Below are positions 1-64,000 of a stretch of DNA of 64,000 nt, piece after piece (within the stretch, counting starts at the first letter, position 1; each line of letters begins with the position of its first letter). Location of the stretch: the NCBI GenBank assembly GCA_002724925.1, contig PBQA01000013.1:1-64000 (forward strand), given 5' to 3'. The position numbers were made by a program, and so were the translations under genes. Under the pieces are notes generated by a model, which saw nothing but the letters and a program-made list of their open reading frames with translations, was not told the origin of the DNA and made no database searches. Origin of the DNA: Oceanospirillaceae bacterium (lineage in GTDB: Bacteria; Pseudomonadota; Gammaproteobacteria; Pseudomonadales; Oceanobacteraceae).

Positions 1-1
1 C

Positions 2-322
2 GCGACGATTGTTGTTGATGGCGTGTTCCGCACGACGGAAGTCATGGGAATAGCAGAAGACGGTGGTGACTGGATGCGTGCAGGGGCGCGAGAGGTGACG
101 GGGTTTGGACTGGGTACCGGGGTTGGGGCGTTAGCTGGGAGAATTAGCTTTTCTGGTGGAACCTACCTGGCGGTTCAGGCTGGGCTAACACTTGCGGGCC
201 CCGTTGGCTGGATAGTGCTTGGAGGCATTTTTGCTGGCAGTCTAGCTGTTGGTTACTTTGCAGGCTCGACGTTCGATCGTTTGGGACAAGGCCTGTCTGA
301 ACATTTGATGACTAGAAAGTAG
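2..322 (+). CDS. C-terminal end of a larger protein, possible toxin (5' end outside window)
   Basis: The reading frame is open to the left edge of the window, so this is the 3' end of a longer gene; an internal GTG at 23 is not a convincing start. The visible ~106 residues hold two glycine-rich hydrophobic stretches (around GFGLGTGVGALAG and AGPVGWIVLGGIFAGSLAVG) separated by a short polar segment, followed by a short polar tail. Such glycine-zipper hairpins occur in the C-terminal parts of membrane-active polymorphic or type VI secretion toxins. The next two genes are small, related membrane proteins starting 8 bases downstream, an arrangement typical of a toxin followed by duplicated immunity genes. 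The toxin role is inference from shape and context; no toxin domain can be named. Confidence 0.5.
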   Translation, partial: ATIVVDGVFRTTEVMGIAEDGGDWMRAGAREVTGFGLGTGVGALAGRISFSGGTYLAVQAGLTLAGPVGWIVLGGIFAGSLAVGYFAGSTFDRLGQGLSEHLMTRK

Positions 323-330
323 AGTAAACA

Positions 331-684
331 ATGGAAGACTTCCTATATTCCGCCCTTTTGGGACTTGTATTACTACTAGCCGTTTTCTGGTTCTATTTTT
401 CCTATGTGACGATTCCAAGAATAGATAAGCGAATGTTGGATGCCGGGGCAGGTCGGGCTTGCCCTGTTGATATCATGGGCTTGCGTGTGTTTGTAATCGC
501 AAACGCAATATCGTTGCCAGTCGGCAATATACTGAATCATGAGCACGATCCATTCATAGATGTATACACAGTTAGGGCTTTTGCCAATAAAAACGACAAA
601 TTTGTAGGGTTTATATTAACGATCACCATCTATGCCTTGATTGCTTTAGGCGTTTTTGGATCATTCTTTCTCCCTGAAACCTGA
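331..684 (+). CDS. Small membrane protein, possible immunity protein (copy 1)
   Basis: 117 residues starting ATG 8 bases after the preceding gene. A hydrophobic segment spans about residues 5-27, a polar middle carries the pattern PRIDKRMLDAG..RACPVDIMGLRV, a second moderately hydrophobic stretch follows, and a last membrane segment lies at about 92-112. The next gene downstream encodes a clear paralogue with the same layout (IDKRM, DAG, RACP, DIMGLRV and NHD/NHE motifs). Tandem duplicated inner-membrane proteins just after a candidate membrane-active toxin suggest immunity proteins. I do not recognise the family by name, so the function is inference. Confidence 0.6.
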   Translation: MEDFLYSALLGLVLLLAVFWFYFSYVTIPRIDKRMLDAGAGRACPVDIMGLRVFVIANAISLPVGNILNHEHDPFIDVYTVRAFANKNDKFVGFILTITIYALIALGVFGSFFLPET

Positions 685-752
685 TTAGTCAACTATGGAT
701 CACCTTGGTAACTATCAATATTCCAAGTGGATTATGAGGAGTGTGGATTAAA

Positions 753-1111
753 ATGACGATTGAGGCACTGGTTTTTGTAAGCTTTCTTTCGCTATTTCTT
801 GTATCTGCCATTCTATGGTTTGTCTTCTCTTACGGTGTTATCCCCAAAATTGATAAAAGAATGGTGGACGCCGGCGAGAGTAGGGCATGCCCTACTGATA
901 TTATGGGTCTGAGAGTCCTGATGATCGCAACTGCAATCGGCGTACCTATGGGCAACCCGTTGAACCATGATGGGAACCCCTGATCTATGCCCGGAGTATC
1001 CGGCCGTATGCTCTTAAAAAGGAAAAGATGATCGGCACTGCCTTGGTAATATCTTTTAATTTAGCAATGTTAATCGGTATTGTTGGCTCTTTTTTTATAC
1101 CTGATCACTGA
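753..1111 (+). pseudogene. Second copy of the small membrane protein, frameshifted
   Basis: Paralogue of the gene at 331-684. The start is taken as ATG 753, 11 bases after AGGAG (737-741); the GTG at 741 overlaps that ribosome site. The first ~76 residues align with copy 1 (IPKIDKRMVDAG, RACPTDIMGLRV, NH..D.NP) and then meet TGA at 981-983. From about 980, the frame one base away continues the alignment with LIYARSIRPYALKKEKM, a membrane segment and GSFFIPDH, ending at TGA 1109-1111; copy 1 ends GSFFLPET. One extra C in the CCCC run at about 977-980 would restore a 119-residue protein, against 117 for copy 1. It is either a recent pseudogene or a homopolymer sequencing error. Confidence 0.7.
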
Positions 1112-1282
1112 CTGCTCGCCTAGTTTACAACCTCTGGCTAGTTGAGCCGTAGGATACTATGTTTTCGTTTCTACATGGCCCGGTTGCGCTCTAGTGAAGA
1201 AACGACAATATGTCTCGTGTTAGTTACGAGTGGTAGAATTAAATTCTTCGGCTTATGGTCATGCTCAAAAAAGGAGAGATTC

Positions 1283-1888
1283 ATGGATCCCGTATTTACT
1301 ATTCCATATACCGAGCTAAGGTCGATGGAAATTCTAGACGAGATGATAAAGAAAGTTGCGAAAGGGGTCGCAAAAGAAAAAGGTGAGAAAGTAGGATCTT
1401 TAAAGGATGTCTGCTCCAGTCATATTCCGGTATCAAGACAACAAAAGGGTTTCGACTTTATAGTTGTGAGGGAGGAGTTTCTAGAAAATCCAAGAATTTT
1501 TAAGACGGTTCAGGTAAAGGGATCTCGTGCCTATTATTCTGACGGAAAAAAGAGCGATAAATTTAAGTACACGCTCTCGTTTGGCAGGTTTAAAGTGCCC
1601 GACAACGCAGACTATTTTATATTTATCGGTCTGTTTCCTGACTACTACCATGGCGTGAGAGTAGACAAAGCTGAGTGGAGACCAGTTACTTTGTTACTTA
1701 CCAATAGTGAGTTAACTGAACTCTTCTCTAGGTTGAAAACCAAAAAAGGCACAGAAGAAACACGTTTCTATACTAGTTTTAACTCACCTGATGAGCTTTA
1801 CCTAACTCGTGGTAGTGAAAATCCAGAGGGTGAGTCGATCAGCCACTTTCTGATCTCAAAAGAACGCGTACAGTTGTTGTTTTTCTGA
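1283..1888 (+). CDS. Hypothetical protein, possible PD-(D/E)XK nuclease fold
   Basis: 201 residues from ATG 1283, chosen because AAGGAGAG (1271-1278) sits just upstream; the longer frame from 1142 has no ribosome site and non-coding-looking residues. A basic helical N-terminus is followed by GFDFIVV with D58 and, about 20 residues on, a strand TVQVKGSRAYY with Q77-V-K79. An acid in a strand followed by a QxK strand resembles the D...(E/Q)xK core of restriction-endonuclease-like folds. Several aromatic strands (YFIFIGLFPDYY) follow. Base composition is AT-richer than in the gatB-mreB region. It could be a nuclease of a restriction or defence system, or a toxin-linked protein; the motif match is suggestive only and no partner methylase is in view. 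Confidence 0.45.
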   Translation: MDPVFTIPYTELRSMEILDEMIKKVAKGVAKEKGEKVGSLKDVCSSHIPVSRQQKGFDFIVVREEFLENPRIFKTVQVKGSRAYYSDGKKSDKFKYTLSFGRFKVPDNADYFIFIGLFPDYYHGVRVDKAEWRPVTLLLTNSELTELFSRLKTKKGTEETRFYTSFNSPDELYLTRGSENPEGESISHFLISKERVQLLFF

Positions 1889-1899
1889 GTGTTAGAAGA

Positions 1900-1921
1900 A
1901 GGAGAGAGATGCCTCTCTCCT
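1900..1921. terminator. Hairpin between convergent genes
   Basis: GGAGAGAG (1901-1908), loop ATGC, CTCTCTCC (1913-1920), extended by an A-T pair. It lies between the ends of the nuclease-like gene (1888) and gatB (1940), so it can serve both strands. The T-run is poor on both sides, so terminator strength is uncertain. Confidence 0.5.
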
Positions 1922-1939
1922 CCCTTTGGTAGCTCATGT

Positions 1940-3391
1940 TTAAAGCTCTTCAAGCTTCTTCTTCAGCACTTCCATCACCACTTGCGGGTTCACCCCTTTC
2001 GCGGCTTTACGCGTCAGGCCGATAAACGGCCCCATGGCTTTACCGCGTTTTTCTTCTGGCGTAGCCAGGTAGCCTTCCACCAGTTTCGGGTTGTCGGCGA
2101 GTACCTTGGCAACAATTTCTTCAATCGCGCCGGTGTCAGAAACCTGCTTCAGGCCGAGTGAATCAACGAGGCTATCCACATCATTACCTTTGCCTTCAAC
2201 CAGAGCATTAAAGACTTCTTTGGCACCGCCGTTGTTGAGGGTGTTGTCTTTAATCAGCTGCAGAATGCGGCCCAGTTGTTCAGCCGTGATGCTGAGCTCA
2301 TTGATACCAACTTCGAGGCGGTTCAGTGCGGCAGACACGTCGCCCTGCACCCAATTGGCAGCGAGCTTGTAGTCGCCCGCGATTTTCGCTGCAGTTTCAA
2401 AGAAGTCAGCGAGGTCGCGGTTAGCGGCCAGTACGGCGGCGTCAGTGGCTGACAGGCCGTGGTCATTTTCGAAACGTGCTTTCTTCGCATCAGGCAATTC
2501 AGGCAGCGTTTCTTTGATCGCGTCGACGTACTCCTGATCAATGATGACTGGCAGCAGGTCCGGGCACGGGAAGTAGCGGTAGTCGTTCTCTACTTCTTTC
2601 GAGCGCATGGCGCGGGTTTCGTTTTTGTCGGCATCGTACAGGCGGGTTTCCTGCAGGATAACGCCGCCGTCTTCGAGTACATCCATCTGGCGTTCGATTT
2701 CAGTATTAATCGCGCGCTCGACGTTACGGAAGCTGTTCACGTTTTTAATTTCGGTACGGGTACCGAATTCTTTCTGACCTTTCGGACGTAGAGATACGTT
2801 ACAGTCGCAGCGCATTGAGCCTTGCGACAGGTCGCCATCACATACGCCTAAGTAGGTCACGATGCTGTGCATCTTTTTAAAGTAGGCTGCCGCTTCTTTG
2901 GCCGTACGCAGCTCTGGTTCAGAGACGATTTCAATCAGTGGTGTACCGGCACGGTTCAGGTCGATGCCTGACATGCCGCTAAAGCCCTCGTGTACTGATT
3001 TACCGGCGTCTTCTTCAAGGTGTGCACGCGTGACGTTAATGCGGCGTGTCTCACCGTCGTCCAGTTCGATATCAATGTGCCCCATGCCGACGATCGGGTG
3101 GTGCAACTGAGTCGTCTGGTAGCCCTTGGGCGAATCCGGATAAAAATAGTTTTTACGGTCGAAGACGCTTTTGAGGCCGATTTCGGCATCAATGGCGAGG
3201 CCGAATTTTACGGCCATGCGCAGGGCTTCTTCGTTAAATACTGGCAGTACGCCCGGCAGGCCGAGATCAACAGCGCACGCCTGGGTGTTGGCTTCGGCGC
3301 CGTAGGCGGTTGAAGCACCAGAAAAAATCTTAGATTTGGTGGCCAGCTGAGCATGAATCTCAAGGCCAATTACGACTTCCCATTCCATCAT
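1940..3391 (-). CDS. gatB: Asp-tRNA(Asn)/Glu-tRNA(Gln) amidotransferase subunit B
   Basis: 483 residues, full length for GatB. The protein opens with [22 protein letters not shown] and has the family patterns [27 protein letters not shown] and [15 protein letters not shown]. GatB holds the kinase-like site that phosphorylates Glu-tRNA(Gln) or Asp-tRNA(Asn) before the amide is transferred; its C-terminal helical and YqeY-like domain (about 330-483) binds tRNA. It is last in gatC-gatA-gatB, nine bases after gatA, and forms the GatCAB complex with them. Start is MM at 3391; the second Met is equally possible. Confidence 0.98.
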
Positions 3392-3400
3392 AAACCTCTC

Positions 3401-4861
3401 TTATTCAATGCCCTGTGGTGCTTTCAGGTGCCAATCTGTCGCTTGCTGGAATTTGTGGCCAGCATTAAGGATGCGTGCTTCGTCGAAGTAGTTACCAATC
3501 AGTTGCAGGCCAACGGGCAGGTTGTTTACCTGACCACACGGCACAGACATACCCGGCAGACCGGCCAGGTTGGTGGCGATGGTGAAGATATCTTCGAGGT
3601 ACATGGCGACCGGGTCGTCGGTTTTCTCACCAAACTTAAACGCAGGAGTTGGCGAGGTCGGGCTCATGATAACGTCGACATCTTTAAAGGCTTCGACAAA
3701 ATCATTTTTTATCAGGCGACGCACCTGTTGCGCTTTTTTGTAATAGGCATCGTAGAAGCCCGCAGACAGAGCATAGGCACCGACCATAATGCGGCGCTTC
3801 ACTTCGTTACCGAAGCCTTCACCGCGTGAGCGGCAGTAGAGGTCTTCGATGTCTTTCGGATCTTCGCAGCGATAACCGAAACGCACGCCGTCCATACGAG
3901 ACAGGTTGGCTGAACACTCGGCCGGTGCTACGACATAATAAGTTGGTACAGACAGGTGGGTGTTTGGCAGTGAAATCTCTTTCACTTTAGCGCCCATTTT
4001 TTCGTATTCGGCGATGGCATTGCGTACCTGCTGCTGCATTTCTGCGCTGATGTCGTCGCGGAAATATTCAGTCGGCAGGCCGATGGTCATGCCTTCGATA
4101 CTGTCGTTCAGAGTGCTGGTGTAATCCGGCACGTCACGCTCAACACAGGTGGAGTCTTTTTTATCGAAGCTGGCCATGACGTTCATCATCATGGCGGAGT
4201 CTTCGACGGTGCGGGTCATGGTGCCGGCCTGATCAAGGCTGGATGCGAAGGCGATCATGCCCCAACGCGATACGCGTCCGTAGGTTGGCTTCAGGCCAGT
4301 AATACCACACAGGGCCGCAGGCTGACGGATCGAACCACCGGTATCGGTGGCAGTCGCACCGGGAACCAGTCGCGCGGCTACTGCGGCAGCGGAACCACCG
4401 GATGAGCCACCCGGTACACGGTCTTTATCCCACGGGTTTTTTACCGGGCCAAAATAAGATGTCTCGTTGGATGAACCCATGGCGAATTCGTCCATGTTGG
4501 TTTTACCCAGTGAGACGGCTCCGGCGTTGCTGAAGTTTTCAACGACGGTTGCGTCGTACGGTGCTTCAAAATTGCCCAGCATTTTTGAACCGCAGGTGGT
4601 CAGTACGCCTTTGGTGCAGAAAATATCTTTGTGCGCCATCGGTACGCCTGTCCATGCGGTGGCGTTGCCAGCAGCACGGCGTTCATCGGCGGCTTTCGCT
4701 TGCGCGAGTGCTTGTTCTTCGGTGACGGTGATAAAGCTGTTGAGGCCTTTATCGAGGTCTTTAACCCGCGCCAGCAGGTCGGTGGTGATTTCGGTGCTGG
4801 AGTATTCTCCGGCGGCGAGATCGCGTGAGATCTCAGCAATAGTCTTGTTGTGCATTCTCAA
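3401..4861 (-). CDS. gatA: Asp-tRNA(Asn)/Glu-tRNA(Gln) amidotransferase subunit A
   Basis: 486 residues, full length. This is the glutaminase subunit, which releases ammonia from glutamine for transamidation of misacylated tRNA. The amidase-signature Ser-Ser-Lys triad is visible: Lys78 in [11 protein letters not shown], the glycine-serine loop [13 protein letters not shown], and the second serine in [14 protein letters not shown]. It sits between gatC and gatB in one minus-strand operon. Initiation could be at MRM (4861) or at MHNKT six bases later. Confidence 0.98.
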
Positions 4862-4880
4862 TGTCCTGGAGGCAGAGGGG

Positions 4881-4931
4881 CTTATTCAACGACTCTTGGT
4901 ACTAGTCTTATTCAACCACTCTCGGTACTAA
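4881..4931. repeat. Imperfect tandem copy of the gatC 3' end
   Basis: 4881-4905 and 4907-4931 match at 22 of 25 positions (mismatches at the 11th, 17th and 25th base). The second copy is the real end of gatC, coding LVPRVVE and stop on the minus strand. The first copy, in the gatC-gatA gap, codes the same LVPRVVE-stop in its own frame, so the substitutions are silent in that reading. The array looks like a short tandem duplication that has begun to diverge. Confidence 0.85.
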
Positions 4932-5195
4932 GTAGTGCCCTTGCTCGGTGGCCGGTGCGATTTTCTGGAAGTTCTCGCGCTGATTTTTTTCGGTAACGAC
5001 GTCAGCACGCAGGCGCTGTACCGCGTCCAGCGGATGAGCCATCGGGTCGACACCATTGGTGTCGGCAGCAGAAAGCTGGTCTACCAGGTCGAGAATGTTG
5101 GTCAGATTGGTCTGATATTCGGCTATCTGACCGTCGTCGATCTGCAGGCGGGCAAGACTGGCAATTTTGCGAACCTGATCCTGATCCAGAGCCAT
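4908..5195 (-). CDS. gatC: Asp-tRNA(Asn)/Glu-tRNA(Gln) amidotransferase subunit C
   Basis: 95 residues, usual GatC size. The start is ATG 5195 (MALDQDQVRKIASLARL) with TTGGAG seven bases upstream; the longer open frame to 5303 adds residues not found in the family and runs into the divergent mreB promoter region. Family patterns include KIASLARL, the N-terminal helix LTNILDLVDQL, and DPMAHPLDAVQRLRADVV. GatC is the small belt subunit that wraps around GatA and stabilises the GatA-GatB complex. First gene of the gat operon, divergent from mreB. Confidence 0.96.
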   Translation of the reverse strand: MALDQDQVRKIASLARLQIDDGQIAEYQTNLTNILDLVDQLSAADTNGVDPMAHPLDAVQRLRADVVTEKNQRENFQKIAPATEQGHYLVPRVVE

Positions 5196-5281
5196 GGGTT
5201 TACTCCAATGAATACGAACGAATATATAAGCAGGCGAGACTACCACAAATGTCCCTTGCCCTAAATCCCCGCCATTGCTAG

Positions 5282-6364
<1,083 letters not shown>

Positions 6365-6423
6365 TCCGGTTTCAGGGGCCGTTAAGAATGCAATCGCAGC
6401 GTTCTTTGCGTATATATCCGTAG

Positions 6424-6449
6424 AAAGGGGCCGTCAGGCCCCTTTTTCT
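6424..6449 (+). terminator. Intrinsic terminator between mreB and mreC
   Basis: GGGGCC (6427-6432), loop GTCA, GGCCCC (6437-6442), flanked by AAA/TTT pairs and followed by TTTTTCTTTTC. It is a strong intrinsic terminator inside the mreBCD cluster, so mreB is probably transcribed in excess of mreCD. Confidence 0.85.
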
Positions 6450-6510
6450 TTTCCGTATCCGGGCCAGACGGTATAGTTGGGCATGATATTTCAACGAGTG
6501 AGGCAGCGTC

Positions 6511-7374
6511 ATTAAAGCTCAGTTTCAGGTGCCCCCATTCCAAGGACAGCGAGTCGGCCTGATCGCAGTGTTTTGTCTTGTTCTGATGTGGGTGGATAAC
6601 CAATATTCCTGGCTTGATTCCGTGCGTTATGGTGTCGGCTACCTTATCGCGCCGGCGCGCCAGACGGCGGTTATTCCGCTCTCTGTGGCCGAATGGATGA
6701 GCGAAAATGCGACGTTACGGCGTGAGCTTCTGAAAGAAAACAAAGTCCTTTCTGCTCGAAACCTTGTTCTTGAGCGTAAAGCACAGCGCATGGCCTCTCT
6801 TGAGGCGGAGAACATGTCTCTGCGCGAACTTCTGTCGGCTTCCGACCAGGTCGACGACAAAGTCCTGGTTACTTCGGTCACGGCCGTTGACCCTGATCCA
6901 TACACCCAACAGATTCTGATTGATAAAGGCGGCAGCGACGGTGTGTTTGTCGGGCAGCCAGTACTTGATGCTTATGGGCTGCTGGGGCAGGTCATTGATG
7001 TGCTGCCATTTTCTTCGCGGGTGTTGATGATCGCGGATTCCAACCACGCCGTACCCGTGCAGGTAAACCGCAATGGTGTGCGTGCGATTGCGACGGGCAC
7101 TGGCGCCCTGAACGAGCTGGAGCTGATTTATGTCCCTAATACGGCTGATATCAAGGTTGGTGATATGTTGGTCAGCTCGGGTCTTGGCGGGCGTTATCCT
7201 AAAGGGTATCCGGTCGCGACCGTCAGCAGCATTCGTAATACGCCGGGTGAGTCGTTCGCGACTGTGACGGCAGAACCGACGGCAAAGCTCGATCGCAGCC
7301 GTCATCTGCTTTTGGTGTTTACCGACGAAGCCGGACGCGTTCCCCCTGAGCAGTTGTGGAGGAATGAAGAGTGA
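6511..7374 (+). CDS. mreC: Rod shape-determining protein MreC
   Basis: 287 residues if translation begins at ATT 6511; the first conventional codon is GTG 6529 (281 residues). GAGG at 6500-6503 lies seven bases before the ATT, while nothing resembling a ribosome site precedes the GTG. One membrane segment (about residues 15-32 of the long form) anchors the protein. A coiled coil follows (LRRELLKENKVLSARNLVLE through ENMSLRELL), then the beta-rich periplasmic part with DPYTQQILIDKG, VFVGQPVLD and LVSSGLGGRYPKGYPV. MreC links MreB to the PBP2/RodA machinery. GTGA overlap with mreD. Confidence 0.95.
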   Translation: MKAQFQVPPFQGQRVGLIAVFCLVLMWVDNQYSWLDSVRYGVGYLIAPARQTAVIPLSVAEWMSENATLRRELLKENKVLSARNLVLERKAQRMASLEAENMSLRELLSASDQVDDKVLVTSVTAVDPDPYTQQILIDKGGSDGVFVGQPVLDAYGLLGQVIDVLPFSSRVLMIADSNHAVPVQVNRNGVRAIATGTGALNELELIYVPNTADIKVGDMLVSSGLGGRYPKGYPVATVSSIRNTPGESFATVTAEPTAKLDRSRHLLLVFTDEAGRVPPEQLWRNEE

Positions 7375-7850
7375 AATTGCACAGTATTGTGTACGTTATG
7401 ATCATGCTGTTCGTGGCTTTTGTACTTGAGCATCTGCCTCTGCCTGCCATGGTCGACTGGTTCCAGCCGGCCTGGGTAATGCTGGTTGTGACGGCTGCTG
7501 TTCTTGCGGCGCCCTCGGTATTTGGCGTGTGGCTGGCGATACCGCTGGGCCTGATGTTGGATGTTGAGAAAGGTACGCTACTCGGGCTCCATGTGTTGCT
7601 GGTGGCGATGCACGTGTATTTGCTGCAGTTGCTGTATCGCCGCATGTATCTGTTTAACGTGCTCCAGCAGGCCGCTGTGCTCTTTTTAATGGTACTGGCA
7701 GAGCAGATTATTCATTACTGGTCACTGGCGGTGATGCGCGAAGATGCGACTCCGATCATGCTGCTCGCTCCGGCTCTGACCACGGCCGTACTCTGGCCCT
7801 GGGTTTACGTGATTGGTTATCGCTCGCTGCAACGCATGGAGTCTTCATGA
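7371..7850 (+). CDS. mreD: Rod shape-determining protein MreD
   Basis: 159 residues from GTG 7371, overlapping the mreC stop by four bases. It is a polytopic inner-membrane protein with about five hydrophobic segments and the family pattern PLGLMLDVEKGTLLGLHVL. MreD completes the MreBCD morphogenesis complex. An ATGA overlap joins it to maf, so mreC-mreD-maf-rng are translationally coupled. Confidence 0.95.
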   Translation: MKLHSIVYVMIMLFVAFVLEHLPLPAMVDWFQPAWVMLVVTAAVLAAPSVFGVWLAIPLGLMLDVEKGTLLGLHVLLVAMHVYLLQLLYRRMYLFNVLQQAAVLFLMVLAEQIIHYWSLAVMREDATPIMLLAPALTTAVLWPWVYVIGYRSLQRMESS

Positions 7851-8422
7851 TTCTCGCGTCTTCATCGCCAAGGCGTCGGGAGTTGCTGACGCAGATCGGT
7901 GTACGTTTTCGTATTCAGGCGGCGGATATCGATGAAACTCCTTTTGCTGATGAGCCTGCCGTGGCCTATGTCGAACGCATGGCATTGGAGAAAGCCAGAA
8001 AAGTCGCAGAAGGGCATTCGCAGGAAGTGATTCTTGGATCAGACACCAGTGTGATCTTCAACGGAGAAATTCTCGGGAAACCTGTCAATAATCGTGAAGC
8101 TGAAGAAACGTTGCAGCGGCTTTCCGGTCAGACCCATCAGGTACTCAGCGCAGTTGCTGTGGTTCAGGGTGACAGAGAGAAAGTGGTCAGCGTGGCCACT
8201 GAAGTCACTTTCCGGTCATTGAGTGATGAAGAAATAACGCGCTATGTCGCGACCGGAGAACCTGCCGATAAGGCAGGCGGTTATGGAATTCAGGGAATGG
8301 GCGCCATTTTAGTGGCAGGCATTTCTGGTAGTTATAGCAATGTGGTTGGCCTGCCGCTGACCGAAACCGCCGCCCTGTTAAATGAATTTGATGTGCCCAT
8401 CTGGCATACAGAAGAATTATGA
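7847..8422 (+). CDS. maf: Maf family nucleotide pyrophosphatase (YhdE type)
   Basis: 191 residues. It begins with the Maf signature LASSSPRRRELL and contains DIDE near residue 28 and the acidic/lysine pattern ALEKARKV and LGSDTSV expected for the metal and triphosphate site. The E. coli homologue YhdE in the same gene order hydrolyses dTTP and UTP and modified pyrimidine nucleotides to monophosphates. It overlaps mreD and rng by four bases each. Substrate assignment rests on synteny. Confidence 0.95.
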   Translation: MILASSSPRRRELLTQIGVRFRIQAADIDETPFADEPAVAYVERMALEKARKVAEGHSQEVILGSDTSVIFNGEILGKPVNNREAEETLQRLSGQTHQVLSAVAVVQGDREKVVSVATEVTFRSLSDEEITRYVATGEPADKAGGYGIQGMGAILVAGISGSYSNVVGLPLTETAALLNEFDVPIWHTEEL

Positions 8423-9876
8423 ATGTGAACGCAGAGATTTTAATGAACGTGACGCCGACCGAGACGCGTGTCGGTGTAGTTGAGAACGGTGTACTGCAGG
8501 AAATCTTTATCGAACGTGAGAATCATCGTGGCCTGGTAGGTAACATCTACAAGGGCAAGGTGGTGCGGGTGCTTCCGGGAATGCAGGCTGCATTCGTGGA
8601 TATTGGTCTGGAGCGTGCTGCGTTTATCCATGCTGCTGAGATTGGTGATGGCGATGCTAATGCGCCGATCAATCAACTGGTGCATGAAGGTCAGTCGCTG
8701 GTCGTGCAGGTAACAAAAGACCCTATCGGTACCAAGGGCGCCCGACTGACGACACAACTCTCGATTCCTTCGCGTTATCTGGTCTTTATGCCGGGTTCGG
8801 TGCATGTCGGTATTTCTCAGAAAATCGAAGAGAACGGTGAGCGTGACCGACTGAAGCAGTTGGTCAAAGACAGCATGGAAGTCGAAGGTCTGACTGGTGA
8901 AGCGGGTTTTATTCTGCGTACGGCGGCAGAAGGCGTTGGCGAAGAGGAAATCGGTGCTGATACCAGTTATCTGCGTCGTTTGTGGCGAAAGCTGCAGGAG
9001 CGCATTGCGGACAACAAACCGCCGAGCCTCGTATACGATGAGCTGCCTTTGTCGCTGCGTACCATTCGTGATCTGTCCCGCCCTGAGACCAGCAAGCTGT
9101 TAATTGATTCTCGTGAGACGTTTCAGAAAATAGAGCAGTTCTGTCAGCAGTACGTGCCCGAGGTCGCAGAGAAAATCGAATACTACCCAGGGCCGCGACC
9201 CATCTTTGACCTTTACAGCGTGGAAGATGAAATTCAGCGTGCTCTTGAGCGCAAAGTCCCTCTGAAGTCAGGCGGTTATCTGGTGGTGGATCAGACCGAA
9301 GCCATGACGACCATCGATGTGAATACGGGTGGGTTTGTCGGTCGTCGAAATCTCGAAGAAACCATTTTTAAAACCAACCTCGAAGCCGCGACTGCAATCG
9401 GTCGACAGGTTCGCCTGCGAAATCTGGGAGGTATTATTATCCTCGATTTTATCGACATGACAGATACTGAGCACCAGCGTCAGGTGCTACGTATGCTTGA
9501 AAAGGTTCTGGAGAAAGATCACACCAAGACCAAGATCAGTGGTGTCTCTGAACTGGGTCTGGTTGAAATGACCCGCAAACGTACACGCGAATCCCTGGAA
9601 CACATGCTGATGGAAACCTGTCAGGCATGCGATGGTCGGGGTGTGGTGAAAACGGCAGAGACAATCTGCTATGAAATATTTCGTGAAATTCTGCGTGAAG
9701 AGCGCGCGTATGAGGCAGGGACGTATCTGGTTCTGGCCAGTCAACAGGTGGTCGATCGTCTGTTAGATGAAGACAGTCATGGCATGGCTGATCTCGAAGC
9801 GTTTATTGGCAAAGCAATTAAGTTGCAGGTAGAAGCCCAGTATACGCAGGATCAGTACGACATCGTCCTTCAGTAA
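8419..9876 (+). CDS. rng: Ribonuclease G
   Basis: 485 residues, usual RNase G length (RNase E has a long extra C-terminus, absent here). It holds an S1 RNA-binding domain at about 35-125 (GNIYKGKVVRVLPGMQAAFVDIG), the 5'-sensor/RNase H-like part, the catalytic aspartates in MTTIDVNTGGFVG and IILDFIDM, and the zinc-link cysteines CQACDGRG. RNase G matures the 5' end of 16S rRNA and degrades some mRNAs. ATGA overlap with maf. Confidence 0.97.
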   Translation: MNVNAEILMNVTPTETRVGVVENGVLQEIFIERENHRGLVGNIYKGKVVRVLPGMQAAFVDIGLERAAFIHAAEIGDGDANAPINQLVHEGQSLVVQVTKDPIGTKGARLTTQLSIPSRYLVFMPGSVHVGISQKIEENGERDRLKQLVKDSMEVEGLTGEAGFILRTAAEGVGEEEIGADTSYLRRLWRKLQERIADNKPPSLVYDELPLSLRTIRDLSRPETSKLLIDSRETFQKIEQFCQQYVPEVAEKIEYYPGPRPIFDLYSVEDEIQRALERKVPLKSGGYLVVDQTEAMTTIDVNTGGFVGRRNLEETIFKTNLEAATAIGRQVRLRNLGGIIILDFIDMTDTEHQRQVLRMLEKVLEKDHTKTKISGVSELGLVEMTRKRTRESLEHMLMETCQACDGRGVVKTAETICYEIFREILREERAYEAGTYLVLASQQVVDRLLDEDSHGMADLEAFIGKAIKLQVEAQYTQDQYDIVLQ

Positions 9877-9887
9877 CAGGTGTACTG

Positions 9888-12800
9888 ATGTTGCGCTCAG
9901 TCTGGACTCAGTTATGGATAACCCTGGTGGTGGCCACTGTGCTGCTCGCCTTTTATACCAGTCTGGGCCGACAACTAATTCCGCTGATTGAAACTCAGAA
10001 ATCTGAGCTTGAATCGCTGCTGCAACAGCAGTTGGGCTTGCCAGTCAGTGTCGGTACTCTGGAGGGTGACTGGAATCTTCTGTCGCCTGTCGTGCGTCTG
10101 GTAGATATTCAGGTCGGTACCGATGATGAGCACCTGAGTGTCGGACGTATTGAGGCTGAGTTGGATATCAGCGCCAGCGCATTTTACTTCTCCCCGGTTT
10201 TTAAGCGCATTCTTGTCGAAAATGTTCGCGCTCCTTTGTCTCAGAAAGAAGACGGCCAGCTGTTTCTGGGTGAGCAGCCCTTAATTAATACCGCAAATAT
10301 TACCGACCCAAAAACAGATAAGGCCGATAAAAAAGCAACACCGCGCTGGCTTGAATGGTTGGGCTACCAGCAGGCTGTCATTCTCAGCGATTGGGAAATC
10401 ACCAATGCCCGCAGTAGTGGCTCAGAAACGCTTCTGATCCGTAAGGTTCTCTGGCGCAACCGTGGTCAGCAACATGCTCTCGAAGGCGATGTCGCTTGGG
10501 GGCGTGAAGAAATTGCTGACGTTTATATCGGCGCCCAGCTCAAAGGACCACTATGGCCGTGGGATGATCAGGAAGGGCAGATTTATTTACGTGCCGATGA
10601 ACAACAATGGACGCGTTGGATTCCTGAGGACCTGCCGCGCGAACTGTCTCTGCCGTCACTGCGCGGCAGTATGGAAGGTTGGTTATCGATTGCCGACGGG
10701 GATCTCGATTCTATTTATGTGCGTGGTGAAGTCCCCGAGCTGATGTTGGATGCACCGGCCAAGCAGCTTGTACTGACCGATGGACACCTCGAAATATCAG
10801 GTGAGCGCAGTGACGAAGACTGGCACCTGAGCATCCGTCAGGAGTTCACACAGAACTTACCTCTTAACGAACTTCGCCTCAGCTCTGTGCAGCTTGATGA
10901 AGAACGTGCCTGGCACATTGGTATTCCTCGTGCCGATCTTCAGGACGTCAGTAACTTCATACTGGATTACAACCTGCTGCCCGAGCGCTTCAGCCGTTAC
11001 ATCACCAACCTTGAGCCTGAAGGGTTGGCTGAAAGCGTACGTATCAGTCTTGTGCCTGAAGTGGCCGACACCGGCGAGCGTGGTGTCGATATCCGGGCGG
11101 ATCTGAGTGACGTATCGACCAAAGCGTTTATTGGTATTCCCGCCTTTACCGGGGCTGATGGACATTTGCATCTGCAACCGCAGGGTGGCGTTGCTCATAT
11201 TGATGACCCTTCGATGAGCATGCACCTTGATGGTGTCTACAACCCGACCTGGCAGTTAACCGACGCCTCCGCGAGTTTTTATTGGGATATTCAGCCGGAG
11301 CTTTTTAACCTGCGACTGATCGGCCTCGATGCAGGCTTACGTGATGCCCGGGTTCATGGTGACTTGGCAATTCGTCTACCGCGACGAGACACTGACGTAG
11401 AAAGCCATCTCGCTTTGGTACTCGGGATTGATAAGGCGGATATCCGCTTACAGGAAGACCTTGTCCCCGACATGCTCGATCCATCCATTAATGCGTGGCT
11501 GGATGATTCATTGCGAGGAGGAACGGCTTCTCAAGTCGGCTTCGTATTGAACGGTGTGATCGGTGGTGACATTCCTGAGAACGGCCTGACCACACAGCTG
11601 TATCTCGAAGCCGATAACGCCACTATTGATTATCTGGATGGTTGGCCTTCGGTGGCTGGCGTGAAAGGGCGGGTATTTCTCGACAGCCCTGATCTGGATG
11701 CCTGGATTGAGGAAGGACGTACGCTGGGCGGGCAACTGAGTCCGGGCGCGCGGGTTAAATTGCGTGACCCCCGAGCCGGTACCGAATTATCTGTCAGTGG
11801 TCATATTGAAGGTGACAGCAGTGAAGCACTGTTGTATCTGCAGGAGACGCCACTTGCGGATCTCATTGATCGCTCACTTGATGATTGGTTAGCAACGGGG
11901 ACCGCGGCAACGGATCTCAGCCTGAATATGATTCTCGGTGATGAGGACGCTACTCCCGATGTTGAATTGCGGAGTGTGCTTCAGAATACCGGTATTACAT
12001 TAACCTCTGCTGATCTGGCATTCAGCGAGGTGAACGGTGCCCTGACCTTTGATACGGATACTGGTCTATTTGCCGATAAGCTCAGTGGGCGTATTTTCGG
12101 TGGTGAGTTTATTCTGGACATTAACTCAGTCGCCACCGGAGACAGCTACCGGATTGACGGTGATGCCTCTGGCAGTGCTGAGTGGCAGTCGTTTAAACAA
12201 TGGGCCGATTTGTTTTTACTCGACCCCGTTAAAGGTCAGCTGAATTACCGGGCCAGCCTGGGGATCGACCCCGCTGAAGACAATCCGTTTAACCTACTGA
12301 TTGAATCTGATCTTCAGGGTACCGGGATATCATTGCCTGCACCTATGGGTAAAACACCAGAAGACAAACGTCGTCTCACTGCTCTTGTGACACCGGGAGA
12401 AACCATCGGCGTTTCAGTGAATTATGACGATTTACTGAGCACGTCGGTGCGACTCAATGATGCTGGTGTAAGTACAGGTGAAGTGGTGCTTGGTGGTGGC
12501 GAAGCGCGTATTGATGATAGTCCCGGAATAGATATCAGCGGACGTATTCCCGGTACGGTTAATGTGTCGGATTGGTGGGATGTCTGGGACCGGATGATGC
12601 TGCTTGTCGACAGAGCCGATGAGCGGGCGAAAGCGCAAGGCTTGCCCACCGAGCTGCCTGAAAACACACTGGGAAATACCAACCCGGTAAGCTCTGTAGA
12701 ACTCACGATTGATGCACTGGATGCCTGGGATATTCCTATTGGCGTGACGCGTGTCTCTGGCGGCCAGGAGTTCGGTGAATGGACGATTCAGCTTGCCAAT

Positions 12801-13889
12801 GAGGTTGCGCGAGGCACCGTTGTTATTCGTGAAGACGACAGTGAACCACTCGTTCTCTTGATGGATTTTGTTCACGTCCCTGAGCCCCAGGAGCCAGCAC
12901 CTGAGCAGCAGGAAACACTGGCCAGCTCTGACGCGGGAGAAAATTCACCCAATGCTCCACAAAATACAGACCCCATGGCGGAGTTTATTCCGGCGGATGT
13001 CAGTGCCATGGATATTACGATTCAGGAGCTCTACTACGGCACCCGTAACTTTGGTCGCTGGCAGGCGACAACGCGCCCAATTCCTTCTGGCTTGAGCTTG
13101 CAGGTCCTCGACAGTGATATGAAGGGGATCAAGCTGCAGGGAACACTCGACTGGGTTCTGCGTGAAGGTCAGCATGCAACTCGTATGACAGAGTTTGATG
13201 TCAGTGCGAGTAAGGTGGCGGATATTCAGCGCGCTTTCCGTCTGCAGCCAGTTGTAGAGGGTGATAGGCTCACTGGCAAATTCAGTCTCGACTGGATTGG
13301 CTCGCCCGCTGGCTTTGATACAGAGACATTAAACGGAAAGGCCAATTTCCGAATTACCGATGGTCGGGTAAATGCGGAAGGCGCTGCGGCCTTGAAAGCT
13401 TTCGGAGCGCTGAATTTTAATTCTATTTTCCGACGTCTTCGTCTCGACTTCTCTGACCTGGTAGGTTCGGGGTTAGCATTTGATACTATGAAAGGCGCCG
13501 CGAGTATCGAACAGGGTGTGCTGACTTTGAGTGAACCGATTACGGTTGACGGCCCGGGCGGTAAATTCCTGACATCGGGCATGACCAACCTGAATACCAC
13601 CGAGTTGGATATGAAACTGGCGGTGACTTTTCCTGTCACCAATACATTGCCTCTTGTTGCCGTCCTTGCTGGTTTTGCTCCACCGGTCGCCGCTTCGATT
13701 TACGTGACTGAACGGCTTATTGGTGATGAATTGGAACGTTTTACCAGTGCGAGCTATACCATTTCCGGGACATGGGAAGAGCCGGATGTGAAGCTGAATA
13801 AAGCCTTCGATAATGATGTTGAAGGTAAGAAAAGCCGTGGCTTTATGGATCGTGTGCTGAGTATTTTTGGATTGGGAGGGGACGACTGA
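9888..13889 (+). CDS. yhdP: YhdP family AsmA-like envelope protein
   Basis: 1333 residues (E. coli YhdP 1266). One N-terminal membrane anchor at about residues 8-26 is followed by a very long beta-rich periplasmic region and a C-terminal AsmA-like module (GKANFRITDGRVNAEGAAALKAFGALNFNS). YhdP, TamB and YdbH are redundant bridge-like proteins thought to carry phospholipids to the outer membrane. A Pro/Gln/Glu-rich linker lies near residue 1005-1030 and a basic tail follows the last module. It starts 11 bases after rng and its stop overlaps the nitrilase start (TGATG). Confidence 0.95.
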   Translation: MLRSVWTQLWITLVVATVLLAFYTSLGRQLIPLIETQKSELESLLQQQLGLPVSVGTLEGDWNLLSPVVRLVDIQVGTDDEHLSVGRIEAELDISASAFYFSPVFKRILVENVRAPLSQKEDGQLFLGEQPLINTANITDPKTDKADKKATPRWLEWLGYQQAVILSDWEITNARSSGSETLLIRKVLWRNRGQQHALEGDVAWGREEIADVYIGAQLKGPLWPWDDQEGQIYLRADEQQWTRWIPEDLPRELSLPSLRGSMEGWLSIADGDLDSIYVRGEVPELMLDAPAKQLVLTDGHLEISGERSDEDWHLSIRQEFTQNLPLNELRLSSVQLDEERAWHIGIPRADLQDVSNFILDYNLLPERFSRYITNLEPEGLAESVRISLVPEVADTGERGVDIRADLSDVSTKAFIGIPAFTGADGHLHLQPQGGVAHIDDPSMSMHLDGVYNPTWQLTDASASFYWDIQPELFNLRLIGLDAGLRDARVHGDLAIRLPRRDTDVESHLALVLGIDKADIRLQEDLVPDMLDPSINAWLDDSLRGGTASQVGFVLNGVIGGDIPENGLTTQLYLEADNATIDYLDGWPSVAGVKGRVFLDSPDLDAWIEEGRTLGGQLSPGARVKLRDPRAGTELSVSGHIEGDSSEALLYLQETPLADLIDRSLDDWLATGTAATDLSLNMILGDEDATPDVELRSVLQNTGITLTSADLAFSEVNGALTFDTDTGLFADKLSGRIFGGEFILDINSVATGDSYRIDGDASGSAEWQSFKQWADLFLLDPVKGQLNYRASLGIDPAEDNPFNLLIESDLQGTGISLPAPMGKTPEDKRRLTALVTPGETIGVSVNYDDLLSTSVRLNDAGVSTGEVVLGGGEARIDDSPGIDISGRIPGTVNVSDWWDVWDRMMLLVDRADERAKAQGLPTELPENTLGNTNPVSSVELTIDALDAWDIPIGVTRVSGGQEFGEWTIQLANEVARGTVVIREDDSEPLVLLMDFVHVPEPQEPAPEQQETLASSDAGENSPNAPQNTDPMAEFIPADVSAMDITIQELYYGTRNFGRWQATTRPIPSGLSLQVLDSDMKGIKLQGTLDWVLREGQHATRMTEFDVSASKVADIQRAFRLQPVVEGDRLTGKFSLDWIGSPAGFDTETLNGKANFRITDGRVNAEGAAALKAFGALNFNSIFRRLRLDFSDLVGSGLAFDTMKGAASIEQGVLTLSEPITVDGPGGKFLTSGMTNLNTTELDMKLAVTFPVTNTLPLVAVLAGFAPPVAASIYVTERLIGDELERFTSASYTISGTWEEPDVKLNKAFDNDVEGKKSRGFMDRVLSIFGLGGDD

Positions 13890-14680
13890 TGAGCCGTCGG
13901 ATTGCAGCGGTACAGTACACCAGTGTCAGTGACCCGGATAAAAACAAACGAGCGCTGTCTGTGTTGATTGCTGAAGCCGCATCTCAGCAGGCAGACCTCG
14001 TGCTTTTGCCCGAAATGTGTCTGAGTATGAACAGTGATTATTATCACGAGCTTGCTCAGGATTGCGCCACATTGGAGTGGTTAGGGGCTCAGGCAGCTGC
14101 GCATTCTTTGTGGCTGGTGGCTGGCGCTGTTCCTCAGCCCGCCCCAGGTAATGACCCTCGCGTGCGTTCTGCGTCTCTGGTATTTAATCCACAAGGCGAG
14201 CTGGTAACACGATACGACAAGATTCATTTATTTGATGTTGAGGTGGGTGACGCGCAAGGGAGCTACCGCGAGTCGGATACGTTTTCGCCGGGAAACGACA
14301 TTGTAAGCATCGAAACCCCCGTCGGTAATATTGGATTAACGATTTGTTTTGACCTGCGCTTCCCTGAGCAATATCAGGCGTTACGCGACGCGGGAGCAGA
14401 CATTATTCTTATACCTGCTGCCTTTACGCACACAACAGGAGAAGCCCACTGGGAGATTCTGTTAAAGGCACGTGCGATTGAAACCCAATGCTACGTACTC
14501 GCAGCGAATCAGTGTGGCTGGCATGACGATAAACGCCGCACCTGGGGGCACTCTATGATTGTTGGGCCTTGGGGCGACACGCTTGGGATGCTCCACGAAT
14601 CACCCGGTGTGATCGTTGCTGATGTTGATCTGACGGAGCTGGCCAACGTCAGAAAGAAAATGCCACTCACACGTTCGTAG
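13889..14680 (+). CDS. Nitrilase/C-N hydrolase family protein (Nit2/YafV-like amidase)
   Basis: 263 residues. The Glu-Lys-Cys triad is visible: Glu in LVLLPEMCLSM, Lys in RYDKIHLFDVEV, Cys in LTICFDLRFPEQY. The sequence around KIHLFD and FDLRFPE matches the Nit2/NitFhit branch, whose known members hydrolyse deaminated glutathione or omega-amides. It is translationally coupled to yhdP as in Pseudomonas. There the next gene is tldD; here the plus-strand run ends and a convergent kinase gene follows. The exact substrate is not known. Confidence 0.9.
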   Translation: MSRRIAAVQYTSVSDPDKNKRALSVLIAEAASQQADLVLLPEMCLSMNSDYYHELAQDCATLEWLGAQAAAHSLWLVAGAVPQPAPGNDPRVRSASLVFNPQGELVTRYDKIHLFDVEVGDAQGSYRESDTFSPGNDIVSIETPVGNIGLTICFDLRFPEQYQALRDAGADIILIPAAFTHTTGEAHWEILLKARAIETQCYVLAANQCGWHDDKRRTWGHSMIVGPWGDTLGMLHESPGVIVADVDLTELANVRKKMPLTRS

Positions 14681-14691
14681 TGAGCACTTCA

Positions 14692-14729
14692 AGCGACTGG
14701 TCTTGATACAAATTGTCAAACCAGTCGCT
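14692..14729. terminator. Long hairpin at the nitrilase/kinase convergence
   Basis: AGCGACTGGT (14692-14701) pairs with ACCAGTCGCT (14720-14729), 10 bp with an 18-base loop. It overlaps the last codons of the minus-strand kinase gene (stop at 14716-14718). No long T-run is present, so it may be a weak bidirectional terminator or an mRNA 3'-end stabiliser. Confidence 0.5.
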
Positions 14730-16446
14730 CGTAGAGTAAGCCCAAAACTAATACCAATAAGATAAAAGAAATCCCTTGCCAGAATTTGACAGGGTCTCGC
14801 TCCATTACTGGCGGACGTGATTTTTGCAGATAAACCGAGTTTGGATTTCTCAGGTCATAAATAAATTCGGACGGTTCTTTGTAGCGCATCTCTCGTTTAG
14901 GGTGGACTGCTTTCTTAATTGCCTCATCTACCCATACAGGAATGGCACGTCCGCAATTTCGCACGGAGGTGTAATGCAGTTTGTTCAGATCCTTACGCTT
15001 GCTGATGCGGGCGACATCTGAGCCGTAAGGTAACCGCCCGGTCAGTAGCTCGTACGTAATTGCACCGAGTGCGTATACATCTGATTCTGTTGAACCCTGC
15101 GCCCCAAGAAAATATTCGGGTGCTGAGTATTGAGCGGTGCCGAGTAACGTCAGGCGTTCCAGTGGTGTATCTATCTCGCTGATGCCGGCCACTCGCGTTG
15201 AACCAAAGTCCAGAATCCGCACAATACCGTCATTACCGATCATTAAATTATCGGGTTTAAGATCTTGATGCAGCATTTCGAGACGATGAAAGGCCTGAAT
15301 GCCACGGGCGGCCTGCTCCATAATTTCTCGCACCTGTTCGAGCGTTGGCTCTGGGTGATCACGCATCCATTGGTCCAGAGTCTGCCCTTCAATGAATTCC
15401 GTTGTGACATAAATGAAGTTGCGAACCCGGTGGGATGGCCCGGGGCGCACGACGTAAGGGCTGTCGATTCTTCTGGCGATCCAGTCCTCCAGCAAGAAGC
15501 GTTCAAGGTAAGCCGTGTTGTCGCGTAATTCCCCTGATGGCGTTTTTAATATCAGTGTTTGCTCGGTTTCACGGTCTTTCGCAAGATAGACGTGACTGCG
15601 TGGGCTGCTGTGTATCTTACGCAGAATGTTATAGCCATCGAAGTTGTCGCGCGCTTTCAATGAGGGAGGGAAGGGCAGCTCGGTCAGTCGTTGATGAACA
15701 TCTTCTTTATTCTGATCAAGCAGGTGATCTATGCGTAAGATCTGGATTGTGAGGTTGTCGTCGCTGTCGTTCTCTCGGGCTGCTTCCAGAATTTCGCGGG
15801 CAGCACGGTCCAGATCGGATGAGTATTGACGGATCGTGCTGATGACCAGCTCGTCGTTAACGAACTCATAAATGCCGTCGGTAGCGCTGATGAAAATATC
15901 ACCGACATTGACCGACACAGACAGGTAGTCAATTTCTAACTGGGTATCCATACCTAAAGCACGGGTCAGGTAGCTTTGGTCTTCGGAGGTATAAAAGCGA
16001 TGGTCGGTGGTCAGTTGCTCCAGTTGATCACCGGTGACTCTGTATACACGACTGTCACCGACGTGAAAAATATGAGCGGTGCGGGATTTAATAACTAACC
16101 CATTAAAAGTGCAGACGTAGCCTTTGTTCGGGTCGTAGCTTCTCAGGTTTCTTCTGGCCTGCGCGTGCAGCCATGAGTTTGTCGCTTCCAGTACACGCAG
16201 CCCCGAGGTTTTTACGGACCAGGCCTCTGAGGTACTGAAATAGTCACTGAGAAAGCTCTGAACTGCGGTTGCGCTGGCGTCCTGGCTGACGTTGCTGCTG
16301 CTGATGCCATCGGCCAATGCCATGGCAACGCCTTTGCTTTCAAGAAGGGGCAGTGTTGGGGTGTGAACGGCGTGAAAGTCCTGGTTAATGGCTTTGACGC
16401 CTTTATCGCTGCATTGACCTGTGCTGACTTTCAGCTGCTCTGACAT
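14716..16446 (-). CDS. Bifunctional PP2C phosphatase / Ser-Thr protein kinase, tail-anchored
   Basis: 576 residues from ATG 16446 (GAGG seven bases upstream; the longer frame to 16491 lacks a ribosome site). Residues ~1-240 form a PP2C phosphatase (NQDFHAVHT, ALADGISSS, HVGDSRVYRV, SATDGIYEFV, DDNLTIQIL). Residues ~270-545 form a protein kinase with the lysine strand TLILKTPS, catalytic loop LHQDLKPDNLM, metal loop ILDFGSTRVAG and YSAPEYF. A single C-terminal membrane segment (FWQGISFILLVLVLGLLYE) anchors it with the enzyme domains in the cytoplasm. It lies 81 bases after the nitrite-transporter gene, apparently one operon. In P. aeruginosa a similar fusion lies in the nitrate assimilation cluster, so a role in nitrite/nitrate uptake control is likely but inferred. 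Confidence 0.93.
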   Translation of the reverse strand: MSEQLKVSTGQCSDKGVKAINQDFHAVHTPTLPLLESKGVAMALADGISSSNVSQDASATAVQSFLSDYFSTSEAWSVKTSGLRVLEATNSWLHAQARRNLRSYDPNKGYVCTFNGLVIKSRTAHIFHVGDSRVYRVTGDQLEQLTTDHRFYTSEDQSYLTRALGMDTQLEIDYLSVSVNVGDIFISATDGIYEFVNDELVISTIRQYSSDLDRAAREILEAARENDSDDNLTIQILRIDHLLDQNKEDVHQRLTELPFPPSLKARDNFDGYNILRKIHSSPRSHVYLAKDRETEQTLILKTPSGELRDNTAYLERFLLEDWIARRIDSPYVVRPGPSHRVRNFIYVTTEFIEGQTLDQWMRDHPEPTLEQVREIMEQAARGIQAFHRLEMLHQDLKPDNLMIGNDGIVRILDFGSTRVAGISEIDTPLERLTLLGTAQYSAPEYFLGAQGSTESDVYALGAITYELLTGRLPYGSDVARISKRKDLNKLHYTSVRNCGRAIPVWVDEAIKKAVHPKREMRYKEPSEFIYDLRNPNSVYLQKSRPPVMERDPVKFWQGISFILLVLVLGLLYERLV

Positions 16447-16527
16447 GGTGTTGCCTCGCAGAAAAAACAAATCTGCCTGTGCAATATGCACAGGCAGAGT
16501 GGATTGCTAACCATAAAAGGGTAGCGT

Positions 16528-17337
16528 TTACAGGGCGCGGTCAGCGCTCTGGCGTACATGAGTAAAGTACAGAGGCAGTGCAACGAACACAAAACCACCG
16601 ACAAGGTTACCCAGGGCAGTAGGCAGTTCATTCCAGATAATGTAATCCATCACGGTGAAATCACCACCCATGATCATAGAGAACGGGAACAGGAACATGT
16701 TTACGATGGAGTGCTCAAAACCCATAAAGAAGAACAGCATGATTGGCATCCACATGGCGAACATTTTAGAGATCGCTGAAGTAGAAATCATGGCACCAAC
16801 AACACCCATTGATACCATCCAGTTGCACAGCATGCCGCGGATGAAAATAGTGATCCAGCCGTCAACGCCATGCGACGCATAACCTACCGTACGCGATTCA
16901 CCGATGGTTGATACTTTAGCAGCGATCGCACCGCCGTCTGTGTTGTAGCCATAGGTCAGGATGAAAGAAATCATGATCGCAACAGACAAAGCACCCGCCA
17001 GGTTGCCGCAGAATACCAGGCCCCAGTTACGCAGCATTTGCGGAACAGTACAGCCAGGACGTTTGTCGATAATTGCCAGTGGCACCAGAGTGAATACACC
17101 GGTCAGCAAGTCGAACTTCATCAGGTAGAGCATGATGAAACCAACAGGGAACAGAACCGCGCCCAGAATCGGAGAGCCACTTTTCATGGCTACTGTGATC
17201 GCGAATACGGCTGCCAGGGCCAGGATAGCGCCAGCCATAAAAGCACGGATTAACGTGTCTTTGGTCGACATGAATATCTTTTCTGCACCGCTATCCACCA
17301 TTTTTGTGGCGAACTCAGAAGGCATTAAGTAGGACAT
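16528..17337 (-). CDS. Formate/nitrite transporter (FNT) family, probable nitrite transporter
   Basis: 269 residues with six membrane segments, the FNT length and fold. Family motifs include IGGAI-like AGAILALAAVF, the omega-loop region LMKFDLLTGVFTL, NWGLVFCGNLAGAL and the pore histidine region FFMGFEHSIVNMF. FNT pentameric channels carry formate, nitrite or hydrosulfide; the nitrogen-type promoter and leader upstream and the downstream kinase/phosphatase fusion argue for nitrite (NirC/NitA-like). The protein sequence alone does not separate nitrite from formate. Confidence 0.9.
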   Translation of the reverse strand: MSYLMPSEFATKMVDSGAEKIFMSTKDTLIRAFMAGAILALAAVFAITVAMKSGSPILGAVLFPVGFIMLYLMKFDLLTGVFTLVPLAIIDKRPGCTVPQMLRNWGLVFCGNLAGALSVAIMISFILTYGYNTDGGAIAAKVSTIGESRTVGYASHGVDGWITIFIRGMLCNWMVSMGVVGAMISTSAISKMFAMWMPIMLFFFMGFEHSIVNMFLFPFSMIMGGDFTVMDYIIWNELPTALGNLVGGFVFVALPLYFTHVRQSADRAL

Positions 17338-17384
17338 AGCATTTCCTCATTATTTGGGGGTGTTCTATCGGCTTTAAAATGAAA

Positions 17385-17473
17385 AACGGCGTCGCCCCAG
17401 TCAGTGATTAACCGATGGGTATCGACGCCGTTATCGAATTTTTTCTGAATTTTTTAAGAGCCGCCGTTGGCTC
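17385..17473 (-). promoter_or_regulatory. ANTAR-type antitermination leader (NasR/NasT target) with intrinsic terminator
   Basis: Read on the minus strand, the leader has hairpin P1 GAGCC-AACGGC-GGCTC (plus 17458-17473) and hairpin P2 TCGAT-AACGGC-GTCGA (plus 17422-17437), about 20 bases apart. Both loops are the hexamer AACGGC, with A at loop position 1 and G at position 4, the known signature of RNAs bound by ANTAR proteins. P2 overlaps the 5' arm of a terminator, AACGGCGTCG (17423-17432) with CGACGCCGTT (17385-17394), followed by TTTTCATTTT. P2 and the terminator are mutually exclusive, so an ANTAR protein binding P1-P2 would let transcription reach the transporter gene. The structure is seen directly; the regulator is inferred. 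Confidence 0.85.
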
Positions 17474-17483
17474 AACAGGGACT

Positions 17484-17499
17484 TGCAACCACCGTGCCA
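17484..17499 (-). promoter_or_regulatory. Sigma-54 (RpoN) promoter of the nitrite transporter operon
   Basis: The minus strand reads TGGCACGGTGGTTGCA, matching the sigma-54 consensus TGGCAC-N5-TTGCW with GG and GC ten bases apart. The predicted start of transcription is near 17473, at the first base of hairpin P1 of the attenuator. RpoN itself is encoded at 21741-23303. Confidence 0.88.
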
Positions 17500-17620
17500 T
17501 GTTTAAAAAATGTCAATAAAACCCCATAAAAACAGTGGCTTAAGACAGGGGGTTAGATGCTCATTGAGTGTCGGGGAGAACCTGAGGTGTCGACGGTGCG
17601 ATAGACAGGTGCATGCAAAA

Positions 17621-17645
17621 CAAAAAATGCGCACTAAGTGCGCAT
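17621..17645 (-). terminator. Terminator of yjgA
   Basis: On the minus strand ATGCGCAC-TTA-GTGCGCAT is followed by TTTTTTG (plus ATGCGCAC 17627-17634, GTGCGCAT 17638-17645). It is 47 bases after the yjgA stop and separates yjgA from the transporter promoter. Confidence 0.8.
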
Positions 17646-17691
17646 CTTTATATAAGGGTAAGAGGGACGGGGGGATAACCTGATGAAGAGC

Positions 17692-18204
17692 TCAGGCGTT
17701 GCTGTCGATTTCTTTTATCAGCTGGAAGAGTTTCTTGAATGCCGTTCCCGGCTTTGGTGGCTCAGCCTGCATTTCTTTCTGCGCATTGCGCACAAGGTTG
17801 CGTAGTTGTTGCCGGTCTGTGTCTGGGTAGGTATCCAGAAATTCATTCATTGCCTTACCGTCATTGATAAGGCGATTACGCCACTGCTCCAACTGGCCTA
17901 TCCGGCGACCGAAGGCCTCGCTAGAAGGATCGAGCATATCGATTGCTTCTTGAATCGCGTCGATATCTTCAGAGCGCATTAGTTTGCCGATGTATTGAAA
18001 GTGACGACGGCGGGCCTCGTGCTTCTTAATACGACGGCTCTCTTCCAGTGCTGCCATAAGTACCTCGGTCACCGGAAGATCTGCCCATTTTGCAGGGGAA
18101 AGATTACACAGGGTTTCTCCGAGATCCTGATAGCGTTGCATTTCACGCTTCATCTCAGTCTTACTGACCAGTTCGTATTCGATGTCGTCGTCTTCGTGGG
18201 TCAT
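17692..18204 (-). CDS. yjgA: DarP/YjgA family ribosome-associated protein (DUF615)
   Basis: 170 residues, mostly helical and charged, with family patterns KTEMKREMQRYQDLGETLC, RRRHFQYIGKLMRSED and RLINDGKAMNEFL. In E. coli the protein (DarP) binds late pre-50S particles and helps 50S maturation. It is normally flanked by tldD and pmbA; here the neighbours are mgtE upstream and the nitrite transporter downstream. Confidence 0.95.
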   Translation of the reverse strand: MTHEDDDIEYELVSKTEMKREMQRYQDLGETLCNLSPAKWADLPVTEVLMAALEESRRIKKHEARRRHFQYIGKLMRSEDIDAIQEAIDMLDPSSEAFGRRIGQLEQWRNRLINDGKAMNEFLDTYPDTDRQQLRNLVRNAQKEMQAEPPKPGTAFKKLFQLIKEIDSNA

Positions 18205-18251
18205 AAGAACTCCGGAGTATTCAGTGCTTTGCTTGCCGTAATGAAGAAAGC

Positions 18252-19607
18252 TTATAAGTAGAAGATGGTTGCCAGGCCGAGAAAAGACAGGAAGCCAATC
18301 ACGTCGGTGACGGTTGTCAGAACTACGCCTCCGGCGAGTGCCGGGTCGATGCCGCGAGCCTTCAGAATCAGTGGCAGTGCGGCCCCTGTGACGGCCGCGA
18401 CCAATAAGTTAATAATGATGGCGGCACCAATGATGGCGGCAATGCCAGGGTCGTTAAACCAGAGCAGGGTGATCACTGCTATAACGGCAGCCCACAATAC
18501 GCCGTTAATTCCGGCGACGATTATTTCCCGGTTAAACAGCCAGCGGAAGTTCGCGCTGGAGAGGTGCCCCAGAGCCTGTCCACGAATGACCAGCGTCAGC
18601 ACCTGACTACCGGCGATGCCACCCATACTTGCAACAATGGGCATCAGTACGGCGAGGGCGACGACCTGTTCGATGGTTTTATCGAACAGGCCAATGACGG
18701 CAGAGGCAGCCAGCGCCGTAAGTAGATTGATGCCCAGCCAGACGGCTCGACGGCGGCTGGTTTTCAGCGCCGGAGCAAAAGTGTCTTCTTCTTCATCCAG
18801 ACCTACCGAACTCATCAGGGAGTGATCCGCGGTTTCCCGGATAACGTCTACCACGTCATCGATGGTGATACGGCCGATGAGTTTGCCGTCGACATCGACA
18901 ACCGGTGCCGATACAAGGTCATGTCGCTCGAACAGTTTAGCGACGTCGGTATCCTGCATCGTTGCAGGAATGACTCGCGCATCAGTCGTCATGACCTCAC
19001 GCACGGTCTGGTTAGGATCACTGACGAGAAGCTTGTTGATGGTCAGGATACCAATAAATTCGTTATTCCGGTTTACGACCAGCAAGTTATCCGTCATTTC
19101 CGGCAGCGTAGGGTGTCGACGGAGGTAACGCATAACGACTTCAAGGCTGATATCAGGACGGATGGTCACCGTATCGGTGTTCATCAGACCACCGGCGCTG
19201 TCCTCTGGGTAGCCCAGTACCTGCTCAAGACGGGTTCGATCCTGATGGTCCATCGCGTCGAGCACTTCTTGAGTAACGCGCTCAGGAAGCTGCTGCAGGA
19301 TGTCGGCGACGTCATCGGCGTCGAGGTCAGAGGTGATGTCGACCAGTTCTTCGGCGCTCAGGTCCGACAGGAATTGTGCCTGCAGGTCTTCGCTAAGGTA
19401 CTGAAGAACCTCGCCCTCAAGCTCTTTGTCGACCAGGTCCCAGAGCACTTTACGTGCTTTGGGCGGTGATGACTCGATCAGGTGAGCAATATCGGCGGGT
19501 GCCAGGCCAGAGTTCAGGATGCGCTGTACTTTATTCAGGGCACCACTTTCCAGGGCAGCATTAAGGCTGTGGAGTTTTGCTTTTGCCTTTTCTGTGTGCT
19601 GAGCCAT
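18252..19607 (-). CDS. mgtE: Magnesium transporter MgtE
   Basis: 451 residues. Domain order is an N-terminal superhelical Mg-sensing domain (to about 130, with DLSAEELVDITSDLDADDVADILQQLP), two CBS domains (about 135-260) and a C-terminal five-helix membrane domain with the pore motif PIVASMGGIAGSQVLTLVIRG. MgtE forms a dimeric Mg2+ channel gated by cytoplasmic Mg2+. It ends 47 bases before yjgA; a shared transcript is possible. Confidence 0.96.
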   Translation of the reverse strand: MAQHTEKAKAKLHSLNAALESGALNKVQRILNSGLAPADIAHLIESSPPKARKVLWDLVDKELEGEVLQYLSEDLQAQFLSDLSAEELVDITSDLDADDVADILQQLPERVTQEVLDAMDHQDRTRLEQVLGYPEDSAGGLMNTDTVTIRPDISLEVVMRYLRRHPTLPEMTDNLLVVNRNNEFIGILTINKLLVSDPNQTVREVMTTDARVIPATMQDTDVAKLFERHDLVSAPVVDVDGKLIGRITIDDVVDVIRETADHSLMSSVGLDEEEDTFAPALKTSRRRAVWLGINLLTALAASAVIGLFDKTIEQVVALAVLMPIVASMGGIAGSQVLTLVIRGQALGHLSSANFRWLFNREIIVAGINGVLWAAVIAVITLLWFNDPGIAAIIGAAIIINLLVAAVTGAALPLILKARGIDPALAGGVVLTTVTDVIGFLSFLGLATIFYL

Positions 19608-19736
19608 GGCCGGAATCCGGAGTAAAACGGGTTTACTGATTCTAGCCTGATTGCCGGATTGATACCACGAAAGTACTCGCAGTTTTGGGCCTAATCAGCT
19701 GTTTTCGCGGGGATTATCGCTAAATTTCCCGGAGGG

Positions 19737-20006
19737 CTATTCTTCTTCGTCGAAGCGCCGCTCAATGAGGTCGGTGATGGCGTCGACCGCAGCTTCTTCA
19801 TCGCTGCCTTCGGCCGTCAGAATCAGTTCAGTGCCTTTGCTGGCAGCCAGCATCATGACGGACATAATGCTTTTGCAGTCGACCATACGCCCGTCCTGGC
19901 CAATCTTAAGCTGGCTGGAGAATGCTGACGCAGTAGATACCAGTTTGGCCGCTGCGCGGGCATGCAGGCCGAGTTTATTTATTATAAGAACGTTTTTCTG
20001 GATCAT
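19737..20006 (-). CDS. ptsO: Nitrogen-PTS phosphocarrier protein NPr
   Basis: 89 residues, HPr family. The phosphorylated His15 is in NKLGLHARAAAKLV, and the serine region is CKSIMSVMMLAAS. NPr accepts phosphate from EI-Ntr and passes it to EIIA-Ntr (PtsN). It begins 12 bases after rapZ in the rpoN-hpf-ptsN-rapZ-ptsO run. Genes for EI-Ntr (ptsP) are not in the window. Confidence 0.96.
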   Translation of the reverse strand: MIQKNVLIINKLGLHARAAAKLVSTASAFSSQLKIGQDGRMVDCKSIMSVMMLAASKGTELILTAEGSDEEAAVDAITDLIERRFDEEE

Positions 20007-20018
20007 ACGGTGTCCGGA

Positions 20019-20894
20019 TTATGGAGTAGGCAGGTTCGCTGCTCGTGCGAGTTCACGATGACGCACCTGGACGTTCGGGTATTTCATTCGGTATTCGGTG
20101 GCGAGTTGCTCAGCCAGATAAACGGATCTGTGCTGACCGCCGGTGCAACCAATGGCGATCGTCATATAGCTGCGGTTAGCTTCGATCAGACGGTCAGTCC
20201 ATTGCCCCAGAAAATCGCTGATCGATTTTCGCATTTCACCGACGACGTCATAGCTGTTCAGGAATAATTGTACTTCGCTGTCGAGGCCTGTGAGCTTGCG
20301 CAGGTCTTCACTCCAGTACGGATTGGGCAGATGGCGCACATCGAACACGTAGTCTGCGTCGGTGGGGATACCATGCTTAAATCCGAACGATTCAAATAAT
20401 ATCGACATTTCACCGTTGGGGCGGTCTGCAACCCGCAGGCGAATCATGCTGCGCAACTCGTGAACTGACATGTGCGTTGTATCTAATGTCAGATCCGCCA
20501 TGTTGGCGAGCGGATCAAGGAGGTCTTTCTCCTGATCGATGGCTTCTGCCAGTGACAGCTCGTGGGTTGTCAGCGGGTGCTTGCGTCGTGTCGCACTGAA
20601 TCGCTGTAGCAGAACTTTTTCAGAGGCGTCGAGATAAACCACATCAAGCTGATAGTGATCATTAGGCAGGTCGAGCAGTAGCTTCTCTATCGGCTCTTCT
20701 GTGGCCGAGAGATTGCGAGCATCAATACTGACCGCAACCCGGGTCAGCTTGTCATTGGCGTCAGCCTGACTGGCAAGGGCAGGCAGTAGCCCGATGGGCA
20801 GGTTGTCGATGCAATAGAATCCAAGATCTTCGAGCACGTGCAGCGCACTCGACTTCCCCGATCCTGATCTTCCGCTGATGACTACCAGGCGCAT
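20019..20894 (-). CDS. rapZ: RNase adapter protein RapZ
   Basis: 291 residues. The N-terminal P-loop is at residues 8-15 (GRSGSGKS); the C-terminal domain carries the conserved HGIPTDADYVFDVRHLPNP and GCTGGQHRSVYLAE patterns that bind RNA and GlcN6P. In E. coli RapZ delivers the small RNA GlmZ to RNase E and senses glucosamine-6-phosphate. It sits between ptsN (17 bases) and ptsO. Confidence 0.97.
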   Translation of the reverse strand: MRLVVISGRSGSGKSSALHVLEDLGFYCIDNLPIGLLPALASQADANDKLTRVAVSIDARNLSATEEPIEKLLLDLPNDHYQLDVVYLDASEKVLLQRFSATRRKHPLTTHELSLAEAIDQEKDLLDPLANMADLTLDTTHMSVHELRSMIRLRVADRPNGEMSILFESFGFKHGIPTDADYVFDVRHLPNPYWSEDLRKLTGLDSEVQLFLNSYDVVGEMRKSISDFLGQWTDRLIEANRSYMTIAIGCTGGQHRSVYLAEQLATEYRMKYPNVQVRHRELARAANLPTP

Positions 20895-20911
20895 ATTCGA
20901 CTCCGTGATTA

Positions 20912-21370
20912 CTACCGCTCTGCGATCGCTCGCTGGAAAAGACGTTTGGCGTCTGGCGCGTTGCGCAAAGCTTCGCGATATTCCGCCTGATTAAAGTTAC
21001 TGGCGAGTGTCGCCAGTATCTGAAGGTGTTCGTCGGTTGCTTCCTCGGGGACTAACAAAGCAAATACGAGGTCGACCGGATTACCATCGATAGAATCATA
21101 GTCTATCGGGGTATTTAATCTCAGAAGAACGCCCAGCGCTTTCTGGCACTGCAACAACCGGCAGTGCGGGATGGCAATACCTTCTCCTATCCCTGTGCTT
21201 CCCATGCGCTCGCGTGCTAACAGGCGTTCGTAGATATCGTCTGCGGAGGCATCGCCGATTTCTTCAGCAACCAGAGATGAAAGTTGTTCTAACAGTTTTT
21301 TCTTACTGGAAACGGTCACGTCAATGACGGACCGTTCCGGTGTGAGGATATCCTCAATACTCAAAGACAT
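20912..21370 (-). CDS. ptsN: Nitrogen-PTS EIIA component PtsN
   Basis: 152 residues, EIIA fructose/mannitol family. The phosphorylation histidine is His69 in GEGIAIPHCRL. The family pattern DLVFALLVPEEATDEHLQILA is present. PtsN does not transport sugar; phosphorylation tunes potassium transport, sensor kinases and nitrogen-linked control. It lies three bases after hpf. Confidence 0.97.
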   Translation of the reverse strand: MSLSIEDILTPERSVIDVTVSSKKKLLEQLSSLVAEEIGDASADDIYERLLARERMGSTGIGEGIAIPHCRLLQCQKALGVLLRLNTPIDYDSIDGNPVDLVFALLVPEEATDEHLQILATLASNFNQAEYREALRNAPDAKRLFQRAIAER

Positions 21371-21373
21371 GCT

Positions 21374-21676
21374 TCAGCCTTGACCGTGTTGGCGCGCGAC
21401 CTGCTTCTCTTTGTGCTTAAGAACCTGACGGTCCAGTTTGTCGACCATCTGATCAATGGCGGTGTACATGTCTTCGTTTTCTGCTTTCGCGTGCAGGTCG
21501 TGACCTGTGATGTGTATCGTCCCTTCGGCCGTCTGGCGATCTTTAACGACGGTCAACGTGATCTGACCTGTGGTGATGCTGTCGCTATGGCGCGTAAGCT
21601 TCGACATTTTATCTTCAACGTGCGCCTGCATCGCTTCCGTTACTTCTACATGATGACCACTGATATTGATTTGCAT
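21374..21676 (-). CDS. hpf: Short ribosome hibernation promoting factor
   Basis: 100 residues, the short HPF/YfiA form without the C-terminal dimerisation domain of long HPF. It has the pattern ISGHHVEVTEAMQAHVEDKMSKL and the basic helix region KLDRQVLKHKEK. It binds the 30S decoding and tRNA sites and helps form inactive 100S ribosomes in stationary phase. Position after rpoN is conserved. Confidence 0.95.
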   Translation of the reverse strand: MQINISGHHVEVTEAMQAHVEDKMSKLTRHSDSITTGQITLTVVKDRQTAEGTIHITGHDLHAKAENEDMYTAIDQMVDKLDRQVLKHKEKQVARQHGQG

Positions 21677-21740
21677 GCCAAGTCTCCTGTGTCGCTGGCG
21701 GTAGGTGAATCAGAATCTGTTCACATTGATATAACAGACT

Positions 21741-23303
21741 CTAAATCAACTGCTTACGTTCATTCGATGGTGGTATCAGCATAGCCTCGCGGTATTTCGC
21801 TACCGTGCGCCGTGCCACTTTGATGCCCTTTTCACCGAGCATCGTTGCTATCTTGTTGTCACTGAGTGGCTTACGCGTGTTTTCGTCCGCGATCAGTTTC
21901 TTGATCATCGCCCGGATAGCCGTCGATGAACACTCTCCGCCGCTGTCGGTGCTGACGTGGCTGGAGAAAAAGTATTTAAGCTCAAAAATCCCACGTGGGG
22001 TATGCATGTATTTCTGGGTGGTTACCCGAGAGATCGTCGACTCATGCATACCTACGGCTTCGGCGATGTCATGGAGCACAAGTGGCTTCATGCCTTCATC
22101 ACCTTCTTCAAAGAAGTCTATCTGGAATTCAACAATTTTGGTTGCGACTTTGAGCAGAGTGTCATTGCGACTTTGCAGACTTTTAATAAACCAGCGTGCT
22201 TCCTGCAGGTGATCTTTGAGGAAGGTATTGTCAGCACTGCTGTCTGAGCGGCGAATCAGTGATGCGTAGTCGGCATTCACCCGCAGCTTGGGCGCAATCT
22301 CTGGATTCAGCTCAACACGCCACTCGTCTCTGATCTGGCGGACGATGACGTCTGGAATAACGTACTCGGATTCTTCTGAGGCAATGCCTGCACCCGGCTT
22401 CGGGTTAAGCTCTTTGATCAGTCGCATGACTGACTTGAGGTCATCTTCCTTCAATTTTGTGCGGCGCATCAGTGACTGATAGTCGCGACTACCGAGCAGG
22501 TCAATGTGATCACGTATGATCAGCTGCGCTTCGGTGAGCCAGGGGGTGCCCTGAGGCAGTTGATGCAGTTGCAGAAGCAGGCATTCGCGCAGGTCGCGGC
22601 AGAAAACACCCGCCGGATCAAACTGCTGAAGGCGATGCAGAACCGCCATAACTTCTTCTTCTTCGATTTCCAGCGATGGGTCCATCGCTTCAATGACGTC
22701 TTCAACGGTGGTGTGCAGATACCCATCGTCGTCTACGCCATCGATCAGCATGGTAGCGACTTCGCGGTCAGCGTCTGACATGGGCGTCAGGTTGAGCTGC
22801 CAGAGCAGGTGGTCCTGCAGGTTGTCGCTGGTTGCATAGCGCGAGTCGTAGTCGAAGTCTTCGTCAGCGGGGCCGGAGCTGGAGGCAACGCCAGCACTCA
22901 CCTGATAGGTATCTTCCCACTGGCTGTCTACCGGGAGGTCATCAGGCAGTTTTTCGCTCGACCATTGCTCGTCGAGAGACTCCTGTCCACTCTGGTCGTC
23001 GTAGGAGTTATCTTCGTATGAGTTGTCGTAATCCTGATTGTCAGAGGAGGCTTCTCGGCTGTCTCTGTCGTTGTTGTCTGAATCAGAATTGCGGGAATCG
23101 TTATCGGACTCGTTGCCGGAGTCGTTGCCGGAGTCGCTGTTGTCATCAAACTCTTCGCTTTCCAGCATCGGGTTAGAATCCAGCGCTTCCTGAATTTCCT
23201 GTTGCAGGTCCAGTGTGGATAACTGGAGGAGGCGGATGGCCTGTTGCAGCTGGGGCGTCATCGTCAGCTGCTGGCCCATCTTAATCTGAAGGGATGTCTT
23301 CAT
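21741..23303 (-). CDS. rpoN: RNA polymerase sigma-54 factor RpoN
   Basis: 520 residues. Region I is the Gln/Leu-rich start ([19 protein letters not shown]), region II is a long acidic Ser/Asp/Asn tract (about residues 50-100), the core-binding domain follows, and the C-terminus has the HTH and the RpoN box [10 protein letters not shown]. Sigma-54 directs transcription from -24/-12 promoters with enhancer-binding proteins; one such promoter is at 17484-17499. Region II is unusually rich in alternating S/D/N. It follows lptB with a 144-base gap. Confidence 0.98.
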
Positions 23304-23360
23304 ATAACTCGGTATTTACGACCTGAAAATCGAACCATCTTTTTGTTTGATGTACTTAGC

Positions 23361-23366
23361 ATTATA
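23361..23366 (-). promoter_or_regulatory. Candidate -10 element for rpoN
   Basis: TATAAT on the minus strand, in the lptB-rpoN gap 57 bases before the rpoN start. The -35 region at a 16-18 base spacing is a poor match, so this rests on the -10 alone. Confidence 0.35.
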
Positions 23367-23447
23367 GGCAAAGTCCTTGTGTATGGAACCTATTTTGCTT
23401 ACCAGAGTAAATAGATAACTCTACAGTACGTGACATCGGTCTGAGTT

Positions 23448-24173
23448 TCAAAGACGGAAGTCGTCGCCGAGGTAGACTTCGCGTACCTGTTCGTTCGCCA
23501 GCACATCTTCAGCGGTGCCTTCGGCGATGATATGCCCGCCTCCAACGATAAAGGCTTTCTCGCAAATTGCGAGGGTTTCACGCACGTTGTGGTCAGTAAT
23601 GAGAACGCCGATGCCCCGGGCTTTTAGCTGTCGGATGATATCCATAATGTCAGACACTGAGATCGGGTCGACCCCGGCGAATGGCTCGTCGAGCAGAATG
23701 AATGAGGGCTCGGCAGCCAGTGCCCGAGCTATCTCGACGCGGCGGCGTTCACCGCCGGACAGTGCCATACCCGCGCTGTCGCGAATGTGCTGAATATGGA
23801 ACTCGTTCAGCAGCTGCTCCAGTTGCTCATTGCGCTGCTGTCGATTCAGGTCGTTGCGGGTCTCAAGGATTGCCATGATGTTGTCGGCAACGCTGAGTTT
23901 GCGGAAAATAGAGGCTTCCTGTGGCAGATAGCCTATGCCCTTGCGGGCGCGGCCATGCATCGGCAGGTGGCTGATGTCTTCATCATCGATCATGATGCGT
24001 CCACGATCAGCCTGCACCAGATTAACGATCATGTAAAAACAGGTTGTTTTACCTGCGCCATTGGGGCCCAGCAAACCAACGATCTGACCGCTTTCTACGC
24101 GGATAGACACATCTTTAACGACTTCACGGCCGCCGTAACTTTTGGCCAGATGTTCTGCCTTCAGTGTTTTCAT
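23448..24173 (-). CDS. lptB: LPS export ABC transporter ATPase LptB
   Basis: 241 residues. Walker [10 protein letters not shown] at about 35-43, signature [16 protein letters not shown], Walker [14 protein letters not shown] and the H-loop ITDHNVRET are intact. LptB dimers drive LptFG, which extract LPS from the inner membrane to the LptC-LptA bridge. It overlaps lptA by four bases. lptF/G are not in the window. Confidence 0.97.
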
Positions 24174-24742
24174 TCTGTCGCTGCTTCCGGAGATTCTGTC
24201 GAGTCAGGTTCTGAGTCAGATTCAGGTTTGGGCGGCTGGATAACGACTTTGATCCGGCCGGAGTCTTCGTCGGTACTGTCGGTCGACGACTCGGCGATGT
24301 TGCCATCTGCACGTACGGTCTCTGTTGCCATATCATAGGTGATGCGTTCACCACTGAAGATGTTGCCTTCCTGTTCCAGTTCGGCATCGCCAGTGATAAT
24401 GATGCGGCGCTCGCTGGTGTAATAATCGATGCGATTGCCCAGTGCGGTGGTCAGTGGTTTGCCGACTTCGATCTGCTGTTGATAGCGGGCACGATCGCCT
24501 TCTGCTACGGCTTTTTCAAGAGTGTCACCGTTACGCAGAATCATCAGACGGTCGGCTTCGATTTTCAGAGTGCCCTGAGTGAGGACAACGTTTCCTTCGT
24601 AGACGACGGTACCCGCGCGTCGGTCGATTTCTGCAGAGTCTGACAGAATCGTCATTTCTTTCTGCCAGTCATCCGGCAGTGCGACAGCGTAGCTAGCAAT
24701 CACTGACAGCGAGATCACGGCCAGTTTATTGAACAGGTTCAT
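24170..24742 (-). CDS. lptA: LPS transport periplasmic protein LptA
   Basis: 190 residues with a signal peptide ([15 protein letters not shown], cleavage near residue 21) and an OstA-like beta-jellyroll ([27 protein letters not shown] style repeats). LptA forms the periplasmic bridge that carries LPS to LptD. The C-terminal ~30 residues are rich in Pro, Ser, Glu and Asp, an extension beyond the usual fold. It overlaps lptC by 17 bases. Confidence 0.95.
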
Positions 24743-25277
24743 AAGTCGTGCGGACTCCTGTTTTCAGTTCGAGGCGCTGACGACTGGCGTCAAACATCAT
24801 TCCGGTGCCGGTCATGCGGCTATTTTCGCCCGTCATCGTGACCAACTCGTCGGTCTCGGCGATTTTCTTATCAATATGATAGGTCAGTCTCGAGGTTTCA
24901 AGGCGCATCGGGTCGCTACTGTCGAGGGGCCTGATCAGTATGTTGCCAGATAATTTCAGCGCTTGATCGTTGCCACGCATCACTCCTTCATCGGCGGTCA
25001 GTACCCAGTCGTCTTTTGAGCTGACCAGAAGGCGAGGTTCACTGAAAACGGTGAGGTCGCCCTCGGGAAAATGCTCTGATTTTGCGGCGTAAAAAGTGTC
25101 GGCCAGTGAGCCGTCTTTTTCATAGCGGCGACTGAACAGAACTTCACCATAATAATCTGGTTCACGAACAGCCTGTTCTGTCGTTTGCCCGGTAATATCA
25201 CGGGTGTAGCGATCTACTGCCAGAAAGGCAACGCCAAAAAATGCGGTAACTAGCAGCAGTAGATAGCGCTTACGCAT
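24726..25277 (-). CDS. lptC: LPS export protein LptC
   Basis: 183 residues with an N-terminal membrane anchor (YLLLLVTAFFGVAFLAV) and a periplasmic jellyroll; the pattern FYAAKSEHFPEGDLTVFSEPRL fits LptC. LptC receives LPS from LptFG and hands it to LptA. Its start overlaps the stop of kdsD by one base; the usual kdsC gene between them is missing. Confidence 0.93.
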   Translation of the reverse strand: MRKRYLLLLVTAFFGVAFLAVDRYTRDITGQTTEQAVREPDYYGEVLFSRRYEKDGSLADTFYAAKSEHFPEGDLTVFSEPRLLVSSKDDWVLTADEGVMRGNDQALKLSGNILIRPLDSSDPMRLETSRLTYHIDKKIAETDELVTMTGENSRMTGTGMMFDASRQRLELKTGVRTTYEPVQ

Positions 25278-26254
25278 CAGATAACGCCTGCTCGCAGAAG
25301 GTCGTGCATGTTAATAACACCGACGGTGCGGCCTTCGTCCTGCACGACGAGCGCGTTGATCTTGCCGTCTTCCATGATTTTCAGGGCTTCCGCAGCCAGC
25401 ATGCCCGGCGAGGTTGTCTTACATTCAGCCGTCATGACATCTTTGATGGTGGCGTTGCGGATATCGACACCGTGATCGATGGCACGGCGAAGGTCACCGT
25501 CGGTAAAGATACCGGCGAGTTTACCGTCGGAGCCTGCGACTGTGGTCATGCCTAACCCTTTCGAGGTAGCGATCAGCAGCGCTTCTGGCAAAGATGTCTC
25601 GGGAGACACAACCGGAATCTGGTCGCCGCTGTGCATGATGTTTTCAACTTTAAGGAGCAGGCGACGCCCGAGGCTGCCGCCCGGATGAGAGAACGCGAAA
25701 TCTTCGGCGGTAAAGCCTTTGGCTTCGAGCAGCGCGATCGCCAGTGCATCACCCATAACCAGCGCACACGTGGTTGATGATGTCGGTGCCAGATCAAGAG
25801 GGCAGGCCTCCTGATCGACACCCGCATAAAGATGGCTGTCGGCTGCTTTTGCCAGTGTCGATTCTTTATTCCCTGTCATGCTGATCAGCTGGGTGCCTTG
25901 ACGCTTCAGCAGTGGTAACAGACTGGTGACCTCGCTGGTTTCACCGGAGTTCGATAACGCAATCACAACATCAGCAGCCGTGATCATACCCATGTCACCG
26001 TGGCTGGCCTCACCCGGGTGAACGAAAAAAGCCGGGGTGCCCGTACTGGCCAGAGTTGCCGCCATTTTGTTACCGACGTGCCCTGATTTACCCATGCCGG
26101 TAACCACCACGCGACCACGGCACTGAATAATTATCTGGCAGGCGCGGGTGAAATTGTCATCCAGGTGGTTGTTCAGTAAACCGACCGCTTCCTGTTCGAG
26201 TTTTACAGTGCGGCGGGCAGAGTCGATAAAATTAAACGTTGTTGATTCAGTCAT
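25277..26254 (-). CDS. kdsD: Arabinose-5-phosphate isomerase KdsD
   Basis: 325 residues. An SIS domain (about 40-175; VVTGMGKSGHVGNKMAATLAS, LSNSGETSEV) is followed by two CBS domains (about 205-325). It interconverts ribulose-5-phosphate and arabinose-5-phosphate, the first step of Kdo synthesis. It overlaps yrbG by four bases and lptC by one. Confidence 0.96.
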   Translation of the reverse strand: MTESTTFNFIDSARRTVKLEQEAVGLLNNHLDDNFTRACQIIIQCRGRVVVTGMGKSGHVGNKMAATLASTGTPAFFVHPGEASHGDMGMITAADVVIALSNSGETSEVTSLLPLLKRQGTQLISMTGNKESTLAKAADSHLYAGVDQEACPLDLAPTSSTTCALVMGDALAIALLEAKGFTAEDFAFSHPGGSLGRRLLLKVENIMHSGDQIPVVSPETSLPEALLIATSKGLGMTTVAGSDGKLAGIFTDGDLRRAIDHGVDIRNATIKDVMTAECKTTSPGMLAAEALKIMEDGKINALVVQDEGRTVGVINMHDLLRAGVI

Positions 26255-27213
26255 GCTTGGTTTGCCAGAAATAAGGTGAACATGTAGCCGAGGTAACCGG
26301 CGGTAAGAATGATGCCCGGAATGCGCCCCAGTGTCCCTCTGCGATAACAGATAACGAAAAACAGCAGCAGGGCAAAGGTGGCGCCAGCCATCACTATGTA
26401 GTCACGGTAAAGTGCCATTGGTTCAACGGCGGTGACCGCCAGAATTCCCGGGATAGGCATTACTGCGAGCAGATTGAAAATATTCGAGCCAATGACATTG
26501 CCAATGGCAATGTCGTGGTGACCTTTCAGAGCGCTGGCGACGGACGCAGCTAGCTCCGGCAGGCTGGTGCCAATCGCAATAATCGTCAGGCCGATCACCA
26601 GGTCAGACACTCCAAAGGCTGTTGCGATACCTGTTGCGCCCCAGACCAGTGCTTTTGAACTGGCCATCAGGGTGATCAGACCGACGACCAGCCAGAACAC
26701 GGCTTTGCCGGTAGGTGTGCTTTCGATTTCGGCCGCTTCGTCTTCGTCAATCACCGATTCGCCGCTATCAGACGATTGCTGGAACATAAGGAACAGGGCG
26801 AATACCAAAGCAGCGATCAGTATCAGGGCGTCTACCAGATTCAGCTCAAGATCGATCAGTACGACACCTGCGAGCAGGGTGATCATCATCAGCAGAGGGA
26901 GTTCTTTTTTCAGCAAGCCCTTCTGCAATGGAATAGGCGCGACAAGGGCCGTGATACCAAGTACCAGTGCAATGTTGGTGATGTTAGAGCCAATAGCATT
27001 ACCGATGGCCAGGTTACCCGCTCCGTCGATGGAGGCCATCGCCGAAACAAACATCTCTGGCGCGGACGTGCCGATGGAAACAATCGTCAGGCCAACGAGC
27101 ATTTGAGACATGCCCAGATGACGTGCAGTCGCCGCAGCACCGATAACAAATTTGTCAGCACTCCAGACAAGTAAAATCAGGCCAACGAGGATTGCGCCTA
27201 TTTCGGGATACAT
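26251..27213 (-). CDS. yrbG: Calcium/sodium antiporter, YrbG/CaCA family
   Basis: 320 residues and about ten membrane segments in two inverted halves, each with the CaCA alpha-repeat: TIVSIGTSAPEMFVSA with GNAIGSNITNIAL, and TIIAIGTSLPELAASV with GNVIGSNIFNLL. An acidic loop (VIDEDEAAEIES) lies between the halves. Family members exchange Ca2+ for Na+ or H+. It is the first gene of the yrbG-kdsD-lptC-lptA-lptB run and is divergent from mlaF, as in E. coli. Confidence 0.93.
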   Translation of the reverse strand: MYPEIGAILVGLILLVWSADKFVIGAAATARHLGMSQMLVGLTIVSIGTSAPEMFVSAMASIDGAGNLAIGNAIGSNITNIALVLGITALVAPIPLQKGLLKKELPLLMMITLLAGVVLIDLELNLVDALILIAALVFALFLMFQQSSDSGESVIDEDEAAEIESTPTGKAVFWLVVGLITLMASSKALVWGATGIATAFGVSDLVIGLTIIAIGTSLPELAASVASALKGHHDIAIGNVIGSNIFNLLAVMPIPGILAVTAVEPMALYRDYIVMAGATFALLLFFVICYRRGTLGRIPGIILTAGYLGYMFTLFLANQA

Positions 27214-27313
27214 AGCAAAAGATCACGCTCAGGAAATTAAGCCGCTCATTGTACCGGAGCGGGGAATCGGCGCAATTGCAACAGGATGTTCCGTCTACCG
27301 TGCGGAATTGCCG

Positions 27314-27342
27314 TTGGTATGCCCTGAACAATCCGATATGCT
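27314..27342 (+). promoter_or_regulatory. Candidate sigma-70 promoter of the mla operon
   Basis: -35 TTGGTA (27314-27319), 17-base spacer, -10 TATGCT (27337-27342), 39 bases before mlaF in the yrbG-mlaF divergent gap. Confidence 0.45.
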
Positions 27343-27381
27343 AGCGGTCAGTTAAAGTACAGGGTAAATACAGGTCACCTG

Positions 27382-28194
27382 ATGTCTGACAATAACAACC
27401 ACGTCGAAGTTAAGGATGTCACCTTTTATCGTGGTAAAAGAAAGATCTACGACGGTCTCAATGTTGCCTTCCCGCGCGGTAAAATTACCGCAATCATGGG
27501 GCCGAGCGGCACAGGGAAGACAACGCTCTTGCGCATGATCGGTGGCCAGCTCAAGGCGGACTCTGGCGAGGTGCTGGTGGATGGCAGCAATGTCGGCACC
27601 ATGAGTCGTGGAGATCTGTTCGAGCTGCGTAAAAATAAAATGGGCATGCTGTTCCAGACCAGTGGTTTGTTTACGGATCTCAATGTCTTTGACAATGTCG
27701 CTTTCCCGCTGCGTACCCACACCGATCTTCCGGACGACATGATCCGTGATCTGGTGCTGATGAAACTCGAAGCGGTGGGCCTTCGCGGTGCGCGTGATCT
27801 GTTTCCTGCGGAACTGTCCGGTGGCATGGTGCGCCGTGTTGCGTTAGCGCGCTCTATCGCCATGGACCCTGAACTCATTATGTATGACGAGCCGTTTACC
27901 GGGCTCGATCCTATTTCTATGGGGATGATTCTGCGCCTGATCCGAGGTTTAAATGAAGCGCTCGGTCTGACCAGCTTGCTGGTGTCTCACGATGTGGAAG
28001 AATCCTGTCAGATTGCTGATTACCTTTGCATCGTTTCAGGCGGAAAAGTGATTGGCTTCGGTACACCAGACGAACTCCGAAATGGCGACAACGCTGAAGT
28101 ACGGCAGTTTCTTAACGGTGATCCTGATGGCCCTGTACCCTTCCATTATCCGGCCGATGACTATCGCGCTGATTTATTTGCGGGAGAGGCGTAA
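27382..28194 (+). CDS. mlaF: Mla phospholipid ABC transporter ATPase MlaF
   Basis: 270 residues. Walker A MGPSGTGKTTLL, signature ELSGGMVRRVALARS (the LSGGM variant typical of MlaF), Walker B LIMYDEPFTGLDP and H-loop LVSHDVEE are intact. MlaF powers the MlaFEDB complex, which moves phospholipids between the inner membrane and MlaC. Its last base overlaps the mlaE start codon (TAATG). Confidence 0.97.
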   Translation: MSDNNNHVEVKDVTFYRGKRKIYDGLNVAFPRGKITAIMGPSGTGKTTLLRMIGGQLKADSGEVLVDGSNVGTMSRGDLFELRKNKMGMLFQTSGLFTDLNVFDNVAFPLRTHTDLPDDMIRDLVLMKLEAVGLRGARDLFPAELSGGMVRRVALARSIAMDPELIMYDEPFTGLDPISMGMILRLIRGLNEALGLTSLLVSHDVEESCQIADYLCIVSGGKVIGFGTPDELRNGDNAEVRQFLNGDPDGPVPFHYPADDYRADLFAGEA

Positions 28195-28976
28195 TGCTTA
28201 AGCATGTACGAAGCCTGGGGCAGGTCGGTGTTCAATCGATTCAGTCTATTGGCCGGGCCGGAATGCTGTTTACTCAGTCGGTCACCTGGGGCGGCCCCGG
28301 CAGTGCCGGTTTCCTTGATCTTATCCGTCAGATTCACTCTGTGGGGGTTCGCTCGTTATCGATCATTATCGTGGCGGGGTTCTTTGTCGGCATGGTGTTG
28401 GCCCTTCAGGGCTACAACATTCTGGTGAAGTTCGGTTCGGTTTCTGCGCTTGGGACCATGGTTTCTCTGACCCTGCTACGTGAACTTGGCCCGGTACTCG
28501 CGGCGCTGCTGTTTGCAGGGCGCGCAGGCTCGGCTCTGACTGCTGAAATTGGTTTGATGAAAGCCACTGAGCAGTTGTCGGCGATGGAGATGATGGGCGT
28601 TGACCCACTCAAACGTGTGATTACGCCGCGACTATGGGCGGGCGTCATCAGTGTTCCCATCCTGGCGCTGCTATTCAGCACGGTAGGCATCTGGGGAGGT
28701 GCATTTGTCGCTGTCGACATGCTTGGGCTTTATGACGGTGCTTACTGGAGCAATATGGCGAACACCGTAGAGTTTTATGAAGACGTTGTTCAAGGCCTTA
28801 TTAAGGCTGCGGTGTTCGGTGTGGTCGTGACCTGGATTGCCGTGTATCAGGGCTATGACGCCGCGCCAACCTCAGAAGGTATTGGTAAGGCAACGACACA
28901 GACGGTAGTGATCTCATCACTGGCGATTCTTGGGCTGGATTTTATATTGACTGCGGTCATGTTAGGAGGCGTGTAA
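28194..28976 (+). CDS. mlaE: Mla phospholipid ABC transporter permease MlaE
   Basis: 260 residues with five to six membrane segments and the MlaE-family patterns GMVLALQGYNILVKFGS, LREGLP-like LLRELGPVLAALLFAGRAGSALTAEIG and EQLSAMEMMGVDP. It is the inner-membrane channel of the Mla complex, between MlaF and the MlaD ring. Confidence 0.97.
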   Translation: MLKHVRSLGQVGVQSIQSIGRAGMLFTQSVTWGGPGSAGFLDLIRQIHSVGVRSLSIIIVAGFFVGMVLALQGYNILVKFGSVSALGTMVSLTLLRELGPVLAALLFAGRAGSALTAEIGLMKATEQLSAMEMMGVDPLKRVITPRLWAGVISVPILALLFSTVGIWGGAFVAVDMLGLYDGAYWSNMANTVEFYEDVVQGLIKAAVFGVVVTWIAVYQGYDAAPTSEGIGKATTQTVVISSLAILGLDFILTAVMLGGV

Positions 28977-28979
28977 AAC

Positions 28980-29441
28980 ATGCGTATGCGTAATGTCGAA
29001 CTCATGGTCGGCGGCTTTATGGTAATGGGCATTATAGCTCTTGTGTTGATGGCACTGCGGGTCAGTGGCCTATCTATGGACGCGGCGGGTGAAACCTACA
29101 CAATTAAGGCACGTTTCGAGAACCTGGGTGGTCTGACTGACCGTGCTAAAGTCTCGCTGGCGGGTGTCACTATCGGTCGGGTAACTAATATTACCTTGGA
29201 TCAGGAGTGGTACGCCGCTGTGGTTGAGATGGAAATTGATAAGTCCATGAGCACCTTGCCGATTGATACCAGTGCATCGATTCTTACTGCCGGTCTGCTT
29301 GGCGAGAAATACATTGGTCTCAGTGTCGGTGCCGAAATTGATTACATGCAGGATGGCGACTGGGTGCAGGATACGCAGTCAGCGATTGTCCTTGAAGAGT
29401 TGATCAGCCGTTTCCTGTTCAGTAAGGCCGAGGGCGAATGA
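28980..29441 (+). CDS. mlaD: Mla MCE-domain substrate-binding protein MlaD
   Basis: 153 residues. One N-terminal membrane anchor (ELMVGGFMVMGIIALVLMAL) is followed by an MCE domain (about 35-115; FENLGGLTDRAKVSLAGVTIGRV, AGLLGEKYIGLS). It forms a hexameric ring that holds phospholipid on the periplasmic side of MlaE. The next gene is mlaB, overlapping by four bases; the mlaC gene usually found here is absent. Confidence 0.96.
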   Translation: MRMRNVELMVGGFMVMGIIALVLMALRVSGLSMDAAGETYTIKARFENLGGLTDRAKVSLAGVTIGRVTNITLDQEWYAAVVEMEIDKSMSTLPIDTSASILTAGLLGEKYIGLSVGAEIDYMQDGDWVQDTQSAIVLEELISRFLFSKAEGE

Positions 29442-29764
29442 GCGCGCCCTCGTTGTCGGTCGCCACGGCCGGAGATATCCAGGTCGCGGGAGATCTTACT
29501 CTGCATACCGTCGCCAGTCTGATCAAACCTGGTCACGAGGCGATTGCACAGGCACAGGGTCAGGTGGTTGTTGATCTGGCCGCCGTGAGTCGTTTCAGTA
29601 GTGCAGGTGTTGCCCTGATTCTGAACTGGCTGCGTGCTGCTGAGACCCGCAAGGTGTCGCTCATGATCAAAAATCCACCTGCGGACCTGCCTGCGATCAT
29701 CGAGGTATGTGATCTTGATGCGGTTTTTGAGCCAGTCCTGTCAGGTTCTGACCTGCCGGAGTAA
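29438..29764 (+). CDS. mlaB: STAS-domain protein MlaB
   Basis: 108 residues with a single STAS fold (VVVDLAAVSRFSSAGVALILNWLRAA). MlaB binds MlaF in the cytoplasm and is needed for complex stability and activity. It overlaps mlaD by ATGA. Confidence 0.9.
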   Translation: MSAPSLSVATAGDIQVAGDLTLHTVASLIKPGHEAIAQAQGQVVVDLAAVSRFSSAGVALILNWLRAAETRKVSLMIKNPPADLPAIIEVCDLDAVFEPVLSGSDLPE

Positions 29765-29834
29765 GTCAGTACTTCGGTTCAGCGCCTAAATCCGCTATGA
29801 TTGTGCGCTTTCTGAACTGAGTGGTAGTTACAAT

Positions 29835-30074
29835 ATGTCCTCGGATATTACCCCGAACGAAATCCTGGAAGTGTTACAGGCTGAAGCCCCGGATGTTACC
29901 TGGTCTGTCGTTGACGGCTACGTAAAGGAAATCACCGGAGTCGGGGAGGTTTTCGAAGGCCTGAACGCAGTGAAGCGTCAGCAGTTCGTCTACAAAATTC
30001 TGAATCCCTATATCGTTGATGGTCGGCTTCATGCAGTGTCCATCCAGACTTATACGCCTGCTGAAAAAGCCTGA
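29835..30074 (+). CDS. ibaG: BolA family protein IbaG
   Basis: 79 residues. Family patterns GVGEVFEGLNAVKRQQFVY and GRLHAVSIQTYTPAE match IbaG, with the conserved C-terminal histidine (RLHAVS). The earlier histidine of E. coli IbaG (SHFQV) aligns with YVKEI here, so a different ligand may complete the iron-sulfur site shared with a monothiol glutaredoxin. Position between mlaB and murA is conserved. Confidence 0.92.
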   Translation: MSSDITPNEILEVLQAEAPDVTWSVVDGYVKEITGVGEVFEGLNAVKRQQFVYKILNPYIVDGRLHAVSIQTYTPAEKA

Positions 30075-30080
30075 GCGTGA

Positions 30081-31355
<1,275 letters not shown>

Positions 31356-31385
31356 CGTACACTCTGAACGAGGATCAGCAACACC

Positions 31386-32030
31386 ATGACTCAGCCACTG
31401 ACTATTGCTCTCTCAAAAGGGCGCATTCTGGATGACACACTCCCCCTGCTGGCGGAAGCGGGGATTCATCCGGCTGAAGATCTTAAGAAAAGTCGGAAGC
31501 TGATCTTCGACACCAATCATGAGCACATTAAGCTGGTGGTCATCCGTGCCACCGACGTGCCGACGTACGTAGAGTACGGTGCCGCCGACCTGGGTGTGGC
31601 TGGCAAAGACGTACTGATGGAATACAACAGCACTAACTTGTGTGAGCCTCTCGATCTGAATATCGCCACCTGCCGCTTGATGACTGCCGCGCTGAAAGAT
31701 GCAGAACTGCCGGCAGGCCGCTTAAAAGTCGCGACTAAATTCGTCAATGTGGCGAAGCGTTATTTTGCTGAGCAGGGCCGTCAGGTCGATATCATCAAAC
31801 TCTACGGTGGTATGGAGCTGGCGCCTATTATGGGCCTGGCGGATCTGATCGTGGATATTGTTGATACCGGCAATACGCTCAAGGCAAACGGTCTGGAGCC
31901 GTGCGAACTGATTGCTCCAATCAGCTCGCGACTGGTCGCATCGCGTGCCTCAATGAAAGTAAAATACGACCAGATCCAACCCATTATTGATCAGATGTCT
32001 GCCGCCGTTGAGCGTCAGCGTAACGCCTGA
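31386..32030 (+). CDS. hisG: ATP phosphoribosyltransferase, short form
   Basis: 214 residues, the short HisG form that lacks the C-terminal histidine-binding domain. It has the patterns [28 protein letters not shown], and the PRPP loop [19 protein letters not shown]. It joins ATP and PRPP in the first step of histidine synthesis. Short forms need HisZ as regulatory partner; hisZ is not in the window. Confidence 0.96.
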
Positions 32031-32041
32031 GGAGCACCGGT

Positions 32042-33346
32042 ATGAGTATTGAAATCCGTCGTTTCCGTTCAGATCAGCCTGACTTTGCGCAGCAGATGGA
32101 TGATTTGCTGGCATGGGAAGCAGTATCCGATAGCGGCGTACAGGAAGCCGTCACCAATATAGTGAACGATGTTCGCAGCCGCGGTGACGAAGCTCTGATC
32201 GAATACACCAACAAATTTGACCGTACCAGTGCCAGTACCATGGCGGACCTTGAGTTGACTCAAGAGCAACTGCAAGCAGCACTGGATGGCCTTGATGACG
32301 CTCAGCGCACAGCACTGATTACCGCGGCCGATCGTGTACGCGATTACCACGAAAAGCAGAAGCAGGATTCCTGGAGCTATACCGAGGCTGACGGCACAGT
32401 GCTGGGTCAAAAGGTCACGCCAATGGACCGTGTCGGTATTTATGTGCCGGGCGGCAAGGCGGCTTACCCTTCATCTGTACTGATGAATGCTATTCCGGCC
32501 CATGTGGCTGGCGTCTCTGAAATCATTATGGTGGTTCCTACGCCTGATGGTCAGCTTAATCAGCTGGTGCTGGCGGCTGCGGCAGCCGCGGGTGTGTCAC
32601 GGGTATTCACTGTGGGTGGCGCACAGGCTGTAGCGGCGTTAGCGTATGGCACTGAAACAGTTCCCGGCGTCGATAAAATTGTCGGCCCGGGCAACATCTT
32701 TGTCGCGACCGCGAAGCGTATGGTATTTGGTCAGGTAGGTATCGACATGATCGCAGGCCCGTCAGAAATCCTCGTAGTCTGCGATGGCGATACTGACCCA
32801 GACTGGATCGCCATGGACCTGTTCTCGCAGGCCGAGCACGATGAAGATGCGCAAAGCATACTGGTTTCGATGGACGAAAACTTCCTCGATCAGGTACAGG
32901 CCAGTATCGAAAAACTGCTGCCGACTATGGAGCGCGAAGAGATCATCCGTAAGTCACTCAGTGACCGAGGCGCGATGATTTTAGCCTCGGGCAAAGAAGA
33001 TGCGCTCAACCTGATCAATCGAATTGCGCCGGAACACCTTGAGCTGTCAGTCGAAGACCCTGACAGCTGGCTGCCGGGTATCCGCCACGCGGGCGCTATC
33101 TTTATGGGACGCTACACGGCGGAAGCCCTCGGCGATTACTGTGCTGGACCAAACCACGTATTACCGACGTCAGGCACGGCACGTTTCTCATCACCGCTGG
33201 GGGTTTATGATTTCCAGAAACGTTCATCGCTGGTGAAATTTTCAGCAGACGGTGCCTCTGAAATGGGCAAAGTGGCTTCTGTGCTGGCGCGTGGTGAGTT
33301 TCTTACCGCTCACGCGCGTTCGGCGGAATACAGAATTAAAGACTGA
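32042..33346 (+). CDS. hisD: Histidinol dehydrogenase
   Basis: 434 residues. Family patterns are [48 protein letters not shown], and the zinc/catalytic region [11 protein letters not shown] with [10 protein letters not shown]. It oxidises histidinol to histidine in two NAD-linked steps. It starts 11 bases after hisG and is closed by a clear terminator. Confidence 0.98.
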
Positions 33347-33366
33347 CGTCTTTTTCTGATTTAAAG

Positions 33367-33390
33367 AGCCCGGCGATGCCGGGCTTTTTT
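33367..33390 (+). terminator. Terminator of the murA-hisGD operon
   Basis: AGCCCGGC (33367-33374), loop GAT, GCCGGGCT (33378-33385), then TTTTT. It separates hisD from hisC. Confidence 0.92.
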
Positions 33391-33967
33391 GTGAGTTTTT
33401 GCAAGGGGCGGGCCCCTTCCGATCCCCCTTTCCGGCGTGATGTCATGATCCTTGTCTCTTGATACCGATTGGGGCACGCCTGCAGCGGCCATCCATGGCC
33501 GCGGGCAGGCTTAACCGGCGTCCTGCCGGTTAGCCCTCATCGTTATCTGCGATCCTGCGGGGTCATCACAAGCCGGGTTTCATCAGCGCTCCGCGGCGAG
33601 GTTGATTGTTACCGAATATGACTTTTGGTGGGTAGTACCCACCCTACGGTAGGGTGCGCATTGCGCCCCATGAGCGAAGCACGGTTTTGCGGACTTAAAT
33701 GCGCCTCTGGGGCCGCCGGGATTTACGCCAGCTTTGCAGGCAACGTGAGGCAGGACGCCGAACGAGGCTCCATACGGGCATGGATGCCCGCCGGAGCCGG
33801 TTGCCGGAAAAGCCAGTAAATATCGGATTTACGGCCCAGAAAGCGCGAAAGCAGGGGGATGGGCCGCCCGCCCTGGGCGGTCCGACGTTTCGGCAAGGTC
33901 CCCCAACAAGGGCATTAAAACCCGGCGGCAGCCAAAGCAGCCCTCCCACCGAAGGTGGCTACCACTG
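33391..33967. repeat. GC-rich non-coding stretch with many palindromes
   Basis: About 580 bases without a credible gene. Clear inverted repeats are GCGGCCAT-CC-ATGGCCGC (33485-33502), AACCGGC-GTCCT-GCCGGTT (33513-33531), GGTGGGTA-G-TACCCACC (33627-33643) and CCCTAC-G-GTAGGG (33642-33654), then further GC-rich repeats such as GGGCCGCCC near 33861. The close packing of palindromes suggests a mosaic of repetitive extragenic elements. Open frames across it (for example 33625-33819) have residue content typical of shadow frames. Confidence 0.55.
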
Positions 33968-33973
33968 TATAAT
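33968..33973 (+). promoter_or_regulatory. Candidate -10 element for hisC
   Basis: TATAAT 35 bases before the hisC start. No good -35 at 16-18 bases. hisC follows a terminator, so its own promoter is needed. Confidence 0.45.
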
Positions 33974-34008
33974 GCATAACCCGAATCCTCAGACCACAGG
34001 CTCATCTC

Positions 34009-35109
34009 ATGTCGATAGACGCACTCGTCGAAAACCTTATCCGCCCCGAAATCCGCGCCTTACAGGCGTACCCGGTTGGTAAAGCCGAGGGCATGATTAA
34101 GCTGGACGCGATGGAGAATCCATTCCGTTGGCCAGACGATATGGTGTCTGAGTGGCAGTCATTACTTGCTGATTGCGCTTTGAATCGTTATCCCAATCCG
34201 GTTGCGCCTGAAGTCGTTGCCGGTCTGCGTAAGGTGATGCAGGTGCCGGATCAGTATGAGGTGCTGTTGGGTAATGGCTCGGATGAAATTATTCAGTTGT
34301 TGGCGATGGCGGTTGCGCAGCCGGGAGCCTGTGTTCTGGCACCGGAGCCGGGTTTTGTGATGTATAAAATGATCGCGACTTTCGTGGGGATTGATTACTG
34401 CGGTGTGCCATTACGAGATGATTTTTCACTGGATCGAGAAGCCATGCTGGCGGCCATTGCTGAGAAAAAACCTGCGCTGACTTTTCTGGCACAACCGAAT
34501 AATCCCACGGGCAATCTCTGGGCGGAAGATGATCTGGTGGCGATTATCGAAGCCTGCAATACCTCTGATTATCAGGGGCTGGTGGTTTTGGACGAAGCGT
34601 ATCTGCCATTCTCAAGTCGCGATCATCTGAGCTGGCTGGATCGTTTTGAGAATGTAGTGGTTATGCGTACGTTATCTAAGGTCGGACTTGCTGGCTTGCG
34701 CCTTGGGATGCTGTTTGGTCGCAAAGAATGGCTCAGCGAGCTGGATAAAATTCGTATGCCGTACAATATAAATGTGCTGACTCAGGCTTCAGCAGCCTTT
34801 GCATTAAAACATTACGATGTACTGATGAAGCAGTGTGATGTCTTGAAAACAGAGCGTGAAAAAATGCACGAAAAACTCTTAGAGTTGGGTTTTGCTGCAT
34901 TTGATTCAGAGGCGAACTTTATTCTGGCACGAGTTCCTGAGGGTGAGGTTGCCCGCGATATTTTTGAGAAGTTAAAGCAGCAGGATATTCTGATTAAATG
35001 CACGGATGGAGCACACCCATTATTGGCGAAAACCCTGCGCTTTACGGTTGGGGCACCAGAAGAAAATACAGCACTCTGCTCTGCGCTGGAGAAAGTACTG
35101 GCGGCCTGA
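34009..35109 (+). CDS. hisC: Histidinol-phosphate aminotransferase
   Basis: 366 residues, PLP-dependent fold type I. The PLP lysine is Lys224 in MRTLSKVGLAGLRLGML; LLGNGSDEIIQLL, AQPNNPTGN and VVLDEAYLPF are the usual cofactor and substrate contacts. It converts imidazole acetol phosphate and glutamate to histidinol phosphate. The gene order hisG-hisD-hisC-algW is that of Pseudomonas. Confidence 0.96.
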   Translation: MSIDALVENLIRPEIRALQAYPVGKAEGMIKLDAMENPFRWPDDMVSEWQSLLADCALNRYPNPVAPEVVAGLRKVMQVPDQYEVLLGNGSDEIIQLLAMAVAQPGACVLAPEPGFVMYKMIATFVGIDYCGVPLRDDFSLDREAMLAAIAEKKPALTFLAQPNNPTGNLWAEDDLVAIIEACNTSDYQGLVVLDEAYLPFSSRDHLSWLDRFENVVVMRTLSKVGLAGLRLGMLFGRKEWLSELDKIRMPYNINVLTQASAAFALKHYDVLMKQCDVLKTEREKMHEKLLELGFAAFDSEANFILARVPEGEVARDIFEKLKQQDILIKCTDGAHPLLAKTLRFTVGAPEENTALCSALEKVLAA

Positions 35110-35128
35110 CTCCGCAGCATATCTCGGT

Positions 35129-35162
35129 CTCCGGGAGATCAGCTTTCTGGCTGATCCCGGAG
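35129..35162. terminator. Hairpin between convergent hisC and degS/algW
   Basis: CTCCGGGAGATCAGC (35129-35143) pairs with GCTGATCCCGGAG (35150-35162) with a two-base bulge and loop TTTCTG. It overlaps the last codons of the minus-strand protease gene. No long T-run. Confidence 0.5.
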
Positions 35163-36308
35163 TCCGGCGTAAGCGGTCGTTGTCAGTTGTTCGCCACGTC
35201 GCAGAAACTCAACCGTTATTTTATCGCCAGGTCTCAGGCTGGCGATTCGATTCATGGCATCCACTGCGTTATCCGCGCTGTCACCATTTAAACCGATAAT
35301 AATATCCCCAGCGGCTAACCCAGCTTGTTCTGCCGGGCCTTCGGGAAATACTCCAGTGACCAGCAGACCGGTTAATTCATCCGGCAATTTCAACGATTTG
35401 AGTAGTTCTGGGGACGCTTCCTGAACTTCAATTCCTAACCAGCCGCGTATTATCGTACCGTAACGGGCGATATCGGCCATCGTCCGATGGGCAATATCCG
35501 CAGGTATCGCGAAGCCTATGCCTTCACTGCCGCCTGACTGAGTAAAGATCGCGGTGTTAATGCCTAAGAGTTCGCCGTAGGCGTTGATCAATGCACCACC
35601 AGAATTTCCTGGATTAATGGCTGCGTCGGTCTGAATGTAGTCTTCGAATGTGTTCAGGCCCAGACGGTTACGGCCCTTTGCGGAAATGATACCCATAGTC
35701 ACTGTCTGGCCGACGCCAAATGGGTTGCCGATGGCCAGCACAACGTCTCCAACGTCATTATTGTTGATGCTGCTTATAGTTGCAGGGGCAATGTCGTCTG
35801 GGAGGTTGATCTGCAGAACCGCAAGGTCTGATTCCGGGTCGCTACCAATAAGAGTCGCCTCTTCATCTCTGCCATCGAACAGAGCAACCGTAATTTCATC
35901 GGCTCCCTCGATCACATGGAAGTTAGTAATGATGTGACCCTCGGTGGACATAATTACGCCTGATCCCAGGCTGCTTTGCATCCGGTCGCTCGGTTGCTCT
36001 GACTCACCAAAAAAGCGCCTTAGTGCAGGATCATCTAGCAGGGGGTTGGTCCGGCGTTTTACGATCTTACGGGTATAGATGTTAACCACGGCGGGTGCAG
36101 CAGCATTAACGGCATCGGAATAACTAATTGGTCCCTGCTGTACGTGGGCCGTAACCGTTGCCTGCTGTTGCAATTGCGCCTCGGGCGCTGGAGTCTCGAC
36201 GTGGGGTAACACCCACTCGGGTGCGATCAGCAGTATCAGAGTAGCGATAAGGCCACCGATGGCTGCTGGGAACAATATCCGCAATGCGAATGTCTGCGTT
36301 GGAGACAT
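35139..36308 (-). CDS. algW: DegS/AlgW-type periplasmic serine protease
   Basis: 389 residues. One N-terminal membrane anchor (about 9-30), a trypsin-like domain with the triad His131 (TNFHVIEG), Asp161 (PESDLAVL) and Ser236 (NPGNSGGAL), and a single C-terminal PDZ domain (about 285-375). The one-PDZ, membrane-anchored form is that of DegS/AlgW, which cleaves the anti-sigma factor RseA/MucA in response to misfolded outer-membrane proteins. Divergent from the Nif3-like gene. The alternative name is degS. Confidence 0.93.
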   Translation of the reverse strand: MSPTQTFALRILFPAAIGGLIATLILLIAPEWVLPHVETPAPEAQLQQQATVTAHVQQGPISYSDAVNAAAPAVVNIYTRKIVKRRTNPLLDDPALRRFFGESEQPSDRMQSSLGSGVIMSTEGHIITNFHVIEGADEITVALFDGRDEEATLIGSDPESDLAVLQINLPDDIAPATISSINNNDVGDVVLAIGNPFGVGQTVTMGIISAKGRNRLGLNTFEDYIQTDAAINPGNSGGALINAYGELLGINTAIFTQSGGSEGIGFAIPADIAHRTMADIARYGTIIRGWLGIEVQEASPELLKSLKLPDELTGLLVTGVFPEGPAEQAGLAAGDIIIGLNGDSADNAVDAMNRIASLRPGDKITVEFLRRGEQLTTTAYAGLRDQPES

Positions 36309-36377
36309 TTGTCAGCGCTCCGCAATCTCTCTAAGATCAATGAGCAGACATGTTACAAACTTTTGGATGGCACGACT

Positions 36378-37139
36378 ATGGCGGTTACACGTAAAGAGCT
36401 TATTTCTCATCTTGATCATATTTTGCAGAGTCGCAAAATCCGTGATTATTGCCCGAACGGATTACAGGTGTCTGGCAGTGAAACCATCCAGAAAATCGTT
36501 ACCGGAGTTACGGCAAATCAAGCGTTGATCGAAGCTGCGATCGCAGAAGAGGCGGATGCGATATTTGTGCATCATGGCTATTTCTGGAAAGGTGAAGACG
36601 AGTGCATTACCGGTATCAAGAAAGAGCGTATTAAAGCGCTTTTGCTTAACGATATTAATCTGATTGCCTATCACTTGCCGTTAGATATGCATCCGATATA
36701 CGGAAATAATATTCAGTTGGCTGACGTCCTGGGCATTCAGGTTGATGGCCCTATTGATGAGTCAGACCCATCAGTGCCGGGAAATATCGGGCGTCTGCCG
36801 CGGCCAATGACGGGCGGTGAATTGAGTGCCTGGATCGCACAGTGTTTGCATAGAGAGCCCCTGCATATTGGTGAATCAGGCGACACCATTGAGACGGTTG
36901 CCTGGTGTACAGGAGGCGCGCAAGGATATCTTCAGAAAGCGATTGATGCCGGTGTCGATGCTTATATTACCGGCGAAGTGAACGAGCCTGCTGTTCACCT
37001 TGCGCGAGAAACTGGCACTCATTTTTTCAGTGCCGGGCACCACGCAACCGAACGCTATGGCGCCAAAGCGGTTGGGGAGTATCTGGCCGATGAGTTCGAT
37101 CTGGATGTTGTATTTATCGACATTGATAACCCGGTTTAA
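36378..37139 (+). CDS. Nif3-like dinuclear metal centre protein (YbgI family)
   Basis: 253 residues from ATG 36378 (MAVTRKELISHLD); the longer frame from 36309 covers the divergent promoter region. Family motifs include DYCPNGLQVSG, the metal-binding FVHHGYFWKG, YHLPLDMHP and, near the end, SAGHHATERYG. E. coli YbgI forms a hexameric toroid with a dinuclear metal site and is linked to DNA damage and cofactor biology; its reaction is not settled. The same neighbour (algW) is seen in Pseudomonas. Confidence 0.92.
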   Translation: MAVTRKELISHLDHILQSRKIRDYCPNGLQVSGSETIQKIVTGVTANQALIEAAIAEEADAIFVHHGYFWKGEDECITGIKKERIKALLLNDINLIAYHLPLDMHPIYGNNIQLADVLGIQVDGPIDESDPSVPGNIGRLPRPMTGGELSAWIAQCLHREPLHIGESGDTIETVAWCTGGAQGYLQKAIDAGVDAYITGEVNEPAVHLARETGTHFFSAGHHATERYGAKAVGEYLADEFDLDVVFIDIDNPV

Positions 37140-37170
37140 ACATATACCGGGTATATCGTGGCATCGTCGT

Positions 37171-38097
37171 TTAGTGACGTGTGCTTAGGCGATTAACAAG
37201 TTGTACAGGCACCACAAGAATCACGCCCGTAGCAATACCAGTCACCAGATTGGTCGCCATACCCGACATCAGCTCTGCCGCAGGAATCGCCAGATACGAC
37301 GCTGACTTCGCCACATCGTGGGTCATGTGCTCAATAGAGGGAATATGGTGAGCAATGATCCCGCCGCCTACAAGGAACATGGCGATGGTGCCCGCGATAG
37401 AAAGAAAGCGCATTAACCGGGGGGCAAGCCCCAGTAAAAATCGTCCGGTGACTGCCTTGAGCATCCCCAGGTGGGTTTGTCTTTGCTCCGTTAGCCACAG
37501 CCCAACATCATCGAGCTTTACGATGCCCGCGACTAAACCATAGACACCAAATGTGAAAAGCAGAGCCAGCAGTGACAGGGCAATTATTTGTGTAAATAAG
37601 GCTGCACTGGCCATCGTGCCAAGAGAAATTACGATGATTTCTGCCGAAAGGATAAAGTCTGTCCGAATAGCGCCTTTAATTTTACCTTTCTCGAACTCAA
37701 CCATGTCTGTTTCGGGATTGCCCAAAGCCTCCACTCTGGCCTGATGTTCTTCCGGTTCTTTATGGAAGAACTTGTGAAGCAGCTTCTCGACGCCTTCAAA
37801 GCACAGGTAGGCCCCTCCAAGCATCAGGAGCCAGGCGATGGCTTGAGGAAAAAACGCACTGATCAGCAGCGCCGCGGGAACGAGGATAAGCTTATTAACC
37901 AACGACCCTTTAGTGACGGCCCAAACGACAGGTAGCTCTCGTTCGGCGCGAATACCCGTAACCTGTTGAGCATTGAGAGCGAGGTCGTCACCCAGTACGC
38001 CGCTGGTTTTCTTTGCCGCGACTTTCGACATTACGGCAACGTCATCCAGTACGGTAGCGATATCATCGAGTAACGCGAGTAGGCTGCCAGCGGCCAT
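37171..38097 (-). CDS. DUF808 family membrane protein (YedI-like)
   Basis: 308 residues. It starts MAAGSLLALLDDIATVLDDVAVMSK, typical of DUF808, with KKTSGVLGDDLALNA and about six membrane segments, ending in a hydrophobic VTGIATGVILVVPVQLV. The function of the family is not known. Single gene, convergent with the Nif3-like gene. Confidence 0.9.
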   Translation of the reverse strand: MAAGSLLALLDDIATVLDDVAVMSKVAAKKTSGVLGDDLALNAQQVTGIRAERELPVVWAVTKGSLVNKLILVPAALLISAFFPQAIAWLLMLGGAYLCFEGVEKLLHKFFHKEPEEHQARVEALGNPETDMVEFEKGKIKGAIRTDFILSAEIIVISLGTMASAALFTQIIALSLLALLFTFGVYGLVAGIVKLDDVGLWLTEQRQTHLGMLKAVTGRFLLGLAPRLMRFLSIAGTIAMFLVGGGIIAHHIPSIEHMTHDVAKSASYLAIPAAELMSGMATNLVTGIATGVILVVPVQLVNRLSTRH

Positions 38098-38243
38098 GGT
38101 TTTATTTCCTGTGGTCGATTGAGGTCAGAATGCTAAGCCTATCATCAGACTGTTATAGCGGATATTAAAGGCTCGGATCGACCGCTCAAATATATCTGAA
38201 ATTTTGCCTTAGCATAGCGTGCTCCTTCACTAAGCAGAAATAA

Positions 38244-38266
38244 AAAAGCCCACCAGAAAGGTGGGC
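38244..38266 (-). terminator. Terminator of the porin gene
   Basis: On the minus strand GCCCACC-TTTCT-GGTGGGC then TTTTTTA (plus 38248-38266), 38 bases after the porin stop. Confidence 0.88.
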
Positions 38267-38303
38267 CTCTTTTACTGCGTGAACAGTTTCTTATAACAAG
38301 CGA

Positions 38304-39449
38304 TCAGAAGTAAAAATCGACGGTTGCGTAGAGAGCGTCGAAGTCGCCAGGACCTGTAGGGTTAAGATCTTCATCGAAGTATTGGTCTTGTACTTGTCCA
38401 TTACGGTCAACGTAACCGTCCTGAGTCAGGTATTCGAGGTATATCCAGCCCGGGCCATAGTCATAGCTCATACCCGGCGCAAAGGCGCGGACAGTATCAA
38501 CGTTACTGCCATCGGTATTAGGTTGGGCATAAGAAAGATCAGCATAGAACGACCAGTTGCCAGTGTTCAGGCCGACTTCCGCAGCATAGCGATCGTTCTT
38601 AGCATTTAGACCAGCCAAAGCTCCATCACCATCCGCATAGACATCACCAGCAGACTCTTCAGGTACATTACGCTCTGTGGTTATGTAAGAGGCTTTTGCC
38701 CAGAGACCGCCAACCTTGAGGGTATAATACAGGGCTGCAGCGTTGTGGTCGCCTGAAACTTCAGTAGCGCTGTATCCATCAGTTTCATTGCCTTCGAAGG
38801 CTTGTAGGCCGCCGCTCTGCGCTGACACGCCTACGGTCGCCATATCATTAATTGAGTAACTCAGATTACCCACGAAAGTCTGAACTTTGCGATAAGTCGC
38901 TTTGCTACCCCAATGACCGTTGTCGTCCATGGTGTCGGTGCTGGTGGACCAGTCATCTGCAAGGTATAAGGCAGCATCATAGTGTAGTGCGCCCAGTGTT
39001 TGGGATACTTTTACACCGACATCCATCTGATCGCCGTATCCAGCCAGCAGCATATCGCCCGGCCAGAAGTTGTAGGTTTTCCAGGCGAATGGCACCTGGC
39101 TTTTACCAATGGTGATCATAGGGCCATCTTCAAACTGGTAACCAACCCAGGCTTTGTGAATTCCAAACTGGCTACCGGTGCTGTTGTTGTTTGCGTCTGT
39201 AAAACTGCCCGGACCAATGCGGGTCTCCGCAGAGTAAGTCCATGGGGTATCAGGCACATTGCCGTCGGCGTAAAGAATCAGGGCTTCGCTGTCTATGACC
39301 CCCCAGGATTCCTGTTGTGCTTTATCATTTTGAGCGTACTGGTAGTTAAACCAAACTCCACCAGAGAGATTAGGGCTCGCGTGTGCGGCAGTTGAAAGTA
39401 TCGCGGCTGCGGTCAGCGCGGATACCTTAAAGGCAACAGACTTCGTCAT
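38304..39449 (-). CDS. Outer-membrane porin-like protein
   Basis: 381 residues from ATG 39449 (AGGAG seven bases upstream; the frame to 39524 has no ribosome site). A signal peptide MTKSVAFKVSALTAAAILSTAAHA is followed by alternating beta-strands rich in Tyr/Trp and ends DALYATVDFYF, the C-terminal aromatic strand used for BAM insertion. Acidic loops carry D/N-rich segments (FTDANNNSTG, STDTMDDNG). It resembles gammaproteobacterial trimeric or phosphate-selective-type porins, but the substrate cannot be read from sequence. Monocistronic, with its own terminator. Confidence 0.85.
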   Translation of the reverse strand: MTKSVAFKVSALTAAAILSTAAHASPNLSGGVWFNYQYAQNDKAQQESWGVIDSEALILYADGNVPDTPWTYSAETRIGPGSFTDANNNSTGSQFGIHKAWVGYQFEDGPMITIGKSQVPFAWKTYNFWPGDMLLAGYGDQMDVGVKVSQTLGALHYDAALYLADDWSTSTDTMDDNGHWGSKATYRKVQTFVGNLSYSINDMATVGVSAQSGGLQAFEGNETDGYSATEVSGDHNAAALYYTLKVGGLWAKASYITTERNVPEESAGDVYADGDGALAGLNAKNDRYAAEVGLNTGNWSFYADLSYAQPNTDGSNVDTVRAFAPGMSYDYGPGWIYLEYLTQDGYVDRNGQVQDQYFDEDLNPTGPGDFDALYATVDFYF

Positions 39450-39608
39450 GGATAGCTCCTGGCTAGCTGTGTTTATGATGGGATAATTATTAATTCCTGC
39501 TTTTTTGGCGCAGGACTTATACAAGTGTAGCAGTTTGTATAGAAAAATCAGGGGTTGAAAAGGAGATCGCCCATTATGTCCTGAAAAGATAGGGCGATCC
39601 GGGAAAGT

Positions 39609-40535
39609 CTATTTCAGGCGGGACACACCAAGCATGACCAGTGACATCCCCAGAACTGCGGCCCAGCCAAAGGGTTCACCGAGAAAGATAATCGCCATGA
39701 TGGTTGTCAGCACCGGGCCTATGGTTCCACTGACGCTGGCCTTTGCCGGGCCGATGCGTTTTATCGCACCACTGACCATGAATGATGGCACCACGGTGAC
39801 GAGTATTGCCAGAACCAGAGTACCTACCCAGCGTGTCGCATCCATTGCTGGCAAAGTAGCTCCCTCGGCAATACCGTAGTGAATCAGCGTAGCTAATGTT
39901 GCCGACCCCATCGAAATGCAGGTGAAGAACAAGCTGCCAAGCTCAGCGATACCGCGCTTGCTGAACAGAATGAACAGAGAGAACGACAGGGCGCTTCCCA
40001 GAATCAGCAGGGTGCCTTTCGTAATGTCAGCATCACTGGTACCCGGCGGCGCTATCTCAAGGTCATGGCCGTACATTACGCCCAGACCGGCGTAAGTCAG
40101 TACGAGTGCCGGAATCACAGAGCGTCCGACTTTTGCACCGAAGAAAATGGCGCCAAGAATCACGACCATACTGGGGTACGCATAGAGCATCAGTCGCTCG
40201 AGCTGGGCGCTGACGTATTCCAGCCCTGAAAGATCCAGTAAAGAGGCCATGTAGTAGCCCAGCAAACCGACGGCGGCCGCTCTCAACAGTGTTAGGCCGT
40301 CAGGCTTCGTCTCCATTTTTCTCCACAGATAGATCCCTATCACCAGATAGATGGGCAGTGCGATCAGCATACGCAGGCCCATAAGAGGAATGGCTGACAT
40401 GCCAAGGCTATACAGCCACTTGATGATGATGGGTTTTGTCGAGAACAGAAACGCGGCAGTAAAGGCAAGCGCTAAACCGTATTTCAGTTCCTTGTTGCTC
40501 AGGTTCTCGTCCTTAGCAGAGGGGCTGGCAGCCAT
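39609..40535 (-). CDS. EamA/DMT superfamily permease
   Basis: 308 residues, ten membrane segments in two EamA halves (first half around SALGMSAIPLMGLRML..., second around GSALSFSLFILFSKRG and PVLTTIMAIIFLGEPFGWAAVLGMSLVMLG). Family members export amino acids or other small metabolites. The substrate is unknown. Single gene on the minus strand, divergent from pyrG. Confidence 0.88.
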   Translation of the reverse strand: MAASPSAKDENLSNKELKYGLALAFTAAFLFSTKPIIIKWLYSLGMSAIPLMGLRMLIALPIYLVIGIYLWRKMETKPDGLTLLRAAAVGLLGYYMASLLDLSGLEYVSAQLERLMLYAYPSMVVILGAIFFGAKVGRSVIPALVLTYAGLGVMYGHDLEIAPPGTSDADITKGTLLILGSALSFSLFILFSKRGIAELGSLFFTCISMGSATLATLIHYGIAEGATLPAMDATRWVGTLVLAILVTVVPSFMVSGAIKRIGPAKASVSGTIGPVLTTIMAIIFLGEPFGWAAVLGMSLVMLGVSRLK

Positions 40536-42585
<2,050 letters not shown>

Positions 42586-42668
42586 GCAGATTTAAACGTT
42601 AAAACTTAAAATTTAATTGCCAAGGCCAGAAGATTAGAGCGTTAGCGAGGCCGGCAGAGGAAGGAAAC

Positions 42669-42721
42669 CATCGCCGCAAAAGCGCAGTTTACTGGAGTAA
42701 ATGAGCATTTTAAGGCGATGG
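42669..42721. repeat. Long imperfect hairpin in the pyrG-eno gap
   Basis: CCATCGCC (42669-42676) pairs with GGCGATGG (42714-42721). Inside, AAAA pairs with TTTT, then GC and CA pairs, and TTTACT-GG-AGTAAA (42688-42701) forms the tip. In total about 22 paired bases with small bulges. There is no T-run, so it is not a standard terminator; it may be an mRNA-processing or stability element or an extragenic repeat. Confidence 0.6.
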
Positions 42722-42748
42722 ATGACACAGCTCTGGCAACGCAGGTAG

Positions 42749-44074
<1,326 letters not shown>

Positions 44075-44087
44075 TACCTGCTGCGCT

Positions 44088-44297
44088 CGATGATACGGCG
44101 TTAAAATTTTCTGCGGGGTGCTCATGTACTACTTGTACACTCCGCTCCCCCAGAAAATTTTGCCTTGTCTCATCATCGCTCACTACGGTCTTACAAATCG
44201 CTAGTGCGCTCGGCTGAGCGTTGTTAAAAGTGCTTTCAGAATACTCATGTACAGCTTGTACACTCCGTTTCTTCAAGCACTTTTGCCTGGCTCAGCC
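44088..44297. repeat. Two tandem structured repeats with conserved core and divergent stems
   Basis: Unit 1 (44088-44178): outer stem CGATGAT/ATCATCG, middle stem AAAATTTTCTG (44103-44113)/CAGAAAATTTT (44151-44161), core CTCATGTACTACTTGTACAC. Unit 2 (44212-44297): outer stem GGCTGAGC/GCTCAGCC, middle stem AAAAGTGCTT (44226-44235)/AAGCACTTTT (44275-44284), core CTCATGTACAGCTTGTACAC. The cores are almost the same and both are followed by TCCG; the stems differ in sequence yet each remains perfectly self-complementary. That is the mark of selected structure, either RNA or cruciform DNA. Confidence 0.8.
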
Positions 44298-44378
44298 ATC
44301 GCTCCTGACGCTTTTTCTACCTGCTGAGCTCTTGCCGTGATTACTAACTTGCGACACCGTTTTGGTAGATTGAGTTTA

Positions 44379-44408
44379 AAAAACGCCGCTTTTTAGCGGC
44401 GTTTTTTG
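44379..44408 (+). terminator. Terminator downstream of eno
   Basis: AACGCCGCT (44382-44390), loop TTTT, AGCGGCGTT (44395-44403), then TTTTTG; A-rich on the left, so usable from both strands. Confidence 0.9.
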
Positions 44409-44516
44409 TGTGTATGCTTGCAGATAGATACTTTTATTTCTTGGCATATTTGGGCAGTCTTACGCTAAAGGTTCTGCCGAAGCGGGCGTTGTAAAGATAA
44501 GTGACAGGGAGGTGTC

Positions 44517-44972
44517 ATGGATTTAACGATAGGTAAAAACAGTGGGAAGTTTAAGGTTCGAGCTGATAGTTTAAGAAAACTTCATTCGTACTTGTCTCTG
44601 TATCTCAAGCGGCTTAAATATACGATTGAAGATTCAGAGGTAGATGAGGCCCGAATGGTTATTCGTGCGGCAAGAGGCTCAAAACTCTTTCATGCTCTAC
44701 TGGATTTCGCGCAGGGCTACAGCCCAGTTCCCGATCTTTTTGACTGGGCTCTTCGCGTACAGCTACTGATAAGGGTCTATCCATCTCCCGACGGCGATGG
44801 CTATATGTTGCTTCTAACATGCGAGCCAGCCTGCAATGAAATTTTTCCAATGCAGGATTACTTAACAGGTAATTTCGATGACGATGATGAAGAGCCATCC
44901 GATAGTAGCAAGTTAAAGAAAGCCTTTGAGGAATTCGCAGGGGTAGTACTGGAGTCTTCTTACGCTCGTTGA
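44517..44972 (+). CDS. Hypothetical protein, 151 residues
   Basis: Starts ATG 44517 after GGGAGG (44507-44512 region). It is soluble, with a basic N-terminal half (FKVRADSLRKLHSYLSLYLKRLKY) and an acidic patch near residue 122 (NFDDDDEEPSDSS) followed by a helix. No family recognised. It stands alone between the eno terminator and the broken diguanylate cyclase gene, and its composition is AT-richer than eno. Good ribosome site and codon pattern support it as a real gene. Confidence 0.7.
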   Translation: MDLTIGKNSGKFKVRADSLRKLHSYLSLYLKRLKYTIEDSEVDEARMVIRAARGSKLFHALLDFAQGYSPVPDLFDWALRVQLLIRVYPSPDGDGYMLLLTCEPACNEIFPMQDYLTGNFDDDDEEPSDSSKLKKAFEEFAGVVLESSYAR

Positions 44973-45037
44973 CTTGTTGAGTGATTGGCTTCAGCTTCGG
45001 TTTGATAATAAGTTTGTAAAAATTTTCTATGAAGTGG

Positions 45038-46210
45038 TTACGCCGTAACCACTTTGTTCCGTCCGGTTTCCTTCGCTTCGTACAATGCTTTATCTGCTGC
45101 TTTCAGCAGGTCTTCCATGTTATTTATATCCGTTGATGGGAAGCAGGCCACGCCAAAGCTGGCGGTGACTTCGATACTGTTGCCGTCGACAATGACGTTC
45201 ATGTCGCTGATTTTTCGGCGGATTCTCTCTGCTATTTGTGCTGCGCGCCTGGTGCTGGTGCCTGGCAATAGCATGGCAAACTCTTCGCCGCCGTAGCGTC
45301 CGACTTCATCCGTTTGGCGTGCATTTCTCATCATGACCTTAGAGGCAGCAATTAATACCTGGTCGCCGGCGTGGTGGCCCTAGGTATCGTTGATCTGCTT
45401 GAAATGATCAAGGTCGATCATGATGCAGGAAAGCGATGGCGAAGTTGGCAGTGTTTGCTCTCGTGTTCGGGCAATTTCTTCCTGCCCACGGTTGATAAAG
45501 AAGTTGCGATTAGACAAGCGCGTCAGTCCGTCGGTTGTCGACATTTCAAGGTAGAGGCTCTCGCGTTCTGTCCAGCGTTTCATCGCTAGAATGCAGAGGT
45601 ACACCAGGAAGCCCAGAATCGCCACGATAATGTCTCTGACGATCAGCCAGCCAACGAGGGGGCGGCCGTCGGGTGTCGTCATGGGTTGAATCAGTAACGG
45701 CGCGTGGGGCAACGAATACATATGGTCGGTGATTCCCATCGCAATAAGCACGGGCACCACGATCCAGTATGACTTACGAATTTTATTCACGCTGGCCAGC
45801 GTCCCGGTAATATTTACTCCAAGAAAAATCAGCAATAAGCCTTCACTGAAATGACTGCCGGTAAGGTACGAACTGACAAGAACCGTGATGATATAGCTGG
45901 CAATAATAATATTTTCAAAAATGGGCCAGTCGTCGCTGTGTTTACGTTTTGAGGTAGCAATAAGAATCATGCCGGTAAGCAGCAGAATATGCAGGCCATA
46001 GAGCCAAAGCAGACCGGGAACGTAGGTCTGATTGATATGCTCGGGAGCGAAAAGATCAGTCACAAGTAAGGCCGAACCAAAACCGACCGGAGCGAGTAGC
46101 ACCAGTGCAGCAAGGAGAATAAACCGGTCTACGGCTCTCCAGTCCATCGGGTTGGGAATGCATTGCAGAGTCAGTTTCTGCATACAGCGCATTTTCATTA
46201 CTTTATCCAT
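45038..46210 (-). pseudogene. Diguanylate cyclase interrupted by an amber codon
   Basis: The frame codes an N-terminal membrane sensor of about six segments (from roughly residue 25 to 205), then a GGDEF domain with GRYGGEEFAMLLPG. An in-frame TAG at 45380-45382 stands where the intact neighbour has TGG (HFKQINDTWGHHAGD there, HFKQINDT-stop-GHHAGD here). Reading on past the stop continues the domain to ...ALYEAKETGRNKVVTA. A truncated product would lack the GGEEF active site. Start taken as ATG 46210; an upstream GTG at 46228 is possible. It is a tandem paralogue of the gene at 46371-47558. Confidence 0.88.
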
Positions 46211-46370
46211 CTGGCATTGGTCTCCCACGCTTTGGGGTACCGACCCTGGTACTCATTCAATGCCTTATTGATAGCACTTCAGGTTACTCTCTGGCGTAAC
46301 CAGCCTCTCAGTTCGTGACATCATGTTTTAGGGGGGACGAAATTTGTGACGCAATTATCGATAGTTGGTG

Positions 46371-47558
46371 TCAGTTTCTTGTGGTTTCGGCGGGAGATTG
46401 CGCGGCGACCACCTGATTCCTTCCGCTGTCTTTGGCTTCGTAGAGTGCCTTATCCGCCGTTTTCAGAAGGTCGCTCATCGCTTCAACATCTGGCGATGGG
46501 TAGCAGGCGACACCGAAACTCGCGGTGACATCAATCTTCTGACCCTCGACCTCTACATTCATACTGCTTATCCGTTTGCGAATACGTTCTGCGATCAGTT
46601 TGGCCTGCAATAGAGTGGTACCCGGCAGCAGAACTGCAAACTCTTCTCCGCCATAGCGGCCGACTTCATCGTTGGGTCGGGCGCTGTCCATCATTACTTT
46701 TGAGGCTGCAACCAGCACTTCGTCGCCGGCATGGTGTCCCCAGGTATCGTTAATCTGTTTAAAATGGTCGAGGTCAATCATGATGCATGACAGAGGCGGC
46801 ATGGCATCAGAAGCTCGCGCCCGACGGATTTCTTCCTGCCCTCTGCTGATGAGCGAGTTCCGGTTTGAAAGGCGGGTCAGGCCGTCGATCGTCGACATTT
46901 CGAGGTAGAGGCTTTCACGCTCGGTCCAGCGCTTCATAGCAAGTATGCAGAGGTAGAGAAGTGGTGCAAGTATCACGGCGACGGTCATTCGTACCATCAT
47001 CCAGCCTCCGAGAGGGCGACCGTCTTCGGCGTAGGGCGAGCGCTCCATTAACATGGCATACGGTATGGCCTCGCTGTAATCGAGTGCTGCCATCGCGACG
47101 AGAATCGGTACAACGATCCAGAAGCAGAATTTAATTTTATTCACGTCGGCCAGCGTGCAGGTGATGATGACACCAAGGAATATGATCAACAGAGCCTCAG
47201 ACAGATGAGTTCCCGTCAGGTACCCCGTGGTCATCACAGTCACCAGAAAGCTACTTATGATTGCATTCTCAAACAACGGCCAGTCATGCGTGTACTTTCT
47301 CAGTTTAATAGCAGTGAGGATGAAACTTGCCATCACCGCAATATGTAACACATACAAAACACTGAGCATGGTCACCAGTGTCTGGTTCAGCCACTCAGGA
47401 GCAAGAATGTTGGTCGCCCACATACTGACACCAAAAGACAGTGGCGCGAGAAGCACCAGACAAGCGAGAAGGATAAAACGATCAATGGCTTTCCAGTCCA
47501 TCGGATTCGAAATCGCAGTCCGGCCGAGATCCTTCAATGTGTTTGAATCGGTAGTCAT
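46371..47558 (-). CDS. Membrane-bound diguanylate cyclase
   Basis: 395 residues. About six membrane segments fill residues 25-215 in a MASE-like sensor, followed by a linker KRWTERESLYLEMSTIDGLTRLSNRN and a GGDEF domain with the active motif GRYGGEEFAVLLPG and the ribose/metal region IDLDHFKQINDTWGH. It makes cyclic di-GMP. No RxxD inhibitory site is evident before the GGEEF motif (residues there are NDEVGRYGGEEF). The signal sensed is unknown. It is the intact copy of a tandem pair. Confidence 0.93.
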   Translation of the reverse strand: MTTDSNTLKDLGRTAISNPMDWKAIDRFILLACLVLLAPLSFGVSMWATNILAPEWLNQTLVTMLSVLYVLHIAVMASFILTAIKLRKYTHDWPLFENAIISSFLVTVMTTGYLTGTHLSEALLIIFLGVIITCTLADVNKIKFCFWIVVPILVAMAALDYSEAIPYAMLMERSPYAEDGRPLGGWMMVRMTVAVILAPLLYLCILAMKRWTERESLYLEMSTIDGLTRLSNRNSLISRGQEEIRRARASDAMPPLSCIMIDLDHFKQINDTWGHHAGDEVLVAASKVMMDSARPNDEVGRYGGEEFAVLLPGTTLLQAKLIAERIRKRISSMNVEVEGQKIDVTASFGVACYPSPDVEAMSDLLKTADKALYEAKDSGRNQVVAAQSPAETTRN

Positions 47559-47712
47559 AGTGGTGTCTGTTATTCAGGTGATTTAATACTAGTCCAAGGC
47601 GTCCTGTTTGACCAAGTAACGAGACTGGAAAGCACAGAAAGCGGTGTCTGCTTTGATGTGCGCCAACGGATTGTCTGGTAAATTGACCGAAAGCCTGTAG
47701 CCGGATTCCCAT

Positions 47713-48186
47713 ATGTTGTTTGAACACAAGAACGAAGAACTCTTCACGCTTAATCGTAGTGATGCAGAGCAGCCGCTGTCGTCGTATGCCTTGTTTAGCT
47801 TTGAGCTGGATGGCGCAGAATGGCCGAGTGTTGAGCACTATTATCAGGCGATGAAGTTTGAAGACGAGGTACATCGGGAGAAGATCCGACAGGCCAGCAG
47901 CGCAGAAGAAGCAGCAAAGCTCGGTAAGAGTCGTAAGCCGAAGCGACGTAAAGACTGGAAGAAGACCAGTACGGTAGTTATGACCCGCGGCACCTATATT
48001 AAGTGTCGCACTCATCCTGATATTGCCGAACAGCTGTTAGATACAGGGGAACTGAGAATCGCTGAACTGAGCGGTTACGATTATTTCTGGGGCAGTGGTC
48101 GCGATATGCGCGGAAAGAACAACTTCGGAAAAGTGCTCATGGGAGTGAGAGATAAGTTGCGCTCTGAGCGGGAGCAGGGCGCGTAA
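47713..48186 (+). CDS. NADAR domain protein (YbiA-like)
   Basis: 157 residues. Typical NADAR patterns are LSSYALFSFELDGAEWPSVEHYYQAMKF and, near the end, YDYFWGSGRDMRGKNNFGKVLMGVRDKL. Known members are N-glycosidases; YbiA acts on early riboflavin intermediates and others remove ADP-ribose from nucleic acids. It stands alone on the plus strand next to diguanylate cyclases and pirin; context gives no hint which role applies. Confidence 0.88.
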   Translation: MLFEHKNEELFTLNRSDAEQPLSSYALFSFELDGAEWPSVEHYYQAMKFEDEVHREKIRQASSAEEAAKLGKSRKPKRRKDWKKTSTVVMTRGTYIKCRTHPDIAEQLLDTGELRIAELSGYDYFWGSGRDMRGKNNFGKVLMGVRDKLRSEREQGA

Positions 48187-48213
48187 ACCTTCCTGCTTCC
48201 GTTTGGCCTCTCA

Positions 48214-49065
48214 TCAGGGCAGTGGCGTAAATTCATGATTGTCTCCGGGAATATCCGGGAACCGCTGCTCTTGCCAGTCGCGTTTGGCCTGCTCAATCCG
48301 CTCTTTGCTGAACGACACAAAATTCCAATACATATGTGGGTGCTGAGGCCAGTGTTCGCCACCCAGAAATACAGCACGAGCAAATGCCTTGCTGGATACC
48401 GAGGCTTCGGCAGACAGAAGTATAAAGTCTCCTGTCTTATAGCATTCGGAGTCCACGAGTATTTCCCCCTCGATCACGTACAGTGCGCATTCCTGATCTG
48501 GGTTCGGGCGCTCAAAACTGCTATCTGCACTAAAAATGACATCAAGGAAGAACATCGGTGAGAAGGTGCGAATGGGAGAGGTCATTCCCAAAGCATCACC
48601 GGCGATCAGTCTCGCAAAAACACCTTCTTTGTTGAATTGCGGTAGCTGGCACTTCTTATGGTGGCTGAAAGCAGGATCAATCTCAGCAAACTTTTCGGGC
48701 AACGCGACCCAGCATTGCAGCCCATTAAGTGCATGGTTACTGGCTTTAGTTTCATGCGTTTCGCGTTCGGAGTGAACAATGCCTCTCCCTGCCGTCATCC
48801 AGTTTACGTCTCCGGGCAGGATCTCCACGTTGTTGCCGAGACTATCCCGGTGCAGTATCGAGCCTTCTGTCAGGTAGGTCAGCGTCGCCAGCCCGATATG
48901 CGGGTGAGGCCTGACATCGACACCCTCGCCAGCCGCGAAGTGCGCTGGCCCCATGTGATCCAGAAAAACGAATGGGCCAACCATACGTTTCTCTGCGTGC
49001 GGCAGGATACGAGTCACGCTGAAGCCATCAAGGTCTTTCGTTTTACCTTTCAGAAGGGTGCTCAT
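48214..49065 (-). CDS. Pirin family protein
   Basis: 283 residues of bicupin type. Metal-binding histidines lie in VRPHPHIGLATLTYLTEGSILHRDS with Glu in HSERE. Bacterial pirins include quercetin dioxygenases (YhhW) and regulators of pyruvate metabolism. It is divergent from the thioesterase gene at 49169. The specific role is not readable. Confidence 0.92.
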   Translation of the reverse strand: MSTLLKGKTKDLDGFSVTRILPHAEKRMVGPFVFLDHMGPAHFAAGEGVDVRPHPHIGLATLTYLTEGSILHRDSLGNNVEILPGDVNWMTAGRGIVHSERETHETKASNHALNGLQCWVALPEKFAEIDPAFSHHKKCQLPQFNKEGVFARLIAGDALGMTSPIRTFSPMFFLDVIFSADSSFERPNPDQECALYVIEGEILVDSECYKTGDFILLSAEASVSSKAFARAVFLGGEHWPQHPHMYWNFVSFSKERIEQAKRDWQEQRFPDIPGDNHEFTPLP

Positions 49066-49168
49066 GGTGGTGCCTCCGTGGTTTCAATGGCTTCTATCCT
49101 AAAGCTATGATGTAACTGGCACCAGTCATAGAAGAAGGCTGGTACATAGTGTTCAGAGAGGTAGAAAT

Positions 49169-49576
49169 ATGGCGAGCAAAACAGAGCTGGAGCATTTCTT
49201 TGCAACGGAATTTCCGCAGGCAGACTTTGTGATCGAGGAGTTGGGCAGCCGTTCGGCCACGATTCGAAAGTGTATTACCGAGGCGCACCTCAGGCCTGGA
49301 GGTACCGTGTCAGGGCCTGTGCTGATGGAAGTTGCCGATGCCGCTTTGTATGTCGCCATACTGGCCGAGCTTGGATTGGTTGCGATGGCAGTAACGACCA
49401 GCCTTAATTTTAACTTCTTGCGCAAGCCAGATTCCAACAGAGACATCATCGCAGAGTGCACCCTGATGAAAGTCGGTAAGGCCCTGGTGGTAGGGGAAGT
49501 CTCTATGTACTCCGAAGGTGATCAGGAACCCGTCGCACATGCCGTAGGTAGTTACGCAATTCCACCTCGGAATTGA
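49169..49576 (+). CDS. PaaI-type hotdog-fold thioesterase
   Basis: 135 residues, one hotdog domain. The pattern LRPGGTVSGPVLMEVADAALYVAILAE corresponds to the PaaI catalytic helix (Asp in VADAA), and VTTSLNFNFLRKP to the central strand. Members hydrolyse acyl-CoA thioesters. The acyl chain is unknown. Confidence 0.88.
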   Translation: MASKTELEHFFATEFPQADFVIEELGSRSATIRKCITEAHLRPGGTVSGPVLMEVADAALYVAILAELGLVAMAVTTSLNFNFLRKPDSNRDIIAECTLMKVGKALVVGEVSMYSEGDQEPVAHAVGSYAIPPRN

Positions 49577-49666
49577 GTCTCAACTCTGGCCTGTATTGAT
49601 TGATTTAATAGGCCAATCGTTTATCCTGTCGGCCAAATAAAGGAACTGCATTGCTAAGGAAGCTTG

Positions 49667-50728
49667 ATGGCCGCTGTACCCCTCTCAAATTACCTCGTTT
49701 ATTCGTCGGAAGCTAAAGAAGGCGTTGGGCGTGCTGTGTATATTGACCCTTCCCTCATAGCGACATTTACTGAATGTGTCGACCCGACCTGTGAAGTCGG
49801 ACGAAATGTCGCGATTCAGATTCAGCAGCAGTTATCATCTACTGCAGGTGGCGTGAAGTCGGGTCAGTCAGTTGGAGATGCTGCTGAGTTTTATTCTGAT
49901 ATCGGTAGTATCGACCAGCGATGTGTTCGGGTGTTTTATCGCATTCTGCAGGTCGAAAGTACTGAAAACAGCCGGGGCCCTGGAGTATATATCCATGACA
50001 TCAAGCGGTTTCAGAATAACTCTGCGGGTACTGGTATTGGACTCTTCCGGATGAACCACGAAGCTGGTAGCTGGCGGGGGGCTGCTGAGCCACAAGGAAC
50101 GTTGTCTACGAATATCTTAAGAATGGGGTCGCAGGCAACGAGTTCAGGCTTGATGGAATTAGATGAATTAGCGGACGAGTTGCTAGAGGCTAGTTCTCAA
50201 GCAACATATAAGACCGACTTTAATCTCTATCACTGCCCTTTAGCTATCGTAAATAACGGCAAAGAATATGACACTCCGGAAAAGCGATTTAAGATCTTAA
50301 GTCCTGAAGATCTTACTGATATCCTGACAAAAACTGTCAATATAAATCGCTGGGATAGTAAAAGCGTTGCTCAGAAGTCATATACCGTATATTGCTACGC
50401 TGATGCTTCTAAGCTATTGCAGGGTGCTCTTGAAAGGCTGGGTAGAGCGGGGAATGTATCGCTTTCAAAGTTTACCTTTGAAATTATTGCACCTCACAGC
50501 CCGTATAGTCAGCTAGAGAAGTTAGTACAGGATCTTGGCGGGATTGCGAACCTGAATAGCAGCTATGAAACAGCACCTTCCAGTATTTATCAAAGGTTCG
50601 ATACTGGTTCGACAAGTGAAGATACAATTACCGCTTTTAATAAGTATCGTGAGTTAAAAAAGAAAACCCCAAATATTACCTTTTCTGAGTTATGGCGTGG
50701 GCTTGGTGGGGTTTTGGCGCTCAACTAA
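49667..50728 (+). CDS. Hypothetical protein A of an unknown three-gene unit
   Basis: 353 residues from ATG 49667 with AAGGA (49656-49660) six bases upstream. Soluble, no signal peptide or membrane segment. Visible features are SSEAKEGVGRAVYIDP near the start, GVYIHDIKRFQNNSAG and FRMNHEAGSWRG in the middle, and IAPHSPYSQLEKLVQDLG toward the C-terminus. Family not recognised. It begins after the thioesterase with its own ribosome site and is followed 26 bases later by gene B on the same strand. The three genes are probably one operon. Confidence 0.75.
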   Translation: MAAVPLSNYLVYSSEAKEGVGRAVYIDPSLIATFTECVDPTCEVGRNVAIQIQQQLSSTAGGVKSGQSVGDAAEFYSDIGSIDQRCVRVFYRILQVESTENSRGPGVYIHDIKRFQNNSAGTGIGLFRMNHEAGSWRGAAEPQGTLSTNILRMGSQATSSGLMELDELADELLEASSQATYKTDFNLYHCPLAIVNNGKEYDTPEKRFKILSPEDLTDILTKTVNINRWDSKSVAQKSYTVYCYADASKLLQGALERLGRAGNVSLSKFTFEIIAPHSPYSQLEKLVQDLGGIANLNSSYETAPSSIYQRFDTGSTSEDTITAFNKYRELKKKTPNITFSELWRGLGGVLALN

Positions 50729-50754
50729 CTGCCTGAGATAAAGGAACGATATTT

Positions 50755-51522
50755 ATGAACTTCCCCAAGGTAAGCCTCACTGAAAATACGGCGACTTATT
50801 GTATACAAGTGAATGATGCCCGGTTGATGTTTCATTGTGAAGATGAGGCGAGGTATACCGATAAGTATGTCTTTCACTTTGAAGAGGTTGATCAGGGCCT
50901 GATTTCCAATCCTGACTATACGGGGGAGATTATCCCTTTGCGTACAAAATTTGCTCTGCTTGATGATGATTTGATGAAAGAGCATCCCAACTGGTTATGC
51001 CCGATAAAAATTCAGATATGGCCGAAATCTGAGCTACTTATGGAGAGCCGTAATTGGGAAGGTTCTAAGGATCTCCGCAGTAATTCATTAAAATTTTATG
51101 AGCGCTGGAAATCGAGCGAAGACCGGGAGGAAGATGATCTAACTCCTCGGAAGGCAGAAGATTTCTCTGTTTTAAGTGTAAATGGACGTTCATGGGCTTA
51201 TGCTGCTTCTGGTCTTTATGGGCAGTGGGAGAACGCCATTACGGAATTGTCTGATAACCTGGTGTTAATTGTCATCTTTTCGGCGAAATCCTGCTGGCCT
51301 AGCGACACCTACCCCCCAGAAGGTCTCAAAGAGCACCTGATGCCTTTCTTTACGGACTATCTCTCCCGCATTCAAATCACCCCAACCGAGGGCGTTCCTG
51401 AGTCTGAACTGCCACCACTTGGTTTCTACCCTTCGATGCGTAAAGAAAAAGAGATCGATAGCGAAGGTAATGCTGTCGCCGAGGACACACCCGCTAGCTC
51501 ATCCAGTGAGTGGGGCTGGTAA
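50755..51522 (+). CDS. Hypothetical protein B of the unknown three-gene unit
   Basis: 255 residues from ATG 50755, preceded by AAGGAACG. Soluble and acidic, with many Trp/Tyr residues (NWLCPIKIQIW, GRSWAYAASGLYGQWENAI), a charged linker near residue 120 (SSEDREEDDLTPRKAED) and a low-complexity Ser/Ala/Glu tail ending SSSSEWGW. No recognised family. Three bases separate it from the membrane gene C, so co-translation is likely. Confidence 0.75.
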   Translation: MNFPKVSLTENTATYCIQVNDARLMFHCEDEARYTDKYVFHFEEVDQGLISNPDYTGEIIPLRTKFALLDDDLMKEHPNWLCPIKIQIWPKSELLMESRNWEGSKDLRSNSLKFYERWKSSEDREEDDLTPRKAEDFSVLSVNGRSWAYAASGLYGQWENAITELSDNLVLIVIFSAKSCWPSDTYPPEGLKEHLMPFFTDYLSRIQITPTEGVPESELPPLGFYPSMRKEKEIDSEGNAVAEDTPASSSSEWGW

Positions 51523-51525
51523 GTT

Positions 51526-52485
51526 ATGGGGCTGCTAGGGAATATCCTGGTTACCTTTGCGCTGATGTTCTGGCCCATGACATGGTTTGCTTCTGTCATG
51601 GGGATGGGCGGCCCTGGTGCCTCAAACAGTCTGAGCTGGATTATTCAGCTTTTGGTGTTTATGTCGTATCCCGCTTGGCTTCTACTTTGGCTAAGCATTT
51701 CTGATAAAAGCTACTGGGGCACTGACCCCAAGTATTTTCTGCTGGGATTTTTGTGCATATTTACCGTTTTGAATGCTGGCATGATTCGGTATGCCTACAA
51801 TCTTGTCAGAGGGATTCAGAACAGCGGATATTCAGTTGCCAATAATACGGCCTATTTCAATGCCAAACCCATAGCTGAAGCTGACGCTGAGTCGTTTGAC
51901 ATGTTCAAGGGCGATCTGGGTTACGTCTTCCGTGATCACGCCTGGGATAACCAACACGTTTATTATCGAGGTCGTATGGTTGAGGGACTGCAAGGCGGGC
52001 CTCTTGAGGCTTTGAATGATCTTGGCTGGAGTCGCGACTATGTCGCTAGCGGTGAAACGGTCATCTACGGGAACACGGTGTTACGTGGGTGTAGTTTAAG
52101 TCATCTCGAGTTTTTTGAAGATATTGAAAAGTATTGGGCTCGTTGCGGAGATAATATTTATCACGCAGGTGAGCTTGTAGAGGGCGCAGATGCTCAGTCA
52201 TTCACGCCGCTGAATAGCTGGTTGGCGCATGATAACTACCGGTTTTATGAGCGTACTGAAATAATAGATACTACTGCAGATACTTCAAGCTTCCGAAGAA
52301 TCGACGATGGATACTATCGTGATGACCTTCGTATTTTCTATCTCCCTGACAGTACGATCCAAGAAGTCGAAGGTGTCGATCTCAATACCTTCGAAGTCGT
52401 TTATGAAGTCTTAGGTGAGGTCAGAAGCGACGCCCGGGATGCTCACTCCCGATACTACAATGGAGAGAGGGTCTCCTCTCACTAA
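51526..52485 (+). CDS. Membrane protein with DKNYY-like repeats (gene C)
   Basis: 319 residues. Three membrane segments occupy about residues 4-28, 36-57 and 68-90. The remaining ~220 residues show repeats of the type 'DNQHVYYRGRMVEG', 'CGDNIYHAGELVEGADAQSF' and 'RDDLRIFYLPDSTIQEVEGVDLNTFEV', the shape of the DKNYY family (D-K-N-x-V-Y-Y-x-G). DKNYY proteins are widespread and of unknown function. With genes A and B it seems to form an inner-membrane-linked system. Confidence 0.75.
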   Translation: MGLLGNILVTFALMFWPMTWFASVMGMGGPGASNSLSWIIQLLVFMSYPAWLLLWLSISDKSYWGTDPKYFLLGFLCIFTVLNAGMIRYAYNLVRGIQNSGYSVANNTAYFNAKPIAEADAESFDMFKGDLGYVFRDHAWDNQHVYYRGRMVEGLQGGPLEALNDLGWSRDYVASGETVIYGNTVLRGCSLSHLEFFEDIEKYWARCGDNIYHAGELVEGADAQSFTPLNSWLAHDNYRFYERTEIIDTTADTSSFRRIDDGYYRDDLRIFYLPDSTIQEVEGVDLNTFEVVYEVLGEVRSDARDAHSRYYNGERVSSH

Positions 52486-52691
52486 TCCTGTTTTCTGATG
52501 CAGATGGCCTCTGCTATCTGCTTTAGTTTTTCTGCTGATCCTCCCCCTAACTCGGGTCGCATACCTGTCTCTAGAGGTCTTCTCTGGGCTGCTGGCTCGA
52601 TAAGTACCACTTTGTCGAATTTCTTTCCAGAAATGTAATCAATTGTCAGTTCAGGCACTCTGGGGCTATCTTTGTTAATTTGTGTGTACAT
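52482..52691 (-). CDS. Small open frame, possible gene
   Basis: 69 residues from ATG 52691. The residues (VPELTIDYISGKKFDKVVLIEPAAQ...LGGGSAEKLKQIAEAI) look coding rather than random, and no other gene explains the 255-base gap. There is no clear ribosome site (AAGG is 11 bases away) and no family is recognised. The stop overlaps the end of gene C by four bases. It may also be a gene remnant. Confidence 0.35.
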   Translation of the reverse strand: MYTQINKDSPRVPELTIDYISGKKFDKVVLIEPAAQRRPLETGMRPELGGGSAEKLKQIAEAICIRKQD

Positions 52692-52694
52692 ATA

Positions 52695-52713
52695 TTGTAT
52701 ATACCTTGTATAT
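52695..52713. promoter_or_regulatory. Direct repeats TTGTATAT, possible operator
   Basis: TTGTATAT at 52695-52702 and again at 52706-52713, 11 bases apart (one helical turn), in the gap between the small minus-strand frame and the DUF4397 lipoprotein. This spacing suits a regulator that binds the same DNA face twice. No regulator can be named. Confidence 0.4.
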
Positions 52714-52740
52714 GGCAAGCTAACCTAATCAGGAGAGACT

Positions 52741-54072
52741 ATGAATTACATTAAGCCTCTGGCACTGACCACAATTGCGGCCGCGCTGGCCGCCTGTGGT
52801 GGCGATGACAGTAACGATGATCAGGCCTACCTTCGGGTTTTACATGCATCGGCGGATGCTCCCGACGTGGATGTTGCGCTCAATGGCGATGTTGTCCTGC
52901 GCGACGTCAGTTTTCAGCAGGGTACCGGCTACCTTGAGATTGAGGATGGCCTGACAACAGTAGAAATTCTGGTCGCTGGCACTGAAACCGTAGCGTTCAG
53001 TACAGAGGTTGATCTCATGGATAACGGTTACTACTCAGTAATCGCCATCAATGATGTGGCCGAGCTTGATCTCAAGGTTATCGATGACACCGCAACATAC
53101 ACAGACGGGGATGCTGACGTAACCGTCGTCCACGCCGCGACGGTTGCTGATGATGTCGATATTTTTGTGACTGCACCGGGAGACGATCCGGATGCTAGTG
53201 CGGATACTCCGGCCTTGGATGGGGTACCGTTCGAAGCGAACGCAACGCTTGAAGCCGTCGCGGCAGGAGATTACGAGGTCTTCATTGGTGGAGATGAATC
53301 CGAAGAGCTGGTTTACGCATCTGGAGAGCTTAATGTCGCAGGGGATATCGCGCTTGTAGCTGTTAACAGCATCAAAGGCCGTTCACCTGTGTCCTTAATT
53401 GCTTGGTCTGACTCTGGTGCAACCACGGTGTTGGACAATAGCGCAGAGCTGCGGGTCGTTCATGCCGTTGACGACATTGATGTTGATGTTTTCGCTAATG
53501 GCGAGTTATTCATTGATGGGTTTACTTACCAATCAGTAAATGGATATACGGTGCTCGATCCGGGTACGGTCAGTGTTGCTATTGCTGCAGATGATCAGGG
53601 GCTTGGTAATGCTTTGGCGAACCTGAGCGGAGATCTGACTCTGGAGCGCGGTGAGTCTTACACAGTCATCGCATCGGGAGACTCCGGAGCAGTAACGGAT
53701 GCGCAGCTGATAGTACTTACCGATACCCGTGCAGCGGAAGATGCCTCGAATGGTTACGTTCGTCTGGTTCATGCCTCCTCTGCAACCGCTGCCGACCCTG
53801 TGGATATTTTTGTCTATGAAAACGGTATGACTCAACCGCAATCACCAACGTTTGCGGATGTTGAACAAGGTCAGGACACTGGGTACGTCGCTCTGTCACC
53901 AGCCACCTATACGGTAGACATCGCCGCCGATGATACCACCAGCCCCGCTATTTCAGGTCTTGATTCATTGCCATTTGCGGCCGGTGACGTGAAAACTGCG
54001 ATCGCGATTGGTGATAGTTCCGGACTGGATGCGCTGCTGCTAAATGATAAGCGCGGATCAGGCGTGGAGTGA
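52741..54072 (+). CDS. DUF4397 domain lipoprotein
   Basis: 443 residues. A lipoprotein signal (IAAALAACGGDDSNDD, lipobox LAAC) gives an N-terminal lipid anchor. Three similar beta-rich modules follow, each opening with a pattern like YLRVLHASADAPDVDVALNG, LRVVHAVDDIDVDVFANG and VRLVHASSATAADPVDIFVYENG, the DUF4397 signature. The protein is strongly acidic. DUF4397 proteins are exported and of unknown role, perhaps adhesive or surface-layer like. AGGAGAG precedes the start; a terminator follows. Confidence 0.88.
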   Translation: MNYIKPLALTTIAAALAACGGDDSNDDQAYLRVLHASADAPDVDVALNGDVVLRDVSFQQGTGYLEIEDGLTTVEILVAGTETVAFSTEVDLMDNGYYSVIAINDVAELDLKVIDDTATYTDGDADVTVVHAATVADDVDIFVTAPGDDPDASADTPALDGVPFEANATLEAVAAGDYEVFIGGDESEELVYASGELNVAGDIALVAVNSIKGRSPVSLIAWSDSGATTVLDNSAELRVVHAVDDIDVDVFANGELFIDGFTYQSVNGYTVLDPGTVSVAIAADDQGLGNALANLSGDLTLERGESYTVIASGDSGAVTDAQLIVLTDTRAAEDASNGYVRLVHASSATAADPVDIFVYENGMTQPQSPTFADVEQGQDTGYVALSPATYTVDIAADDTTSPAISGLDSLPFAAGDVKTAIAIGDSSGLDALLLNDKRGSGVE

Positions 54073-54108
54073 TTTGATTGAGTACAGGTTAACTGTGTTT
54101 CGATGGAG

Positions 54109-54130
54109 AGCGGGCTCAGGCCCGCTTTTT
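54109..54130 (+). terminator. Terminator after the DUF4397 gene
   Basis: AGCGGGC (54109-54115), loop TCAG, GCCCGCT (54120-54126), then TTTTTT. Confidence 0.9.
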
Positions 54131-54219
54131 TTATTGTTCGGTTTGGTCAAGCTGCCCCGCTGGTTTACTATGTGGCCATTCTTAACGTCTGGTCTTCTCC
54201 GACCTGGAGCACCTTGTAC

Positions 54220-54513
54220 ATGGCATTCCGAGCTACACATTTCTGGACTGCGGTAGGCATTTTTCTGCTGATCGTGCTGCAGTACCGCCTGTGGTTCGAT
54301 GATAGCGGCGTGATTGCTAATCGCGCGCTTGAGCGCCAGATAGATCAGTTGCAGACATCCAACGATAAGCAGTCGGCTGAGAATCATGCCTTATTGAATC
54401 AGGTGATGGATCTACGCACCGGCGATGCCTTGCTGGAAGAGACTGCCCGCGAGGAACTGGGGCTGGTTAAAGATGGCGAGACCTTTATCTTATTTGCAGA
54501 ACCCGATTCATGA
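54220..54513 (+). CDS. ftsB: Cell division protein FtsB
   Basis: 97 residues from ATG 54220 (MAFRATHFWTAVG, GGAG at 54206-54209); the longer frame from 54103 runs through the preceding terminator. One membrane segment (IFLLIVLQYRLWF), a coiled coil (NRALERQIDQLQTSNDKQSAENHALL) and the C-terminal ETAREELGLVKDGETF pattern are those of FtsB. It forms the FtsQLB complex that activates septal peptidoglycan synthesis. It overlaps ispD by ATGA. Confidence 0.95.
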   Translation: MAFRATHFWTAVGIFLLIVLQYRLWFDDSGVIANRALERQIDQLQTSNDKQSAENHALLNQVMDLRTGDALLEETAREELGLVKDGETFILFAEPDS

Positions 54514-55208
54514 GCGATTCTATCTGGGCAGTGCTCCCGGCTGCTGGTGTAGGCAGCCGCATGCAGGCCGACCGGCCCAAACAGTACCTTCCATTAAAAG
54601 GCCGTTTTCTTCTCGATCATACTCTGGAATGTGTGCTGTCTTATCCCGCCATTGCAAAGGCGGTGATCGTACTTTCTGAGGAAGACCCGTATTGGCCCGA
54701 CAGTCAGTTCGCCAGTCATCCCGATGTTATTCGCGCTAAAGGCGGTAGCGAACGGTGTCATTCTGTTCTTAATGGTTTGCGCGCGCTCGAAAACGTTGCT
54801 TTAGAATCAGACTGGGTAGCCGTGCATGACATTGCTCGTCCATGTTTGCGCCATAGTGACCTCGAACAATTGTTCTCTGGTTTGGGTGACAGCGGTGCGA
54901 TTCTGGCCTCGCCCACTCGCGATACGATGAAACGGGGGATTCTTCAGGCAGATGGTTCAGTCGCCATTGATCATACCGTAGAGCGTGATCAGCTCTGGCA
55001 TGCACTCACACCGCAAGTATTTCGTCTGGGCGAGTTGAGGGCCGCGCTCGAAGGGGCGTTGGCAGACGGCTTTGAGGTAACGGATGAAGCATCTGCAATT
55101 GAGCACGCGGGTGGGCATCCGCGCCTGATAGCAGGTCGGGCTGACAACATTAAAGTGACCAGACCGGAAGATCTGGCGTTGGCAGAACTCTTTCTATCGC
55201 AACATTAA
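54510..55208 (+). CDS. ispD: 2-C-methyl-D-erythritol 4-phosphate cytidylyltransferase
   Basis: 232 residues. The nucleotide-binding start [24 protein letters not shown] and the later [12 protein letters not shown] and [14 protein letters not shown] patterns mark IspD. It couples MEP to CTP in the MEP isoprenoid pathway. It is followed by ispF after 25 bases. Confidence 0.97.
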
Positions 55209-55233
55209 TTCGTATTTAATTCAGGAACAGGTC

Positions 55234-55716
55234 ATGCGCATCGGACACGGTTTTGACGTACACGCTTTTGATGAAGGCGATTTTATTACACTGGGAGGAA
55301 TGAAAATTCCTCACTCGCATGGTCTCAAAGCGCATTCTGATGGTGATGTGGCATTGCACGCGCTGGCCGATGCTTTATTGGGGGCTGCAGCTCTGGGCGA
55401 TATCGGTCAACATTTCCCGGATACCGATGAACAGTGGAAGGGGGCAGACAGCTGTATGCTGCTGCGTCACGTCGTTTCGCTGGTGGCCGATAAGGGGTAT
55501 CGCGTTGGCAATGTCGATATCACCATCATCGCACAGGCTCCCAAAATGGCTCCCCATATTGCGGATATGCGAGCAGTGATCGCTGCAGATCTTCAGGTGA
55601 GAACTGACGACGTTAATGTGAAGGCCACCACAACTGAAAAGCTCGGTTATGTTGGTCGAAAAGAGGGCATTGCCGTTCATGCGGTGGCTCTTCTGCTCAA
55701 CAGTGAGTCGCAGTAA
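55234..55716 (+). CDS. ispF: 2-C-methyl-D-erythritol 2,4-cyclodiphosphate synthase
   Basis: 160 residues. Start [11 protein letters not shown] supplies the zinc ligands (D and H), and [25 protein letters not shown] is the family signature. It closes the cyclic diphosphate in the MEP pathway. The TAATG overlap ties it to truD. Confidence 0.97.
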
Positions 55717-56702
55717 TGCAGGATTATTCAGTGCTGCCCGAGTGGGCGTCGGCCTACGAGGCGACAGGAGCGACAGCCGTATTAAAGCAAGAGAATAGTG
55801 ATTTTGTGGTTACTGAGATACCTCTTGGGCTGCCGTCCGGCGAAGGTGAACATGTCTGGCTGGATGTCGCAAAAGACGGAGCGAATACACAATTCGTCGC
55901 TGCGCAGATCGCTGAGTTTGCCGGTGTTCGTGAGCTGGACGTTGGTTATGCTGGCCTGAAAGACCGTTACGCGCAAACCCGTCAGTGGTTCACTGTGTGG
56001 ATGCCTAAAACAGAAGCACCAGATTTTACGGCCCTTGAGCATCCTGAATTCCGCGTCCTGAGTCAGGCCCGACATATAAAGAAACTGCGCCCCGGTGATT
56101 TGCTGGGTAACCGCTTTGAAATCCTGCTCAGGGAAGTTAAGGGAGATCGCGCTGCGATAGAGCGAAATCTGACTTTGGTTAAGCAGCACGGCGTCCCGAA
56201 CTATTTTGGCCCTCAGCGTTTTGGACAGGCAGGGGACAACGTGGCCAACGGCATGGCGATGCTGAAGCGTGAAATTCGTGTGCGCAATAAAAAGAAGAAG
56301 GGTATCTATCTGTCTTCCGTAAGATCCTTCCTGTTCAATGAAGTCCTGGCGGCAAGAATCCGCTCAGGGCTATGGGGGCAAAGCCTTAAGGGCGATATTC
56401 TGACCGATGAAGGTGTCGCAACAGGACCTATGTGGGGGCGTGGTCGCCTGACCACCACAGATGACGCATTGGCGCTCGAATCAGAGATCGCTGAACAACA
56501 TCCTGAGCTTTGTGAAGGCCTTGAATTCTCTGGTCTTAATCAGGATCGCCGCGCGTTGGCAGCAATGCCCGGTAATATGACCTGGAGCTGGCCAGAAGAG
56601 TCGCATTTACTACTCACATTTTCACTGCCTGCCGGTTATTATGCGACATCGTTAATACGTGAATGCATAGAAACAACCGAACCAGAAAGGTATGTACCCT
56701 GA
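55716..56702 (+). CDS. truD: tRNA pseudouridine(13) synthase TruD
   Basis: 328 residues. The catalytic aspartate is in the motif [36 protein letters not shown] is the second family signature. It makes pseudouridine 13 in tRNA-Glu. It lies between ispF and surE with overlaps on both sides. Confidence 0.96.
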
Positions 56703-57442
56703 TGACTCTGCTGCTTTCCAATGATGATGGTGTTCATGCGCCCGGCTTAAAGATGCTGGCGAAGACGCTGTCGTCGGCGGGCTACGATATTCGAGTCAGC
56801 GCGCCCGACCGTGACCGCAGTGGTGCCAGTAATTCACTGACTCTCGATCGTCCATTGCAAGTGATACATCACGAAAACGGTTTTCACAGCGTTGATGGAA
56901 CGCCAACGGATGCTGTTCACCTGGCGCTGAATGAATTTCATGCTGATCGCTGTGAGCGGGTCATCGCAGGTATTAATAGTGGCGCAAATCTGGGCGATGA
57001 CGTGCTTTACAGCGGTACGGTTGCTGCAGCGACTGAAGGACGGTTCCTGAAGTGCACCCCCATTGCTGTTTCCTTATGTGGTAAGACGCACTTTGAGACA
57101 GCGGGGCGGGTACTGATAGACCTGCTGCCTCAGCTTGAATCGCTGGCCTTACCGCGCAATGCAGTGATCAATATCAATGTTCCGGACATCCCATACGAAG
57201 AGATTACCGGCGTTGAGGTGACTCGCCTGGGGCACCGCAACAAAGCGGATAATCCGGTGAAGACAACGAACCCGCGTGGTAAAGAGTTGTTCTGGATCTC
57301 GGCCGCTGGTGATGTTGCTGATGCCGGGCCGGGCACGGATTTTCATGCGATTGAGAATGGGAGGGTGTCTGTCACCCCAATTCAGATCGATATGACGCTA
57401 CATAGCATGTTAGTTCCGATGTCGGAACATTTTGAGAAGTGA
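56702..57442 (+). CDS. surE: 5'/3'-nucleotidase SurE
   Basis: 246 residues from ATG 56702, overlapping the truD stop (TGATG). The metal-site start [13 protein letters not shown] and the later [10 protein letters not shown] pattern are intact, as is [16 protein letters not shown]-type [15 protein letters not shown]. SurE dephosphorylates nucleoside monophosphates and short polyphosphate. The order surE-pcm-nlpD-rpoS is the usual stationary-phase cluster. Confidence 0.97.
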
Positions 57443-57458
57443 GAGTGCAGGACGCAAG

Positions 57459-58121
57459 GTGAACGAACATTACTTATCTGGCATAGGAATGACCTCGCAA
57501 CGCACCCGCAATCGCCTGGTGCAGCGTTTACAGGAAGCGGGCATTCGCAATGAAGAAGTACTGAATGTCATTGCGACAACCCCAAGACACCTTTTCGTTG
57601 ACGAAGCTTTAGCACACCGTGCTTATGAAGATACCGCTCTGCCCATAGGCAATGGTCAGACGATCAGCCAGCCTTATACGGTAGCGCGAATGACAGAGAC
57701 TCTGTTGGCGAACGGGCCGCTTGAACGGGTACTGGAGATTGGCACTGGCTCGGGTTACCAGACAGCCGTACTCAGCCCACTTGTTCGTACTTTATACAGT
57801 GTTGAACGCATTGAGCCTCTGCATAATCGAGCCGTTGAACGCCTGCAAAGCCTTGGCTACGACAATGTCCAACTTACCCTTTCTGATGGCACATGGGGGT
57901 GGCCAGAGCACGGGCCTTACGATGGAATTCTTGCGGCGGCTGCGCCGGAGGAAGTGCCTGAGTCCTTACTCGCACAACTTGCAGATGGCGGACGTATGGT
58001 GATTCCGGTGGGTGGTAAAGAACAGAAGCTGGTACTGATCACCCGGCGTGGTGATCACTTCGCACGAAAAACTCTGGAAACGGTGCGTTTCGTGCCTTTC
58101 CTTCCCGGAGTTCAGAATTAA
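57459..58121 (+). CDS. pcm: Protein-L-isoaspartate O-methyltransferase
   Basis: 220 residues from GTG 57459, which has AGGA six bases upstream; ATG 57489 ([10 protein letters not shown]) is the alternative but has its AGGA directly against the codon. Motifs include [42 protein letters not shown] and the SAM site [15 protein letters not shown]. It repairs isoaspartyl residues in aged proteins. Overlap or close spacing with surE suggests a shared transcript. Confidence 0.95.
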
Positions 58122-58125
58122 CAAG

Positions 58126-58150
58126 AGGGCGCTACGGCGTCCTTTTCTTT
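58126..58150 (+). terminator. Terminator after pcm
   Basis: AGGGCGC (58126-58132), loop TACG, GCGTCCT (58137-58143) with one G-T pair, then TTTCTTT. The UACG loop is one of the very stable tetraloops. Confidence 0.75.
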
Positions 58151-58220
58151 ATCTGTAACACGATCGGCAACCTGATCTACATTAACGAAACTCGCGCAGG
58201 CGCTGCGCAGCAACGGAGAC

Positions 58221-59129
58221 ATGATGGAGCATCTGAAAATATTTCTTAAGGGTATGGCAATGGGGGCGGCGGATGTTGTTCCTGGCGTTTCGGGAGGCAC
58301 TATCGCATTTATCACCGGCATCTATACCCGATTACTGGATGCTATTTCCAGCGTGAACCTGGAGGCCTTAAAGAAACTCAGAGCCGAGGGTTTCAAGTCT
58401 GCCTGGGCTCATATTGATGGAACCTTTCTGCTGGCGTTAGGTACGGGCATTCTGACTGCCATCATTAGCCTGGCAAAGGTGATACATCACTTGTTAATGA
58501 CGCATCCGGTTATGTTGTGGTCATTTTTCTTCGGATTAATCATCGCCTCCTGCATTCACATCGGCCGCACCATTCCTCAGTGGCGGGTAAAGGAAATCGG
58601 TATGCTGCTGTTGGGAGCGGTTGTCGCAGCCTTCATCAGCCTTGCCTCGCCGACCGAAACTGCAGTCACGCTGCCAATTGTCTTTGCCGCTGGCAGTATC
58701 GCGATCTGCGCCATGATTCTCCCCGGAATATCCGGCAGCTTTATCCTGCTGCTAATGGGGCTTTATACACCGGTTATTGCCGCTATTAAGGGGTTTGATT
58801 TGCCGGTGCTGCTGACCTTTGCCGCAGGCGCTGGCCTTGGATTACTCCTTTTTTCCCGTTTGTTGAGTTGGCTTCTACACCACTATGCGTCCGTAGTGCT
58901 CGCACTTCTGACGGGTTTTATGGTCGGATCATTAGTAAAGGTCTGGCCATGGAAAGAAACCCTGTCGACGCGGATCAACAGTAAAGGTGAAGAGATTCCT
59001 TTCGTGCAGCAGATGGCACTTCCGGTATTTGATGAAACCTTAGTGGCTTCGGTTATTTTGATGTTCGCAGGGGCCATTCTTGTTATTGGGCTTGAACGCT
59101 TCGGAAGTAATAATTCTGCGGAAAATTAA
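58221..59129 (+). CDS. DUF368 family polyprenyl-phosphate transporter (PopT-like)
   Basis: 302 residues and about eight membrane segments. The family signature GAADVVPGVSGGTIAFITGIY is at the N-terminus, and a second LPGISGSFILLLMGLY sits in the second half. DUF368 proteins have been shown in other bacteria to return undecaprenyl phosphate to the cytoplasmic leaflet. MM at 58221 leaves two possible first residues. It lies between pcm and nlpD. Confidence 0.92.
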   Translation: MMEHLKIFLKGMAMGAADVVPGVSGGTIAFITGIYTRLLDAISSVNLEALKKLRAEGFKSAWAHIDGTFLLALGTGILTAIISLAKVIHHLLMTHPVMLWSFFFGLIIASCIHIGRTIPQWRVKEIGMLLLGAVVAAFISLASPTETAVTLPIVFAAGSIAICAMILPGISGSFILLLMGLYTPVIAAIKGFDLPVLLTFAAGAGLGLLLFSRLLSWLLHHYASVVLALLTGFMVGSLVKVWPWKETLSTRINSKGEEIPFVQQMALPVFDETLVASVILMFAGAILVIGLERFGSNNSAEN

Positions 59130-59344
59130 AATGAACGACTGTTAAGTCACTTCTTTTCTTTGAAAAACAGGTTTGAAATCCTGTATATAGTGGCTACGGA
59201 TAAAAAAATCCCTCTATTTTTTAGAATACTTTGGAATTATAAAATACGTTTTTTATTCACCTGAGTTGCAAAGGTTGCAAACCGTTACATGGGCGGAAAG
59301 TCGTCACTATCGGGTGTCAAAAAGTCGTAAACTTGTCAGAACCT

Positions 59345-60121
59345 ATGAAAACTGCCCGGCTTGTCATATTAGTCATGACCTTAACGATAGTTACTGCTTG
59401 TACATCTGGCGGTGGCTTCGTCTCGGTTGATCAAAAATTCGGCAGAGACAAAACAGCGTCAGGTTTTCATCTTGTTCGTGAAGGAGAGACTTTGTATTCC
59501 ATTGCATGGCGCTATGGATTGGACTATCGCGAGTTGGCGAACGCTAACTCCATTTCTACCCCGCATACGATTTACCCTGGACAGAAAATTGACATCGACT
59601 ATACCGCTGCAGAAGCCGCCAGTGCCCCACGTGTGAGTGTCAGAAACCCGTCAAATTCACCGACACCCGTAGCACCAGCAAAAGTTAGCAAACCTAAAAA
59701 TGGTCAGATATCGCCAAAACCTGTGCCGACCGGGCCGGTTTCGGACTGGTTATGGCCCTCGGATGGCAAAATAATTGGTCAATTTTCGACCAGGAAGCCC
59801 GTCAACAAGGGGATTGATCTTGCCGGGTCGATGGGGGAATCTATTTTGGCAGCAGCGGCGGGGACAGTGGTTTACGCAGGCACCGGACTCCGGGGATACG
59901 GCAACCTTGTCATCATCCGGCACAATGAAAAGTTCTTAAGTGCTTATGCCCACGCTAGCCGCATCACCGTCAGCGAAGGCCAAGAAATTAAAGCGGGCGG
60001 AAAAATTGCCGAAAAAGGATCTACTGGTACCGACAAAGTGAAACTTCACTTTGAGATCCGGGAAAACGGCAAGCCGGTCAATCCACTGAAGTATCTGCCA
60101 AAGCGCAGAGGGGGTGGATAA
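59345..60121 (+). CDS. nlpD: NlpD-type lipoprotein with LysM and LytM domains
   Basis: 258 residues. A lipoprotein signal ends in the lipobox TACTS. A LysM domain (about 33-78; FHLVREGETLYSIAWRYGLDYRELANANSI) binds peptidoglycan, a Pro/Lys-rich linker follows, and the C-terminal LytM domain (about 135-255) has NKGIDLAGSMGESILAAA and AYAHASRI with LHFEIRENGKPVNPLKYLP. The first zinc histidine is replaced by lysine, as in E. coli NlpD, so it activates the amidase AmiC rather than cutting murein itself. In many species the rpoS promoter lies inside nlpD. Confidence 0.95.
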   Translation: MKTARLVILVMTLTIVTACTSGGGFVSVDQKFGRDKTASGFHLVREGETLYSIAWRYGLDYRELANANSISTPHTIYPGQKIDIDYTAAEAASAPRVSVRNPSNSPTPVAPAKVSKPKNGQISPKPVPTGPVSDWLWPSDGKIIGQFSTRKPVNKGIDLAGSMGESILAAAAGTVVYAGTGLRGYGNLVIIRHNEKFLSAYAHASRITVSEGQEIKAGGKIAEKGSTGTDKVKLHFEIRENGKPVNPLKYLPKRRGGG

Positions 60122-60197
60122 AAAGTAAACAGTCGTTCTGGCACAAAACCTGTTTCGGTTCAGGTTCAGGATGACCAACCCAAAGGTGGGACTAAAC

Positions 60198-61157
60198 ATG
60201 GCAGTACAACAACGCGATATTAGTGAAGAAGAAGTGTTCGATGACGTAGAAACAGCATCTGCTGACGATTCTGCTGAAGAAAGCGGCCAGGAAAGGTTTG
60301 CTGCGGACACATCCGGGAAAACTCTTGATGCCACTCAGATGTATCTCAATGAGATTGGTTTCTCTCCGCTGTTGTCTGCCGAAGAGGAAGTGCACTACGC
60401 TCGCCTGGCTCGTAAGGGCGACGAGATGGGCCGCCGACGCATGATCGAAAGTAACCTCCGCCTGGTGGTTAAGATCTCACGTCGTTACGTGAATCGCGGT
60501 CTTTCTCTTCTTGATCTGATCGAAGAAGGTAACCTCGGTCTGATCCGCGCCGTCGAGAAGTTTGATCCAGAACGTGGCTTCCGCTTCTCAACCTATGCGA
60601 CCTGGTGGATTCGCCAGACCATCGAACGTGCGATCATGAACCAGACCCGCACGATTCGTCTGCCGATTCATGTGGTCAAAGAATTGAACGTTTATCTGCG
60701 AGCGGCCCGTGAGCTGGCCCAGAAGCTCGATCACGAGCCAACCGCAGAAGACATTGCTGAACTGCTCGATAAGCCTGTCGCTGACGTTAAGCGCATGCTG
60801 AAGCTCAATGAACGTGTCACCTCTGTGGACACGCCGCTGGGGCCGAATTCTGACAAGTCGATTCTCGATACCATCGCTGATGAGCGTATGGAAGATCCCG
60901 GCACCGAGCTACAAAACGATGATATACAGAGCAATCTGTCTACCTGGATTGAAGAGCTGCCAGAAAAGCAGCGCGAAGTACTCTCTCGTCGCTTCGGTCT
61001 TCGTGGCTATGAGCCAAGCACGCTTGAAGATGTGGGGCGCGAAATCGGTCTGACCCGTGAACGCGTGCGCCAGATTCAGGTTGAAGCGCTGAAGCGTCTG
61101 CGCGAAGTATTTGAAAAGCACGGCCTGAATGCAGAGGTGCTGTTCGGTATGGCATAA
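60198..61157 (+). CDS. rpoS: RNA polymerase sigma factor RpoS
   Basis: 319 residues from ATG 60198, which has AGGTGGG about six bases upstream; ATG 60171 would add nine residues. Region 1.2 [16 protein letters not shown], region 2 [41 protein letters not shown] and [17 protein letters not shown], and region 4 [14 protein letters not shown] with [15 protein letters not shown] are intact. It is the general stress and stationary-phase sigma factor. The acidic N-terminus ([20 protein letters not shown]) is long. Confidence 0.97.
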
Positions 61158-61173
61158 GCCCCATCACCGAAAA

Positions 61174-61204
61174 CAAAAAAACCGGCCACTGGCCGGTTTT
61201 TTTA
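61174..61204. terminator. Bidirectional terminator between rpoS and the MaoC-like gene
   Basis: ACCGGCC (61181-61187), loop ACT, GGCCGGT (61191-61197) with an A-run on the left and a T-run on the right. Confidence 0.92.
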
Positions 61205-61226
61205 TGTCTGCTCTGTGCGCCTGGGC

Positions 61227-62090
61227 TCAGATGTATTTCACCTGCCCCGCGAGGAATGGCTTGCCATCCTCTGGGTCGGTTAAGCCGAAATCTACGCCGT
61301 CGTTACGGACATTAAAGCCGAGCGTAGCTTTACCGGGCAGAAAGATAGGCAGCTTAAAGTCTACGGTTACTTCTGCAGGGCGGCCTTTCATGTGCGATTC
61401 GATAGATGCCATTGCTCGTGCTTTTGCCCACATACCGTGAGCAATCGGACGTTTGAAGCCGAAGGCTCTGGCCGTGAACGGAAGTAAGTGGATTGGGTTG
61501 ATATCACGCCCGAGAAGCGCGTACTTAACGCCTGTCAGAGCCGGCACTTCCCAGTCGACGATGCGTTCAGGATTCTCAAGCACATCCAGTGTTGGCGCTT
61601 TTTCCATATCCGGGTTCTTTTTACCGCGCTTGAGGAGCACGCTACGGCACTCCCAGACGAGTTCATCACCCATATACATGCGAGTGTAGAAAGTGAAGAG
61701 ATCACCGTTATGAACCTTCTCAGGGCCTATCAGGGTGCAATCGGTATCCAGGGTTGCATCAACAGGAATCTGTTTGTGTTGAGTGATGATATTACGGATA
61801 TGCACCAACCCCATGACCGGGTAAGGGTAGGCATCCGACAAAAACAACGCACTTTGCAGTGGGAAGGTCAGTAGAAAAGGAAAAGTGAACGGCAGGTACT
61901 TACTTTTTTCGAAGCCACACTGGCGGCGATACTCCTCCAGCTTGGAAGGATCGATCTTGACGTTTTTACGGGAGAAACGTGCACGTTCTTCACAGACCAG
62001 TTCCTGCTTCGGCTTCGCCGGGTTCTTCAGGGCAATACGAATGTACTGAATTACTGGTGGAGTAGGGTTCTTGATCTCTTTCGTTAACAT
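61227..62090 (-). CDS. MaoC-like double-hotdog dehydratase-type protein
   Basis: 287 residues from ATG 62090 (AGGA about eight bases upstream; the frame to 62171 is rejected). The C-terminal half carries the hydratase-2 motif GRDINPIHLLPFTARAFG with HGMWAKA following; the N-terminal half is a degenerate hotdog. Members hydrate enoyl-CoA. The carrier chain and pathway are unknown. It stands between rpoS and ssb on the minus strand. Confidence 0.85.
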   Translation of the reverse strand: MLTKEIKNPTPPVIQYIRIALKNPAKPKQELVCEERARFSRKNVKIDPSKLEEYRRQCGFEKSKYLPFTFPFLLTFPLQSALFLSDAYPYPVMGLVHIRNIITQHKQIPVDATLDTDCTLIGPEKVHNGDLFTFYTRMYMGDELVWECRSVLLKRGKKNPDMEKAPTLDVLENPERIVDWEVPALTGVKYALLGRDINPIHLLPFTARAFGFKRPIAHGMWAKARAMASIESHMKGRPAEVTVDFKLPIFLPGKATLGFNVRNDGVDFGLTDPEDGKPFLAGQVKYI

Positions 62091-62279
62091 CTGAGGCTTC
62101 CTTAATTGAATACCTGAGTCGGACTTTGTTTGGCCTATTATGCCCATTAGTCTGTAGTGAATGCGCAGCATTATAGAGTCTTAATGCAGCATTAAACTTG
62201 GCCTCAGAGACATACCGCTAACGTCGAATTTGACGTTTTGTCAGACAGGTGTCTTTTAATTTTATGGTGCCGGATACAA

Positions 62280-62303
62280 AAAACGGGGCCGAAGCCCCGT
62301 TTT
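62280..62303 (-). terminator. Terminator of ssb
   Basis: On the minus strand AACGGGGC-TTCG-GCCCCGTT then TTTTTG (plus 62282-62301). UUCG tetraloop. Confidence 0.9.
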
Positions 62304-62311
62304 CAGTTCCC

Positions 62312-62959
62312 TTAGAATGGGATGTCATCGTCAAAATCGTCAAAGCTGTTGCTCGGCTGAGGAGCCGGCTGCTGAGGCGCTTGCTGTGGTGGCTGCTGGT
62401 ATCCACCCTGGTTGCCATAACCGCCTTGAGCAGGTTGCTGTGCTGGTTGCGGAGGACGCTGTGGTGCCTGCTGGTAACCGCCTGGCTGTTGTGCCGGCTG
62501 CTGTGGAGCCTGGCGCGGTTGTTGAGGCGCTTGCTGCGGTGGTTGCTGGTAACCGCCCATGCCGCCGCTCATACCACCGCTCATGTTGCCTGGCATCTGC
62601 CCTGTGCCGGAGTTCATGCCGTCACCACGTGAGTCCAGCATCATCATTTCATTGGTGATGATTTCTGTGGTGTAACGTTTAACGCCGTCCTTTTCCCATT
62701 CACGGGTGCGCAGCTTACCTTCGAAGTACGCGCGTGAACCTTTTTTCAGGTATTGCTGGCAGATCTCAGCGAGACGGCCATAAACTGTCAGGCGGTGCCA
62801 TTCAGTCTGCTCGACCTTCTGACCCGTTGCTTTGTCGTTGTAACTTTCATCTGTTGCCAGAGACAGGTTGGCTACGGCGTTGCCATTCGGAAGGTAGCGC
62901 ACTTCCGGGTCGCGACCCAGGGTGCCGATGAGAGTGACTTTATTAACACTGCGAGCCAT
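62312..62959 (-). CDS. ssb: Single-stranded DNA-binding protein
   Basis: 215 residues, longer than E. coli SSB (178). The OB fold (to about residue 108) begins [36 protein letters not shown] long Gln/Gly/Pro-rich linker (about 120-205) with repeated [10 protein letters not shown] units is followed by the acidic protein-docking tip DFDDDIPF. It binds and protects single-stranded DNA. The 3' end of the MFS gene overlaps its start by 17 bases. Confidence 0.97.
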
Positions 62960-64000
62960 GTTTTTCTCCTGTAGATTCGATCAAGGTCAGTGCGTCTTCG
63001 CGGCTGAATTCATCCGCACTGACTTTCAGATATACCGCGTCTTCTGCCGGAAGATAAAGTGCTTCAGCAACGCCAGGCAAAGCTTGAAGTGATGCCAGGG
63101 CTGAATTATCGAGGTGGCGATGGCCCGGCAGGCGGACACTGATCAGATGACGCGGAGCATTGGTCTGAGACATTAACAGCGCCCAAAGTACCACCAATGC
63201 CCCCAGTCCGACAAACAGAATTGCAGCACCGTACTGGCTGAGAATCCAACCCCCTAAGGAGCCGCCAAAAAATGCCCCAAGGAACTGCATGCTGGAGTAG
63301 ATCCCCATAGCGCTGCCCTTGGCTCCAGCGGGCGCAATTTTGCTGAGCCATGACGGTAAGCTGGCTTCCATCAGGTTGAAGCCCCAGAAGTACAATAGTA
63401 GCAATATAATCCAGTGCCAGAGTGCTGAGGCGGCGCCCATCATCAGAAGAGCAGCAGCGATAATCAGCGCTCCGGTAATGACAACGCTTTTCATGCGTTG
63501 GCGTTTTTCGGCAATGATGATCAGTGGCACCATTAATACGAAAGCGACGAGTAGCACTGGCAGGTACAGCCAGCTATGGTGATTTGCGGTGAGGCCAGCC
63601 TCTACCAGCTGTGCGGGAATGGCGACGAAAATAGCGACCATGAGGGCATGAAGAAGAAAAATGCCCAGATTCAGAGGCCACATGCGGCGGTTTTTGAGCT
63701 GTTCGACGATCACAGGCAGAGCGGCACTGGCGTCCCTGTGTTGTTTCGCAGGTGGTGCCGGGATGACCCACAGCGTGACCAGTACGCCTCCTATGGCCAG
63801 CACTGCGGTGACGGCAAAAATCAGGTGCAGGCCACCGAAAGAAGCCAGCCAGGGACCAAGGATCAGTGCGACAGAGAATGACAGGCCAATGCTCGCACCG
63901 ATGGAAGCCATGGCTTTCATCCGGTGCTCTTCGCGGGTCAGATCAGTGACCAGCGCCATAATTGCACTGGCAATGGCACCACCACCTTGCAGTGCCCGCC
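62943..64000 (-). CDS. MFS transporter (5' end outside window)
   Basis: The frame is open to the right edge; [21 protein letters not shown] just inside it is the MFS motif at transmembrane helix 4-5, so the first ~120 residues are cut off. About eight membrane segments are visible, with [26 protein letters not shown] soluble C-terminal tail of about 70 residues (from [22 protein letters not shown]) follows the last helix. The pair MFS-ssb is conserved next to uvrA in Pseudomonas. Substrate unknown. Confidence 0.9.

Follow-up and report, generated by a model that had tools for sequence, protein, structure and literature searches.

We find that the FNT (formate/nitrite transporter family) gene of the window, the whole 64-kb stretch of DNA analyzed here, is preceded on the minus strand by a sigma-54-type promoter, by two hairpins with the hexaloops typical of ANTAR targets, and by an intrinsic terminator that overlaps the second hairpin. 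This arrangement very probably imposes two successive controls on the gene: sigma-54 polymerase, probably with NtrC, would start transcription under nitrogen limitation, and NasR together with nitrate or nitrite would permit its passage into the FNT gene and the PP2C/kinase gene that follows.

We envisage the following course of events. Under nitrogen limitation, sigma-54 polymerase, activated by an enhancer-binding protein that is most likely NtrC, would start at or next to G17473, a step that we infer from the conservation of the promoter. The nascent RNA would fold hairpin P1, then hairpin P2. With nothing bound, P2 would give way to the more stable terminator as the RNA lengthens, ending transcription. 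Nitrate or nitrite, when present, would bind the NIT domain of the one ANTAR protein of the genome, which is NasR-like; the ANTAR domains would then grip both A1/G4 hexaloops, hold P2, and block the terminator, and with the terminator blocked polymerase would proceed into the genes for the FNT transporter and the PP2C/kinase.

Architecture of the region upstream of the FNT gene

A previous reading made from the sequence only had described TGGCAC-N5-TTGCA, two AACGGC hairpins, and a terminator on the minus strand, all of which we recovered base for base (Table 1). Both hexaloops carry the A1 and G4 that characterize ANTAR leaders. The C of the -12 GC is by convention counted as -12, and applying this rule to the sigma-54 element places the predicted start at G17473, the first base of P1, in agreement with the sequence-only reading, which had located it on the first hairpin. 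That reading had also let the terminator share its 5' arm with the second hairpin. The overlap is real, but the shared part (17432-17423) consists of the P2 loop and the P2 3' arm rather than all of P2. Because of this overlap, P2 and the terminator are mutually exclusive.

Table 1. Features of the FNT locus and related elements in the window
Feature	Positions	Strand	Basis or details
PP2C phosphatase and Ser/Thr kinase fusion	14716..16491	-	PF13672, PF00069
FNT (formate/nitrite transporter family) gene, 269 aa	16528..17337	-	PF01226, E 2e-65
Shine-Dalgarno-like GAGG before the FNT start codon	17345..17348	-	By eye
Intrinsic terminator	17382..17432	-	5' arm AACGGCGUCG (17432-17423) and 3' arm CGACGCCGUU (17394-17385), 10 pairs
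Terminator U run	17386-17382	-	Part of the intrinsic terminator
Hairpin P2, UCGAU-AACGGC-GUCGA, 5 pairs, innermost U-G	17422..17437	-	Fold; relatives
P1-P2 linker, 20 nt, A/U-rich	17438..17457	-	Sequence
Hairpin P1, GAGCC-AACGGC-GGCUC, 5 pairs	17458..17473	-	Fold; relatives
Predicted +1, G17473, first base of P1	17473..17473	-	Inferred from the -12 position
Sigma-54 -24/-12 promoter element TGGCACGGTGGTTGCA, TGGCAC-GGTGG-TTGCA (TGGCAC-N5-TTGCA)	17484..17499	-	Sequence pattern; conserved in relatives
Terminator-like hairpin separating the upstream darP/yjgA gene from the sigma-54 promoter	17623..17649	-	Sequence
rpoN, sigma-54 factor gene	21741..23303	-	NF004595, 750.6 bits; TIGR02395, 520.1 bits

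The leader region is more stably folded than expected (z of -3.65 over 140 nt), and none of 200 shuffled sequences was equally stable. An RNA ending at the 3' end of P2 folds into P1 and P2 (-11.7 kcal/mol). For the complete leader, the best fold that retains both hairpins reaches -24.8 kcal/mol versus -37.2 kcal/mol once the terminator forms. P2 can thus form first but loses out to the terminator unless something holds it, as in the general ANTAR model set out in the consulted part of PMC3369931. The pair that closes the loop is C:G in P1 and U-G in P2; among 18 aligned leaders, the P2 closing pair is U-G in 14 and C-G in 4. This differs from the C:G closing pair favored in NasR SELEX, according to the portion of PMC7496416 used here, although the latter is a preference and not strictly defining.

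The sigma-54 promoter and its activator

Searching the 64-kb window with the sigma-54 consensus, we obtained an exact TGGCACNNNNNTTGCW match solely at 17499-17484 on the minus strand, with five one-mismatch matches elsewhere; the core GG-N10-GC is present in TGGCAC-N5-TTGCA at this site. We then considered a family sample of 44 genomes, 34 of which had an FNT match; one of these, G002, has an FNT fragment and was excluded from the family count. Among the 33 genomes with a complete FNT gene, a sigma-54-type site conforming to one pattern lies upstream in 32, and the remaining genome (G012) has a looser TGGCATGCATTTGGCA, still GG-N10-GC, upstream of FNT. The element is therefore kept before orthologous genes, and the gene for RpoN itself lies in the window, both of which support its assignment as a sigma-54 promoter.

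Control of this promoter by nitrogen status had been put forward in the sequence-only reading, and the protein part of that proposal holds: besides RpoN in the window, a full-length NtrC is encoded elsewhere in the genome (757.5 bits, above cut-off). The corresponding site was not found, however, since no palindrome resembling the NtrC-binding motif GCAC-N7-GTGC (at most one mismatch) is present in the 250 bases upstream in this genome and its two closest relatives. This absence, together with four further NtrC-like proteins in the genome (268 to 428 bits), leaves room for an alternative in which the ANTAR leader stands as described and the sigma-54 promoter is driven by another enhancer-binding protein, for example a sensor of nitrite, NO, or formate, so that the first gate would not read general nitrogen status. 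We consider this alternative unlikely. NtrC-like sites at the same stringency occur upstream of 17 of the 33 family FNT promoters versus 2.0 expected, full-length NtrC is present, and genes for a nitrate-type ABC transporter follow the second leader of this genome (see below). NtrC thus stays our favored candidate for the activator.

FNT and PP2C/kinase genes downstream of the leader

The transporter belongs to Pfam family PF01226, so the earlier designation as a nitrite transporter is sound at the level of the FNT family. It does not extend to the subfamily: the protein scores 53.9 bits with the NCBIfam NirC model (cut-off, 293) and 136 bits with FocA, below cut-off for NirC, FocA, and the subfamily fnt, and LCIA and FocA rank above NirC among its PDB matches. 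We therefore use "nitrite transporter" as an FNT-family assignment only, nitrite being a candidate substrate. The FocA score exceeding that of NirC, even if both are under their cut-offs, and the PDB ranking would suit a channel for formate or another anion, whose regulation would serve something besides nitrite uptake. Such a role seems improbable to us, given that nitrate-assimilation operons have a matching promoter and leader and that nasR lies beside the FNT gene in relatives; a function in nitrite uptake is the one that we prefer.

The PP2C/kinase fusion is separated from the FNT gene by 36 bases as listed, although its true start may lie further in, and the two genes are likely cotranscribed. 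An FNT gene followed by a PP2C/kinase-type gene was also seen in L067, L068, and L070, the three relatives whose surroundings were listed. In addition, a second PP2C/kinase fusion is found in the genome under study after a gene for a NarK-type MFS transporter (L126:4581-7865); this kinase type is therefore paired with both FNT and NarK-type transporters.

Conservation and covariation of the leader

A leader composed of P1, P2, and terminator lies between the promoter and the FNT gene in three genera (g1, g6, and g8). No leader was found in genera g4 and g7, where the promoter is ∼60 to 90 bases from the FNT gene. Three genomes of g6 (G014, G015, and G020) have kept the sigma-54-type site, and their leader before FNT is degenerate and lacks a U-run terminator. 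These three loci (L014, L015, and L020) have a common CAACGACGTTG stretch after the degenerate leader.

Of the 20 leaders measured (from 19 genomes), 18 have P1 beginning 0 to 8 nt past the predicted start; in the other two the distance is 11 and 25 nt. The linker is 7 to 40 nt long among the leaders of relatives. This range contrasts with the loss of EutV function upon lengthening of the linker by 20 nt, as given in the excerpted text of PMC8934654, and we count it against our preferred interpretation.

For covariation, we aligned 18 of the 21 leader rows (alignment A2), leaving out G043, in which P1 is unclear, the row for the second FNT copy in G018, whose P2 is atypical, and G035, which hardly differs from G037. 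The alignment at no stage contained the degenerate leaders of G014, G015, and G020. With the structure P1 plus P2, 93.3% of cells were paired and 7 of 10 pairs had changed on both sides (4 of 5 in P1 and 3 of 5 in P2); with P1 plus terminator, 93.7% were paired and 7 of 15 pairs had changed on both sides. Cells with a double change numbered 34 versus 10.2 in shuffles for P1 plus P2, and 33 versus 11.3 for P1 plus terminator. None of 500 shuffles reached the observed paired percentage, double-change cells, or covariation score, and slid controls were far lower than either structure. The number of pairs with change on both sides was reached by 6 of 500 shuffles (P1 plus P2) and 1 of 500 (P1 plus terminator). 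Further pair types showed no clear excess over shuffles, being matched by 101 and 52 of 500, respectively.

These rows come from scans that accepted a hairpin only with A1, G4, and no fewer than 4 of its 5 pairs, and a terminator only with 6 or more contiguous pairs plus U's. The paired percentages and the covariation are therefore in part a product of the selection. That A1 and G4 are invariant over the 18 rows was a requirement of the scan and is no evidence. Unlike the covariation of leaders picked by the scan, model R2, which was trained on nine leaders all from other genera, constitutes an independent test. R2 found the window site with 63.7 bits (E of 3.2e-11, in ∼101 kb) and also retrieved a second leader of this genome at an E of 1e-4. 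Model R1, trained on 18 family leaders, is not independent for the family.

Association of the leader with ANTAR proteins

The sequence-only reading had proposed a NasR/NasT-type sensor and, as a check, a search of the genome for nasT/nasR and nasS. There is one ANTAR match in the genome, a NIT-ANTAR protein of 423 aa in which a NIT domain (PF08376, E of 5e-52) is fused to an ANTAR domain (PF03861, E of 5e-20). This domain composition makes it of the NasR type and not NasT. A sensor of this type works on its own and does not require NasS. Among PDB entries, the NIT-ANTAR protein is best matched by 4akk, annotated as "nitrate regulatory protein" (E of 8e-55), with an alignment spanning both domains; we take this entry to be NasR of Klebsiella oxytoca. 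The single NIT-ANTAR protein is the predicted binding partner of the leader. Its gene is on another contig than the leader, and it adjoins the FNT gene in relatives such as G040 and G018.

The leader and the ANTAR gene occur together. An ANTAR gene is present in all 20 family genomes called leader bearing, including G043, in which P1 was not identified, and in the 3 genomes with a degenerate leader. Among the 10 FNT genomes without a leader, 6 have no ANTAR gene (one of them, G024, being 71% complete) and 4, all from g7, have an ANTAR protein of NasT size. At an E of ≤0.001, R1 matched 19 family genomes, all with ANTAR, and none of the 13 without it (Fisher P of 1e-4, ignoring relatedness). 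In a class sample of 369 genomes, R1 matched 35, this genome included, and ANTAR was present in 35 of these 35 compared to 79 of the 334 without a match (Fisher P of 2e-20, ignoring relatedness and taking the R1-match and ANTAR counts as one and the same sample). G028 has a leader and an ANTAR frame of merely 206 aa, so NasT-size ANTAR proteins may serve such leaders too.

Since no other fold approaches the terminator in stability, since A/G hexaloop hairpins with 4 or 5 of 5 pairs arise by chance (many were listed), and since hairpin picking contributed part of the covariation signal, one could see here a plain intrinsic terminator next to a coincidental pair of hexaloop hairpins and free of ANTAR control, a reading that is extremely improbable in view of the recovery of the site by R2 from other genera, the restriction of leader-model matches to ANTAR genomes (35/35 in the class sample and 20/20 family leader calls), and the position of the hairpins between the sigma-54 site and the gene in each family leader. 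A genome-wide search with a 7-base hexaloop pattern was uninformative (2,990 matches versus 2,704 in the reversed control).

A second leader and the wider set of targets

The second leader in this genome (C21:120175-120279; R1 E of 1.4e-5) has hexaloops AATGGC and AAAGGC, a terminator, and TGGCACGGTGCTTGTA upstream, with GT replacing the -12 GC. It is followed by genes for a substrate-binding protein (NMT1_2), a permease, and an ATPase, the latter two of the nitrate type but with only the ATPase scoring above its cut-off, which we assign by their domains as nrtABC-like. The next R1 match in the genome has an E of 0.04. The two clear leaders in one genome point to a small NasR regulon that is amenable to testing.

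From the R1 scan of the class sample, we read 29 loci besides that of the window, out of 37 such matches; one of the 29, L152, has no recognisable P1. Defining the first gene as the longest frame on the same strand with a start no more than 400 bases away, we found NMT1_2 (NrtA-like) proteins at 18 loci and pyridine-nucleotide reductases (NirB-like N terminus) at 7. Each of the other four has a different product: a molybdopterin oxidoreductase, a porin-like protein, an MFS transporter, or a protein without assignment. These Pfam names are not nitrate specific. FNT was the following gene at none of the 29 loci. A sigma-54-type site was present within 60 bases upstream at 14 of the 29 loci, versus 1.0 in base shuffles, and absent there at the other 15.

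On L126, nirB (position 1574) is preceded, at a distance of ∼125 to 70 bases, by the sigma-54-type sequence TGGCACTCATATTGCT and a single hairpin with an AACGGC hexaloop; no terminator is evident there. This hairpin is possibly a relic, or NasR may act on it in some other way close to the ribosome site.

Comparison with known systems

Recognition of P1/P2 by ANTAR proteins is established (consulted parts of PMC3369931, PMC7496416, and PMC8934654). In Enterococcus faecalis, the EutV targets have P1/P2 hexaloops with A1 and G4, and P2 overlaps the terminator (excerpts of PMC3369931). The hairpin layout is alike in the window; the E. faecalis system differs in its ethanolamine signal and in its response-regulator ANTAR protein, the candidate regulator of the window leader being a NIT-ANTAR protein. 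The nasF leader of K. oxytoca, the target of the NIT-ANTAR protein NasR, has two hexaloop hairpins, the second overlapping the terminator (sections used of PMC3369931 and PMC7496416), and its first gate is general nitrogen control through NtrA, NtrB, and NtrC (portion used of PMC5424462). The window resembles this system in the NasR type, the hairpin layout, and the predicted nitrogen gate and differs in its target, which is nasFEDCBA in K. oxytoca and an FNT transporter plus a PP2C/kinase gene here.

Another point of comparison is provided by Pseudomonas, the organism of nalA. The nalA leader of nirBD combines a sigma-54, NtrC-dependent promoter with antitermination by NasT (as summarized in the passages used of review PMC12830290), and the Azotobacter vinelandii nasAB leader is likewise antiterminated by NasT (passages used of PMC12316311). 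Both rely on NasS-NasT and have other targets, whereas the window is of the NasR type. Furthermore, the covariance search of Ramesh et al. (2012) placed predicted ANTAR targets upstream of various nitrogen genes, those for transporters of nitrate and nitrite among them (PMC3369931, in part).

The combination of sigma-54 with NasR/NasT control advanced in the sequence-only reading is thus supported, with two-gate control already in print for nitrate-assimilation operons; the window is a new case of an established mechanism. The parts of PMC5424462, PMC3369931, and PMC8014003 used here describe no NasR operon made of a nitrite transporter and a Ser/Thr kinase, which is a thin basis for priority. 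What the locus would add is the placement of dual control by nitrogen status and nitrate on an FNT channel and a signaling phosphatase/kinase.

Relationship to the Rfam narK RNA

The sequence-only reading had suggested searching with ANTAR/NasR leader models. R2 finds the site, as described above, but Rfam returned nothing at the window leader at gathering score. The best Rfam match of the leader is the narK RNA (RF03032), aligned over model positions 1 to 72 of 72 with 26.8 bits; this is below the gathering score of 43.2, and we treat it as a lead only and do not count the leader as a member of RF03032. The RF03032 consensus begins with GGCaCAgcucUUGCU, and its unpaired 5' part, GGCaC-N5-UUGCU, reads GG-N10-GC, the sigma-54 spacing. 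There follow an AACGGC hairpin and then CGAC-AAAGAC-GUCG. Rfam types this family as a cis-regulatory RNA and gives it a consensus structure with P1 only; the window leader has P1 and P2.

A class sample of 274 genomes gave 13 hits to the narK model, spread over 12 genomes, 2 of which were over the cut-off. Read by eye, 12 of the 13 hits contain a P1 with an A1/G4 hexaloop, and 7 of these 12 start with GG-N10-GC. ANTAR is present in 11 of the 12 matching genomes; the exception, G144, holds hit L088, which looks like a chance match. In the family scan, 5 of the 44 genomes gave narK matches, all of them under the cut-off; with the setting used there, the present genome was not among them.

These features suggest that the narK RNA corresponds to a sigma-54-plus-ANTAR module. 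It is probably not a stand-alone RNA: its 5' part would be sigma-54 promoter DNA and its paired part a P1/P2 target of NasR or NasT, with promoter and P1 forming one module that reads nitrogen status and nitrate back to back and that, in the family studied here, is also placed before FNT and PP2C/kinase genes, leader and ANTAR gene tracking each other. In 19 of 20 family leaders the recruitment hairpin P1 lies within the first nucleotides made by the polymerase, its onset being 0 to 11 nt after the predicted start. Our literature search, which covered few subscription papers, found no description of narK RNA or RF03032. This proposal would give a curated Rfam family a concrete, testable identity, and part of that "RNA" may be promoter DNA.

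A subthreshold narK hit elsewhere in the window (33343-33414, minus strand, 29.0 bits) overlaps the end of hisD. It has a sigma-54-like start and no A1/G4 hexaloop in P1, and is probably due to chance. Because it outscores the leader (29.0 versus 26.8 bits), the narK score by itself cannot tell the two apart. Rfam also reports a TwoAYGGAY RNA (RF01731) at 33472-33537 on the minus strand, where it fills part of the gap separating hisD from hisC (both named by eye) on the strand opposite to these genes, with 44.7 bits (gathering score, 43) over model positions 44 to 113 of 168 only.
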